From Rhizodiscina lignyota (Eukaryota > Ascomycota > Dothideomycetes > Aulographales > Rhizodiscinaceae), in NCBI GenBank assembly GCA_010015805.1, contig ML978122.1, forward strand, positions 2,080,453 through 2,144,452: 64,000 nucleotides of DNA, written 5' to 3'. Positions 1 to 64,000 of this stretch are shown here, one piece after another. The first letter of the stretch is position 1. Every line of letters starts with the position of its first letter. The notes below the pieces were generated by a model that was not told where the DNA came from, ran no database searches, and worked only from the letters and a program-made list of their open reading frames with translations. The position numbers were made by a program, and so were the translations under genes.

Positions 1-1032
1 GATGCAAAAGATTCCTTCGAAAAGCAACTCAAGCTTGTACCAGGGGACAAAGACGCAAATACTAAGCTGCGAAAGATAGAGATGCGCCTCCGTGAACAAG
101 AGATAGGAACATATGATGTGACAAAGATCAGAGCCGGCCTGTCTCGAGCTCGTCCACGGGTTGACGCTGCAAGTTTCATCAAGATGACCAAGCTCGGAGA
201 TAGCCCAGGAAGAGGACGTGGCCTGTTTGCAATGCACAACGTATCCCCTAGGGATATAATCATGTGCGAGAAAGCTTTCTGTGTTGTTTGGGGCCATGAA
301 AGAGAAGCCTGGACAGCGATGACATACGACGTGCGTGACGACAGAATCAGGGTATCACCAGTTGGATTGAGCAAATCGATCGTGCATAAACTTCTCAACA
401 ATCCTTCGCAGCTCAGAAAGGTGATAGACCTCTACGGCGATTACCAAGGCGACGGCGAAAGCGTGTTCATGACTGAAGAGGGTCCAGTCGTTGACACCTT
501 TCGAATACACGACATCATGTCCCGCAACGCCTTTGACGCGGGCAAACAGTATGAAGAAGAAGGTTCAAGCAACGCTAGCACCGGCCTCTGGGTCTGGACC
601 TCTTATATCAATCACTCTTGCATCCCTAACGCTAAAAGAGAATACATCGGCGACCTGATGTTACTCCGCGCCACTCGACCCATCCTTGCGGGCGAAGAGG
701 TCTTCATCACCTACGACGAGTCGAGTGACTACGATGCAAGGAAGACAGCTTTGATGAACACATGGGGCTTCGAATGCAACTGTGCGCTCTGCACTGCGGA
801 GAGATCCGACGATCCAGCTGCGCGAAAGAAGCGGCAAGAGCTGGCGACCGATGCCGATGCGTTTTTAGAAAGGGAGCATTGGGCCAATGCAAAGAGGCTC
901 ACGATCGTGAGAGCGCAGCGTCTTGCGCAGGCTATCGATGACACGTATGATGAGGAGAGATACAAGGGCTTGCCTCGTGTAGCAACACAGAGAATTAAGG
1001 ACTGGCTGGCCAAAGCAAGTCCACGGCGATAG
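1..1032 (+). CDS. SET-domain protein, 5' partial
   Basis: The reading frame is open from the first base of the window, so the N-terminus lies outside; the first internal Met is at 82. The visible part carries an approximately 30-residue helical lead-in, as seen between TPR repeats and the SET domain in fungal TPR-SET proteins. The SET domain follows, with an RGRGLFA opening, the NHSCIPNA core (substrate and SAM pocket) and the GEEVFITYD block. A post-SET-like Cys cluster (FECNCALC) comes after these. Family members are lysine methyltransferases of the SMYD-like or TPR-SET type; the substrate cannot be read from sequence. It ends with TAG at 1030-1032. The SET assignment is firm. The upstream TPR part is inferred from family resemblance only. 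Confidence 0.88.
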   Translation, partial: DAKDSFEKQLKLVPGDKDANTKLRKIEMRLREQEIGTYDVTKIRAGLSRARPRVDAASFIKMTKLGDSPGRGRGLFAMHNVSPRDIIMCEKAFCVVWGHEREAWTAMTYDVRDDRIRVSPVGLSKSIVHKLLNNPSQLRKVIDLYGDYQGDGESVFMTEEGPVVDTFRIHDIMSRNAFDAGKQYEEEGSSNASTGLWVWTSYINHSCIPNAKREYIGDLMLLRATRPILAGEEVFITYDESSDYDARKTALMNTWGFECNCALCTAERSDDPAARKKRQELATDADAFLEREHWANAKRLTIVRAQRLAQAIDDTYDEERYKGLPRVATQRIKDWLAKASPRR

Positions 1033-1264
1033 ATCTGACACTCACAGAGCCATGTAGTATACACGCACCCTGCGCAGAGAGAACAGCAGCTATTGGTTGA
1101 ACCAAATTGGCGTTTTTAAAGTGGGGAATATAACTATGCACTAGCCTAGATTAGAGTAGGGCGGCGCTGACTCTCGCCCTTGTCGCATGCCGTCCAGTCC
1201 TTCATAATTCTGTCACACATCTCCAGAGAGCAGCGACTACTTGAAATGTTTCTATCAAAGTACC

Positions 1265-2242
1265 ATGCCGGACACACGCCTATCACCGTTACCTAGCCTC
1301 GAACTCCCGCGACGAAAAGTTTTGAGACAAAATAATGCCGTCGCAGCCCCTAGCGATGCATCGTTCATAGCACGATTTGGACATGCTTATCCCAAGCCGC
1401 AGTATCTCGATTCTGACCTTGGGACCACAGCTCTGTACGAGATTCCTCCTCCGTCGAGGCAATCAAAACGTCAAATTTTGATCATTCACGGAATATGCAC
1501 GCCTGCGCTTGGAATGCTGCCTCTCACAAAAGAGCTGCAGGCTTTGGATCCAGATGCTCACATTGTCCTTTTCGATCTTTGGGGTCATGGTCTCTCTTCC
1601 ACGCCTCTTGTGGCACATACACCACACATTTTCCACTTTCAGATCTTTCAAGTACTAGGGTTCATGCAGTGGACAAGTGCGCATATTATTGGATACTCTT
1701 TCGGCGCATCGACAGCGATAAGATTTGCGATTCACAATCCTTGGGCTGCATTGTCCGTGGCACTACTTGCACCTGCTGGCCTGTTGCGCAAGGAGGAATT
1801 CAGTCAGCAGATGCAAGAGCTCTTGGAGGACTCGAAGCGAAGAGAGACTGAAGCGGCAGATTGTGTGTTATCCTACCTTGAGGGTGGTCCACTCGTCGTC
1901 CCAACGGATTGGCGAGAACGAGTCAACTCTGGTGAAATCGTCGCTGAAGCACTCCGGGAATGGGAGCTGCAGGAGCATTCCGGCTACCCCTACAGCGTTC
2001 TCAGTATGTTTCGAGAAGGCGGTGTTTCTGGATGCGAGGACTATTTTCGCGAGTTTGCACAGCTATCATTAAAGAAGATTGGAGTGGTTGCAGAGTTGGA
2101 CACTGTCTGCAGCAAGAGCCAGTTAGTCGGCCTTGGATTTCGCGACGTTGAGATCGTGAAGAACGCTGGTCATGCATTTGTACGTGGCGTACCGGACGAG
2201 GTTGCGAGCATCGTGCATCGATTCTGGACTGAGCAACGCTAG
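1265..2242 (+). CDS. alpha/beta hydrolase
   Basis: This is a single-exon protein of about 325 residues. It shows the alpha/beta-hydrolase order: an HGI oxyanion-type loop after a hydrophobic strand, a GHG motif, the nucleophile elbow GYSFGAS with Ser as nucleophile, and a C-terminal GHAF block supplying the catalytic His. The acid residue is probably the Asp in the AELD strand shortly before it. An in-frame ATG at 1241 would add eight residues; I prefer 1265 because the sequence between looks like leader. No signal peptide or membrane segment is seen, so it is probably cytosolic. Substrate is unknown. The gene follows the SET gene on the same strand after about 230 bases. Confidence 0.85.
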   Translation: MPDTRLSPLPSLELPRRKVLRQNNAVAAPSDASFIARFGHAYPKPQYLDSDLGTTALYEIPPPSRQSKRQILIIHGICTPALGMLPLTKELQALDPDAHIVLFDLWGHGLSSTPLVAHTPHIFHFQIFQVLGFMQWTSAHIIGYSFGASTAIRFAIHNPWAALSVALLAPAGLLRKEEFSQQMQELLEDSKRRETEAADCVLSYLEGGPLVVPTDWRERVNSGEIVAEALREWELQEHSGYPYSVLSMFREGGVSGCEDYFREFAQLSLKKIGVVAELDTVCSKSQLVGLGFRDVEIVKNAGHAFVRGVPDEVASIVHRFWTEQR

Positions 2243-2244
2243 CC

Positions 2245-2705
2245 ACCAAGAAGAACCAACTACTAGGTACCACGCAATCATTCACAGGCCCTAAAGACGA
2301 AAATAGATTTTGGTGAGGTATCGTAACCTGAATGGAAAGAGGATAAGGCCTAGATTGAGATATGCTCACGTCGTCTCACACCCTGTTTAGTACACTCAAT
2401 TCGGCCAATAATTGGACTTGTGTATGCACGACATCACAACGGAGTATCCCACTCCACCATGCACCCTTTTGCCCGATCCTCCTCCCGAGAAGCGAGCGGT
2501 AAACGGACGAGATGCAAGTTACTTGATGATGTTGGTTGTGTCCGAGAAGCTCGATGACGAGCTGGACATTGAAAGTGCTATGCGGGGTAGCGGACATAGA
2601 ACATCCGCGTCTCTGCCCATATCATATCGAAACGTCTGAAATAAAACACGCATCTCACATCTCAATTTGCGGAAATTTGAAACAAACAAATTCCATCAAT
2701 TCACA
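2245..2705. other. intergenic, no gene seen
   Basis: Open frames here are short (up to about 75 codons) and resemble no family I know. The stretch probably holds the terminator of the hydrolase gene and the promoter of the ABM-domain gene that starts at 2706. Confidence 0.5.
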
Positions 2706-3626
2706 ATGGCTTCAGCATTTCAGCACCCAATGAAACCGTTCGTCATTTTTGCCCAGATCCAGACAAAGGGAGAAGACAAGATCAAAATAGTACGCACTTA
2801 GCCCAGAGTTGCATTTTCATCGAGTAACATAGATGCTTCAAGGAGCTCGAGAACGTTGGACCCGTAGTCAAGCACGAGAGTCAGCAACCTGAATGCGACT
2901 CATATTGTTTTCTGCAGCCTCTCGAGGGCAACAAGAGTCGCTTTACAGTCTATGAGGCGTCAGGTTTCTTCCTCCATCATTGAAATATCTGTTAACCCCT
3001 TGCAGTTACGATAATAAGGAATATGCTATGAATAACCACCGAAACTCTGACGCATTCAAAGCATTTAGGGAGTTAGTATAACACTGACTCGGAAGGGAGA
3101 CGGCGTCACACATGCTAAAGAGTCCTACAGAGTAGTGGCAAGCTCTGATACTCGTCAATCTCTCGATGTTCAGGCCTTTACCCCGAAAGGAGGTTTCCTC
3201 TGGCGTTCAGAGCCCCCGAAGCTTCCCTTGGGCGATCAATTTATCTGGATAGCATTCCTGAAGGCGACACCTGGCAAAAGAGACGAGTTGATCTCGTACG
3301 CTCTCACGCACGCAGGCAACGTTCATCGGACCGAGGACGAGACTTTGAGCTTTGTTGTGCTCGAGAAAGACGATGACAAGGAGACAGTTGTTCTCTTTGA
3401 GCGATACACGAGTGAGGAGTACTTCGAAAAGGTCCACAAAACCAGCGAGACTATGCAGCAATACCGTGCCAATGTACGTCCACGGCCCCAAAGATGCTAT
3501 ACGAAGCCCTCTGAAATAGCATTGCTGATTGAAGTATCGCAGATTGGCCCAATTCTTGCAGACAGAAACAGTGAGGGGTTTGCAGCGAGAAGGGGCTTCC
3601 TTGACAAGCGAGAGGCGGTCGCATAA
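2706..3626 (+). CDS. protein with two ABM (antibiotic biosynthesis monooxygenase-like) domains
   Basis: I reconstruct five exons: 2706-2789, 2843-2958, 3006-3071, 3131-3473 and 3543-3626. All junctions agree in phase and give about 230 residues. The first half has the dimeric ferredoxin-like pattern of ABM proteins: FVIFAQIQ strand, VKHES, a second strand and VYEAYDNKEY. The second half repeats it with FIWIAFLKATPGKRDEL, the THAGNVHRTEDE turn and VVLFERYTSEEYF. ABM proteins include quinol and heme-type oxygenases, but many are uncharacterised stress or detoxification proteins. Reading the DNA without splicing shows stops, but these fall in introns of 47-69 bases with normal GT-AG ends. The last intron (3474-3542) is in frame and could be retained. 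Confidence 0.72.
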
Positions 3627-4011
3627 ATGGCCCGTCTCATGCCCAGGCACCAGGGAATCAACGATGTATTATAAAGAGGAAGAAGAAATTGCGAGAAAGA
3701 GGCCATCGATGGATGAGCTTGTATTATGAGATCCACGTGACAGTCCTGGTACAGCCTGTTCTGATTCGCTCGTTCGTTCAATCTGACCCCGATTGCATGA
3801 TCTGCACACAGCCTGCAGCCACCTCCTACAGAGTACCAGCTCGCCAGGGGTCATTTCCATGCTGCTCTCAGTTTAGATATTGCCTCCGCATCTTAAATTC
3901 TCAGCCTGATTGTATTTCCTTTTTCATAAGAGACCGCTGTGATCTCTCTGAACTTGAGGAAGCCGTGTTTCCACTCGTTTATCGACAGCTGCTACGACTC
4001 TTCTGGCGTAA
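3627..4011. other. intergenic, no gene seen
   Basis: This separates two genes on the same strand. The frames seen on both strands overlap each other and resemble nothing known. It probably contains the promoter of the Cys-rich protein gene. Confidence 0.45.
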
Positions 4012-4796
4012 ATGACGAAAAAAGCATCGGCTATGCGACTCCTTACGACTGCTCTTTCTGTTTCTCTCTCTTTTTTATTCTCAAAGGCTGAAGCAGGCAG
4101 TCAATGTTATTGGCCAAATGGAGAGCCTGTGACTGATAACTATTCTCCCTGTCCTCCAGCAGGTGAAGCCAGTCATTGCTGTGCCGATACAGAGGTATGC
4201 CCGAGCAACGGTCTCTGTTTTGGAGCTGGAATATGCATGGTATGTTTACAGTTCCTCATCGGCTGTTCACGGAATTCTGTTCCTGTTAGATACCAATCCT
4301 TACAGGTCTACCGAGGAGCTTGCACCGATTAGCAATGGGAACATGAGCCATGCAACAGCGTTAAGGCATTATGTCCATGTAAGCTATCATATAGTGATGC
4401 CTATGTTGTAGAGCGTGCTCTATGTGCAGTCAAGGAAAAAGAAAATGCTGAACTCTGGAAGCGAACGTAGGAACAACAACGAATGTCGCGAAATGTACCA
4501 ACGGCACCAACAGCGGCCTGTTCTCCTGCGAAAATGGTCCTTCCTGCGAAGATTCCACCGCGACTAATGGATTTTTCGAGTGGCCAAACGGTATCGTGGA
4601 AGGCATAGCAGGCGCCAGCAATTCTACTGCCTCATCCAACTCATCTAAGACATGCACAAATGGAACGTCACATGGCGGTGGTATTTCCACGTCGGTTCCG
4701 ATTGGTGTCGGAGTTGGTGTTGGCGTGCCACTTGCCATTGCAGCGATTTCATTTGGCGTTTTGTGGTTCCAGGAGAAGAAAAAGAATAAGGCATAA
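4012..4796 (+). CDS. small Cys-rich secreted or single-pass membrane protein
   Basis: Exon 1 (4012-4239) encodes a Lys/Arg-containing start, a hydrophobic signal peptide ending near AEAGS, and a Cys-rich ectodomain with CYWPNG, CCAD, CPSNGLC and CFGAG elements. This type is common in fungal surface proteins of unknown role. Exon 3 (about 4462-4796) has a Cys/Asn/Ser-rich segment, a Ser/Gly stretch, one transmembrane helix starting near VPIGVG, and a Lys-rich cytosolic tail (EKKKNKA). The middle exon is ambiguous. An acceptor at 4305 restores a family-like VYRGACTD block but runs into an in-frame TAG at 4330-4332. An acceptor at that TAG (exon 4333-4378) keeps the frame open, giving about 202 residues. 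Function unknown. A pseudogene or a truncated isoform is possible. Confidence 0.6.
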
Positions 4797-5192
4797 TTGG
4801 CGAGCGAAGGTAGAAGTGATCTTAGACTGAAGGAGTTATCCTACTCGCAGTATTCGGCCTTGCAGAGTCACCAACAGTCACTCTTCCCGATCGAAGTCGC
4901 CGGTAATCCTGTGCATCGGGAGCTGCAGTAGGCGCCGACTTTGGTTGAAATAGCTTTGCTCAGGGGTTCATGTTGGAAGGAAAGGTGGAGACTCAACTGT
5001 GCGCTTGGGCTGCGGACTTGGTCTGTTTAGTTTAGATTTCGGATGACGAAGCTTTCCCGTTCTCTCATGTCGGATCATCGGCAGATGTCTGGAGGAAGAT
5101 ATTGTCATAGCGTGCAGAGAGGAGGCCACTGGAGAAACGCACATAGGTGAATTTTGGGATATATGGCTCGTCCATCAGAAGCAGTTTAGTCC
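4797..5192. other. convergent intergenic region
   Basis: This lies between the 3' ends of the Cys-rich gene (+) and the Zn2Cys6 gene (-). No open frame longer than about 60 codons and no recognisable element was seen. Confidence 0.45.
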
Positions 5193-6846
5193 CTACCAAT
5201 TTACACTCCTCGTGAATCCGGTCCATCCGTTCTCGATATCTGCGCTGCGGCGAAAAAGGACAATGGCAGACCGCAATCCGTCAAATTCGAGTGAGATATC
5301 TCGGAGCCTACACTCTTCAGGTATATCTGCCATGTGCTGCACACTGCGTGTCTCTCCTTGAGCCCACAGCCTTTTTCCCGCAAGCTCCTCTTCTATCATC
5401 ATCGCCTCCAAAGCAATGCGGCCCGCAATCACGCTGTCCCAGACGCCTTCTCGTCGTGGAAAGTTGAGCATCACGTAAATTGCCTGGATTAGACGCATAT
5501 TGCGGAGGTCGTCCATTCTCGAGCCGTTTAGAGAGACTAGGTCCATTCTTCAGTAATTCAGTGTCGCTACTGAGTTGCCGCGAGTATTGTACGATATCAT
5601 CTGGGGGTGCATCGTAAATGGTGCACGAGAGTCTGAAAATTTCTCTGAATTCGGGCTGTAGCTCATCCCAGTCCATTTCCTTGCGGTCGAACCCTATTCC
5701 TGCGATTTTCAAGAATAGCTTGATAGACACACGGTAGATGCCGAGGACTTGGAGACCTCTGATATCTTTCTTCGTCAGTGAGCTACCCTGATTATGTAGC
5801 ATTCCGGTGCAGGCTGCCTCTCCGGCGGTGAACTGGACTTGTATCGAATTCAAGTGCCGTAGAAGATTTGACGGGCCTAATCCTTGCGGAGAGTCCGGAG
5901 ACTGCATGACCAGAGTTAAGACGTAAAAGAGGTCTACGAAAAAGGCGAGCGCCGCAGGAGTAGAATCGAATGTGTTTATAGGCGCTTGCGGAACGGAAAT
6001 CTTCCTTGAATGCCAAGTCTGGAGGTTCTCCAGGCTCAAATAAAAGCGTGATTGGACATTGAGACGTTTGAAGAGTGACCGAGCAGCAGGAAATGAGATT
6101 GGAATTAAATCATCCAAGTCTTGACGTGTCGCTCGGATCGTTTCAAGTCGTTCAAGAATCTTCATGCCAGTTTCTAGATGAATCAGAGTCTGTTCTTGAT
6201 GTCCTTGTATGCTCGATAAGGAGGGGAAAAGCACACAGACCCCCATCGTAATTGCTTGATCTGCCGACTGCCCAGAACCAGACGTCATAATAATCTGTTG
6301 TATCGCTTTGTTGTATTGCTCTAATGCAAATCGCGTATTTGGATCTGCAGCATCTGCAGCAACGGCCGTCTCCTTCCCGGACCAAAACTTCTGTTGCATA
6401 GTACCAAGCGCAGCCGCAGCATGTCTTACTGCTGGGAAATTATGTGATGCTCTTAGGACGTCACAGCGCCAGAATGTGTCTGCTTCGGTAAAGTACTCCT
6501 TCGACTCCGCCGCCGTGCAAATCCGGAAATGGTAGAGACCCTTCTAGTTCATGTTGCGTCGCACTTGGTAAATCGCTCAACGGTGGTCTCAGCGAGGCAG
6601 GCGTCTCAGAGTCTGAAGACGCATTTGCGTTTGGATTGGTATATCCATCGCATTTTCGTCCCGTAGAGGTGCACTTGACACAAGCCGGCTTCGCTTCATC
6701 GCATTTAATTCTGCGAATCCTGTCGACCTTGTTAGTCTTGCCACACAATAGAAAATGATTGTGATGTCGTGCCTGCAAGTGATGCATCCAGTTCTCGTCT
6801 TGGGTGCCCAGGCACGCTGACGGGATTTGACATTGGCCTTGTCCAT
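5193..6846 (-). pseudogene. Zn2Cys6 fungal transcription factor, probably decayed
   Basis: Exon 1 (6846-6773) encodes a basic start and GCITC, the first Cys pair of a Zn2Cys6 cluster. After an intron (6772-6720), exon 2 supplies RIRRIKCDEAKPAC, VKCTSTGRKC and so completes the six Cys. The intron begins with GC rather than GT and ends with CAG. The frame then reads LSDLPSATQHELEG and loses the expected continuation. The family-like text (YHFRIC, FWRCDVLRASH, AVRHAAAALG) lies one frame over, near 6540; a GGG run marks the switch. A second frame change sits near 5540, just before the conserved C-terminal block (DDLRNMRLIQAIY, VWDSVIAGRIALEA). No plausible intron explains either. I infer a recent pseudogene of the DUF3468-like regulator family. 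Two sequence errors would be the alternative. Confidence 0.68.
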
Positions 6847-7296
6847 GATTTTACTTTCGCGGGCAAGACGAGGTTAGCCTTGCCCATCTCGCGCGCCATA
6901 GACATTTTAAAAAGATTAAGAGAGGAGTCACCCCAAATTGTAGAAGGCAGGTGGTAGGGGGTTTCAGCATTGGTGAAGTACGAATACGACAGGCCGCCGC
7001 TCCGGACCATCAAGAGGGCTTTTAGTAATTCCTCGGGATCTCGGTGTTACAGTTGATGTACGCATCAGAGGGAGGCAAAAGCTTTCTTAACGGAGTATAA
7101 TTGCTGGATTCTGATTGACAGCCGGATTTGGGGGCCAAATAGGCCTTGGGAGTCTGGAACGTGGTGCAGTGCAGCTCAGGGGGGGTGGCGTCGGTCTACA
7201 GCAGGCTAACCTGATTGGGATGGCGGGGGATACCGGAATATGTCCCAACTTCAAGTTTTATACCACGCAGAATGAGGTGTCTTCATACACATCAGG
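6847..7296. other. divergent intergenic region
   Basis: This lies between the 5' ends of the Zn2Cys6 pseudogene (-) and the HET gene (+). Part of it is G-rich around 7120-7235. No gene was recognised. Confidence 0.4.
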
Positions 7297-9302
7297 ATGA
7301 GCTCCACCGCTAGCAAAACTTGCCCGGAATGCAGGAAGATCAGGTTTGAGTACTTAGAGTCAAGAGACGAAAAGACAATTCGAGAATATTTCACATTCAG
7401 CCAACTTGTGAAGCCAGCTTCAATGGGCTGCCTTTTCTGCGCTTTTGTTCACACGATTATTACTGAAAGGGTAACGAAAAGGAAACGCGATCCTTATCGG
7501 AACATGGAAATGGTGGTAGAATTTATTTCTGGGGTCTCAGCGGATTTTGAGGCCAACATCAGATGTGTATTCTTCCCGCGAAGTCCGGCAGTATTTATGT
7601 CATGGCGGATGCATCAAGAGGAACACACAATGGTCATGATGGGCACCCTTGTTGCCAAAGCAGGTAAGACTTCTTTGATTCTCATATACGAAAAGCTATC
7701 CTCATATACGGACAAAGATGGCCCGGCTGCGAAATTCGTATCAGACAGAGTAGTTGAACCCGACGTAGAAGACGCGATTCAGTTGGCCCAGACATGGATG
7801 AATACCTGCCTCTCTGGACATACCAGATGCTCAGCGAGTGAGGTACCTCTACTTCCAATTAGAGTGGTCGACGTAGAAGTTACTGCTACGCTGAACTGCA
7901 AGCTTCACATCTCTTCTCCTGGCGAACGCAGAAATTATCTTACGCTAAGCTATTGCTTGGGAGTAGGCGAGAAGGGCCATGTCCTTACGCAGAACAATCT
8001 GTCCGAAAAGGAGAGTAGTATTAGCATAGACCTCCTCCCAAAGACCCTACAGGATGCTGTTTTCATAACTCGGAAGTTGCGGCATCGGTACCTTTGGGTA
8101 AGATTTTGCAGGATTCGCTAGAGGATTGGGAGACCGAAGCCGCAAAGATGGGCGACATCTACGCCAATTCAACACTCACTATCGCAGCGGCCAGTGCAGC
8201 AGACGCAAGGCAGGGCATTTTGCTGCCTCGCCCCCCTACATTACCAGAATCACCTCCATTGCAGTTCACTTGCCCCGACGGGAACTCGGGGACAGTATTT
8301 CTTCGGCACACAGATCCTTCAGATGTGGAAGAACCACTGAATCTGCGGGGATGGGCTCTGCAGGAAAGACTTCTCACGCCTCGAACTCTATTTTTCGGAA
8401 CTCACCAGATGACATGGGAATGTCGTGAAACAGTTTTCGCTGAAGGCAAGAGTGACTACAGTGGAATACGATGGTCCGGTAGAAATCCTCTGTCTGATAT
8501 CCATCCATTTTCACAGACGCTGCCTCTCACATCGAGTGAAGTTCTTGCTAGGTGGGAGGAAGTCGTTTCAGACTATACATCACGCAATCTTACACTCGGA
8601 ACCGACAAGCTACCTGCGCTAGCAGGCATCGCGGCTATATTTAAGAGTGCCTTCGGGAATGACGGGTATCTTGCGGGGCTGTGGAAATCGAGTTTGCCTT
8701 GCGGACTCCTCTGGGCTGGTATCGGTAGCGAACATCTGGAGCGCAAACTGTTGCCTTATCGCGCCCCATCCTGGTCTTGGATGTCTGTTGATGGATCTGT
8801 CACGACCATGAGACGGGACTCAAAGGACCCAGTGTGCGCGACAATCATTCATGCAGGTGTAACAGGACGAGCACCACAGAGCCTTACTTCCTGCCTTAGT
8901 GGTAAACTGATTGTGCGGGCCCCGGTGAGAAGACCATCGAAATCCAAGCTCCTGTATAATAGCGCTAATCCTCGTCACAATATACGAGGGTTTTATTTCG
9001 ACGGAGGAGAGAATGACGGGCCCAATGAACCTCTAGAGAAATACAGAGAGCAATCCTGTGGGATTTGTGAATTCGATGACTACGATGAGATGCTTCAAGC
9101 AGACTCAACTCAACTCTTGTGCTTGAGGAAAACATTAAAAAGGGGCCTCATGATCTTACCGGTGGCAGGAACGGATGTATTCCGGCGAGTGGGATATTGC
9201 ACAATTTATGAGGAACCTCTTAAATTTACAATAGAGAAGCCAGAAGACCGGTATGAAGATTTATCTAAGGAGTGGCCAGTCCGGGAAATAAGGCTCGTCT
9301 GA
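7297..9302 (+). pseudogene. HET-domain (heterokaryon incompatibility-type) protein, frame interrupted
   Basis: The N-terminal part (7297-8121) has two CxxC pairs (CPEC, CLFC), as in many fungal HET proteins. It then gives the HET domain entry: RVVDVEV, YLTLSYCLG and KTLQDAVFITRKL. At about 8100 the strongly conserved core after RYLWV is shortened by about ten bases and the frame changes. The second frame resumes at once with ILQDSLEDWETEAAKMGDIY and continues through ANSTLTIAAASAADARQGIL, the RGWALQERLLTPRTLFFG block and a long variable C-terminus to 9302. HET domains mediate self/non-self recognition and cell-death responses after hyphal fusion. The gene looks inactivated at its most conserved point; no splice pair fits. 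Its neighbours give no functional hint. Confidence 0.75.
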
Positions 9303-9769
9303 GAAAATAGGATGTTTGGGGGTTATTGGCATGCCACATTAATATCGAATGCGCTTTTCAAGGGAAAGATTTCGGGACCGATATAAACAGGCCAGATATT
9401 GTCTGGGGTGGAGTGGGCATCTAATTATACTTAATCGGATTGGGTGGATCTGGATTGGAGCTACCTCATAGTCTATCTGATCTAGTTCGGTCATCATAAT
9501 TTGGCGCAAATTGTTTGAGTGAGCCTCGTGTATAATCGGCCCGCATTGTAGAAAGGTATTTACAGTGTCGTGAGGTCTGCCTATATACAGCAAAAGAGTG
9601 TGAAGGCATCTCGCAGCTGGAAAATGACTCTTGAAAGTGAATGGTATCGTGCCACTTTGTCCCAGTCCGTCCTCTACCATACCCGGGAATTCATGAATCT
9701 TCGTCAATCGTACCAAAGGCGTGACTACAGATGCCAGAGGCATCCAAATCATACGACTTCGGCCCCTAC
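9303..9769. other. convergent intergenic region
   Basis: This lies between the HET gene end (+) and the transporter end (-). It holds overlapping short frames on both strands with no recognised protein. Confidence 0.4.
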
Positions 9770-12214
9770 CTAGCGCGACACACTGCCGCTCCTCCGGAAG
9801 GCACTGGTGATAGAACCGTGCCTGGCTTGCTCAAGGCCAGCAGCGACGCTCTTGCTCCTCGCCTGTTCGCTGGCAAGGTTCTGGTCAAAGTGGTAAAGCG
9901 GCTCGAGCTTGGCGTTCTTGTTGCGGAAGATATAGCGCTTAACGAAGTACGGAAGAGAGTGGCGGAGCTGGTACTGCATGTGCTTCGCGGTCGGGACGGC
10001 GAAGACGTAGTCGAGCTCCTCAAGAGTTCGCTGCTTTGTCTCGGGAACCAAGAAGAAGATCATGATGAGTGCGGTAACATTGAGAGCGGCGTAGAAACCG
10101 AACGCGCCGGTGGGCGTCATGGCTGCCACCATGCGGGGCCAGGTGAGACCGAGCACGAAGGCCCAAAAGAGACAGGTCGCGACGGCCCAACTCATTCCGA
10201 CTTCCCTGTGGGAGAGTGGGAAAACCTCTGTAAATGCGTTAAATCTTCGAGCGGCATGAACAGAGAAGGAGAGGATGAGAACATACCAGCAGAGTAAGTG
10301 AATGGCACTGGACCTTCACCAGGGCTGTAGAATGCTGCGAAGAGATAGATGAATGTAGCGACTAGGCCAAGATGCGCTTTATTGTCCGCAGGGATCAAGA
10401 AACAGAGGCCGCAGGCCAGCAGAGTCCAAGCCATGTTGGGAAAAGTGAAGAGCAGGAGAGCGCGCCTCCCAAAGGTGTCAATGGTCCAGACGGCCGGGAA
10501 AGCGAAGACAAAGTTGACAAGACCGAAGCCAAAAGATGCAACCAGGGCATTTGATGCAGTGGCACCGGCCTGCTGGAAGACGGAGGAGCTGTAGAAGGCA
10601 ATGATGTTGATACCACACATCTGTTGGGCGATCATGACGGTAAATGAAGCGAGAGTAGCGCGACGCACACGCGGGATGGTGAAAAGTTCAATGAAGCGGG
10701 TAAGATAGGTGCTTTTTCCGATAATATGAGCCTCCTCGACGAGTTGTGCGTGAACGTAGTACAGATCACGTGCGGCTTGAAGAGGTGTGTTTCGCAGACG
10801 GAGGAGCGACTTGTAGGCATTTTGATAGCGGCCCTGGATCATTGGTTAGCGTTGAATATCTAATTAGGACCTGCAACACATCTGCTTACCTTCTTCATGT
10901 ACCATCTTGGTGATTCGGGACAAAAGAACACACCGAAGACTAGTGGCACAGCTGGAATGAAGGCGGATCCTGGGAGGAAAGAACGTTAGGTGCTTCCTTA
11001 GCCCTCCCAAAATTATGGGACTCACCGAACTGAAGACGCCAGGCAATGGCGCCGGTATTGCGGACCGCGAGATTCGCGCAGAAACCGAGGAAAATGCCAA
11101 ACGCGGTCCAGAGCTGCCAGCACATAACCAGGCCACCTCGGACGGCGGCGGGGACGTTTTCCGCAGCTGAAGAATCATGTTAGTCCGAATAAGAAACAGC
11201 GTAATCAAAGTATTCAATATTTACCGTATATTGGGACCGTGCTAGCCTTGCTGCCCATGCCAATGCCGAGTAACAAACGCGTGATGAACAGTTGATACCA
11301 TGTCTACAGGTGCGTGATGTTAGCCAGTATATTCAAGAGCTTAGGAAATTTGCGAGTGACATTGGATTTCCCTACAGGAACCTGCAGCGGTAATGATATG
11401 AAAATTGAAACGGAGTATTTACCTGGGAGAAGCCAGAACCAATAACTGAGAGGAGGCAGAAGACGGCAGAGAAGAAGATGGTACCTCGACGACCAAAGTA
11501 ATTGTTCAATGGGTCTAAGAAGGCATTCTCGTTAGTTTCTCGATGCATTCAGACATTGAGAATGGCCATCTTACCAGAGATCCAGGCACCAAGAAATGCA
11601 GAGGCCAAGTATGGAGCGCCATTGATCAGTCCCACAAGCCACAGGTTGTGGATATAGTCCGGGTTTGGAACACTGTTGGTAGGAGCGTCGAGGTATTGAG
11701 CGTCGCTGATTCCGAAAGCTTGTGGGAAGGACAAGTTCGCGCCATTAGAGCCAGTCTGATCCCAGCCTTGGACAGCCGCGCCAATAGAGCAGAGGATGAC
11801 TGTGAAGTACATGGCCTTTGGCTGGCGCCACTTGTGAAGGACCTCATTTTGGAGAGCCTCCTTCTCCACATCCGTCAAGCCCTCAACCTCCTCAAAGCGT
11901 GCGGGATCCTGAGCGCAAAGAGCACCCTTCTTGAGAATATCGGTGATATCTGTCATTTCACGCTCCTGTGCGAAGTCCTCGACCTGCTGCAAGAGAATTT
12001 GCTTGGGGATGCCAGCCAATGGGTTCTTGATCCTGCACATTAACACTTATTAGCAAATGCAAACACATAGCGCATTATTATGAGTCAGTGTGTACCTGGC
12101 TTCCTTGTTACTGTTGAGGTTGACCTCATCGTGACTGAAACCCTTCTCGTTGTAGGCAGTGTCGCCATTCTCAAAGGTCTCGTTCTGGACCTTCTTCTCC
12201 TCAATGTCCGACAT
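9770..12214 (-). CDS. MFS sugar/inositol-type transporter
   Basis: I reconstruct eight exons: 12214-12096, 12032-11575, 11514-11423, 11303-11225, 11166-11026, 10969-10890, 10833-10287 and 10227-9770. All are in phase and give about 657 residues. Family signatures are present: a long acidic cytosolic N-terminus, [16 protein letters not shown] in helix 1, [11 protein letters not shown] after helix 2, RLLLGIGMG, the PESPRWY(M) motif after helix 6, [14 protein letters not shown] in helix 7, DTFGRR, and [13 protein letters not shown] after helix 12. A Lys/Arg- and Ser-rich tail follows. The [11 protein letters not shown] signature is typical of the fungal myo-inositol/polyol-like branch of the sugar porters. 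It would sit in the plasma membrane as a proton symporter; the exact substrate is not readable. Confidence 0.92.
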
Positions 12215-15200
12215 TTTGAATAGGAGCGGGCACTTGAGGTGTGCTAAAGAAATGAAATAGCAGTTCGAAGAGATCTGCGAAATCAATAACGTGCCGATAT
12301 GTGCACTCTGAAGTTTGAAACGTGGTCTTCTTTCAAAAGTAGGCCAGAGTGATGGGCAAGGGAGGTTGTGTTTGAAGAAAAAGTGTGGATTTCGTTCGGG
12401 CAGAAGTAATAGTGACCTGCCAATACCCGAGGGAGAGTCACTCGATGAAGATGCTCTTGCTGTGAATAAGGTGCTGGGTGAAAGTGGGGATATAGTGAGC
12501 TTAAATAAATGTTTGTGGCATCAGAGAGCGTGATCGGCAATTTGAAGAGTGAATGGAATTGCACACCACCTCGACAGCAAGGAAGAGCAAATGAAGAGTG
12601 AATGCTGATCTAATTTTGCGGGAAGTACGCCTGCAGCTCTTTCGTGCTAGGGAAGTGCTGGACTAGGACCTATACAGCAGCACTACTGCTCACCTACAAA
12701 CCTGCCTTGGATTACTACTCGAGGAGCACGTTTGGCTCATTCCAATGGGCGTGGTTATTGCCCCATGGAGCCCCAGGCGGAGTGAATGCTTGGGACCTGT
12801 TGGTGATGCAGGGTGTGACCAGCATCTGTGCACGTCGGACAAGGAGACTTTGGAGTTGTTTCCCGTTGACAAGGGTCTCACAAGGCCTAAGGAGCTTCGG
12901 GCTTAACGCGGCCACTTGGCGGTTGCATGGCAGACAGAGCCGCCGCTGAGAGATCTCACGCCTCCGATGTGGCCTGCCCTTGGCTCTCTCCCCAATCACT
13001 CGCAGCGTTTGAGCCGTTGTGGAGAAGATCCACTTGCGCATGCTTCTCTCCTTCAAGATGGTCAAAGCAAAGCGGAAAGCCGCCTTGTTGGTCGGGTCGA
13101 AGCTGCTCAGTCGGCATTTACGCCGCCGAGCCGAATATTCGTGCCACCATCTTCATTCGCAGAGTCGAATGTTCGCACACAGACCACCTCTGAGCAGGGC
13201 TCTCTGGTCGGCTTTGGGAAAGGCCAGTCCATGTTGAGATTCTCGCAGGAGGGAGCTGCTTTGTCGCGTCGAACAGCATGAGACGGTGTCCGCCCTGAGC
13301 CGAGTCACTGCCTCCCCATCATGGCTTGTAGATGCACGTCGAGGGATGACGTCGACTGTGCAAGAGCAAATCCCAGATCTCCTGCTGTAGTTTATGTGAC
13401 TGAGATGTTTGATTCGCACTGGCTTGACTCGTGAGGATGAGAGAAACATTGGATATGTCCTCTGCCTCTTGGTGAGATTGATATGTGGAGTGGAAACACT
13501 GAAGATCCACGACTCCTCGCGAGTCCGCAATTGCAAAGGCGTTCGATCGGCGTCAGAAACTGCTGCATCCAGCCCGTCGTTATCCTGCGAGATTCTGGTA
13601 TGGTCCTGAACGCTCTCTTTGGCCTGTAAAACGCCGCCAAATTAACGGTGGGTTATGCACGAGTCGGATGGGTTATATTTGGATCTCTGGATCCTTTCGG
13701 ACCTCGTCTCAACCATCAGAAAAATGGAGACTTGGGGTAATGGGTCGAGCGCTGCTTCAGGAAGGCTTCTAGAATATGCATGGAAACCAACGACCCCAAC
13801 TTGTGTACGCGGCCCATTCCCAAAATGGCTAGCCCATATTTCAGCTGCCACACCGACTGGATCACTCAGAAATTCTCTGCAGCGGCGAATAATGCAGGAT
13901 GCACTCTCAACAACGCGGAGGCTCCCTTACGTCTTGCAACGGCCAATGACTGGTGCTTCCAAGAGTCTTCTAGATGCATTAGCGTCCTTTTGCTCTGAAG
14001 GCGGTCGAATAACGACGGTTCAACCTTACATCCGCCCGAGGCCTCTGCCATCTGCCACACCATCAATCCGACTCCTTTCTGCTGCTTGATCCCGCTGCGC
14101 TATGCTCGGGAAGACCCATCCTCAAGATTCCTCAGGCGTACCCGCCACAAGGGTTCACACGCCTGTCGCCTCTCGTGGCCTTTCGCACTTTCTCCGAAGA
14201 TGTTATAGATGTAGCTAACGAGTCAGCATTGATGTAACGCTGCTGAGATCCTGGTCACCATGCTGCAGACAGTTTGCAGAAGCGGTCATTCCCAGCACAC
14301 CAGTGCTCTTGCGCGAGCCAGTCAAGAGCATTCTGAGAGCGAGAGCCAGTGAGATAATGCTCTCAGACATGTAGTCCAGCATCATCCATGACATCCCATG
14401 GCACCGCCAGCCGTGTCTTGTACAGCCTTGATGTCGGCTGCCTTGCCGTTTTGGCTATTAGCCCTAGCAATCAAGCCTGCGGAAATAAGTATTCGTCTGC
14501 ACTTCCATTGTCCTTCCTGCAGAACGCCTTCGCTATGTTATCATCTCGAAACCGCCTCGTGACTTCCTTTCAGGCCTCCAGCTGCACAGTCGTCCAAGCG
14601 TTTCCTTCTAGCTTCCTTCTGGAAGATGTTGAGAAGGAATTCCGACAGGCATTCCCCGTACCTTACTCCAGCTTTGTCCACTGTATCGCGGGATTAATCA
14701 GCCTCAACAGGGCTGAAACGCCACAGATGTGTTCGTGCTTTGCAGTAGTTGGTCTTGAATAGAGTCAGTAAGCTCTCGCGAGGCTCACCGCGGACGGCCT
14801 GTGCGGCTGAAAAAGGAGGACGAGACGAAAATGGCTCTTGCAAGAGCTGGCGTGATGTGGGTTTCTGCTCAGAATTCCTGGTCTAACGACTCCACAGGGA
14901 CTACCTTCTAGCGGCCTTCTAGAAGAACGCCGTACGCCTGGGCCCCTTGGTTTTGCGACGCAGACACGGCACACCGATGATGCCATATCGAATGCCGCGA
15001 TACAAACCTGGAGGAGATCTTGACGAGAGATGAAAGTGCCAACTCAACAGTTTGAACCGCCTGCAAGTTTCCACCGAAACGGATCATGACATGTTCGGCG
15101 CAGAAGTTTCTTGACTCGCGCGCTCACAATGCCGTCTCCAACGAAGAATTGCTCGAGCCCTCTCCCCATGGATGCGAAATGATCTCCATCTCTCAACTCC

Positions 15201-16357
15201 CTCTCGTCGCTTGAATCGCTTCAGCGGCGGTGTCGTGAAGATCAGAGGTCTATGTCTTCCAAGTCGGCAAGCCGATGTATCTCAATATTCATCAACTATT
15301 AGGTATGAAGTAGCCTCGCAATCGGAAACTAATCCCGATCTCTCCACAAACGTCCCCGCGCCGCAAACCTGGGGTTCACCCCACTCCTGACCATGGCAAA
15401 GATCACCACTTCCAAGAACGGCACGGAAAGTTCCAAGGTGCAGGAAAACCCCGACTCAATCACGTCGTGTCGCGCGCTACTCCATGGCTACGGCACGCCG
15501 TGAATCTCCTGATTCTCCAAATCGAGATACATCTCGCATTATCCCCGCAAACGCTTGACTCGTGCCGCCGCCGACGATATTGGCTCGACACAGTTCAAAA
15601 ACGATGACAACTGAAACCAGATCGGATTTCATCATCGCGCAGAACGTGGCACGCCGATCTTGCTGCGAGTGCGGCTCGGAAACAATCAAATGTGACATGG
15701 AAACGCGACACAGCCAGCCATACGTGAAATTCCGAGTTACTTGCGTTCTACTATCTCATCCGGTCCCGCGAAACCAAAAGATCGCTTTGCTGTTATAACG
15801 AGCGGGATGGTCATAAGGATGGCTCGGCCACGATAAATAATTGGCTGCAAGAGAAGCTGTAATGGTACGGAGGACCAGTAATACACTTCGGGGCAAGCAA
15901 GAGCATTTTCTGAAAGCTTGATCATTAGTGAGGAGCAACATTGCACAGCAACGAAGTCTTACTCTTCAAGGTAGGAATACGATATACTAGACAGTATTTA
16001 TCAAAATATTACAACTTCAACGATTATAGTTTGTATTAACCGGAGGAGGTTATTCACGATCTCTTGCATTTTGGGGCACACATGGCCCATCACGTTAAAC
16101 GATACAAAGGCACATTGTCTCGAATCATTTTGGTATTCAAGTATGAGACACACTGCTCGCTTCTCGCGCACTTCTCAAAAAGCGGCGGAACGAGCACAAG
16201 TGTCCGTGTAAGCTCTCTGAAGCCACTCTCCGAAAAGCCATGAGGCAAATCACAAGTACCGCCGTCGCCCTAGTCCTCATAGGGTATCATAGCCTGTTAC
16301 TCCGAATCTGGCGAGTATACGACACGCCTACTCCTGAAGATACTCCTGCGATCATAC
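12215..16357. other. 4.1-kb stretch without a recognisable gene
   Basis: The first part is the promoter of the MFS gene. From about 12600 to 16300 both strands hold only short overlapping frames, the longest about 144 codons at 13655-14089 on +. None shows a domain I know. Base composition is not AT-rich, so this does not look like strongly RIP-mutated repeat DNA. I see no terminal repeats, reverse transcriptase or transposase motif. It could contain a long noncoding RNA, an orphan multi-exon gene or very old gene remains. The end toward 16300 is the 3' flank of the SNF2 gene. Confidence 0.5.
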
Positions 16358-19300
16358 CTATCCCTGAAGCAGAGAATCCTCCTCGTCCATCACATACGCC
16401 TCAATCCTCATCTTCTTCGCACCTTCCTCGATTTCACTCTCCTCGTCGCGAGCACGCTTACCGCCACCAAGTGTGCCGGAGAAGTACGAGCCACTGCCAG
16501 ATGCACCAGGGGTTGCCACACCGGACACAGTACGAGTAGATGCAGTGGTAAGTCCAGCGAGTGGAGCGCTAACAGAGTCGTCATCGTCCTGGGCCAGCTC
16601 CATCTGTGCTCTCGCCTTCTGATGGATGAGCTTCTGCTGCTCGATGAACATTGCCATGTCCTTATCCTCTCGATGATGCGCCAAACAAGGCGCGCACTCA
16701 ACATAGAACGCCGTAGCATTCTCGTCGTAACCAAGGGTCTCGTACTCAATCAGATTGTTACCAAGCAGAGTTGAGCCATCGAAATCGAAACAATCTTCGC
16801 AATATGCATGTGAGCACCAACGGCAACGGTACAGCATGCCTCCAGCGTTCGCGTTGTTCTTACCACAGTCATAACAGTTATGCTGTGGGCAGTAGAAGGA
16901 TATGCCCTTCATTTTTGCCTTGGCCTCGTCGCTTAAACAATCGTGGTGATAGGATCTCGGACAACTGGCACATAAAACTAGTTCCCCGCCATCCCAACAG
17001 ACTTGGCAGTACTCCTGGCTGTTGATGAGAGGGCGCTTAGCTCTCACACGATCGGCCAGACGAGGGTCCTTGCCAGCAAGAGTTGGTACCGCTTCCCAAT
17101 CACCGCAAAGGAGTGACTCTTTGTTGACAGCATAGCCATCAACCATGACGGTCGTGTTCTTGTCCCTGCGGCGGTCCTCTCTGCTGATGTCCTCCGGCAG
17201 AAGAGGCGACTCTTTCCACGTCTCGCGATGGACTTGCTTGCCTTCAAATACTGCACACTCAACGCGTTCCATCATGGCAAGCCATTCCTTCTCATCCGCC
17301 TCTGGCACCGTTTCTCCAGCACTGGAAGCATCAAGACTAGTGTCGCTAGGCTTGTCTCGGCACTTGTCCAGTATGGTCTCCACGTCCCAAGACAGCATTT
17401 CGGTGGGGTCGATGTTTGCATGCGAAAGGGTTTGCGCGCCGCGGCGAATCAGCGACTTCAACGTGCCGGTATCCATCTGAGGCATGTCGTCGGTGGATGT
17501 TCCCGGGCCCTTGCCTTTGCGGCCTTTCGTTGGTGAACTGTGAACGTTCCTCATTGACTCCGTAATCTTCGTCGACAAGTACAGCTTCTTCCGAATGCGA
17601 CCAAGCATCTGCTCCTCAACTGTGCCTTGCGTACAAAGCTTGTACATAGTTACAGGCTGTGTTTGGCCGATGCGGTGTGCTCGAGCCTCCGCCTGAAGAG
17701 TAATCTGCGGATTCCAGTCCTCGTCGAGGAAAATCACTTCACTCGCGGTTTGGCAATTTATACCAAGTCCACCAGCCCGTGTCGAGATAAGCATCACTTG
17801 ATACTCGGGCATCTGATTGAACATTCGTATGGACAGGTTTCGGCGGGCCCTTGAAGTGCCTCCGTCGAAACGTGAGTACTTGAACGAGGATCCGTCACCG
17901 CCAAGGAGAGCAAGCAGATCTTCTGCAAGGTCAAGAGTCTTTGTGAACCCCGAAAAGACGAGGACCTTTTTCTTTCGTTGCAGTACCAAATCTTGGAGAA
18001 GTTTGTGTAACACAACGAACTTGCCTGACGCCATGACAATATGCTCGCCTAGAAAGTATGGCTCCGGGGCCACATTGGGCAGAAGGTACGGGTGGACGCA
18101 GATCTGGCGCAGTTGCATGACGAGATTCTGTAACCTGCGCCATAAATCCTTGGTAGAGACATCGTTCTGCTCTTGTTCCAATGCATCTTGCAATATCTGC
18201 TTCGTCTCTGCCCACTGGTTGTCTGTACTGGTGCTTGCTTCTGCACGCTGGTCGTTATCCGTTCCAACAGCGAGCTCGGCGGCTTCTGCACGCAGAACTG
18301 ACTGCTCTTTGAGGCCAGCATTGTGAAAGACCTCATTGAGCAGACCATCTCCAGCCTTCGTCAACATGCGAGTATACCAAAACCGCTGCATTGGAGTCAA
18401 TGGCACGTAAAGGAGAACTTCTTCCTTGGGAGGGAGGCCAAGATTTACGGTCGGACTGTCTTTCATCCGGCGAAGACAGATGAGCTCGAGAAGTCGTCTT
18501 GCATGGTCCATGACGTCCGTACGAACCTGACCCTTCGTGAGGTCGAACGAAGTCTTGAATAGCTCAGAGGTACGATCAGTGAAGACGTCCGGGTAGAGCC
18601 AGTGCAACAACGCCCACATTTCGAGCATATTGTTTTGCAGAGGAGTTCCAGTGAGTATCAAGCGATGTTCCGCCTTGATACCTTGAAGCGCAGCGGATAC
18701 CTGCGCCAGACTGTTCTTAATCTTGTGTCCCTCGTCCAAGACCACGTATTTCCATACGAATGCTTGTCTGAACCAAGCCTTTTCAGCCGCGAAAGTGTCG
18801 TACGAGGTGATAATGAGCCTGTATGGTCCGCCCTCACTCGAGCTGGCAAAGGAATTTGCGGTGATTGCTCTTTTGCCCTTCGCGCCCCTGATTTTTACCG
18901 ACGCATTTCCGAACCGGTCCATCTGGCCCACAGCAATTTTCTTCAGCATCGCACGCTCGTGAGCAGCTCCGTGGAACCGTAGTGCGTTTAGTTTAGGTGC
19001 CCATTTTGCGGCTTCGGCCATCCAAGAGCTCACGACACTCAAAGGACAAACAACGAGGTAAGGTCGAATCTCGTCTCCTTCTTTCTCCGCCGAGGTCCTC
19101 TCGCGGCGTTCCTCGAGGTGTTGGAAAAGGGACAGAGTCTGAAGAGTCTTGCCGAGTCCCATTTCGTCGCCGAGCATGCCCGAGGTTCCATTGTCGTGCA
19201 GGTATACCATGTATGAGAGACCGGTCAGCTGGTAGTCTTTGAGAGTCGCAGTGATACTAGAATATTGTCAGTACAAGATGAAAATGCCACAATCGATGTC

Positions 19301-20058
19301 ACCTACCCCTCGGGCTGCTGATTGATATCACCGTGAGGCACCTCTTGTCCAGACAACTCAGACCTCTCCATTAGCGTCTCGAGTTTCCTAATGTGATTGT
19401 CGTCGGGGAGCAGAGGGAGAAATAAGGCTTTGTTATGCAACAGCCAATTGTTCTTTTTGGCCAACGTCTGCGTGGCGATCTCATGCCGAATTTGAGATCT
19501 CGAGGTTAATGCAGTCTTGTCTGGCGATAGAAGGTCTTTGCCCGGCTGGGACTTTCGGCGCGGCGAGTAAACCTTCGCCTTCATCGAGTACGAGATTGAG
19601 GGAAGAGAAGTCCTCGTTCGTAATTCTCGGCCGTAGCGAGACTTTGCAGGCTGAGGGGCTTCAAGAACAGCCTCATCCTTCTCAACATCTTCGTCTTCCA
19701 CGCCGCTTGGAACAAAGTCGGAAAAACCTTGGGAGAGGGCTGCGGATGGTGTGGAATTCCCAGAAGAGTCCTCCGTGTACAGAACGCGTGTACGCTCTCG
19801 AAGACCGCGAAGGCTTTCTGCCCCTGTTGTATTCGAACGAGAACCAGAAGAGACTTGAGCAGGCTGGAATGCCTCGGGCTTAGGTTGCATCTCAGCCATC
19901 GCTCTTCTCTCGCGAGTCGCGGATGAAAGAATTCGACGAGAAGCGAAAGCTGCGAGCAGAGTAGAAGCAGTCTCAGATGTTCGCTTTTGAGGGATCTGCT
20001 TTGGAGGAGTGCGGGGGATTGGGGAACCCAATATAATGCGGGGGTATCTGGAGTCCAT
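16358..20058 (-). CDS. SNF2-family chromatin-remodelling ATPase with C-terminal PHD fingers
   Basis: There are two exons, 20058-19307 and 19256-16358, with a 50-base intron. The Met at 20058 (MDSRYPRI) is chosen over an upstream in-frame Met. The protein is about 1216 residues. Exon 1 is a basic, Ser/Pro-rich region. Exon 2 carries the whole SNF2 motor: DEMGLGKTLQT (motif I), the DEGHKIKN box (motif II), LTGTPLQNN (III), LVFSGFTKTLD (IV), STRAGGLGINCQ (V) and QAEARAHRIGQ (VI). About 150 residues later come two Cys/His clusters, CQVCWDGGELVLCASCPRSYH and CYDCGKN...CRWCSHAYCEDC, which fit a PHD plus extended PHD unit. It should act in the nucleus as an ATP-driven nucleosome remodeller. Domain order differs from classic ISWI or CHD. 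Its head-to-head partner is a Clr2-like silencing factor, so a Mit1-like role is possible but unproven. Confidence 0.9.
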
Positions 20059-20791
20059 TGTAGGTGAATTGGCCAAAAGAGTAACGAGAGTTGCCAAGGA
20101 AATGTGAATGCAGAAGTAAACTCATCAGGCAGCAACAAAACATGAGGTGTACCAAGTGGATAGTAAGTGAAGCTTGAAGCACACTCTGTTCCTCCTCAGC
20201 GCCGCGCCTTCAAGTTGGGCGGCCTCCACTGTGGTGTAGTAAGTGTTCTTTGACATTGTAAGAACTCAACTGAGTCTACACAAACCCTAATAGCCAAGCC
20301 AACCTCAAGACAACGAGCATGCGAAGCCAAAGTGAGCTAAGATGTGTTGAGCTAATAAAGCGATGCGAAGTGACTGATCTCAAAAATCGAAGGTGTGTGA
20401 AATGAGATGGGAGCGAGTACTGCTCGACGCGTTCACGCGTAGAAAGCTCCCGCCCCCTGTCGATCGGCGGTTTGCTTTTCCGGGGCCGAGAGAGAGGATT
20501 TCCCCGGCCAACCAGAGATCGTCTGGAGCGCCTCAAGGTGCAGGGGGTCTGGAGGATGACATCGGATCGGCCAAGGGAAAAATTGGCGACTCCGTAAACC
20601 AAACTTCACCAGCCACAACACTAAGCAAGGGCACGAGCTTGAGCACACGACATCCACTCCCAAACTTCCGGCATCTTCAACAAGAAGATGTAAATCTCGA
20701 TTTATCGACACCCACGTGATTTGGTGTGAAGCGCCACCGGTTCCCGCGAAGCACTCTAATTACCTCCGCACTGTGACGACCCACGGGCAAG
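20059..20791. promoter_or_regulatory. bidirectional promoter between SNF2/PHD and Clr2-like genes
   Basis: This is a 733-base divergent intergenic region. It has short antisense-like frames but no gene I can support. Both flanking genes start outward from it, so it should hold both promoters. No specific factor site was identified. Confidence 0.5.
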
Positions 20792-22796
20792 ATGGGACGC
20801 TTCTACCCGCTGTACATTCGGCGTAGTGATGGCGTTCTCGAGGTATTGACTGGAAGAGACAAAACAAGAGAAAAGAATGAACCACCCGCGAAGCAACTCG
20901 ATTCTACTCCCGACGAAAAGGGCGTGTCCAATTACTATCGACTGCTTTCAGCCAACGATGCCAAGCACATGGACTGGAGGAGGAAGCTTGGGACCATGCT
21001 TATTCGAGAGATAGGTGGGAAAGAGCACAGTGGGCCTGGTATTTGGTTCCAGAACCTCAATTAATGAACAAAGCTAAATCGTAAAAGAACAAGCATACAT
21101 TCTGCATGATCTTCCGGAGAACTACAGACTGTACGAACATATCAAGTCAAAGGCGGTCCAGCCAAAAGGCGAAGGAGTTACCGAGCCACCAAAGTCGAAC
21201 AAGACTCACGCTGGTGGAGGCCATGATCGTCAAGATGCCTATCTTTACGGCCATCCGTTAGGTCGCAAGAAACGATTCAGGTCGCCAGCTGACTTTTTCC
21301 CACATCTGCTCTGGCTCGCCACCGATCCCCAGGGCGATCCAAACAATTGCACATGCAAAGTATGCTGCCCGGATGAATTGCAACCTGACGAACCTAAGGA
21401 AGTAAAGTCCTTACCAGTTAAGAAGGAAGACACTGCTAGACCGACAGGTCAAACGCAGGTAGTTGTGGAGCTCCCACCAAGGCAGAATTCATCGAATCCA
21501 CACACTCCAGCAACACGTCCACCTTCTGCTGGTGCAAATTCAAACCCCCGAGTACCGACTCCCCAATCCCAAACAACTATTCCTACGCCACTACCACAGC
21601 CTCGTTCTCTCGATCAACAGATAGACTCACAGTACGGTGCATTCCTCTACCGTCCTGGTGAGCTAGTCTGGTTCTATCGTGGCCTCGCATGGGGCCTGGG
21701 TATCGTAACTCGCCGCTACAAGCTCAAAGGAGATACGAATGATGTGCGAGGTTACGTTGTCCAACCTCTCTCTCATCCATTCGAGAGCCCTCCTCAAGTT
21801 CACATCTTTCGTGATGAAAACATGAGGCCATGGCTAGCCTGGAGTGCACCGGGCTTTACTCATCAATCACTCAACAATATCGCAACCATATCATATGAAC
21901 ATATGGATTGGCAAGGGTTGCTCAACAAGAAGTACGGCGAAGGCGATGCCCAAGTCGACGGCAGCATCATGGCCGCACGTGCTATCGACATGACATACAG
22001 CCTTTTCTCCTTCCTTAAAGCGAACAATCCCGAGCCTAATATACAAGAGCGTCGCTACAACGGCATATACATTGGCGGTGAGAAATTCTGGCTTGGGGAA
22101 CCTGCAAGGCTCAGAACAGGCCCCGGTGCAGACGTCATTGTGCTCAGCGAGATCATAGAACGCACTACCAAAGGCTTTGCAGGACAGAGCTCAAATCCCA
22201 CAATCGTCATCGTCGGCGATGTCTTCCAGCTCCACACTGCAGATCCTGGCCAGCAAATTCCTTCAGATGCTGGATTGCCGCTCCGCATGCGGGAAGAGGC
22301 CAAGCAGCGCAATATGATTGCCATTCCTGCCCGTCGTCCTGCATCATATTGGAAGCTGGTGCGGTCGCTCACACGCGCTTCTGTTACAGATATCAAAGGG
22401 AGATGGTACGAAGCAACCATCCTTTGTCCCATCTTACAAGGCGAAGAGTATGCTCGGAAGAAGGCCGAGGGGGATGTGTCAGACGTAGGATTTTGGATGA
22501 ACTCCCGTGGTGATGCACAACAGGATGCAGCAAGGAAGACTGTCGTTGTCCCGAAGGCAGACAGACTCGAAGCGTTTGGCAAGGCGGTTCCAAATGGCAC
22601 GACGATCACAGAGGGCATCCAACCACCGACTCAAGAGGAGATAACTGCGGCACTTGCAAGGATGGGGGCCCAAGACCCACAGCATAGCCAACCGCAACCG
22701 CAGGCAGAAGTACCGATGGAAGAGTTCATGGATTTCGAGAAGATGTCAACCGAGGTGTATGGAAACAACTTCAGTGGTCATTTCAGTGGCGTGTAA
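20792..22796 (+). CDS. clr2: Clr2-like transcription-silencing protein
   Basis: There are two exons, 20792-21038 and 21094-22796, with a 55-base intron; 649 residues. The N-terminal block has GRFYPLYIRRSDG, NYYRLL, HMDWRRKLG and, across the intron, YILHDLPENYRLYEH. A conserved segment RQDAYLYGHPLGRKKRFRSP follows, then FFPHLLWLATDP with a CTCKVC Cys motif. After a Pro-rich linker the second domain begins at GAFLYRPGELVWFYRG. This is the architecture of Pezizomycotina proteins related to fission yeast Clr2 (cryptic loci regulator 2), a subunit of the SHREC histone deacetylase-remodeller complex. The role in this organism is inferred from the family. Confidence 0.85.
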
Positions 22797-23144
22797 AGCT
22801 ATGCGACATTTCATTTTGCGCATTGCGATGGTGAGGGAGATGGTATTTGATTTGACAAATATTATGCACACTCCCAAGCAACACACTTGCTTATATTCGG
22901 AGCAGTCATGATTTTATGAGCGCCAGGCGTCAGTGAAGACTTGCAGTCGAGTTATAGGATAGCAAATAAGTGAAAAAGGAATAAAAATTCATAGCTACTT
23001 TACGTGTGCCCCTTTTCTGGGTGAGAAGGTGAGATCTGTGTATTACCGCCGAATTTCAACAATCTCCACCTCGCCCACGAAGGAACTCTGCCACATCTTC
23101 AACCCTCCAACTTCGACCTTGACTTTCATCGATAAAACAGTACT
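22797..23144. other. intergenic, no gene seen
   Basis: A 348-base gap between two genes on the + strand. It should contain the clr2 terminator and the TRM12 promoter. Nothing else was noted. Confidence 0.4.
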
Positions 23145-24620
23145 ATGAGGGTCTTCAAAATTGCTTTAGCAGTACCACAGTCAAAAATCAAGACGATAAA
23201 ATCTGCGCTCGAGAGCCGTGACAATGTCGTTGGCAGAGTCAAAATCTCTGCATCGTCATCAGACATATCAACCATCTCAGCGCAGTTTCGTTTCTCAGAA
23301 GCGGAAGATGCAGAAACCCTCAGATGGCTTTTAGATAAGAAGAGTATTTTCATATGGCTGGGGCTCGACACATCCATGACAGGGGGCATCACGATTTCCG
23401 ATGTCTCAAGCTCAGCGGTCGAGGACGCACCCAAGAAGAAGAGCGCGGGAATATTAGACAGAACAGTTCAAAACTGGCTGCATATGCTTCCTCCGGATCT
23501 GGTCCAATCTTCTACGATTCAACTGGACTCATTACAACGAGGATGGCCGAATCGCCATGTCATATATCAGCCAATGTTGCTCCTATCACAAGGCACTTTT
23601 CAAACTCCAGAATGGCAGGGCTTATTCAACGCAGCAGGTGGAGATCAAGTCCAGATTCTCTTTACGACTATGGCACAAGCCCTGAAAGTCACGCACATCG
23701 CTATAAATGAGCCGATTCCGGCAGAAAATCTCACAGCTGCGGGTGAAGAGGTCAACGTCCTCCGCTCCCCTAGCAACCTCCAGCCTCTCTTTGGAGATTT
23801 TGGACCTGTAGTAGCTTCCGATGACCCTTCACTGTCGGACTTTGATGCCGCCTTTTGGGTCTCCGCCGTTCAAAATGGCATCAAGCAGGTCTGGGCTCCG
23901 CGTTACACAATGTTCTCGCGCGGAAACGTTACGGAGAAAGCTCGCATCCTGAACTTGCCCCCCGTTACCGACGCTGTGAGGCGAGGCACTGATGATGGGA
24001 GAGGATGCTCTGCAGTTGATCTGTATGCTGGCATAGGGTACTTCGCGTTCAGCTACGTGAAGGCTGGCGTGGACAAGGTCCTCTGCTGGGAGATTAATCC
24101 CTGGAGTGTAGAAGGTCTAAAGAGAGGAGCGGAGAGCAACGGATGGGAAGTGAGGATTTTCAAAGAGGACGACATGGCTGACTTGGATGCGATCCAAGCC
24201 GCTGTCAATGACCGATCGGTTCGATTGTTGGTGTTCCATGTGTCGAATGAACGAGCACTTGAGACTTTTAGGGGTATATCGGGTGCTGTTCCTCCAGTGC
24301 GTCACATCAATTGTGGTCTGTTGCCCACATCTCGCGGTTCCTGGGAGACTGCTGTGCATCTTGTTCAGCCCGAAGGCGGTTGGATTCATTTGCATGAGAA
24401 CATCGCAGTCGCAGACATCCACGCTCGAGCAGAAGAGATAGTGTTGGACATACAGACTATGTACGAAGCGGGTGATGCGTCTGCTGCTGAGCGTGACGTG
24501 CCTGGAAAAATTGAGTTGCAGCACGTGGAGAGAGTGAAGACCTATGCTCCAGGCGTAATGCATTGTGTATTAGATATTTACATCTGTAGTAGCAAGGCAG
24601 TTGCTCTCGACGAAGGTTGA
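23145..24620 (+). CDS. TRM12: tRNA wybutosine-synthesizing protein 2 (Trm12/TYW2-like)
   Basis: This is a single-exon protein of 491 residues, close to the yeast Trm12 length. The C-terminal half has the class I SAM-dependent fold of the Trm5/TYW2 family: DLYAGIGYFAFSYVKAG (SAM loop), then CWEINPWSVEGLKRG, and the late block GGWIHLHENI. The N-terminal half matches the poorly conserved tRNA-binding part (LQRGWPNRHVIYQPMLLLS, QVWAPRYTMFSRGN). The enzyme transfers the aminocarboxypropyl group of SAM to the 4-demethylwyosine intermediate at position 37 of tRNA-Phe, in the cytosol. The family call is strong. Substrate position is taken from established knowledge of yeast and human homologues. Confidence 0.9.
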   Translation: MRVFKIALAVPQSKIKTIKSALESRDNVVGRVKISASSSDISTISAQFRFSEAEDAETLRWLLDKKSIFIWLGLDTSMTGGITISDVSSSAVEDAPKKKSAGILDRTVQNWLHMLPPDLVQSSTIQLDSLQRGWPNRHVIYQPMLLLSQGTFQTPEWQGLFNAAGGDQVQILFTTMAQALKVTHIAINEPIPAENLTAAGEEVNVLRSPSNLQPLFGDFGPVVASDDPSLSDFDAAFWVSAVQNGIKQVWAPRYTMFSRGNVTEKARILNLPPVTDAVRRGTDDGRGCSAVDLYAGIGYFAFSYVKAGVDKVLCWEINPWSVEGLKRGAESNGWEVRIFKEDDMADLDAIQAAVNDRSVRLLVFHVSNERALETFRGISGAVPPVRHINCGLLPTSRGSWETAVHLVQPEGGWIHLHENIAVADIHARAEEIVLDIQTMYEAGDASAAERDVPGKIELQHVERVKTYAPGVMHCVLDIYICSSKAVALDEG

Positions 24621-24808
24621 AATGGTAACATGAGCGAGTTGTGCTCTTCAACGCATGCAATGTTGTTTCTGAGCGCTTAGTGTCATATGTTTTGGATAGC
24701 GCCAACGGAGCCACGTCTCAGTGGATGTAACCTGTTTCGATTGCAGAGGATATCCATCCTCGTAGTTCAATGTATTGTACATAACTGACCATTTGTGATA
24801 TTGGACGG

Positions 24809-25009
24809 TCAGTAAAGAGGTTCTTCCCCCTTCAACTGTAGCAGCACCACGCTCGTAATAAACAACATTACATACGTGATGAAAATGTCCCGATCTCCAC
24901 CGTCATGCTGTGCGATGAACAGCCAATAACTGTTCCAGCATAAAATTCCCGTAATGATCCAAAACCAACCTCTTTCGTATTCATGGTTCAACCGTCGTAG
25001 CTTTTCCAT
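24809..25009 (-). CDS. possible small two-helix membrane protein
   Basis: This 66-codon frame has a polar, charged start (EKLRRLNHEYERG) and two hydrophobic segments: about residues 15-33 (WFWIITGILCWNSYWLF) and 43-59 (IFITYVMLFITSVVLLQL). Charged residues lie between and after. That composition is unusual for a chance frame in a 440-base gap between two unrelated genes. It overlaps neither neighbour. I recognise no family. It could be a short unannotated gene or the last exon of a longer one. Confidence 0.35.
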   Translation of the reverse strand: MEKLRRLNHEYERGWFWIITGILCWNSYWLFIAQHDGGDRDIFITYVMLFITSVVLLQLKGEEPLY

Positions 25010-25061
25010 AACGGCATTCGCGTTCCTTGTGACTAAGACTGTATCATCCGGGTAAGCATCT

Positions 25062-25751
25062 TCAGTCCCGCCGAAACTTCTGTGGTATATTTTCTTCGAT
25101 CACACCGTTCGCAGCCGAAGCCTCTCTCTTCTCCCAAGCCTCCTGTTCCTCCTCCATCTGCTCGTGCTTCTTGAAATGCGCAATGTCCTCTGGATGTGTC
25201 AGGTCCTCCTCCTTCACATCATCGCCGCTGTGGTATTTCTCGAAATGGTGGATCTCGTATTCATACTCGTCGTCGCCGTGGTGGCCTGGGCCAAATCCCA
25301 AGTCTGGCAGCGCTACACCCTTTCCGCTCGCGACGGTGAATTCGGCATACGATATGGTACCAGACTTGTCAGTGTCGAAGAGATCGAGGACTTTCTGCAC
25401 GCCGGAGGCTTTGTCGGCCTCCGAAACGTGCGAGTTTGACTCGTCGAAGAGGCCGTAGGTGCGGCGGATGTCTTCTGGTGACCATTGGCCGGAGTCGTCA
25501 TAATCGTGGAGCTGGAAGAAGACACCAGAATCGAAGGAGGTTATATGATGTTCCTCTGCAAAAGTTATTTATGAGCTTGCGAACAAGCTTGAAGCAGTAA
25601 TTTCATTTCACTCACCTGCCATGTGTCGCGTCGCCCAATCCGCGTCTGCGGAAATTGGAATCTGATCGTGACCATGATCGCCATGCGCAAGGGAGAAAGA
25701 GGCCACAGAAGCTACCACAAATAGCGGCCTCAGAAGCATTCGTAGCTTCAT
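25062..25751 (-). CDS. secretory-pathway EF-hand protein (Ssp120/nucleobindin-like)
   Basis: There are two exons, 25751-25616 and 25555-25062, with an intron whose donor is GTGAGT; 209 residues. The protein opens with a signal peptide (LLRPLFVVASVASFSLAHG), then a His/Asp-rich stretch and an ATRHMAEEHHI segment. Two EF-hand loops follow: DYDDSGQWSPED and DTDKSGTISYAE. The C-terminal third is acidic and charged (HPEDIAHFKKHEQMEEEQ). This matches small fungal ER/Golgi calcium-binding proteins of the Ssp120 type, which work with cargo receptors in early secretion. No HDEL-type retrieval signal ends the protein (KFRRD). Confidence 0.82.
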
Positions 25752-26738
25752 ATTGTTTGTGGATGCAAATGTTGTTTTGATGCGCGAGATGAATCTGGAC
25801 CTCGAGGTAACCTTTAGAGCGATATCTAGCTTGGGCCGCGGCTACTCTAACCAAAAATTGTTAAGGCGGCCTGGGCAATCGACCAATGCGGTTATCGTGC
25901 CGCCGGCGAAAATCTGGAGCTCGCTGAGATCCTCCATTTCGCGGGGGTCGACCAAGCTTTACATTCCATTAAATCGTACTCAAGTTACGCTTAAACTCAG
26001 CGCGGGAGGCTCCTTGATCAGAAGCCTCACATGGCAGATTTTCTAACGTCTTCTATCCTTGGCTCAACTACAAAGTCTTGACATTTATCAGCTACGAGCG
26101 AGCGGAGCTTACTAGTACAGACATTTCCCGGATTTGACACAGCTCATTCCCCACCATTAGAGATCCCCATGGGGTCCTTAAAGCGATATTCACCCATCTC
26201 CCAAAGTTCTATGAGATGTGTGTTCCTGGCCGACAAGTGCTATCGGTGCATTTGATGTCACACTTTACGGGCATTGCAGAGGCTCTACATACCCGTTATC
26301 CAGGCATACGTGACTTATCGCTACGGCAAGAAGAAGAACTTTGCACCGATGGCTTTTCGAATCGAACTGCCTCACACACATGCCGCATGATGGAGTGATA
26401 GTCACCTTGAAATTCGTGGTGTGAGAGGAGTGTCGGTCCATGATTACACGTGGCGAAACCAAACGGCGAAAGTGCGGCTCGGGCTTTGCCTGTCCTGCCC
26501 CATCCAGATCGTAATCATATCAGCGCATTCCCGATATGCAGAATGCCGCAAACCTCGAATGGACTATGGACATGCCGCTTTCATACGGAAGAAGCACTGG
26601 GCGGCAATCTAAACCATATCGAAAGACTACAAAAAGGTAAGTACTTCTACTATTTCCTTCTTGCACTTCTTTCAGGCTATCCCCGCATTCCTTCTTCAGT
26701 TTCTCTACTTCCGAAGCTAGTTCCGAAGCTAGAACAAA
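25752..26738. other. divergent intergenic region, no gene seen
   Basis: A 987-base region between the EF-hand gene (-) and the aspartate kinase gene (+). Short frames on both strands look random. It should carry both promoters. No known amino-acid-control site was identified with confidence. Confidence 0.4.
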
Positions 26739-28465
26739 ATGAGTCCCGCTATCCCCTGCAAGAGAGAATGGGTTGTGCAGAAGTATGGAGGCACGAGTTT
26801 GGGGAAGCTCCTCGATACCATTTGCGGTGAAATCATTCCCGCCTTTTCATACCAGTTCAACGTAGCCGTCATATGTTCCGCCATTTCCGGAAAGTCGAAG
26901 GCCTTAGGCACCACTAGCTTGCTCATTCAATGCATATCCGCCATCTCTTCATCAACAGAAGGTGCCGAAAACGAATTGAACGACACACTGGATCTTTTGA
27001 AGGACAACCATCTTAACATCATCAACTCCATTGCATCAGGGCTGAATCCAGATGCCCAGCAGATATGTCAACGGGCCGCTAACGCGATATCGAAGGAGTG
27101 CGAGCAGATGCGTGCGTTCATGCTGGCAGCACAAACTGTTGGCGAGCTTTCACCTCGTTCAAGAGATCGAATATTGGCACTTGGAGAAAGGCTTGCTTGT
27201 TCGATAGTCGCCACCACACTTCAAGTCAAGGGCGTTCCTGCGCAGCCCGTGTTTCTTGATAATCTCGTCGAAGAAACCTTCGGCCCATCGGTAGCTACCC
27301 AGCGAGACGCGTTCGAAACCCTCGGAGCAGACGTATACCCACTTTTATCACAACAAATTGCACGGAAAATCCAAGACTGCGATGGCGCTATTCCCATTAT
27401 TACAGGTTTCTTCGGCATCGTGCCGAACTCATTGATAGCTACCGTTGGCCGAGGGTACTCCGACTTCTGCGCAGCCCTCTGCGCAGTCGGCTTAGGGGCT
27501 CGCGAACTCCAGATATGGAAAGAAGTTGATGGAATCTTCACGGCAGATCCGAGGAAGATTCCGTCCGCTCGTTTATTACCGGCAGTAACATTCGAAGAAG
27601 CTGCCGAGTTGACATACTACGGTAGCGAAGTCGTTCATCCGATGGCGGTGGATCAAATACGTCACGCCGGTATTCGCTTGCAGCTGAAGAATGTATTCAA
27701 TCCTGCTGGAGCTGGCACTAGAATCTATCCAACGAGCACTCCATTGCCGTCCCCTCCAACCTCGGAAGCCCCCACTCCTCGGAGTACATCGCCTTCACGA
27801 GCTTCAGCGCCGCCTCTGGCATGCATGCTGATCGGCTATCACGGAAATCTGGAAAATCGTCGTACTCCAACAGCAGTTACTGTCAAGGACCCTATCACGG
27901 TTGTGAATGTCCTGTGCAACCAAAAGCGAAAGTCTTCCACGTTCCTTCTCAACGTTCTGGAGCAAGTAGCCAAGCACAATCTGGATATCGACCTTGTCAC
28001 CAGCAGTGAAAAGAGCGTCAGCTTTGCACTGGAGAATGTCGACGACAGGCAGCGGCTACGGAGGCTCATCACCGTGCTGGAGGACTTCGGCTGTGTCACT
28101 GTGTCCGAGGACCGAGCGATAATATCAGTGGTCGGCCACAAGATGAGGAACATGGTCGGAGTATCAAGTACGTTTGTGATTGATAACATTTCGGGACATA
28201 ACTGACCATTTCAGGCGAGATCCTCTCCGCGTTAGCAGCGGCCAAAATCAACGTTCATATGATAAGCCAAGGTGCCAGCGAAATCAATATCTCGTAAGTC
28301 ACATATTTTCCGCTTAGATTTCGACCACTAACGGGTATTCATAGTGCGGTCGTGCGCAAGGATCAAGCACTACTCGCGATGGAGGTCATTCATCAAAATG
28401 TCTTAAAGATTCCATCAAGGACCGAAGTAGAGAATAACTTCATCAAGGGTCCGTGGCTGTATTAG
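26739..28465 (+). CDS. HOM3: aspartate kinase (Hom3/Fub3 type)
   Basis: There are three exons, 26739-28167, 28215-28293 and 28345-28465; 542 residues. KYGGTSLGK near residue 15 is the aspartokinase phosphate-binding start. Later kinase blocks include FFGIVPNSLIATVGRGYSDF, EVDGIFTADPRK and TYYGSEVVHPMAVDQI. Two ACT domains follow: one around TFLLNVLEQVAKHNLDIDLV, the other split by the introns (SEILSALAAAKINVHMISQG). The enzyme phosphorylates aspartate, the first step toward homoserine, threonine and methionine; the ACT domains normally give threonine feedback. The gene starts a run with homoserine O-acetyltransferase, nitrilase, a Zn2Cys6 factor and an O-acetylhomoserine lyase. This suggests either linked methionine genes or a dedicated precursor copy, as FUB3 is for fusaric acid. 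Confidence 0.93.
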
Positions 28466-29202
28466 TACCTTTGCGGTAAAGCGTCGTGAGAAAAGCGTCC
28501 TTCTGTATGATTTCATTAGCATGGCATTTGGCGCGATGGATGAGATATGTGGGAAATTTCTATTTCAGCTGCGTTACATATGCACGCAAAGTTTCGCGGT
28601 CAAAGCGCAGGTGTCGGGGAACACTTTAGAGTAGAGTCGAGCTGCTTACGCACAATTGTTGCGCGCTCTCATGTAAATTACCTTAAATATAAGGAAAATG
28701 ACCTTTGCAAAGTACGTCGCAGAGATAAATCAACTATCGTTCTCAGTGTTTGTTGATAAGAATACCGTGGATGGGAGGGAAGTGCTAGCAAAGCTCGCGA
28801 GGAAACAAGTTTTGCTGGCCAAGTCGTCAGGCTCGAGCAGCTTCCGCGAATACTCAGACTATTAGCGAGTGCTATGTGCAATTCGCGGAAGCCCGTCATT
28901 GACGCACCGCCTACTGCCCTCGAGCTCTTCTTCGGGAAACATTGAGCGGCTCTATCAACATGTGCGGATACTTGCGGGAAACTGGGTCGAAGAAATGGGC
29001 AACTCTCTTTTATTCCTAGCACACGGTTGGTGAAAATTTACCGTGATATATGGATTAGCCTTTCTAACAGGACCTTTCCTGCAGTCTAATTCTTCGTCCA
29101 TAAAGGTGATGACCTCTTGTAACTCCTTGACCCCAAATACGAAAAGCACAACACGATATGTACACAAGGTAACAGAGACAAAACTCTTTAATACAGGTTG
29201 AA
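28466..29202. other. convergent intergenic region, no gene seen
   Basis: This lies between the 3' ends of the aspartate kinase (+) and homoserine O-acetyltransferase (-) genes. Frames reach 114 codons but show no domain. It probably contains only 3' UTRs. Confidence 0.45.
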
Positions 29203-30673
29203 TCATTCCTCCATTTCGCCGACCATGCTCGCCCCATTTGCGTCAATATGAAGGTCAGCATTTCCGGCTACAAGTGGCTCACCCTCGTATATCTGAGGAT
29301 GCTTGTTCTGTAAATGCTCGATCATCAATCGGTCCAAGTCCTCAAAGTCAAGCAGAAAGCCGTCGTGTCCGTTTGTCGATGAGAGCATGTGAAGTCTCGC
29401 GTCCGGTAGTGCATTGGCTAACTGTCTCTGCTCCTCTGGTGTGAAGAGAATGTCAGATTCAACGCCGACGACTAACGCGCCTGGCTCGACCGCTGAGAGA
29501 ACGGATTCGAAGTCGTCCTCAGTAGGGCATTCAGCACCATTCGAATTAGTTGCCCGGCCTCGACATATGTCGTGAGAGTCCATCTTGTTCAAAAGATGCA
29601 GATAACAGTTCGCGTCGAATCTGGAAAGGAATTTGGAGCCTTGATAACCAAGATAGCCTTGAACGGAGAAATGCGGATGTAGTTTCCGTTTATGGGAATC
29701 GGAGTTGCTGCTATTGACAGCTACGTTGCTCACTGAACTGTGAGAATGATTTGACTGCTTCGACTTCTTCGTGACTGTCTTGTTAGGTTTCCGTCCAAAT
29801 CGCGCCTCAAAGCTCGTGGATGATCGATAGGTCAACATAGCAATCATGCGAGCCGCGGCCAATCCAGAGGCAGGCTGGCTTGAAGGATGTGGCTCGTAGT
29901 GCCCGCCGCGGAAGAGAGAGTCGTTCTGTATACATTGACGTTGTGTTTCGGCCCAGGCAATTCCCCATGCGCTATGAGAGAGCGATGTAGCGATCGTAAC
30001 GAGGGTCTTAACATAGTGTGGAGGCGTGCAAAGTCCCCATTCCAGAGCCGTCATGCCTCCCATTGAGCCGCCAACGACTGCAGCTACAGACGAGACACCA
30101 AGGGCGTCAAGGACAAGCTTTTGAGCACTGGTATTTCTGTTAACGACTGACATTGTAGATTCCTTGGAAACTGATCAGGTGGCATGCTTACTTCACATCA
30201 TCTCTGGCAGTAGTTGCAGGGAAGTCAGCTCCATACGGTTTGCTTGTCGCAGGGTTGATGTTGAGAGAAGAACTGCTCCCATACGGCGATCCGAGGCAGT
30301 TTCCACAAAAGATGAAGAACCTTGTCGGGTCCAGTGTCTTGCCAGGACCGAAGAGAGGATGCCACCAGTCAACCAGGTCGCTGCTTCCCGTCAAAGCATG
30401 ACACACGACGAGGACGTTATCCCTCTTGTCATTTAACTTCCCCCATGTCTTGTACGCAATCTGGCAGTTTGAAAGTGTCTCGCCAGATTCTAGGGTGAAG
30501 GAAGGGATGACTGCGAACTTCTGGTTACGGATGAGGCGAGAGTAATGATGCTCCTGTGCGAGACTGGATTCAAGACGAGCCTCTGCATAGTCTTGCGACG
30601 TGAGACGCATCGATAATGTTCGGTTTGACAATTCTTGGACCGTGGTCAATGGAGATTGTAGGGAGGAAGACAT
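29203..30673 (-). CDS. MET2: homoserine O-acetyltransferase (Met2/Fub5 type)
   Basis: There are two exons, 30673-30192 and 30136-29203, with a 55-base intron; 471 residues. It has the alpha/beta-hydrolase acyltransferase fold of MetX/Met2: LESGETLSNCQIAYKTWGKL, VLVVCHALTGSSD, WWHPLFGPGKTLD, NCLGSPYGSSS, and the nucleophile elbow GGSMGGM with Ser185. The Asp strand is VVGVESDILFTPEEQ and the His block is TNGHDGFLLDFEDL. A polar insertion rich in Lys, Ser and Asn (about 29690-29790) is usual in fungal members. It acetylates homoserine from acetyl-CoA, giving O-acetylhomoserine, the substrate of the lyase encoded at 36975-38585. A Met 12 codons upstream could be used instead. The gene is divergent from the nitrilase gene. 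Confidence 0.93.
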
Positions 30674-31032
30674 GTTGCTAACTTGCGTCGTCGACGATGA
30701 GAGATACACTAGGATGCAGAAGCGATGTGTTCATTTTCTGATAGTAACAACCAGTGGTTTTACCTTTATCAGTAGTCGAAGTACCAATATCGGTATCTAA
30801 TGCAGTTCAGAAACCTTGTTGAAGTTTGCGGCATGGTGCGGCACGTTTTCTACGTTCGGGCTTTGCTTTCTGACGTGCATTCGATCCTTGAACCCGCAAA
30901 ATCGAGAACGTCAACAAACAGCTTCGGCGAAGATAACGTCGCAATGCCGCATAACTCCTTATTTGGTAGCTTCTTAAGCAGCCGTAAGGGTCTAATGTCT
31001 CTGGGCTGATCAGCACGCGATAAAGAGAAATC
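30674..31032. promoter_or_regulatory. shared promoter region of MET2-like and nitrilase genes
   Basis: About 360 bases separate the two start codons, which point outward. The short spacing implies shared or coupled regulation. I could not identify a specific binding site. Confidence 0.5.
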
Positions 31033-32615
31033 ATGTCTGAAGGCGCAAACGGGTTCGTGAAAGTCGCTGCTGTTCAGGCTGCACCTATCTCATTTGATTT
31101 GCCAAAGTCCCTGCAGAAGCTATCTGGACTGTCTGCAGAGGCAGCATCGAAGGGTGCTCAAATCGTTGTGTTTCCGTGAGGAGCTGTTCTCAGCCCTGAC
31201 GCAAGATCAAACGGCTGATACCCAAGTAGGGAAGGATTCCTAACAGCTTATCCATGGAGATATGCCTTTGATGCAACGATTGGTGCACGAGAGCCTCGTG
31301 GTTTGTGCAGACATTATTTTCCAAGATATTCGCATTCTGATGTACGTTCGCAGGTCGAAAGTGGTATGCACGGTATTATGAATCGGCTGTAGGCATCCCG
31401 TCGCCCGAATGCGATTTTCTCGCAGAAGTCGCAAAGAGCAATCAGATCTATTTATCAGTTGGTATCATCGAAAAGGATCAAGGGTGAGTCATGCCTTTGT
31501 CCGATTGTTCCGATGGTCCCGCCAAGCCCATGCAACGATCGTGTCAGAGTAGATCGAATGGTTCCAGAGAAATGAAATCAACAGGATATGGGTCCACATC
31601 AATAGCTTATTCCTGTAACTTTGCTAACGTGTTCTTCGTGTGCGTAGGACGCTATATTGTACAGCACTGCTGCTGGGAAAGGATGGCACTATTCTGTCTC
31701 GGCACCGTAAAGTGAGTAATCGAGAACTCTGAAATTGCGATGGAAGATTTCGCTGACTGTTGACACAGTTGATCCCAACAGCAGCAGAACGCCTTGTCTG
31801 GGGTCGTGGTGCTGGCGATGGATTGAATGTAGTGCAGACGGAACTCGGAAAGATTGGAGGATTAATTTGGTGAGTCGCACGACCAAGCCTGACCACGAAC
31901 GATGACTCTAATATGAGAACTGTAAAGCTGGGAGAATTATATGCCAGCTGCAAGATTAGCACTATATCAGCAAGGTATCGAGTAAGTGAATACGAATCAA
32001 AAGATGCAAATTGTGCGTTAATTCGGAGACCTGCAGGATATATTTAGCGCCCAATGCGGATGATCTTCCCGAGTGGACTGCTACAATGAAGCATATTGCG
32101 AAAGAGGGAAGATGCTTCGTGGTGAATGTCAATCAATTCTGCAAGGTCGGCAAGAACTTCGAATGGAGGAGAAAATCACTGACGATGTGCTCAGGTCTCG
32201 GATTTCCCCTCTGATTACCCTCCGTTTACGGAAGATCACTACGACCGTAAACCAGACGGATCTAAATGGCAGCCGGATGACATCCTAAGCCACGGTGGAT
32301 CATGTGTAGTGGGACCGTTGGGGACCTTTCTCGCGGAGCCAGTATGGGATAGAGAAGAGATCGTCTACGCAACTCTCCGATCAATGGATATAGTTGAAGC
32401 ACGAGTAAGTTGCCCATGTACATTCCAACGCAAAGACCTGCTGACCAAGTGAAAGCTCGATTTTGACCCTGTTGGAAGCTATGCACGACCCGACGTATTG
32501 TAAGTTGTCATGTTCGCTTCGAATTGGATGCGGATGCATTGGTTAACAGCGTATTAGCTCCTTGACAGTGAATACAAAGCCAGGAGTCAATGTTCGTTTC
32601 GATGGGAAGCTGTAG
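31033..32615 (+). CDS. nitrilase (carbon-nitrogen hydrolase)
   Basis: I reconstruct ten exons: 31033-31175, 31230-31300, 31354-31483, 31648-31711, 31769-31869, 31928-31981, 32037-32145, 32195-32404, 32456-32499 and 32558-32615. Every junction keeps phase, giving 327 residues, the usual nitrilase length. The catalytic triad is complete: Glu49 in [10 protein letters not shown], Lys136 in [16 protein letters not shown], and Cys170 in GLICWENYMP, whose codon is split by intron 5. Further family blocks are [29 protein letters not shown], and [20 protein letters not shown] near the end. Nitrilases convert nitriles to acids plus ammonia, or in some members to amides. Nine introns in under 1.6 kb is unusually many for this window. 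The position between the acetyltransferase and regulator genes makes it a likely member of the same pathway. Confidence 0.9.
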
Positions 32616-33410
32616 TAGAATCGGAGTTTGAGCTGGACGATGATGCATAGACTTAAGGTACGGAGTATGGAGTATTGTAGGCGGTTAGCATACGTTGAAT
32701 ACAATATCTACAAAGCTACTCAGGCCTTGTGCATGCCTTCAAAACTTTTGCAAGTAGACATGCAGATACCATTGGTAGGGCTGGAGTAGACGAGTCTTCG
32801 CGCTGGGGAACGCCAGGACGCGTGACGCGTGCTACGGATCGCGAAATGGCGCATCTTTGTTTCCCCGATGTCCGAAGGTTCATTTTTGGTAGCGAGTGAA
32901 ACTCCAACGACCTCGGGAGTTTTTGTCCGCTCAATGAGCATATTCTCTATGCCACAGCAAGCCGAATGAAACATTCTTTCTACGCCTCGCATGGTGATCC
33001 GGATCTATCATTTCAAAGTCGTGTGGATCTTGTTGAACTTTTTCGGCTTCCTGCTACACGATTTAACCGACGCTACGCCGTTGCGTGAACAGCGCCAACC
33101 GTAGGTTGCACGCCTGTCTCAATTGTCTCTCTAGTTCTTCTCTATGTGGTCTGAATATCATCTGATTCATTTTGCCTCGTTTGATGGAGCTTAGCGGAGG
33201 GAGTGTGCAGTCCTATGGGTGAGCGATAAGGCCGCAGGGATCGTGTGATTGCGGGCCGCATTGCTTTTCTTATCGGCATCGTTGGCATCTCACTGTCGCA
33301 CGACACCTCCAGTCAATTGAGCAGCGGCCTTTTCGGCGTTCATGAGGACAGAGTCTGTCTTTATGTCGTAATTGCGCCCTTTCGTACTCAACAGGCGGAA
33401 AGTAAGCAAA
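32616..33410. other. intergenic region upstream of the cluster regulator
   Basis: About 795 bases between the nitrilase end and the regulator start, both on +. No supported gene. It should contain the regulator's promoter. Confidence 0.4.
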
Positions 33411-36056
33411 ATGCAAACGACTAAGAGGAAGTTCGCAACTCCACCCGTGAAGTCCGCTTGTACAGCATGGTACGAACACCGCGCCCTAAGGATTACCGAC
33501 TTTAGAAGCTGACGTCCCGTCTCTTTGCAGTAGAGCATCCAGGACTCGCTGTGATGGAAAAGAAAAGTGTACACCGGTATGACTGAACTCCACAACTAAT
33601 TTCCGCTATAAATTGGCTAACACACAAGTCAATAGTGTGAGAACAAAGGCAGAGAGTGTGTTTATATTCCAAGCAGAAGAGGAGGACCAAGGATATCACG
33701 GAGAAAGAGAGCTCAATTGTTAGAGCAATCGTCGTTGACCGAGCGTACGATTTACGAAGAAGATAACGATACAACTTCGTCGCAACGAGGAGGCACTGCG
33801 CACTCGACAGATTTGTGGCCAAGTGCAGTGCATTTCTCTGAGAGTGTGCTTGCTATGGTCAATCCAGGCGCCGGCCTAACGCGACAGAACAACTCGCAAG
33901 ATTTATTTCAGGATTCCGATATGATCTTTGATAGTATATTTAATCTTCCAACTCCGCCGTCGAGCGCCCCAGAATCGAATTGTCAAGAGGATCTTCCTAA
34001 ACCGACCACGCCGGTGGTCCGAACATATGCAAATGATATAGAAATGTAAGACTCCACGACAATACGACTCTAGAATCCAAGCGGCTAACTCCTACTGCTA
34101 CAAGGTTGAACGGATACTATATCTTCATACACCAATACTTCCCAATTCTACCTCCTCCAGTATCTTCCACAACGATCGTTGACAACTCTATCGCTCGCTC
34201 TCAGGATGAGTTGGATGATGGCGATGTAACTTTTTGTCCTTCTTCGCCGCTGAGTCTGGCGATAGCTGCTATCTTAGCATTGATTCCTCACGATCAATGC
34301 CCGGAGCCTTCTAGCGAGGACGCCATCGTATTTCGGAGGCGTTACTCACACTTCCTTGTTCAATCCGCTATGGAGAGCATTGATATCGAATCTGAAATGC
34401 CCGGGTCGTCTACGTCTCCTGATAAAGCGCTTTCTGAGGACCACGCTGGATGCCCCCGTGCTCCGTTTCACCCGATGGTTCCAGTTGAGCTAGAAAGCGT
34501 AATTGCGTTGGCTTTGTTAAGCATATATGAATACTCTCAGCGGGGAAATATAGCCAGAATGCGGAATAGAGCCGGGCAGGCCCTAGTTAATGCCATGGAT
34601 TTGTGCTTGCACTCAGCCGGCGAAGAGTACGACCACTTTGAAGAAGCAAGAAGGCGAGCCTGGTGGATGACGGTGAGCATATCCCATGGCAAATGCAAAG
34701 TAATAAGTACAATATGCGCTGATTCAAGTGATGACAGTACGTGTGTGTTTGTCAAGGAAGTATCTATTCAAGCACGGTTAGTTTCATCTCACACATCGAA
34801 TATCGTAATCGGCTCCCCATCTTTCGGGCCAGAGCCACTGTTCTCTACCAGCTTTTGGTGGCTGCTACGCCGTGCCCTAACTCTACACAATATTAAACTC
34901 GCTCGAACGAAACAGTTTGCTGAGTGCAGAAGTGTACTTCTTCGCCAGTCGCTCTAAAACTTGCCTTCCGTTTAGAAAGAGTAAAACTGACTATATCTAC
35001 AGCCGCCGATAATATCCGTGCTAGACCCGTCATTTACCAGACAATATCCCTCCATTGCAGCCGATGCGGAGGCCTGGCCGTTCTTTATCGAATCACAGCA
35101 AACAATATTACGAGCGACTCAGTTCGTTGCAGATCTCAACAAGACGTTGGAAAAGGGCGAAGATCTCCAGATTATACGTACACGCATGCAGGAGCTGGAA
35201 TCTGATCTGGTGCCACTGGTCGCCAAAGCGGATGCGTTTGCCCAAGGCATTCCGAGCTTCAACCCGATCGATTCCGAGGAAGAAATCGTTGCGGAAACGT
35301 TGAAAGTGATGGCCCGAATCAAGATCAACAGGTATGTTCCGTATTCAGGTACGAATTTATTTCTAACGTCACCGAAGCGCTCGAATTAAGCTACATCGAT
35401 ATTGCGCATTTTTCGATCACCCGATCTTCAGCCGCAAGCACTGCGATCTTAAACCTGTTCCACTCCCAGGATCAGTTGGCCGAGGCCGAACAGCCTCTAT
35501 CTCCTCAATAGGATGCGGTTGCAGTGGATCCTTCGGCATGATGATCGAATCATCGCCGGGAGGCGGAATCCCCTCAAAGGACTTGCCCACGTTTTCAAAC
35601 GATGACGATGCACTTGAGCAGTTTCCTTTCAGCAGCCGAACTTCGCAGAAGATCTGCCTCAAAGCGGCTCTGAATATCGTTCAGTCGTTTGAGGCTTTGC
35701 CCTATCCGTTTGTAGTCTCAAACAAGCAAATTCCTCGTACAATGCCCTCCATGTCTTGTTGTGCGATGCAATCGAGCTATGCTCTTTTGATGTTGCGCCA
35801 GAAGACGTTGTCAGAGCAGAGGTGTTCGAATGACGTATACGTTCAGACATTGTTTGTCAAGATTCACAGGGCGCTGCAGTCCATTGCAGGGACGTTGGAC
35901 AACTACGCGATAGCTGCAGAAGCAATAGCTGGAATGCGAGGTGTGTATACTCCACAAGGTCTTGGGTTGAAGCTGTGGAAAGCGTCCGACAATGGAGAAG
36001 CTGATTCGCTTTCAGATCAAATACGAGAGTCGATACAAGTTCACTTTGGCGGTTGA
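33411..36056 (+). CDS. Zn2Cys6 transcription factor in the amino-acid enzyme cluster
   Basis: I reconstruct seven exons: 33411-33469, 33531-33576, 33636-34045, 34105-34672, 34738-34776, 35003-35331 and 35378-36056; 709 residues. The first three exons assemble a full Zn2Cys6 cluster: KSACTACRASRTRCDGKEKC, then TPCENKGREC, followed by the linker VYIPSRRGGPRISRRKR. The middle-homology region gives HQYFPILPPP, RRRAWWMT and YVCVCQGSIYSS. The text then resumes in PPIISVLDPSFTRQYPSIAADAEAWPFFI after a 226-base intron. Later blocks are ARIKLHRYCAFFDHPIF and QKICLKAALNIVQSFEALP. It should be nuclear and bind CGG-type half sites. Being flanked by the nitrilase and the O-acetylhomoserine lyase, it is the natural candidate regulator of this block, comparable in position to FUB10/FUB12. 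Confidence 0.88.
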
Positions 36057-36974
36057 AGCCGCAAGCGAGTAGAGAGGCCTTGGCTATTGGCAAGGGTGGA
36101 GGCAGAGAAGGAGCGGCATTACTGCATCGAATGCGGTGAAAGCAGTCAGTGCGAACAGTGGTGCAGCCCCTTTGAACTTGGTGCCCCTTCGAGTACACAT
36201 CTTAGGTGCTGCGAACACGTGCGCCCAACAAGCTGGCAGTCTTAACTTTGTATTATTACTGGTATTAGCGCGTTGCATGCAAGCGGCAAATAACAGCGGT
36301 ATTGGACGCGGAAATCCGTGGATTTGGTGGAAGCACTGCAAAGTACAGGAAACGCTCTGGAACTCTTGGAATCGGCGGCAGTGTTCTTCAGGATGATGGC
36401 GGCTGCCGGAGTGGGATAGCGATAGGGGAGCGAGCATGCTGGTGGCATCCAGTTTGAATTAGGTTTCCGCTCCCCCGCATTTGCGGCGATGTTCAGATAG
36501 AAACGATTGTAGATAAACTTGCAGCTCTTTCGCGCGAGTGGCATACTTGGACAAAATACAACGAACACCTGAGCAAGTTCAACGCCGCATCAACACAAAG
36601 CCCTTGCAAGCCGCTTTACATCTCCCCCACACATGAGAACGTCTCTTATCAGTGCCCTGTCTATTTCTTCCTGTATGTGGGATCCAATTGTATGGGATTA
36701 CGGTGTGCTAGGATCCGCCGGGATCTCTCGGTGTTTGAACTATTATCTGCGGCACAAGGATCCAATGATGACCGCAAGGTACATGGTTACCCAAGTTGGC
36801 AAGGTCGTCTAGAAGCTATGTTCTGGAATTGATAGTTCACAAGTATATCAATGGCAGTTTAGAATGTTTATTTCCTGCCTCATTGTCATTGCAAGATATC
36901 ATTTCCATTAGCCACCGCTACATCCTTTCATTGAATTGACATCTTACGACATCTCTTTATTTTCGACCAGCAAA
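36057..36974. other. intergenic region upstream of the O-acetylhomoserine lyase gene
   Basis: About 918 bases with short frames on both strands, none convincing. It should contain the 3' flank of the regulator and the promoter of the lyase gene. Confidence 0.4.
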
Positions 36975-38585
36975 ATGACTATCTCCGGTTCTCTCGCCAA
37001 TGTCACCAAGTAAGTCACCCCAATCAAAATAATAGCCTCCGCTTTCTGCTGCAATGCCAGAAGGTCCGGCCTTTCAATTTATTTAGAGCCTTTTCTAATG
37101 TGTTGAATTAGGCCCCCCGCTTTCTCCACAATCTCTCTTCATGGTGGTCAAGAGCCAGATCCTGTAAACGGATCCCGTGCTGTGCCATTGTTCCAAACAT
37201 GCGCATACAACTTCACCGACGCCGCCGATGGTGCAAGCAAGTTCGCCTGGTCGAAGGATGGATATGTATACACTCGCATGGGCAACCCAACAAATTCAGT
37301 CTTTGAGACTCGTATGGCGATGCTCGAGGGAGGCGTCGGTGCAGTTGCAACAGCTTCTGGCCATGCTGCACAATTCATGGCGCTTACCAACTGCTGCGCA
37401 CCTGGACAGAACTTTGTCAGCACAAGCTGGCTTTATGGCGGCACTTACAACCAATTCCGTGTCTACATGAAGAAGTTCAACATCAACGTCAAGTGGGTTG
37501 TGGGCAATGACCCAGCCGACATTGACCAGACGATCGACGAGAACACACGATGCGTTTACATCGAGACGATTTCAAATCCGAAGCACAGCGTCCCAGATAT
37601 CACTGCGATCGCCGAAGTTTGCCATAAGCACGGGATACCTCTCATCGTCGATAACACTTTCGGAATGGGCGGTTATATTGCAAGGCCGATCCAGCTTGGT
37701 GCCGATATCGTCACACACTCTTGCACGAAGTGGATTGGTGGCCATGGTACTAGTATGGGTGGTATTGTCATCGACGGTGGCCACTTTGACTGGTCTGCTT
37801 CTGGAAAGTTCCCAGAATTCACAGAGCCGGCGGAAGGCTACCACGGCATGCGCTTCTGGGAAACATATGGCACTCGCGCTCTCTCAGCGAAGCTCAGGAT
37901 GGACTCTATGCGCGACCTTGGTCCGTGTATGAGTCCTTTCAACGCCTGGCTCTTCCTTCAAGGTCTTGAGACATTGTCGCTTCGAGGCAAGCGGCATTGC
38001 GAGACTACTCTGCAACTTGCAGAGTGGCTCGAGGCTCACCCGTCGGTCAATTGGGTTCTGTATCCAGGTCTGAAGTCCCATCCAGACTATGCACACGCAC
38101 AGAAGACGATGCCGAATGGACAAGGTGGTGTGTTGACATTCGGTGTGGTAAGTCCAATTCATTCGATCCCTTAGAGAGGGTCGCTCTGACAAAATCTTGT
38201 ACAGGCCGGCAGCATCGAGCAAGTTCGCGCAGTTGTCGATAACCTCAAGCTTTGCAGCCATCTCGCCAACGTCGGTGACGCGAAGACGCTCATCATCCAT
38301 CCTTGGGTGACAACACACCAACAGCTCCCAGATGAGGAAAAGATCAAGGGCGGTGTAACACCAGACCTTATCCGCATTAGCGTAGGATTGGAAGAGTTTG
38401 AAGACATTCAGCATGACTTTGAACAAGCCTTTGAAGCCGCTGGCCTACCAGTTGCGGACAAGACAAAGCAAGACCCATTCCAGGCGGCTATGAACTTGGT
38501 TGCGGGTGGCTTCATGAAGAACAAGGCGACCGGCGCACCAAGACCAGGGACTGACGGGACTGTGGTTGAGAATGGGGCGCATTAA
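36975..38585 (+). CDS. MET17: O-acetylhomoserine (thiol)-lyase family PLP enzyme (Met17/Fub7 type)
   Basis: There are three exons, 36975-37009, 37112-38147 and 38205-38585; 483 residues. Cys/Met-metabolism PLP family motifs are clear: [74 protein letters not shown] (Asp for the PLP nitrogen), and [10 protein letters not shown] with the Schiff-base Lys at about residue 218. The late block is [22 protein letters not shown]. Canonical enzymes use sulfide to make homocysteine. The fusaric acid homologue Fub7 uses the same vinylglycine-type chemistry to attach a carbon nucleophile. Several normally constant positions look unusual ([21 protein letters not shown]), and the C-terminus is about 30 residues long beyond the domain. 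A specialised paralogue is plausible; the acceptor is unknown. Confidence 0.92.
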
Positions 38586-39430
38586 AGACGACGATGAATT
38601 GATGTTAACTAATTTCATGACCTGTGAATACGGAGTATGCAGAGGGCTCTCGGAACGAAAGGGATTTCGGAAGAGGCGTTGGGTTAATTTCGGAAATCTT
38701 CGACTAATTTTCGGTTGATAGTCTGCCTCCAAATCTGTCCATTTGACTCTGAAGAGTTGCAACAAATCGTTTCCCGTCTCACTCACACGCTCTGCTGAAC
38801 CTCTTCGTGAAGCCACGCCATGCATGCTCTCTGATGCACCATTGTCTGCCCTGCATTACCTTAGAGAAGCCACAGAAGCAGAGCGATGATATATAAAAGC
38901 GGACAAGCCCGTGAGCCGGAAAATCAAGCGACCAGGGACCTTTCGTCAGCCGTGCCGGGCGGCTCCATCCGTTTCACGGTGCTCAATCACGCAGCACTTC
39001 GGATGGACTGCACTGAATATGGAAAGCATTTCGACGCTTCTACGGAACTTAGCAGTTGGCTAGTACCTGGTCTTCGCTTTCTCCGCGCTCAGCACTCTCA
39101 CTACGTCTTTAGAGTCTTCAACTCAAGGTGGAGAAATTTATCATTGGCTGTAGATCGGAACCTGAAATGGCAAGTACTGGTAAGCCGCCTGCTTGTGCAC
39201 GTATCGGCGAGAGAGATTGGCTTTGGAATTGAACCATCTTCTTGCGACAAGAAGTGTCCTGATTGGACGGACGCAGAGACGATGCTTCGGTATAACTCTT
39301 CAGTCCCACTCCAAGCGTCGTGGAGAGCTGAAAGGCTTCATCTTTTGAAGTGAGTATAAGAATTCATCCATTCCCAAGTTCTCTGTGCAAACCATCTCTC
39401 TGCTTGACCAAACAAGTCTCGAATATCATC
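38586..39430. other. intergenic region upstream of the SDR gene
   Basis: It contains a 155-codon open frame (38886-39353, +) with no recognisable domain, ending just before the SDR start. I treat it as promoter and leader rather than a gene. Confidence 0.4.
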
Positions 39431-40435
39431 ATGGCTCTTTCTGGAAAAGTTTCTCTAGTTACTGGCGGCGCGAAGAATCTCGGTGCACAGATTGCTCTCG
39501 AGCTAGCTGCTGTTGGATCTGACCTTGCGTTGCATTACAATTCAGCTAAAACGAAGGAGGATGCCGATAAGCTTGCTGAAGAATTGACGAGGAAGTACCC
39601 GAAGATCAGCGTCAAGTTCTACGACGGCGACCTCACTACCGCAGCTGCTGTCGACAAGCTATTCGCCGATGTCCTTCATGATTTTGGCAAGATCGATATT
39701 GTCGTCAACACGGTCGGAATGGTTCTGAAGAAGTCGATTCTCGACATCAGCGAGGAAGAGTACGACAAGATGTTCGCCATCAATTCGAAGGCTGCCTTCT
39801 TCATCCTCAAAGCTGGAGCGAAGAATGTGACGGATGGAGGCAAGCTGATCACTATTGTCACATCATTGCTTGCTGCTTTCACTGGGCTATACACGAGCTA
39901 TGCTGGATCGAAAGCGCCGGTTGAGCATTTTACTCGCGGTGTGTGCAAGGAACTGCAGCCCAGAGGTGTCAGTGTGAACGCCATTGCTCCTGGTCCCATG
40001 GATACACGTAAGTTTTAACTTTCTTAGATCGCGCTTGATTACATTAGCCAGGAGCACTCGCAGAGGCAATTGTTTAATCAGGCACTGTATTGACTCTATG
40101 GTGTGTTTGCTTTGCGGAGACTTCGGCCATGGCCATACGCTCCACCAAGTACCGGTATACTCTTGGCAGAAGTCAAGTCATCTGCGTTGCACAGAACACT
40201 TCCCATGACTTCTAACTTCGCCCTGGCACAGTGTGTCCAACTTGGCTGACCAGACATAGCGTTCTTTTACCCCCAGGAAGGAGCTGATGCTGTCGCTTTC
40301 CACAAAAGTCAAGGCATGGGCGGGCGTCTTACGGACATCAAGGACATCGCGCCAATTGTGCGCTTCCTCTGTACTGAAGGTAGTTGGATTACAGGGCAGA
40401 CTATCTTTGCAAATGGTGGCTACACCACACGTTAA
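39431..40435 (+). CDS. short-chain dehydrogenase/reductase
   Basis: There are two exons, 39431-40007 and 40260-40435; 250 residues, the classical SDR length. The NAD(P)-binding motif is TGGAKNLGAQIA (TGxxxxxG) near residue 13. NTVGM stands where NAG is usual. ITIVTSLLA supplies the catalytic Ser and SYAGSK gives Tyr-x-x-x-Lys. The end reads PMDTPFFYPQEG and WITGQTIFANGGYTTR, a standard SDR C-terminus that defines the second exon. The joining intron is 252 bases, much longer than neighbours. It is probably a cytosolic NADPH-dependent ketoreductase or dehydrogenase. It lies on the same strand as the lyase gene and may be the last member of the cluster. Substrate unknown. Confidence 0.88.
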
Positions 40436-40497
40436 GTCTGTTGCGAACTCGATAATGCGAAACGATTAAGCAGCTTTTCTTTACAAACTAGTTATGT

Positions 40498-42780
40498 TTA
40501 TGCGAAATCAAGCTCATTCAATATCTTTCCCATGATTAGTGCCTCCACAGTCTCTCCTTTCCCGGCTTTCTGTCTTCCAGAATCTTTCGCAGCAGGCAGG
40601 CACAATAGGCCATTCGCGCCCTTGAAACTTCCAATTCTCGAGCTTCGCTGCCCGCCTGTGCTACTTGCGTACAATCTACCATCCCTCTTCGCGACCACTA
40701 TACATCGATGATACTCAGCCCGGGCATTGTCAAACTTGACGTCTCCCTCCAGCATCACCATCACCTTTGGAAGTCCAGCCGGCGTGATACCCGAGGCCTT
40801 GTGCAATGAAGGCAGCACGAACAGGTTGAACGTGACTACTGCAGAAGCTGGATTCCCGGGAAGGCTGAAGACGACTTTATCGAGGCGGTTTCCGGATGCG
40901 GAGTTTTTAATCGGCACTGTGGCAAATGTCGTCGGTTTGCCCGGCTTCATTGACACACGCCCGAAATGGATCGTACCGCCCAGAGATCGTTCGATAGTGG
41001 GTTTGAGGAGGTCAAGTTCGCCCATGGATACGCCGCCGGAGGTGATGATGACGTCGCATTTCTGGAGGCCCTCTCGGAGAGTGGCTTCGAGTGTTCCAGG
41101 CCTACAATATTTAGCCCAATGGATAAATATCTACGATTGAGATTGTGCAACTTACTTGTCTGATGCAATCCCAAGATCAATCGATTCGAAACCCGTCGCG
41201 GTCACGGAGGTCAGAAGTGTCGGCCTATTCGTGTCTCTCACTTCCCCCAGACGTAGCTCTCCAGGCCTGTCGTGATTGACAATCTCATCTCCAGTGCTAA
41301 GCACACCGACGACGGGTTTGCGATACACTTCCACTTCCGTTACACCCACTGATGCCAGAAGACCCAGTTCGCCACCAACGACGGTGATGCCCTCGCTTCT
41401 CCGCAAGATGACGTCGCCTGCCTGGGTATCGCTGCCGACTTCACGCACATTCTCGCCATCTTTCACCTCGCTAGTGAGAATCTCGATTTCCTTCTCTTCC
41501 TCACCGTCTTCCGTCTTTGACTTGAGTACCGTATCTTCCACCATCACAACCGCAGAAGCGCCAGGAGGCAGTGGTGCACCTGTAGTAATTCTTGCGATAG
41601 TGCCTTCTTTCAACTCCGCTATATCGCTCGCTTGTGCATGCGAAATTTGAGACACAGGATATGTACCTTTTGCAAATTGTCCACTCGCAGGCATACGTAT
41701 TGCATATCCGTCCACTATACTCGCGCGAAATGCTGGAACAGACTCCATTGCCTTGACATCTGCAGCAAGAACATAGCCAACAACGTCCTCGTTGACTGGA
41801 ACCTTGATGACTTCGGGATTAGGCGTGTTCTCAGCGATTACTTTCAGTGCATCATCAACCGAGAGCATAGGATAGGGTGACTCTCGATACCTCCTCGACG
41901 GCCCAGCGTTGGGATCGTTCGATGCCGGCGGTCTGTCTTCTGGCCTCGTATGTGCAACTGGAATTTGATGACCACCGCCTCCGCCATGGCCATGCGAGTG
42001 ATGGTGGTGAGAATGGCTGTGGCCACCATGCGTGCCGTTTGATTTCGCCCCAGCACTCACACCTGCATCTTTCTCAAGCTTCTTGATGCCTCCGGCGTGC
42101 AAAGAACGCGAATCGGCTCCGGCAGCCTGAGTACAGGCGTGCGGGAGGAGCTTGATCACCGCTTCTAGGTTCTCTTTAGCTCCTTTAGGAGAGCCGGGGA
42201 GGGTAAGAATTAGTGTTTGGTTGCGAACGCCGGCTATCGGTCTAGACATCATGGCAACTTTACAATGTCAGACTTGATCGAAGTCCCATCGCAGGCATGA
42301 GTACGGGAGTTGGTGCACTTACACGGCGTAACTGCGAGCGAGGCAGCGAGCATCCCATGACTGATTATATGTCAATATCTTCTTTCAAGGCAATAAACAG
42401 GCTCAACACATACACCAAACCAGGAGCATGTCGATGTATCAGAGGCGAAACAGCCTATTGGAATAAATCACCCTCTCAGCTCTTGTCGGCATTCCAATAA
42501 CGCTATTTTTCTAACCCACCTCAGGTGTGACATCTTTGACGGCAAAGCCAGTTCCTCCACTAGTGACTATCAGATTGAGAGGATTCTCTCCATCGGTCCA
42601 TTGTTGGATAGAGCGCTGAACATCAAGAACGCTGTCCGGGACAATTTGCGTCTTGGACACTTCCCATTGTCCACCACCTGACTGCGAGAAAACCTCGCTT
42701 AGCGCTGGAATCGCTTTATCAGTTGAGGGATCTTTGGAGGCTGTTTCGGATATAACTAGAATTGCAGCTTTCAGTGTCAT
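40498..42780 (-). CDS. cnxE: gephyrin-like molybdenum cofactor biosynthesis protein
   Basis: I reconstruct five exons: 42780-42520, 42454-42414, 42360-42323, 42257-41156 and 41101-40498; 681 residues. The N-terminal MogA/MoaB-type domain runs through exons 1-4: [48 protein letters not shown], and [17 protein letters not shown] His-rich linker ([20 protein letters not shown], about 41975-42030) leads to a MoeA domain: [55 protein letters not shown], and [10 protein letters not shown]. This is the fused G-E architecture of fungal CnxE. It adenylylates molybdopterin and inserts molybdate, supplying nitrate reductase and other Mo enzymes. The His-rich linker may bind metal, but that is inference. 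Confidence 0.93.
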
Positions 42781-43234
42781 GGTGTTGATTAACGAGATTA
42801 TGTGATTCGGAGAGGAGTGGGAAAGAAGTTAGAGCCGCGATACCGATACAAGCGGAATGCGGATATCTTTGAGCTCTCCACGACAACATGTTTCACGTTC
42901 CGCCGAGATACATATTATCAGTTATGAATATATAAGGGTTCGATAATCTATGGTCTCTCAAATTACGCATGCTAACTGGCGCAATAGAGTAACACTGCCT
43001 TGCCACTTTCTTTCAGGGTCCACGTCATGAAGGAAGTCAGAAAGTTCAATATCTACATGTCGTCCAAATCCGGAGACAGCACCAATTAGACCAACCCTAG
43101 TTTACAACTTCTATCCAGAACGCCATGCTATGTCGAACAGCAACATTGATCAGGTATCTTCACTATCAATTCCCCGCTCGTTTGGTCCGAGACGAGAAAT
43201 CCTTCGCTGTCAAACTAATTTGCAGCTTTTACTA
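42781..43234. other. intergenic, no gene seen
   Basis: A gap between two minus-strand genes (cnxE downstream, VMA16 upstream). Frames at 43125-43372 on + are shadows of VMA16 exons. Confidence 0.4.
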
Positions 43235-44052
43235 TCACTGGAAGTCAAGCGCTTTGCTAGATACCAAAAGGCCGACAATGAGTCCGAAAAGACCCAGGAC
43301 AGAGCTAAAGATTTCAACCACCAGGATCTTGACGAATCTAGCCGCAAGTCAGTAACTCCCTTTAAAAAGTAGCAGCGAAGTGCACTTACAAACTCGGATC
43401 TGTCGCATCTGCAAGCGCAGCACTGCTACCGTTGATTCCCACTGATAGACCGCAAATCAGATTGCACATTCCGACAGTTATCCCCGCCCAGAAAAGTGCA
43501 AAGCCAGTGTAGTAGTTATTCGTTGTGTAAAGGGCCGGTCCGCTCACAACTGTGAGTTTGGCTGAAAATACGATGGACATGATGACACCGTAGATCGCAA
43601 CGACTTCACAGAAGATGATGGAGATCAGATTCTTCGTTCGTATTCTGGGTGCTTTGACGCCGCCACCGATGATCGACGAGCCGGTGATGAATATGCCCCT
43701 AAAAACAACTACTGTGTCAATTCACGGTCGTAAATTCCACTTTGATGTAGGCCTCGTTCCAACGTACCATGCTGCCCCGACAACTGACAGTCCCATGCAG
43801 AATCCTATGCCAGTACTCGCCCATGCGTAGGGTGATATGCTTTCGAGGAACGCGCCAACCTATTCACCATTTATGAGGAGCTATTTAGCATAACTAGCGA
43901 AGTCAACGTACGTTAAATGCTTCACCCTCGCCATTCAGGAGCATATCTACTTCTGATCAGTGACTGCCTAGTTGCTGGGGTCGGAGCGTCTTACACAGGC
44001 CAACAACTCCTATGAGAGCGGTGATGCCGCCAGTGTAATATTTGAGAGCCAT
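43235..44052 (-). CDS. VMA16: V-type ATPase proteolipid c'' subunit
   Basis: I reconstruct five exons: 44052-43995, 43946-43912, 43859-43768, 43698-43390 and 43337-43235; 198 residues, close to yeast Vma16. Text runs [20 protein letters not shown], then [70 protein letters not shown] with the proton-carrying Glu, then [20 protein letters not shown] and [20 protein letters not shown]. The subunit sits in the rotating membrane ring of the vacuolar proton pump. The start codon is only about 225 bases from that of TOA2 on the other strand. Confidence 0.93.
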
Positions 44053-44277
44053 TGCCGCTGGGTCAGAAGCAGCTGTACTGGAATAGTCGAGCTGGTGGGA
44101 CGAAACATCAAGTGAAAGCTCCGATGATGCTGTCGTTCCGCGCTGCACGGCGGGAGCTCTCGATTCGGCAAAATAGAAAACCCGATCTGCGATTCTGGCG
44201 TTCTCCGGGCTTGGCATCAAGTGGCTGCCTCTACCAATCTTCAACGCCACTACATCTTCGCCTCAACATCCACCAAG

Positions 44278-44750
44278 ATGAGCAACGCCGCAACCCAGTA
44301 CTACGAGCTTTACAGGCGCGGCAGGTACTGCTATCCGTTGCAATCTCACCATAGATGTAGAACACACTAACTTCAAGCAGTCTCGGAACGTCACTCGCCG
44401 ATGTTCTCGACGACTTTGTCACCACTGCGCGCATGGAGCCTCAGCTCGCAAACAAGATGTTCCAACACTTCGATAAGCATATTGCGGAAGTTCTGGGCGA
44501 GAAGGTGAAGGCGCGCATGAGTTTCAAGGTATGCGACCCTCCCTCGGTCGTAGCGTGGCAAGCACACTTCTGGACACTATGTGAGGCTGACAATGCGCTT
44601 TAGGGACATCTCGATACCTACCGCTTCTGCGATGATGTGTGGACGTTTATCATCAAAGATGTCAACTTCAAGCTCGACAACTCTTCCCAGGTTGCGTCTG
44701 ATAAAGTCAAGATCGTTGCGATGAACGCTAAGAAGCCTGGCGAGGTATAA
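44278..44750 (+). CDS. TOA2: transcription initiation factor IIA small (gamma) subunit
   Basis: There are three exons, 44278-44324, 44381-44528 and 44604-44750; 113 residues. The sequence starts [20 protein letters not shown], continues [16 protein letters not shown] and [20 protein letters not shown], and ends [19 protein letters not shown] with [11 protein letters not shown]. This matches TFIIA gamma along its whole length. TFIIA stabilises TBP on the TATA region in the RNA polymerase II preinitiation complex. Confidence 0.94.
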
Positions 44751-45311
44751 GTTGGCATTCGCGTTTCGTCTCCTATCGACCTTCCTCGGTGTCGTCTAGA
44801 CTGCGGACAGCATATGGCTTGGGATGGGCTTTAAGTCATCGGGCGGACTTGCTTTGCGGTTCTATCGAAGCGCTTCTGGCCCAGTGGAACTCGTCCATGA
44901 ACAGCATTGCATTTCAAATTCACTTCTCTGAAATTGATGCTCCTAATACGAGCAAGTATTATGGTCGGCATGGCGTCACGGAAGTCGGAATCAGTGACTG
45001 GGCTGCTTTTGCATCGGTTTGGCGCTGGGTGCATGCTCAAGGACTCTCTGTAGAGTTTATCAAGTGATACCAATCAATTCACATCCTGCTTAAGCAAAAT
45101 TGCCATCTTATGAATATCTAGACTCTTGTATATGTCTCTATACATTTCAAGGAATGCCCATGTTACGAGTGCCGCCTTGAGCCAGTCCGTTGGCATTTTA
45201 ACTAGTGCCAGCATATGTAGCTCCTTTGCCCTAGTGACCGTATCCTCCATCTCATCTACCTTTACTCAAATCCAGGCAATTATCTTCGACGATTGTCTTA
45301 TATTCTGTATA
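44751..45311. other. intergenic, no gene seen
   Basis: A 561-base gap between two plus-strand genes. Short frames at 44789-45067 and 45126-45404 partly overlap the next gene in another frame or lack support. Confidence 0.4.
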
Positions 45312-46130
45312 ATGGACGTGCCCAAGTCAGCGCGCCCATGGCTCGTACTTGCTATCTCTAGTGGTGCTTGTGCGGCCTTCAATGGCGTCTTTGCGAAGCT
45401 GTAAGGTCAAAGGATACAGGCTCTGTTGTACGCAGACTGACTCTTACAGCACAACCACTTCTCTCACGTCCTCATGGGCCGGCTCCATAGCTTCAGGCCT
45501 CCATCTATCACCGGAAAACAAGCTTGTGGAATATGCTGTTCGCGGTGTACGTAAAATTATCCTTACGTGGAAAACCCTACATATCTCTCCCTTTCCATCC
45601 CATTGCTTCTGTTCACTGCCTCTGAAGTCCTGAGAGCGCCTTTCGACTAATATATTGAATGAACCTTTCAGACAATGTTCCTGTTCAACCTCCTGTTCAA
45701 CGCCATAATGTGGGCGCTCTTCACGCGAGCGCTCACTCTCGCACCGTCTGCTATCCGAGTCAATGTCCTCAATACCGCGTCAAACTTTCTCATTACAGCA
45801 GTAGTTGGCCTACTGGTATTTAGCGAAGCACTTCCGGCGTTGTGGTTTCTGGGTGCAGCAATGCTTGTTGCGGGAAGTGTGATCATTGGCGCAAGAGAGG
45901 AGAAGGGCCAGAATAAGGTCGAGGCTCACGAAGAGCCATTGATGGGCGTTGGGGCTGACGGGGTGGAGTTGGACGGGGCTGTGAATGATAACGTAGATAC
46001 GGATGCGCGTGGAAGAGGCACGGCCAGCTCAGATATCCCCGGAGAGGAAAGAGGTTCGAGAGAAAGAGATGGAAGTAAGCGGAGACGACATAGAGAAGAG
46101 GAGTCAGAGCCATACAGAGACGAAGAGTAA
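45312..46130 (+). CDS. TMEM42-like (EamA-type) membrane protein
   Basis: There are three exons, 45312-45400, 45450-45546 and 45672-46130; 214 residues. Text begins MDVPKSARPWLVLAISSGAC and AAFNGVFAKL, then TMFLFNLLFNAIMWALFTRA, LAPSAIRVNVLNTASNFLIT, VVGLLVFSEALPALWFLGAA and MLVAGSVIIGARE. This gives four membrane helices and the short EamA-like repeat of TMEM42 proteins, which resemble half of a drug/metabolite transporter. The C-terminal 70 residues are a charged, Gly/Glu/Arg-rich cytosolic tail. Transport substrate is unknown. Confidence 0.82.
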
Positions 46131-46289
46131 TCGCATTGTTTTGGTATCTAATGAAATTTGCTAAAATATATCTTCCAGAAAACTAACTGACATCGTGCTA
46201 GGAAATCGTATCTTGCAACTAAAGAGTAACAAAGCAGTTCAACTCCAAATAACCTTATCCCAAAACTTAAAACAGAAATCAAATCATGT

Positions 46290-48183
46290 TCACGCATCCT
46301 TGCGCTGAAGGAACAAGAGGCAGTCACGACCACGGATGCGCCTCAAATCATCTTCCTTTATCTTCTGGAGCAGAGCATCATCACACTCCCACCAAGATTC
46401 TCCCTTCTTGGCATAGCACACGTGGTGCCCATCATCTTCGCTGCAAAGCACAGCTGCCTTGACCTCGTAAAGCGCATTATCCGCTTCAGTTGGAGACCAC
46501 ATTCCTAGATCCAGAGGCTTCGACAGAAATGTGGCGCCGGTGACCACCTTTTCGTGCTTCAGGCTCAGGATGAGATTGTTCGGAAGGACGCCGAAGCTGG
46601 GGTAGAAATTGAAATCTGGGGATTTGGAATCCTTATTCCTCCTTTCGCCCTTCTTCTCGTTCTTTTTGTTGCATTTCTTGCAGTTCTTCGAATCCGTAAC
46701 CGATGTCTTTTCGCGCATGTAGTTGTCCACAGATTTCGTGAGATCAGTAGCATTACCTGAATTCGGCGCATTGATCTTTAGGATCCAGCCAGTTTCTACT
46801 CCACCTTGTTGCTGATTGTCAGCACCGCAATCGCTGCATATACACCGGGGATATAGCCGATACTTCAGCTCGCTCATGAGATACCCAGGATCACCGGTTT
46901 TCTTCTCCTCAACCAGGCCGGTAAGCTCGAGCAGCTCGTCCTTAGTTGTTTGACGATAGTGGATGTTTTCAAGGAGATATTCGAGGAATTTCTCTGGGCT
47001 CCTGTGGTCCGCCTTGTCACGCTCTGCGTCTTCGTACGAATGCTGCAGCGGGAACGACGAAACTAACTCCTCCTTCGACGATGAGCTAGCCAGTTTCGCG
47101 AGAAGCGCTACTGCTTCGGCTGCCGGGCACTGCTCGCTCTGATGGGCTCGCACGTACTTCTGGGCGTACAGTCTACGGCCTTGCGTCGTCAGCAGGTCCT
47201 CCTCTGAGATGCCTTCGAAGCGCAAAGGCATATCCATGTCTACGGCCTGTGAAAGCTCTTTCACATTGAGTGTAGCAGCAAGAGCTTGGATAGCGCTGTT
47301 GATGTATGAAGCTCCGCCGGCGTTCTGGAGCGGCTTGACGGGTTTCTGGTCTGCTGCAGTCGAAACTGCATTCTCGTCGGATTCTGGCTTGAGAAGCTTG
47401 CTTCGCACCTGATCAGAGAGTAGGTGATCGGAGCCAGTGGAGGTGTGAGTGCTCGCTGGAGAGCCATTCGGAGGTGAGGAACCGTCCGCTGGCCCCTGAG
47501 TACGCTTCCGAACATCTCCCGCCTTCTGATCAGGAGTGGTTCGGCCCGAGGAGACTTCTCCTCCTCCAGCCTGCGACTTGTGCTTTTTCACTGGTGGCCC
47601 GGTGGTGTGTTTGTCAGCAGACATGTCGTCAACCTTCCGTTTCTTCTCGTTCGATAGAGTTGGTGGTGCCGGAGTCGTGTTTGCTCTGGAATACTTCCCT
47701 GCGCTTTTAAGTGCAGACGCGGGAATCTTGTTCTTGAGGGCTTGAACCCAGGCTTTGCTAGCAGCTATTGAAGCATATGCCTCAGGCGTAAAGGGAGGTA
47801 GTGTTGTTCGTGGCACGTAGGGCTTAGGCTGCTTCGCCGGTCGTGTTCGACGGGTGGACTTTGGTGTCGACTCCTTCGATGATACTTGTGCAGATGCTGC
47901 ATAAATCTATCCGAATATAGTAAGTATTTAGTTTGTGTTTACTCGAAGCCGGTGAGAGTACCTTTGATTTCTTAGTAGTGTGTCGTGCAATTCGCTTGTC
48001 GGTGTCTTGGTCGATGTCGTCGATGTCCCGCTTTCGCTTTGGTTTATCTTCTTTCGATGCCGGCGAAGGCGCCTTGGACTTCTTGTCTGTCTGGCGGGCA
48101 GACTGCTGGCCGGAGACTTTGTCAGTATTTTCGCTAGCTAGCTTTCGCTTGTTGCTAGGCTCTTTGAGTTGACGTGATGGCAT
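46290..48183 (-). CDS. USP-fold protein with catalytic Cys replaced by Ser (probable pseudo-deubiquitinase)
   Basis: There are two exons, 48183-47962 and 47906-46290; about 612 residues. The first 240 residues are basic, Lys/Ser-rich and probably disordered, with nuclear-localisation-like runs (KPKRKRD, EKKRKV). The Cys box reads PLQNAGGASYINSAIQAL. Against the USP consensus (N-x-G-N-T-C-Y-x-N) the nucleophile position is Ser, codon TCA at 47309-47307. A Zn ribbon is seen as CICSDC and CKKCNK, and the His box DDGHHVCYAKKGESWWECDD is kept. The fold therefore looks whole, but cysteine-protease activity should be absent or very weak. It might bind ubiquitin as an adaptor. Confidence 0.8.
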
Positions 48184-48607
48184 GTTGGATAGACGGAAAT
48201 TGGTCGAAGTGGAAAGTGGTTGGTGACAAGTTACTCCGTGGTTGGGGAATCGTGATGGAAAAGTGGTAGTGGACGTGATTTGCGCATTTTTATACAGTGA
48301 CCGCGTCTTGTGTTCAATAGTAGTCAACTCGTCGATGTTCCATTGTCAATACACGCTTGTGTTCCTATTGTCGAGGCCGAGTGGCTCATGGGTTGTATTA
48401 TTCGTGAAGTATTCAAAAACGCATCTAAATATACTAACTATACATTGAAATTACATCATCCCAATACTGAATTCAAGGTTGAAGACGTGAAAGATGCTAC
48501 AATGCACCTCAAACGTGACTCCGCGATACTGTGCACCTGAAGGCATTCCATATCATCCATATTAGGAGACTGTACAGTTCAACAAGTATATACACAATAT
48601 TACTGCC

Positions 48608-51510
48608 TTAATAACAATGTCTACATGGCCGTCCATTGGACCGGGCCTCCTCCAGGACTTCCTTTGCCGCGTTTTCTGCCTTTGCGGCATGATGTTGGGC
48701 CATAGCTGCTGTTGGTACCTTGAGTCAAGGCCAGTACCAGGCTCGGGCATACCTACGAACGATTCTGGACACAGCGTTGTGTCGTTATTGAATACTTGCG
48801 ATTCGGATGCCAAGTTCCGGCAATGCTTAAGTACTCACGGCCTGGAAGACGCTTTAGTACATGTACAACACAATTTTCAGAAAGTATACCTTACGCGCAA
48901 TTGCATGTGACTGGAAAGCAACACGAGACACTGCGCAAGTGTCGAAGGCGCGGAAGACACTTTCTCGTTTGTTGAACGCAGCGCCGATATCGATAACACT
49001 AGAAATTTGACCTCGAACAATATTGCAGCGGCGTACCAGTGTCTAGTGAAAATTGTATGCTACATGCCCAGGATTCCCATGCACACTCACTTCCGCACTT
49101 AGTTCACCCAGTCTCTCCTGTGTCAGCAGCTCCACTCTGTTTCCTATCCCACCGGCCGGCATTTCGATGCGCTGTGGCGGACTCGGCGCCTCATATACAG
49201 CGGTGTCTACTCCCCCGAGTTCCGATCTTGGTGGTGCTGGTGTTGATATAGGTGACGGCACGCCTGTGTTTCCTTGCCAGTATGGCCATCCATTGTCATT
49301 ATATTGTGGTCCACTAGTGTGATTGTACATGTGGGCAGACGCTGGAAGTGCAAAGTCGAAGGGTGGATTAGGCCGCGAGCCACTGGAGGAGCGGCGGCGC
49401 CGTGCTCCGCCAACAAGGACGAAAGGGTCGTGACCTTGAGGTGGATGGCTTGGTGGGATCCCTGGATTTCTCGTCGGATCGGTGGGGAAATGGTCTGTAG
49501 GTCCCCTGCTGTGAGATGGAGGATGCATCTGTGTGTGATTGGTGTTGGGGCCGCCTGAGCCTGTGGTTGTACTGTTTGGAGTGTTTCCAGTCGAGGTGGG
49601 ATTGAGATTGTGAGCGCTCGGGCCATTGCTGCCAGGTCCTGTACTTGTACCATTCGGCATTGAGCTACGGCGATCGGCACCGGAATTAGTGGAGTGGAGG
49701 TTGGGATCATCATCGCCGCCATCGCCGTCTCCAGACCTGGGCTTATTCTTCGGAGCGTACGGTGGCACAATCGGCGGAATGAAAAACGAGACAGGAGCTC
49801 CTCCTGGTCCTAATGGTTGTAACAACGGCGTCGGATCTTGAAGTGGTGGGCCAGGAGGACCAAGTCCAGTCGAATTTGGCGGGAGCGCCGGCTGATTAGG
49901 GACACCCGTATTGTTCAGCGGTGGCTGAGGCTGAGAAGGAAGCCCAGTGTGGTTCGGATTGAATTCGTTCCCGTTTGGTCCAATGGGATGCGACATCTCA
50001 CTACCGTTTGGCGCATACGGATGCGTTGGTAAGCCTGTATGGTTTGGCGGTATGCCGTTCAGAGGTGGTTGCAGTTCGCTTCCATTTGGAGTATATCCTG
50101 GAGGTGCAGGTGTACCCGGACCAGAAACATGATTGACCTCCACGTTGGATCCTTTGTCGAAATAAGATGGAGACCCAGGCTGATGTTCCGTGCCCGTTGG
50201 ACCGAATGGGGAATGAGGCATGTTTTGAATATACTTGAAGAGGTACCATCCGCCTGCACCAAGTCCGGCAATGAGTATGGGAATACCTATTCCCAGTCCA
50301 ACTTTGGCACCGGTTGACAGCCCGCTTGGTCCTACAGAAGCAAGCGTGCAATTCTGAATTGGAAGATCAGACGTGACACCAATGCTGAACATTGCATTGG
50401 CTTTGTCTGTATTATCAGTAATCTCGATCTTGAGGTCACCGTCGGCTTCTGCGACAACATCAACCACCTCGGTTCCAGTATAGCCATAGCTGCCATAGTC
50501 AAAGGAGCTTGAACTCGTATCGTTGTTGACTGTTGCCTTTCCGAGAGAAGAGCCAGACGAGTCTGTTATGCTCACAGCTAGAGTACTCGCATTGACGCTT
50601 GTGATGGTGAATTCCAACTGCTCGCTCTTCTTCGCGGAATATGTGTAACTGCTGGATTGGGATTTGCTGACGTAACCAGTGGAGAGACCACTCAAGAGCA
50701 CATCTGAAGGTCCCTGTGAATTATCATTATTCGTAAGGCCATTGACAATGACGAGATTCACGAAGCTTTGCTGGGCGGTGCTATCGGTGATTGTTGAAAA
50801 TGTCCCTCCAGAGTTCATGATGGCAGCAAGAACTCCCGAATCTTGGTATGATGAATCCAATGAGAGGAAACCGAAGGATACACGGATGCCTTTCGCTGCT
50901 GCGTTATTGATGGTGTCAATAAGCTCCTGGGTGTTGTCGTCTTCGCCGTCTGTGAAGACGATTATCCCACTACGACCAGATGTTGTACCGGTTCCGTTTC
51001 CAATTTGATCCATGGCAGATTGGACACCACTAGCGATATACGTGCCACCATAAGGTTCAATCTGGCCGAAGGCCGAATTCGCGCCTGCTGGATCGCTAAG
51101 AGGGTATAAGATGTCTGCCTCACCCCCAAATTCAACAACGGTCACAAGATCGGCTTTGGCGTCCCCAGATGCTTTCGACTTTGGAATCAGCCATGAGTTA
51201 ATCGCTCGAGATGCAGAAATGCGGTAGTCGTACTGTCGAAAATTAGCAGGTATCGGACATATTTAAATTATGGATTTACAGGATCATTTTCCAGCATTGA
51301 GCCGCTGGCATCAATGACGATCCCAACCTTTCGGCCGCCATCGTTTGATTTCGCCTGCAATTCCGTACATTGAACCTGTTTGGTTGGTTTCTGTTTTGAC
51401 GAGGCTGGGGTAGTTGATAGGAGTTGACGGCCAGAAATTCTACCAGCGGACGTAACAGTTACAAATAGAAGCAAAATTGATACAATGAGTCTCATAGTGA
51501 TGGACGACAT
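48608..51510 (-). CDS. VWA-domain single-pass membrane protein with Pro-rich cytosolic region
   Basis: There are four exons, 51510-51280, 51232-49091, 49042-48890 and 48718-48608, all in phase; about 878 residues. It opens with a signal peptide (MRLIVSILLLFVTVTSA). The VWA domain has the MIDAS motif DASGS in VGIVIDASGSML, the Thr of GGTYIASG, and VFTDGEDDN. A beta-sandwich-like segment follows, then one membrane helix (VGLGIGIPILIAGLGAGGWY). A long Pro/Asn/Gly-rich region and a conserved-looking C-terminus (IDIGAAFNKRESVFRAF) complete it. It is probably a cell-surface adhesion-type protein. The last two exons rest on splice phase: the strong GTGAGT donor at 49090 avoids a premature end. The final junction is less sure. 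Confidence 0.8.
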
Positions 51511-53351
51511 GCTGGTATTGTGATAACTGCCAGATGAGTCCCCAAGGAAATCGGCTTCATTTTGTATCAAGTAGATGCGCCTTTAAGTGTTAGCCAGACC
51601 AACAACTCTCAACTTCGAAGCGAGTGTGGCGGCCATACGATACGCCCTGTCCCTTGGCATTGGATAGTCAATACGAAACGAGGTGCAGCGGGAAAGTTGG
51701 TGGAGGACGTGTAGGTGATTGATGCTAAATTAGTTCACTGGCATGATAACCAATAGATGTCAAGGAAACGAAATAAGGACGATAATGAGAATCCAAAGGT
51801 AAAGGGAATAGAAAATAAGCGCCCCTGCGGTAGTACTACTGCTCCACTGTGTTTCTCGTACAGTAATGGCTTCCACAGCCCACGCATGCAACCGCTCATA
51901 GTAGGAAGAGATCTGATTCTCTACGGTTCCAACGATATGGTAGGGCAGGTTGCTGCGAGTGTGAAAAGAAAACTGTTAATTCCTTGTCTAAAGTTCAGCT
52001 TTAAGGGGGGGAGGCGCTGCTTGGCAACGCCGTCCGCGTTAACGTTAAATTTGATATTGGGCTGAACGACTTCGGCAAGTTCCACGACTGTCGGTGCTAG
52101 GTAACGCAGTTCTAATAATGGTCTGCTCCATCTTGGCAAGGCATTCTCGCGCTTTCAGCTGGAATTTGCGTGGTCAAAAGTCTCAATCACCTTCATGGCA
52201 GTCTCGACGAAGCTACTCTTGATTTTAACAAGAAACGAACGTCCTGGTTGACTGATGGGAGTTCCTGAGACCCGAAAGACTTCGTCGGAATATTAATCCA
52301 ATATCGGTCGGTACACTGCTGATGGTTGAAGGATTGATGATGAAGAATGTTGGGTTCCAGTCGAACTTCTTCAGTTCAGGGGCTAGCAGACGTCCACTGC
52401 CAAGCTTCCGCTCCGCGGGCGGACTTCCTCCCCGCACATTGGGGACATCTGGGATCAAAGTCCAGATATTCTTCCGCGCCTAGCGGTCTGAAACAGTTTC
52501 GAACATGTCTAACTTTCATATAACCCAGTGTCTCTCAGGCCAGCTCTGGATTCCGGACGCGTCGATGTCAAAGACCATCGTCTCTGTTTACTTGCAGGGT
52601 TCAGGGGCAGGGTCGTCTTCAAGGTCCAGGTTACTGAAAAACTTCGTCCCCAGAACTTCAACTCATCAGCAATGCCATCATCCATATATGGACGAACACT
52701 TCATAGGTTCATAGGCATCGTGATTTCGTGAAGGAGACTTTTGATCTTGCGACAACAGCCACTTCTTCATGGCATCATCCGCCATTTCGGCCAATCAACC
52801 GGGTTTGAAAGCTGAACCGTGCGACGCGCTTCCGAGACCCTCAGTGCGGGTCTTCTCGCCGGGGAAGGCCTCAAACCCAATCATTTTACGTGTCATCGTG
52901 CGATTCGATGCAGCGCTGATATCCAGAGACGTTGCTACGGCAGCGCACAAGGGTTTGCATGAATTTCAAACCGGGAGGACGACATGATGTGCTCATTGCG
53001 TTCTCTCGACGCGTGACGTCGCGCGTGCTCTCTTAGGCGACAGCTCTGACCTGGCCCAAGCCCAATGACGGCAAGAGCAGGGATACAACGAACGCACTTG
53101 CATTTATTGAGAGACATCCATGGACCTCAAAGAATTTTCCTCTTCCAGGCTTCACATGTTGTGAGACTGATTCACATTTTGCTTTCACCGAATTGCTTCA
53201 TCGCATATTGTGGCTCAGACAGTGGTGTCGCCGTTAACAGCTAGCTACCCTTTGCTCTCTGATATTTTATCCTCACCGCTGCTCTCTTCCTTGTCTGCCT
53301 CATTAAACGTTTCTTCCTTTGCCTCATACAGCTGATGAACTTCTAAACACC
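51511..53351. other. 1.8-kb divergent region without a supported gene
   Basis: This lies between the VWA gene (-) and the coiled-coil gene (+). Frames up to about 100 codons occur, for example around 52225-52458 (-) and 52505-52731 (+). They are fragmentary and show no domain I recognise. They may be remains of a gene or chance frames. Both flanking promoters should lie here. Confidence 0.4.
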
Positions 53352-56300
53352 ATGGCTTCACAATCTTCGAATGCCCTTCGTCGGAAGAGAAGGAGCAGCG
53401 CCGTTGCTGAACGCGATAACAATAAACGCACCAAGCGAACATCGACGCCCAATGTCCAGCAGCTCCAGGCTGAGCGAGAGCAGTCCGAGAACCCAGGACC
53501 TGTAGCAAGCCAAGACACTATCGAAATGACTGAGAACGAGCTTAATAGCAGCATCGAGGTAGCCCAGCAAGCCAACAACGATCGCTCCAAGCATGTCCGA
53601 TTCGCTGGCCAAACCCCCTCCACCCACGCTGAGCATCCTCCAACTCCACCGGATACTGTCAGTCCTGCTATTCCAAATGACACAGGGCTGACACCGTACA
53701 TCCAGCGTACCTCATTATCGCCACACCCACAGAGTAGCTCTCATCGCCGTCGCAGCTCCATGACACCGATCATACGCGATACTCCTGATGGCACCGTCGT
53801 TGCAGAAGTACAGTTTTCTCCACTCAGTCAAGTCATTAACGAGCGATCCCGCCGTCGATTGAGACGAAGCCATCTTAGTGAGGAGGTCAATGACATCGAG
53901 GAGCATAAGAAGGAAGATGCGAAGACTAGGCAGGAGCTGGAGGAGTTAAAGAAACAGATGCAGGAGAAAAACAAGCGTATGAAAGAGCTGGAGTGGGAAT
54001 TGGAGAGCCAGCGACAAATGGGCATTGACATCTCTCAAGCTTCTGAAGAGGAGCAGAGGAAAAACCGGGAAATGCAGGAAGAGCTTAAGAAGCTGGAACA
54101 GGAAGTTGAAGAGCACAAACATGCCCATGATGTCTCAATGAGGGATGACGATGACCTGGTCCTTTTTGAAAATACAGTGGAAGCGCCTGATTCAAGAGAA
54201 GCCACTGCCATTGTCACCAATGAAGAAAACGACACTACCCTCATTGATCCAGGTGATACCGAGGTTTCGACTGGATCTGTTACGCCCGCGATCAAATTAC
54301 CTTCCTCGTTCGTAACGGAGCAAGCGCTGTACGCAGTCCATGATCCAACACGCGAAGCAGAAGTACAGCGCTTCGAGGAGGTCACCACACACCTGAACCA
54401 CGACCTCGCTGCTGCTAGGGCCGAACTTCAGATCCTCACCACCGAATTGCAGACCTTGGGCTTCTCAGGGCTCAATTCGGGTACAGAAAACGTCCTTACA
54501 AACCTGCGCGCCGCCTTCCATGATGCCCGTTACCAGCTCAACCACATGTTGCCCGAAGCAGAAGGCCACAAGTTCGAAAACGCGCAATTCCTTAAACTGC
54601 TTGTCGACAATATCCACAGCTTGCGGCTGAAGGTCGAGGACCAAAAGGAGATGATCCGCAAGGCGGATGAAACAGAGCTCGTCATGAAGGAACAGCATTC
54701 TAACCTTCTCGAGCAATTTACCGAGAGCGAACAGCGCAAGCGGCATCTCGAAAAGCAGTGGAACAGAATGGACCTCCTTGCCGAAGAGCGTGGAAAGAAG
54801 ATTGTCGACTTTGAAGACGAACTTAGCGAATGGAAAGAGGGCTGTGATGAGCGGGACAAGATCATTGCTGACGATGATCAAAGGATTGCTGAGTTGGAAG
54901 AGGATGTTGAGATGCGTGATCAGGACAAGGAGAGGCTGCAGAACGCGATTAACAGTTACAGGAAAGAGTTGGACCAGGCTGAGGCGCTGCTGCACAAGGT
55001 TGAAGAAGAGTATAAGCAGCATGTTGCGACGATGGAGATGGAACATGCACAGACCGTTTTGGATTTAGGTGCTCAAATACGCGATATCAACGACGCGAAA
55101 ATCACGGCTGAGAAAGACGTGGAAGCGAAAGGGACGAGGATTACACATCTGGAAGACGAGATTTCGCGTGCGACAAACGATATCGATGATCTCAAAACCC
55201 AGCTGGCAGCGTCGCAAGAAGAAGTTACCACACAACGCTCCCAGCGCGAGATGGCCGAGCTGGAGATCGACGAAAAGCAATCATTCATCACGGGCCTGGA
55301 GCTCAGACTCGAGAGCGCCGAAGAAAACCTGGACGATCTAAAAGCGCAGCTCGAGCAGGTCGGCAGTATTGCAGACTCGGAGCGCCATCAACGTGAGGCA
55401 GCTGAGGTAGAGCTTGATAATCGCAACACGGATGTTGAGATTCTGGATGAGCGTATAAAGAAAGCTGGCATAGAAGCCAATGTGATCAAGAGCAAGCTGT
55501 TTGAAGTGCAGCAGCGTCGGGAGAAGGAGGTTGCCGAACTCACGGCTGCTGCTGCGGGTCGCGAGGCGATTCTCAGCGCCGAGCTGGATGGAGAGCGAGA
55601 TGCGAGAGCTGCGGCTGAGGAGCGTGTAGAAGAACTCAATGATGTGATTGCGGATATGGAGGAGAAGATCAGGGCGACCGAAGACACGATGGAGCAGCTC
55701 CTTGCTGAGAAGGATGAAATAATTGCGGATCGTGAAGGCAGGATTCAGGAGTTGGAGGGAGAGGCGATTGAGGACGCGGAGAAAAAGTATGTGCCAGAGC
55801 CACCTGCATTGAAACACTTACTTATATGATTATTGTTACAGTGAAGCTACCATTGCGGCCAAGGACGAAGCTATCGAAGAGCTTAATGATAACCTCGACT
55901 CGAAGAAGCAGGAACTGGAGGCTTTGCAACAACTCAAACAGTCCCTCGAAAGACGCATCGAAGATGAAGCCGCCGCGATGCTTGAAGCCGAAAACGCCCA
56001 CAACGACACCATTGCTGGGCTCAACTCGTCCCTCAACGCGCGGGACAGGGAGATTGGAAAGCTCCTACTGGAGCAAGAAGATGCAGAGAAGAGATATGCA
56101 GAAGTGATGCACGGCAAGAACGAGAAGATTGAAGATCTTGAACTCTTGGCTGAAAGTCGACTGGGCGACATCAACAATCTCCATGTGCAGGTCAACGACT
56201 TGAAGGACAAGCTGAGCCAAAGCGTGCGTATGAGCAGGGAAACTGTTGATAGGATCAATAAGAGGATGGCTACAGCGCTGGCTGATAGTCAGAACGAGCA

Positions 56301-56544
56301 ACGGGAGTTGGTCGATGAGGGCGATCGATTGATGACGGATGCTGGATCGCAGATTCTGATGGTTGATGGTGCGGCTGATGCTGAAGAACTCAAGCCATTG
56401 CCCACGAGAAGCACGAGGGCTACTGTCAGGAAGCGAAAGAGAGATCATGACTCTGGCATTGGTCTTGACAGAAGCAGTGAAGAGGAGGATGAGGAGAGCA
56501 TGGTTGAGGACATGAGCCCATTCCTGACTGCATCAGCGTTGTGA
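53352..56544 (+). CDS. large coiled-coil protein, probably nuclear
   Basis: There are two exons, 53352-55786 and 55842-56544, with a 55-base intron; 1045 residues. The first 180 residues are basic and Ser/Pro/Thr-rich (LRRKRRSSAVAE, PPTPPDTVSP, HRRRSSMTP, many SP/TP sites) and look disordered. Residues about 185-260 and 330-960 have dense heptad patterns rich in Glu, Lys, Leu and Gln, that is, long coiled coils. The tail has a basic cluster (RATVRKRKRDHD), an acidic Ser cluster and ends DMSPFLTASAL. I do not recognise an orthologue. Scaffold, spindle-pole or nuclear-architecture roles would all fit the form, but none is shown. Confidence 0.8.
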
Positions 56545-57265
56545 AGGCCTAACAGGTATGGACTTGTTCTTGCATCTTCAAACTTGCAGACATACTGTCC
56601 TTCATTCTGTACGCATATCAGCGTTTTGGGGAGTCTGTAAATATTGCCTAACGATGTAACGACTGGCGAATATTGATTGGTCCTCTTTTTCTTTCCTGCA
56701 AGATAGCAGGGCAGTTCTAGGGTTTGTAGAGCACTTGCAGCCTTATCAATAATATTTTCACAATCCAATTCCATGATAGGCGTTATTCCTGCTTGTTACC
56801 CGCAGGCACAGCTCGTCGGCGGCCGACGACGGACTCCGCAAGTGTGCGGAAGCCTGCAAGCTGGATGCCAGGTGAGCAGAAAAACTTGTCTGGACAGCAA
56901 GCTTGTGTGCTGGGGCTCAATTCCGGCGGCAGGATAAATAGAAATGACAATTGCTTTGCTCTTCTAAGCCCTCTCAGTTATTCCTAATTGCGCGTGCGGA
57001 GGATATCATTTATTATCTAGGGCTGGATTGATTCCCGCGCTCCTGCCGGTTACGGAGCTCGCTTGCTCTGAATATGGCAGCTGCGCTCGACCCCCCGATT
57101 TATCGGGATATCGTCATCGGACCGAGAGAGCTCTCCCCAATATCACCTCCCACATGCACCACTCACACAGCTGCCTTTTTCGACCATTGCTGCACCTCTC
57201 AGCTCCCTTACTCTAATCCTGCCATACACTCATGGACACCATTTAATCTCCCCCTCTCCCACAAA
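56545..57265. other. intergenic and 5' leader of the F-box gene
   Basis: No independent gene seen. The frame of the F-box protein stays open upstream to an ATG at 57074. If that ATG were used it would add 64 residues without family features. Confidence 0.4.
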
Positions 57266-59116
57266 ATGGCTGAGAGCCAGCAATCCAATTCACCTTCCCC
57301 TCCAATGTCGCCACTCCTCGACCTCCCCGCCGAACTCATCGACCATATCCTCTCCTACGTTACGCCGCTCGACCTGGTCTCCGTATCATGGACTTGCCGT
57401 CTCCTCCACGAGCACTGTCTAACTGATAGTCTCTGGCATCCACACGTCAACGCCAATCTACCTAATCCCCTCTCCTCACCATCGCCATACCCATCCTTTC
57501 GAGCCTTGTACACTGCCCATCACCCGTACTGGTTCCTGACCCGCCACCAACTCTGGTTCGCCGACACCCCGCACACGGGGAAGCTGCTCCTGGCACGGTA
57601 CTCCCCCCAACGAGCATGCATCGAGGCGTACAGCCTGAACGCCGAGCGCGGCGCGCACACGTTCCAGTTCTGGGAGCATGACCGTGAGGTTATTATTCAT
57701 ACGTTCCATCCGACCGTCACGTTGGATCTCAACGCGCCGGTGCTGAAGCTCGACTCTGCGGCGTACTTCCGTGCGGAGCTGCTGAGAAATCAGCTAGCAA
57801 GCGATGGGTCGAGTGCGGGAATGCCGAGCAAGCTACAGCTAGAGATACCGATGAGCACGTACTCGAATAGCCGGATGGCGCATGGGGGCGCGGCACTGTA
57901 CAGCCAATTCATGCTCACGCGGCCTTTGCCGCCCCATTTGATATCGCGCGGCACAGCGGTGTGGCCGCCATTAGTAGTCCCGAGTCCTGGCCCTGAGGGC
58001 GGCGAACGCACACGCAACGAGAGCGTTCAGTTGTATAGAGGGATAAGCCACAAGCCAGAGCGGTGGGATGAGGCGAGCCAGACGACCTGGCGCCTGCGAC
58101 GCTGGATGGAATTCACGAGTCGTGGCCACGATCCGTTAGGCATGCACCTGGTGCGAAACGAGACGGGGGATATGGTGCCCCAGGTGCAGGCGCAGAGCCC
58201 GTTCGGCCCGGCGATCGATACAAGAGTCAGTATTGGGATGGGGTTGCATCCAGCGTCGAGTGTGGGGCGGAATGGAGGTATTAATCTGCGGGTTGGAGAG
58301 GATGTCACGACGTTTGGGACGCTAGATATGAGCGCGTATACGCCGACGAAGAGCAAGCCGTGGCAAGGGATTTGGGTGGGAGACTACAGTGGACATGGTT
58401 GCGAATTTTTGGTCGTGCTGCAGCCAGACGAGGAGGAAGTCAGAAAGGGCAAGAGGCCATTACCTCAGCAAGCGGCGGTGCTGCTGAGGGAGATGGAGGA
58501 GCGGGATCGCTGGCAGAGAAGAGAGATGGGCGAAGAAGAGGAAATTCCGGTAGCGCAATCGAATCTGCTGCTTCCAGAACCCAGCGACGTACTGCCGAGC
58601 GACTCGGCGTACCATGTTGTCAACGTCCCCGACGACGATGGGGGGGAGGAGGTGGCACTCATGGAGCTCTTGGCGGCACCACATCATGTCGAGACGCCGC
58701 TACGCTTCACTAGCGAAGACGAACCCGCTGATGCAGACGATGATGCGTATCGCGGCAGAATCGAGGCCGTCAAGCTCACTGGCGATCCCAACATCCCGAG
58801 AGGCGAGTACACGTTCATCGCGCCGGATATTGGCCCTGCAGGGCTGGTGCGAGTTGCAACGGAGGAGATGTTCCGCGGCGCGAGGGTCGTTCGCAGCGTG
58901 GGACATATTGCTGCGAGAGGATTCAGAGAAGGTGAGTGCATGGATTCTAGCTTCCAGGAATGAAAGGTCTAATGCTAATAATTGGTGATAGATGGGTACA
59001 CGCCCAGCCAGTTGATTCTGGTGAGCCACGACACGCTGGCGCAGTATTGGGAGGCGTTCGGGCATATCAGCTTCTATAAGCGGGTGGATATTAAGCCGCT
59101 TTTGAAGACGGAGTGA
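57266..59116 (+). CDS. F-box protein (FBXO31-like C-terminal domain)
   Basis: There are two exons, 57266-58931 and 58992-59116; 596 residues. The start at 57266 puts the F-box directly after a short Ser/Pro leader: LLDLPAELIDHILSYVTPLD, then WTCRLLHEHCLTDSLWHPHV. The rest is one large domain with WFLTRHQLWFADTPHTGKLL and PWQGIWVGDYSGHGCEFLVV, the latter resembling the substrate-side domain of FBXO31-type proteins. It ends in RGAR(V)VRSVGHIAARGFREDG and the second exon. It should be a Skp1-Cullin-F-box substrate receptor in ubiquitination; the target is unknown. The intron donor is GTGAGT and phase is consistent. Confidence 0.85.
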
Positions 59117-59204
59117 AAGATGTGATTTACTGGTGGGCATAGCGAGGAAGTTTGCACGTCTTAGCCTCATGATGGAAAGCCGTATGACCTCGAATGAGGC
59201 GGCA

Positions 59205-59339
59205 TGATAGGAGTATATACTGCATTTTAATGGACCAGCCTCGGCTACAGGTGGAGGTTGCACTTGGATATCATTCGGATCTCCTTGTGTTCGTTGGTCT
59301 GACTTATGAAAATTGAGAAGAGCGTATGTCTGCGTGATG
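59205..59339. repeat. direct duplication, copy 1
   Basis: This segment begins ATGATAGGAGTATA and matches, with many substitutions, a second segment 165 bases further on. Shared blocks in order include GATAGG-GTATA, CCTCG-CTAC, GGAGGTTGCA-TTGGATAT, TTCG-TG-TCTGACTT and GAAAATTGA / GGAAATTGA, then ATGTCTGC-TGATG. Confidence 0.75.
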
Positions 59340-59366
59340 GAGAGCTGCAGGGTCTCAACTGCTGTA

Positions 59367-59505
59367 GCCTGATAGGGGTATACCATACATTCTAATTAGC
59401 CAACCTCGCCTACGTATGGAGGTTGCATTTGGATATCGACAGAATCTACTTGCGTTCGCTGTTCTGACTTGTGGAAATTGATGGAAGTGCATGTCTGCCT
59501 GATGA
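59367..59505. repeat. direct duplication, copy 2
   Basis: This is the second copy of the segment at 59205-59339, in the same orientation with a period of about 165 bases. The order of shared blocks is fully preserved, which argues for a tandem duplication followed by divergence rather than chance. Confidence 0.75.
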
Positions 59506-60543
59506 ATGTCTCAAACCAACGTACGCCTTGTCGAGGTTCTTCTGATTGTCGCGCTTGCTAACATATGCCTTCTTCAATCCCGCGACCAGGAGCTTCTCCT
59601 TCAGGTTGGTGAGAGTTTTCTGTGGCCAACGTGATCATAACTGATATATATATATATGACTGCTAGAGGGGTCCAGCACTGGAATTGCGAAACCAGTCGT
59701 GACGCTGTCTCAAAGCAACCCCGAATGCCAGTCTCTTCCGCACTGATAATGGGAAACTTAGTAAGCGTCCACTGTTATAGTGATATGGAATGAGGTACTT
59801 GAAATCCGATGTTAGCGAGGCAAGAGTACAGAAGGTTGCCAGGGAATCAACACAGATTTAACCATCCTTAGTTAATACATAGAACTAGCGCAGAGTCCTC
59901 CGCAAAAATTCTGACCAAAAAATAAGGAGACATGATCTTCTTTCACTAAGCGCTACCGCAGGGGAAATGTATTTAGAGCAGTCGGGCATGAATGCACAAG
60001 TCGTGCGAACCACACATGAATTGGAATCGTCTTTCATTAAAAGGGAGAGCTGCCACACTCGTCTATACAGCTCCGACGAAGATTGGGAGACATGCTCTTT
60101 TTGGCCAGGTATTACTGCAAGGGGGCTTCGTCAGACAACATAGGAGAACTGAGCATGTGGCAGTGTTCTTTCTGCCGATTCATTTACATGACCACAAGTT
60201 ATCCAGGAGTTCGACGATGCATCTTAGAGTACTCTTTCAAAATTGTTCGATGCGTTGAGCGAATATGCTTTTCGCAACTGCGGATTGTGTGCGCCAACGC
60301 GGCGCATAATTGATCAATATTGCCCAACATACGGAAGCAGTCTCCGGAGATATCCTCCTTGCGATTAAAAGTGAATCCACATTATGCTACAAAAGTTCGA
60401 CCATCGTCGATATCAGACGTCGTCCAATTGACGTTGGCGTGCCAAGACTTCCGCCTCGGTAAATTCCGTCCGCACAAACTAAAATCTAAACCCGCCTGCA
60501 TCAACCTCATCCAAACAACGCCAAATCGCCAACAACAACCACA

Positions 60544-61273
60544 ATGGCGACAGAGTTGACGGTCCAAAGCGAGCGCGCTTTCCAAAAGCAGCCACATATC
60601 TTCCTCAACCACAAGGGCGCCGTCAAGAGCAAGAAGGTCGGCAAGGGCGGTCGACGATACTATAAGGATGTCGGTCTAGGCTTCAGGACGCCTAAGACGG
60701 CGATCGAGGGCAGCTACATTGGTATGACTCCCTATCTCTGCTTCGCTCTCCGGCGCGGAGCGCCAAAGTCGTGATAGCCTGATAAGGTGGCTAACGCGAT
60801 ATTCCGCACAGACAAGAAGTGCCCCTTCGTAGGCCTGGTCTCCATCCGTGGCCGTATCCTCACCGGCACCGTTGTCTCGACGAAGATGCACCGTACCCTC
60901 ATCATCCGCCGCGAATACCTCCACTATATCCCCAAGTACTCCAGATATGAGAAGAGGCACAAGAACCTGGCCGCGCACGTCAGCCCAGCGTTCCGTGTGG
61001 AGGAAGGTGACCAAGTGACGGTGGGACAGTGCAGGCCTCTCAGCAAGACGGTAAGACACCTTGTTTCTTTGTTTCAATGGCTTCCACAGTTGGAGCATTG
61101 CAAGACAAGAGTTTGGACATACCCAATTTTGGCAACCAGCCTCAACTGGCCGCTGTTGCTCTCCAGTTAAAAATATCGGACAAGTACTCATATGTGCAAT
61201 ACAGGTGCGATTCAACGTTCTTCGCGTGCTCCCGAGGACAGGCAAGCAGGTCAAGCAGTTCAACAAGTTCTAG
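60544..61273 (+). CDS. RPS11: 40S ribosomal protein uS17 (S11)
   Basis: There are three exons, 60544-60721, 60812-61050 and 61205-61273; 161 residues, as in other fungi. Text runs [40 protein letters not shown], then [75 protein letters not shown] and a Lys-rich end. This is the OB-fold uS17 protein that binds 18S rRNA early in small-subunit assembly. The introns are 90 and 154 bases, longer than most in the window. I looked for a box C/D snoRNA in the second and did not find one. Confidence 0.95.
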
Positions 61274-61890
61274 GTAAGGCAAGAGGGTGCGGGAGTGGAG
61301 CATTCTGACACTTTTCACGGCTTTCAATGGATTTGTCACACGTTTGCATGGGTCATGGCGATTAGAAGTAGCAAATGCGACTTCAATGGGAGCTTGAAAG
61401 GCTCTTCCTGAAATCTTCATCATCCATTGTCATTGTTGAATACTATTTGTGTTACTGTGTCTCGTGAATACGACTTTTGCTCGACATCGACAAAATAGCT
61501 CAGCGAGAAAATTGACGGCCATTTACCAGCGGCTAATCTCGCACTTCAAGGCAATCAGAAATATCTCTGGAAGTTCACATTTCGGATCGTGCTCAAGAAG
61601 AAAGTGCAAGTTCAATATTCGTATTCGAATTAGAATCGGAGTTAAGAAGATCATCATGGTCCTAGCCATTTGACCTCTACAATGCAGATCAACTTTTGTC
61701 CTCCCAGAAATTTCCGCGCCAGCTTTATTCTTGGGGTATCTCCAGAAGCAAAGCAAGCAATCTGCCACCCCGGTGATGAGGGTAAAACGCATGCGTACCA
61801 ATGGCATAAAAGTACATTAAGTGGGAAACTTGATTGGTGAAACCCCTTGTGGCGCTGGCCACAGTGTCAGTGAAGATGGGCGTGAGGTGC
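61274..61890. other. convergent intergenic region, no gene seen
   Basis: This lies between RPS11 (+) and CET1 (-) 3' ends. Short frames only. It should hold two 3' UTRs. Confidence 0.45.
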
Positions 61891-63750
61891 TCATAGACAA
61901 TATCTCGGCTGGTGGATGTCGTCCGCTGCTCTAACTAGCACTATCGCGTTCTCCACGAATTGGCCAACTACCTCTTCGTATAAGTTCGGTTGCTGCAACA
62001 CGCACTTCTGTCCTTCTGCAACGATCGTGTGGCCGTCCACCTCGACTTCGACCTCGTGCTGCACAGTCGGTGGTCCATCCACATCGGTGGTCGTAACCTT
62101 TGTGAGGTCGATCTGCGTTGCTTGATGGGTGTAGCTCAACCTGTCCTTCTCTCTGGCAGAGTTGTCCCTCTGCGAACGTGGGGACATGGTCAAGTTGATG
62201 TAGTCGTTAATCTCGCCTGGAAACTCAATTTCCAAGTTCACACTAATGCGGAGGTCGAGGTCGTTGTCCGGACGTAGAATGTCGATGTCGGCGACGCGAG
62301 CCTTGACGATTTTGGCGGTGATTTGGTTGGTCTTGGAATCCGTTGTGATCCGCATCTTCCGCTTATGGTTGGGATTGATGACTTGACGTGCCATTTGAGG
62401 AAGCTGGAGGTATCCAGTTTGGTTGAGCTCGTAGAACGCATCAGTCTCTCTGGGATGCTTGTACGTGATAGGTACACGACCTTTCCCCATCGATAGTCGT
62501 GTGGCCTCGTTCAGATACTGGTTCAGGCGCTGGTACTGTTGCGGAGTGACGCCTGACTCAAAGCGAACATCGTGAACGTTCGGTCTCAGGACGGCCTCGG
62601 TTTGAATACCAAGGTCAAGACGTTCGCCAGTCATCTTGTTGATGATTTTGCCCAGCTTTGCCTCGATTTCCCAATGTGCGATCGCAGGTGGTGGAGCCCC
62701 AGTTGGTGTTTGCGCGATGGATGGATCACCACCCGCGACTACATATTGCTGGAGGAAAGTCATGACAGCTCTCCTTGTTTCGTAGAATGCGGAGATGGCG
62801 GCTATGTTTGGCTCTGGCATGCCGTGTGCTTGCATGCCATGTGGCTGTTGGACATGCGGCTGCTGGACATGCGGCTGCTGGACATGCGGCTGTTGGACAT
62901 GCGGCTGCTGGACTTGGGACTGCGGGGGGTTTGGCTGTTCGCTGCGTTCCGGACCTCGAGCTGGCGTGGCCTCTCTGGACGATGGTCGCTGACTGTGTCC
63001 GTTCACTAGAGACTTGGAAGGGCCGTGAAATCGTCGCGAACCCACAGGTTGTCTTTGTGCCCATTTTGGAACCTCGAGATACTTTCTCTTCTTCCTAGCA
63101 GGCTGTTCTGTGACTGAAGGTGCACTTCCGGGTTCTCTTTTAATGGTAGGTGTGGGTGTTCCGTCAGGTGTTGCGGACATTTTTTCAACAGCGCCATGAT
63201 TCTGCATATCAGAACTAGCGTTGGTTGATACCGACGGTCTTTCAGGACGGATCTGTGTCTCGCCATCGAATGCAGCGTCAGCTTTACGCTTCTGACTTGT
63301 CCTGCTATCCGTGCTTTGTGCGTCGCGATCAGCAGGCGGTGCTGCCATGCTGGGGCGTGAATTAAATTCGGGTGCAGGAGGAGGGGCAGGTGTGCTGCTT
63401 TTGCGGATCGCTCGATCGCTAGGCGAGGAGAGACCCGCGGATGGCGGTGCTTGCGGATTCAAGATGTCGCGCTGGAAGTCGGGAGAAGAGTGCGCCGTAG
63501 TTGGTGTTTGACTTTGCATGATGTCTCGTTGGATTTCTGGTGATGTCCGGAGGAGAGGGGGTGGGTGGCTTTGGAGTATGCTTCGTTGCGATTCTGGAGA
63601 GAGGTCGCCAATGGAGGAGTATGCTCTTACAGGTTGCATGCGAGGAGGTGGATGAGCAAACTGGTCTGCGCTTATTGACATGCTGCGGCCTGTTGGTGCA
63701 GGCGCTTTGTTGGCGCTGCCATCGGTATTGAGTATATTCCGAAGGTCCAT
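61891..63750 (-). CDS. CET1: mRNA-capping enzyme beta subunit (RNA 5'-triphosphatase)
   Basis: This is a single exon of 619 residues. The first half is disordered, Pro/Ser-rich, with repeated SPE-Q-IL/IM elements and a pentapeptide tandem repeat (HVQQP). The second half is the fungal Cet1 triphosphatase tunnel domain. It has WEIEAKLGKI with the metal-binding Glu pair, VRFESGVTPQQYQRLNQYLN, TDAFYEL, RKMRITTDSKTNQITAKIVK, ADIDILRPDNDLDLRISVNL EIEF, and the closing acidic strand VQHEVEVEVDG. It removes the gamma phosphate of nascent pre-mRNA in the nucleus before guanylyl transfer. The metal-dependent fold is fungal/protozoal and unrelated to the animal enzyme. Confidence 0.93.
   Translation of the reverse strand: MDLRNILNTDGSANKAPAPTGRSMSISADQFAHPPPRMQPVRAYSSIGDLSPESQRSILQSHPPPLLRTSPEIQRDIMQSQTPTTAHSSPDFQRDILNPQAPPSAGLSSPSDRAIRKSSTPAPPPAPEFNSRPSMAAPPADRDAQSTDSRTSQKRKADAAFDGETQIRPERPSVSTNASSDMQNHGAVEKMSATPDGTPTPTIKREPGSAPSVTEQPARKKRKYLEVPKWAQRQPVGSRRFHGPSKSLVNGHSQRPSSREATPARGPERSEQPNPPQSQVQQPHVQQPHVQQPHVQQPHVQQPHGMQAHGMPEPNIAAISAFYETRRAVMTFLQQYVVAGGDPSIAQTPTGAPPPAIAHWEIEAKLGKIINKMTGERLDLGIQTEAVLRPNVHDVRFESGVTPQQYQRLNQYLNEATRLSMGKGRVPITYKHPRETDAFYELNQTGYLQLPQMARQVINPNHKRKMRITTDSKTNQITAKIVKARVADIDILRPDNDLDLRISVNLEIEFPGEINDYINLTMSPRSQRDNSAREKDRLSYTHQATQIDLTKVTTTDVDGPPTVQHEVEVEVDGHTIVAEGQKCVLQQPNLYEEVVGQFVENAIVLVRAADDIHQPRYCL
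62836..62913. repeat. 15-base coding tandem repeat in CET1
   Basis: About five near-perfect copies of a 15-base unit. On the coding (minus) strand they translate to repeated HVQQP. They lie in the disordered linker just before the catalytic domain. Differences between copies are single C/T changes that are silent in protein. Confidence 0.85.
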
Positions 63751-63881
63751 TGTGCCGCCCAGCCACCTTTTTTTTCAACAATAGCTTATTGAGTATGCCG
63801 AAATTTCTCCAGAGACAATAGTAATAAAGCGCGCGTAGCGATTTATAGATGACATGCGGAGGCTGAGGTACTTGTGACAAG

Positions 63882-64000
63882 ATGGAGGCTGGCGGATCGC
63901 AAGCGTTACTCGCAGCGCGTGGAAAGGATGATGCGGAACTGGGATCGCACTGTCGGACTATACAATTAAAGGGTGGTAGATATCGCCCCGATGGCTACGG
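63882..64000 (+). CDS. possible start of a gene running off the window
   Basis: An ATG at 63882 opens a frame (MEAGGSQALLAARGKDDAEL) that stays open to the last base. It is divergent from CET1, whose start is 132 bases away. Forty codons are too few to name a family. Confidence 0.35.
   Translation, partial: MEAGGSQALLAARGKDDAELGSHCRTIQLKGGRYRPDGY

Follow-up and report, generated by a model that had tools for sequence, protein, structure and literature searches.

Why should an aspartate kinase (AK), a homoserine O-acetyltransferase (HAT) and an O-acetylhomoserine (OAH) lyase lie together in a fungal genome, with a nitrilase among them? The question is raised by positions 26739-40435 of the window, the 64,000-nucleotide stretch of Rhizodiscina lignyota contig ML978122.1 analysed here. 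The answer that we tentatively favour, at somewhat less than an even chance, is that the block encodes a cluster for cyanide detoxification and assimilation that would lead from aspartate through OAH and, upon addition of HCN, gamma-cyano-alpha-aminobutyrate to glutamate or glutamine. We find six intact, intron-bearing genes with complete spliced frames at this location, consecutive and in the order that the first-pass annotation had given (AK, HAT, nitrilase, Zn2Cys6 factor, OAH lyase and short-chain dehydrogenase/reductase (SDR); Table 1), with an EF-hand gene on one side and a MoeA-type gene on the other. The gene models were predicted from the DNA alone, with splice sites picked by eye. 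Families were agreed by Pfam and NCBIfam, mostly on single-exon pieces and with full models for the nitrilase and the transcription factor, and the catalytic motifs of the block's enzymes are intact.

Table 1. Genes of the block and their upstream regions, in window positions.
Feature	Position	Strand	Model	Remarks
AK upstream region	25760-26738			TGCGGC at 26382, 26473, 26545
Aspartate kinase (AK) paralogue	26739-28465	+	542 aa, 2 introns, spliced frame	
Homoserine O-acetyltransferase (HAT) paralogue	29203-30673	-	471 aa, 1 intron, spliced frame	MET2/CefG-like
Upstream region common to divergent HAT and nitrilase	30674-31032			359 bp; TGCGGC at 30827, 30837, 30946
NIT4-type nitrilase	31033-32616	+	327 aa, 9 introns, model	PF00795 193.5 bits (full model)
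Zn2Cys6 gene upstream region	32617-33410			TGCGGC at 33231, 33255
Zn2Cys6 transcription factor	33411-36056	+	709 aa, 6 introns, model	
OAH lyase upstream region	36057-36974			TGCGGC at 36058, 36482, 36584, 36748
OAH (thiol)-lyase-family PLP enzyme	36975-38585	+	483 aa, 2 introns, model	diverged paralogue
Short-chain dehydrogenase/reductase (SDR)	39431-40435	+	250 aa, 1 intron, model	PF13561/PF00106

Of the 56 stop-to-stop window ORFs of at least 150 aa, 28 were put to Pfam, and in these we recognised no additional gene within the block; a 162-aa ORF at 38865-39353, in the gap between lyase and SDR, lies outside the set, and the gap between AK and HAT holds listed ORFs of up to 114 aa only. The same 28 ORFs contain no PKS or NRPS-like domain, which agrees with the earlier remark that these genes of fusaric acid biosynthesis are absent, and no PKS, NRPS-like enzyme, FMN oxidase, MFS protein, other scaffold enzyme or transporter was recognised in the block among the scanned ORFs and the full transcription factor and nitrilase models. 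By our own arithmetic, which assumes uniform placement and uses the locus counts of the genome, AK, HAT and OAH sulfhydrylase (OAHS) genes would fall within ~12 kb of each other by chance with a probability of ~4e-6.

The main refutation of the annotation's proposal would have been for the block's AK, HAT and OAH lyase to be the only copies in the genome, but the 33.4-Mb host genome carries a second, canonical-looking AK, HAT and OAHS on three other contigs (C12, C4 and C8, respectively), and because of these second copies we have dropped a housekeeping-only reading of the three genes of the aspartate/methionine route. For AK the genome search listed two loci; for HAT it listed two, with a weak match of 30 bits besides; and for OAHS two again, together with weaker members of the family on C5, C6, C17 and C15. 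The HOM3-, MET2- and MET17-type copies elsewhere share families and motifs with those of the window but differ in sitting on three separate contigs and in sequence, with identities of 38% (AK), 41% (HAT) and 55% (OAH lyase); it is the window copies that have diverged. Since all three are extra copies, it is reasonable to frame the block as the annotation does, as a module for precursor supply and gamma-replacement that has a regulator of its own. The window AK, which has an ACT-type region at its C terminus and a linker rich in Pro, Ser and Thr, matches PF00696 (119 bits) and TIGR00657 (253 bits, above the cut-off of 208.7). The HAT keeps the motifs GGSMGG, VESD and GHDGF and has CefG (2vat, 292 bits) as its best PDB match, while MetX models are matched by one exon only and below their cut-offs.

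The first-pass annotation had gone further and described a Fub3/Fub5/Fub7-like trio. For the lyase, the member that we compared, such descent is not supported. The enzyme itself is a clear member of its family (PF01053, 345 bits), with the PLP-lysine motif TKWIGG intact and PDB scores of 511 bits for Met17 and 503 bits for FUB7; FUB7 (PDB 8erb), however, scores 692 bits with the host C8 copy as against those 503 with the window gene. In the tree that the annotation had suggested building with FUB7, that enzyme and the C8 copy form a group (99/95), and the window lyase lies outside FUB7, the C8 copy and yeast Met17; orthology of the window lyase to FUB7 is not supported. Compared with 15 relatives, the window lyase differs at 13 of 108 near-invariant columns and keeps the other 95; 6 of the 13 lie within residues 31-55, although five control rows depart at 2, 8, 2, 10 and 3 columns, so that 13 is not far above them. 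In this N-terminal stretch FUB7 has departures of its own, at columns 34 and 42; at 42 the window lyase differs as well, a column that is not among its 13. A search of viral contigs with one lyase exon gave no relative.

The nitrilase encoded next to the HAT had been left unexplained in the annotation. By its sequence the window nitrilase is of the NIT4 type, the class that hydrolyses beta-cyanoalanine. It is 44.5% identical to Arabidopsis NIT4, its best PDB match is AtNIT4 (298 bits, against 161 for the next PDB nitrilase and 108 for the cyanide hydratase 9ofa), and it falls in the NIT4-type clade (99/99, 13 of 23 tree rows), within which several forks are weak. The catalytic residues E49/K136/C170 are present and, in NIT4 numbering, the enzyme keeps the catalytic E/K/E/C set together with the lid arginine/aspartate pair R95-D317; the R95T substitution in AtNIT4 is reported to have abolished activity on beta-cyanoalanine (PMC6637149), and the lid pair is missing from four of the six other host nitrilases examined. 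NIT4 positions 169 and 224 were not used because they vary within the clade. Nitrilase-type genes are numerous in this host, with a weak match on C4 in addition to those six; the tree places two other host genes, L025 and L027, with the NIT4 type, a point against the favoured reading. One other, L026, fits a cyanide hydratase (267 bits) about as well as it does another nitrilase (263 bits).

In favour of that reading, two purified fungal NIT4-type nitrilases are reported to be most active on beta-cyanoalanine (PMC7503981). Against it, whole cells with one of these fungal enzymes preferred fumaronitrile, with beta-cyanoalanine below 8% (PMC6928751), and NIT4 enzymes of plants are said to show high specificity for beta-cyanoalanine (PMC6214922); in the literature searched we came across no report of a plant NIT4 acting on the longer homologue gamma-cyano-alpha-aminobutyrate. 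We also looked at bacterial linkage, using a nitrilase/NIT4 alignment profile search of genome contigs and then tblastn (E 1e-10) of the neighbourhoods, for which the queries were AK, HAT and OAH lyase in both their window and their host versions. The 80 best stretches, out of at least 579 related ones and many of them on short contigs, held 0 MetX, 0 AK and 1 Cys/Met-PLP match, which was partial and lay at the edge of a contig, and the bacterial neighbourhoods give no support to a cyanide assimilation pathway.

Given that the nitrilase is NIT4-type, a nitrile intermediate is suggested, and the genes for precursor supply, the PLP lyase and the nitrilase are co-located. Gamma-cyano-alpha-aminobutyrate is the one-carbon-longer homologue of beta-cyanoalanine. 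We envisage that OAH would be supplied by the cluster's own AK and HAT, with housekeeping genes providing the aspartate-semialdehyde and homoserine dehydrogenase steps, that the OAH-lyase paralogue would exchange the gamma-acetoxy group for cyanide to give gamma-cyano-alpha-aminobutyrate, and that the nitrilase would convert this to glutamate and/or glutamine and ammonia, the Zn2Cys6 factor turning the gene set on. If flux ran in this direction, the net effect would be detoxification of HCN together with assimilation of its nitrogen and carbon. We infer cyanide as the nucleophile solely because of the neighbouring nitrilase. A Bacillus OAH sulfhydrylase is reported to form gamma-cyano-alpha-aminobutyrate (PMC9317851), and the reaction of OAH with cyanide appears as a table entry naming bacteria (PMC13257105). 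The fuller proposal, of a fungal cluster that routes both the carbon and the nitrogen of HCN to glutamate by way of OAH and gamma-cyano-alpha-aminobutyrate, using diverged methionine-pathway copies together with a NIT4-type nitrilase and a Zn2Cys6 regulator dedicated to the set, is a possibility that we hold with slightly more doubt.

The putative regulator matches PF00172 (23.2 bits, cut-off 21), scores just under the cut-off of 23 for PF04082 (22.2 bits), and has no second full-length copy that we could find in the host genome. The words GCGGCA and GCCGCA, which overlap in TGCCGCA and hence are not independent, are enriched upstream of the AK, of the HAT and nitrilase, of the transcription factor and of the OAH lyase; the region upstream of the SDR has 0 copies of the motif. 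For 6-mers, an equally extreme result came from 27 of 2000 random four-segment sets, and from 165 of 2000 when the SDR region was added, its omission having been chosen after the counts were seen. For 7-mers, 396 of 2000 random sets were as extreme as the best (790 of 2000 with the SDR region), and a claim of 7-mer enrichment failed with a larger background: TGCCGCA has a p of 1.7e-5 before correction for all 7-mers, and ~14 of 300 random sets (a fraction of 0.047) reached p 1.5e-7. The 6-mers alone are thus mildly unusual, and with the SDR left out the promoter motifs lend weak support to co-regulation. Two further candidates were discarded. The 8-mer TGCGGCAT occurs as an exact match 6 times in the window, where 2.7 would be expected (a count reached in 6 of 100 shuffles) and, with one mismatch, 66 times against 60.5 expected (21 of 100 shuffles); the direct repeat TGCGGCA-N(0-12)-TGCGGCA is not block-specific because the genome holds 23 of them (4 in the backwards control). 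It is possible that the SDR, whose best PDB match is 5thk (290 bits), is a bystander.

The same precursor supply could serve a different product. If the lyase joins OAH to a carbon or nitrogen nucleophile, in a Fub7-like action, with the nitrilase and the SDR tailoring a nitrile or carbonyl of the product, the block would make some other gamma-substituted amino acid. The supply logic is that of FUB3/FUB5/FUB7 (PMC10967133), the SDR is adjacent and intact, and the lyase has diverged, in part within an N-terminal stretch where FUB7 departs too; we nevertheless think this unlikely, as the lyase lies off the FUB7 branch, the scanned ORFs of the block offer no PKS/NRPS, other scaffold enzyme or transporter, and a nitrilase is not named in the FUB gene list as excerpted from PMC10967133. 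Slightly less likely again is an auxiliary sulfur or methionine module, in which a spare AK, HAT and homocysteine synthase with a local regulator would answer sulfur stress and the nitrilase would serve an unrelated nitrile. All three enzymes do belong to the route from aspartate to homocysteine, and the lyase retains the family motifs along with its 95 near-invariant columns, but a NIT4-type nitrilase divergent from the HAT would be left unexplained and C8 already carries an OAHS-type gene.

We regard it as improbable that the neighbourhood is partly accidental, with AK, HAT and OAH lyase forming one unit to which the nitrilase and/or the SDR do not belong. The SDR's motif-free upstream region, the abundance of nitrilase-type genes in the host and the weakness of the motif evidence for the remaining genes would fit such an arrangement; against it, the nitrilase and the transcription factor separate HAT from OAH lyase, and the 359-bp upstream region of HAT is also that of the nitrilase.

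Should cyanide assimilation prove to be its role, the block would add to the ways in which fungi deal with cyanide, next to cyanide hydratase and handling of the beta-cyanoalanine type. It would also bear on an old observation, one without known enzymes, that a fungus fixed cyanide into 4-amino-4-cyanobutyrate, which was hydrolysed to glutamate (PMC6928751). Since that compound is an isomer of gamma-cyano-alpha-aminobutyrate and was made there from an aldehyde and ammonia (PMC6928751), the routes would differ. Among the literature matches listed, which cover few subscription papers, none describes a fungal cluster with this set of genes. If the proposal holds, methionine-pathway copies would be clustered for something besides a polyketide-derived alkaloid, which would caution against calling every clustered AK/HAT/OAH-lyase trio FUB-like.

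The cyanide detoxification known from plants and bacteria pairs beta-cyanoalanine synthase with NIT4, proceeding from cysteine or O-acetylserine through beta-cyanoalanine to Asp/Asn. The proposed pathway would resemble it in having a PLP enzyme fix cyanide as an amino nitrile that a NIT4-type nitrilase then hydrolyses, but would differ in using OAH and an OAH-lyase-family enzyme for a gamma-replacement, and probably in yielding Glu/Gln rather than Asp/Asn. With the Bacillus OAH sulfhydrylase it would share enzyme family and the reaction of OAH with cyanide (PMC9317851), whereas the window lyase, whose activity is predicted, is a fungal paralogue that has diverged and is grouped with genes for precursor supply, a nitrilase and a regulator. 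The FUB cluster for fusaric acid likewise brings together an AK (FUB3), a HAT (FUB5), an OAH-lyase-family PLP enzyme (FUB7) and Zn2Cys6 regulators (FUB10/12), and the excerpted list names no aspartate-semialdehyde or homoserine dehydrogenase either (PMC10967133). In the block, as there, AK, HAT and OAH lyase are co-clustered extra copies; unlike the FUB cluster, it has no recognised PKS, NRPS-like, FMN oxidase or MFS gene among the ORFs scanned, its lyase stands apart from FUB7, and it carries a NIT4-type nitrilase and an SDR.

The block at 26739-40435 lies in a window that corresponds to C2:2080453-2144452 of the fungal host genome (33.4 Mb, 29 contigs) and consists, as the first-pass annotation had described, of six consecutive genes, every one of which splices to a complete protein with splice sites picked by eye. 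Both the adjacency of these genes and the classes of their enzymes are direct observations. The HAT and nitrilase genes are transcribed divergently from a common 359-bp region, and in G+C content the block (0.48-0.50) resembles the remaining window (0.48-0.54). In a Pfam scan that took in 28 of the 56 window ORFs of at least 150 aa, EF-hand and Clr2 matches, together with a TRM5/TYW2 match marginally below the cut-off, were found to the left of the block and a MoeA-type molybdopterin gene to its right. Also to the left, the domain of a HET-domain gene at 7276-9302 is divided between overlapping frames (7276-8121 and 8025-9302), as could result from an intron or a frameshift or because the gene has decayed, and sugar-transporter-type MFS matches occur on the minus strand at 9773-10845, ~16 kb from the block.

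Genes of the block, in window coordinates
Product	Position	Feature	Length
Aspartate kinase (AK)	26739-28465	first gene of block	542 aa
Homoserine O-acetyltransferase (HAT)		minus strand	471 aa
Nitrilase		nine introns	327 aa
Zn2Cys6 factor (TF)			709 aa
O-acetylhomoserine (OAH) lyase-family PLP enzyme	36975-38585		483 aa
Short-chain dehydrogenase (SDR)			250 aa

AK, HAT and OAH lyase are not the only copies in the host, and the strongest refutation that the first-pass annotation had named for its idea thus fails. A genome search found another AK on contig C12, another HAT on C4 and another OAH sulfhydrylase-type gene on C8; it also turned up a weak match to HAT and lower-scoring members of the lyase family. 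After splicing, the window and other copies share 38% (AK), 41% (HAT) and 55% (OAH lyase) identity. Among PDB sequences, the copies outside the window score higher against an archaeal AK (214 vs 183 bits), CefG (372 vs 292) and yeast Met17 (585 vs 511), so that they look canonical, and the window copies are the diverged ones. The diverged genes lie within 12 kb of one another; the other copies are spread over three contigs. We note that a Pro/Ser/Thr-rich stretch (~residues 332-359) joins the kinase part of the window AK to its ACT part; the corresponding linker of the C12 copy is shorter and differs in sequence.

The best solved relative of the window nitrilase is Arabidopsis NIT4 (298 bits, 44.5% identity; the next scores 161 and cyanide hydratase 108). 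In a tree of 23 rows, including 14 of 80 bacterial loci, it falls with NIT4 in a 13-row group (99/99) within an 18-row NIT4-type group (97/96) whose internal branching order is unsure. It retains the catalytic E/K/E/C residues and the R95-D317 pair of NIT4; AtNIT4 R95T is reported to lose beta-cyanoalanine activity (PMC6637149). The pair is present in 80/80 bacterial relatives, an agreement that is expected because these were selected by likeness to the query. Among six other host nitrilases (a seventh weak match, on C4, was left out), only L025 (C2:1649592) and L027 (C1:2382325) have it; these loci are further NIT4-type genes with 68% mutual identity. Published work portrays the plant NIT4 enzyme as highly selective for beta-cyanoalanine (PMC6214922); a pair of fungal enzymes related to plant nitrilases were, when purified, most active on that substrate (PMC7503981), and whole cells with one of those two preferred fumaronitrile, with beta-cyanoalanine at <8% (PMC6928751).

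OAH supply genes, an OAH lyase and a NIT4-type nitrilase are co-located. An OAH sulfhydrylase of a Bacillus reportedly forms gamma-cyano-alpha-aminobutyrate (PMC9317851), the one-carbon-longer homologue of beta-cyanoalanine. With all three enzyme classes represented in one cluster, the simplest reading would be a route in which the block's own AK and HAT convert aspartate to OAH, cyanide acts as nucleophile at the OAH lyase to give gamma-cyano-alpha-aminobutyrate, and the nitrilase releases glutamate or glutamine and ammonia; nucleophile, product and flux are what we infer here. Housekeeping genes would supply the aspartate-semialdehyde and homoserine dehydrogenase steps, for which the FUB gene list likewise names none (PMC10967133). 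We tentatively consider a cyanide-assimilation cluster the best single reading of the block, with a likelihood somewhat short of even. Against it count the further NIT4-type nitrilases of the host and the neighborhoods of the bacterial NIT4-type genes, where MetX or AK was found at 0/80 loci (many on short contigs) and Cys/Met-PLP at 1/80, a partial match at a contig edge. We found no report in the literature of NIT4 acting on the longer homologue.

In the regions upstream of AK, HAT-nitrilase, TF and lyase, the 6-mers ranking highest were GCGGCA and GCCGCA (12 each in 3,050 bases, ~2 expected), counts that are not independent because the two overlap in TGCCGCA. This 7-mer occurs 6 times in those 3,050 bases; its counts are 3 in 49,260 bases from elsewhere in the window and 19 in 82,418 bases from other host loci, with none in the AK-HAT convergent gap or the SDR upstream region. 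Random segment sets were equally extreme for 6-mers in 27/2000 cases with the four regions, a set selected once counts had been seen, and in 165/2000 with the SDR region included; for 7-mers the values (396/2000 and 790/2000) are not unusual. The motif counts weakly favor co-regulation of AK, HAT, nitrilase, TF and lyase, and speak mildly against the SDR belonging to this set. Genome-wide there are 23 copies of the direct repeat TGCGGCA-N(0-12)-TGCGGCA (at loci L146-L157 and further places) vs 4 for the backwards pattern, and one copy sits between HAT and nitrilase.

The first-pass annotation had likened the block to the FUB genes. A 19-row lyase tree, comprising the window gene, C8, Met17, FUB7, 12 bacterial rows chosen from best matches and 3 outgroup rows, unites the first four in one group (100/100), inside which C8 and FUB7 pair (99/95), Met17 joins next (93/89) and the window gene is outermost, with a long branch and unusual letter make-up that drew a program warning. 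FUB7 itself matches the C8 copy at 692 bits vs 503 for the window lyase, which does not appear to be FUB7 by descent. The window lyase agrees at 95/108 columns near-invariant among 15 relatives and departs at 13, 6 of them in residues 31-55, a stretch that in this fold belongs to the arm reaching the active site of the neighboring subunit; since FUB7 departs at 7 columns, and the five rows used as controls at 2, 8, 2, 10 and 3, these departures are suggestive only. Both the window lyase, by ~47 residues beyond the end of its Met17 and FUB7 matches, and the C8 copy are tailed. In architecture the likeness to FUB holds, since extra precursor-supply enzymes accompany a regulator and an OAH lyase; it does not extend to kinship of the lyase, and the nitrilase likely alters the chemistry relative to a FUB-like pathway.
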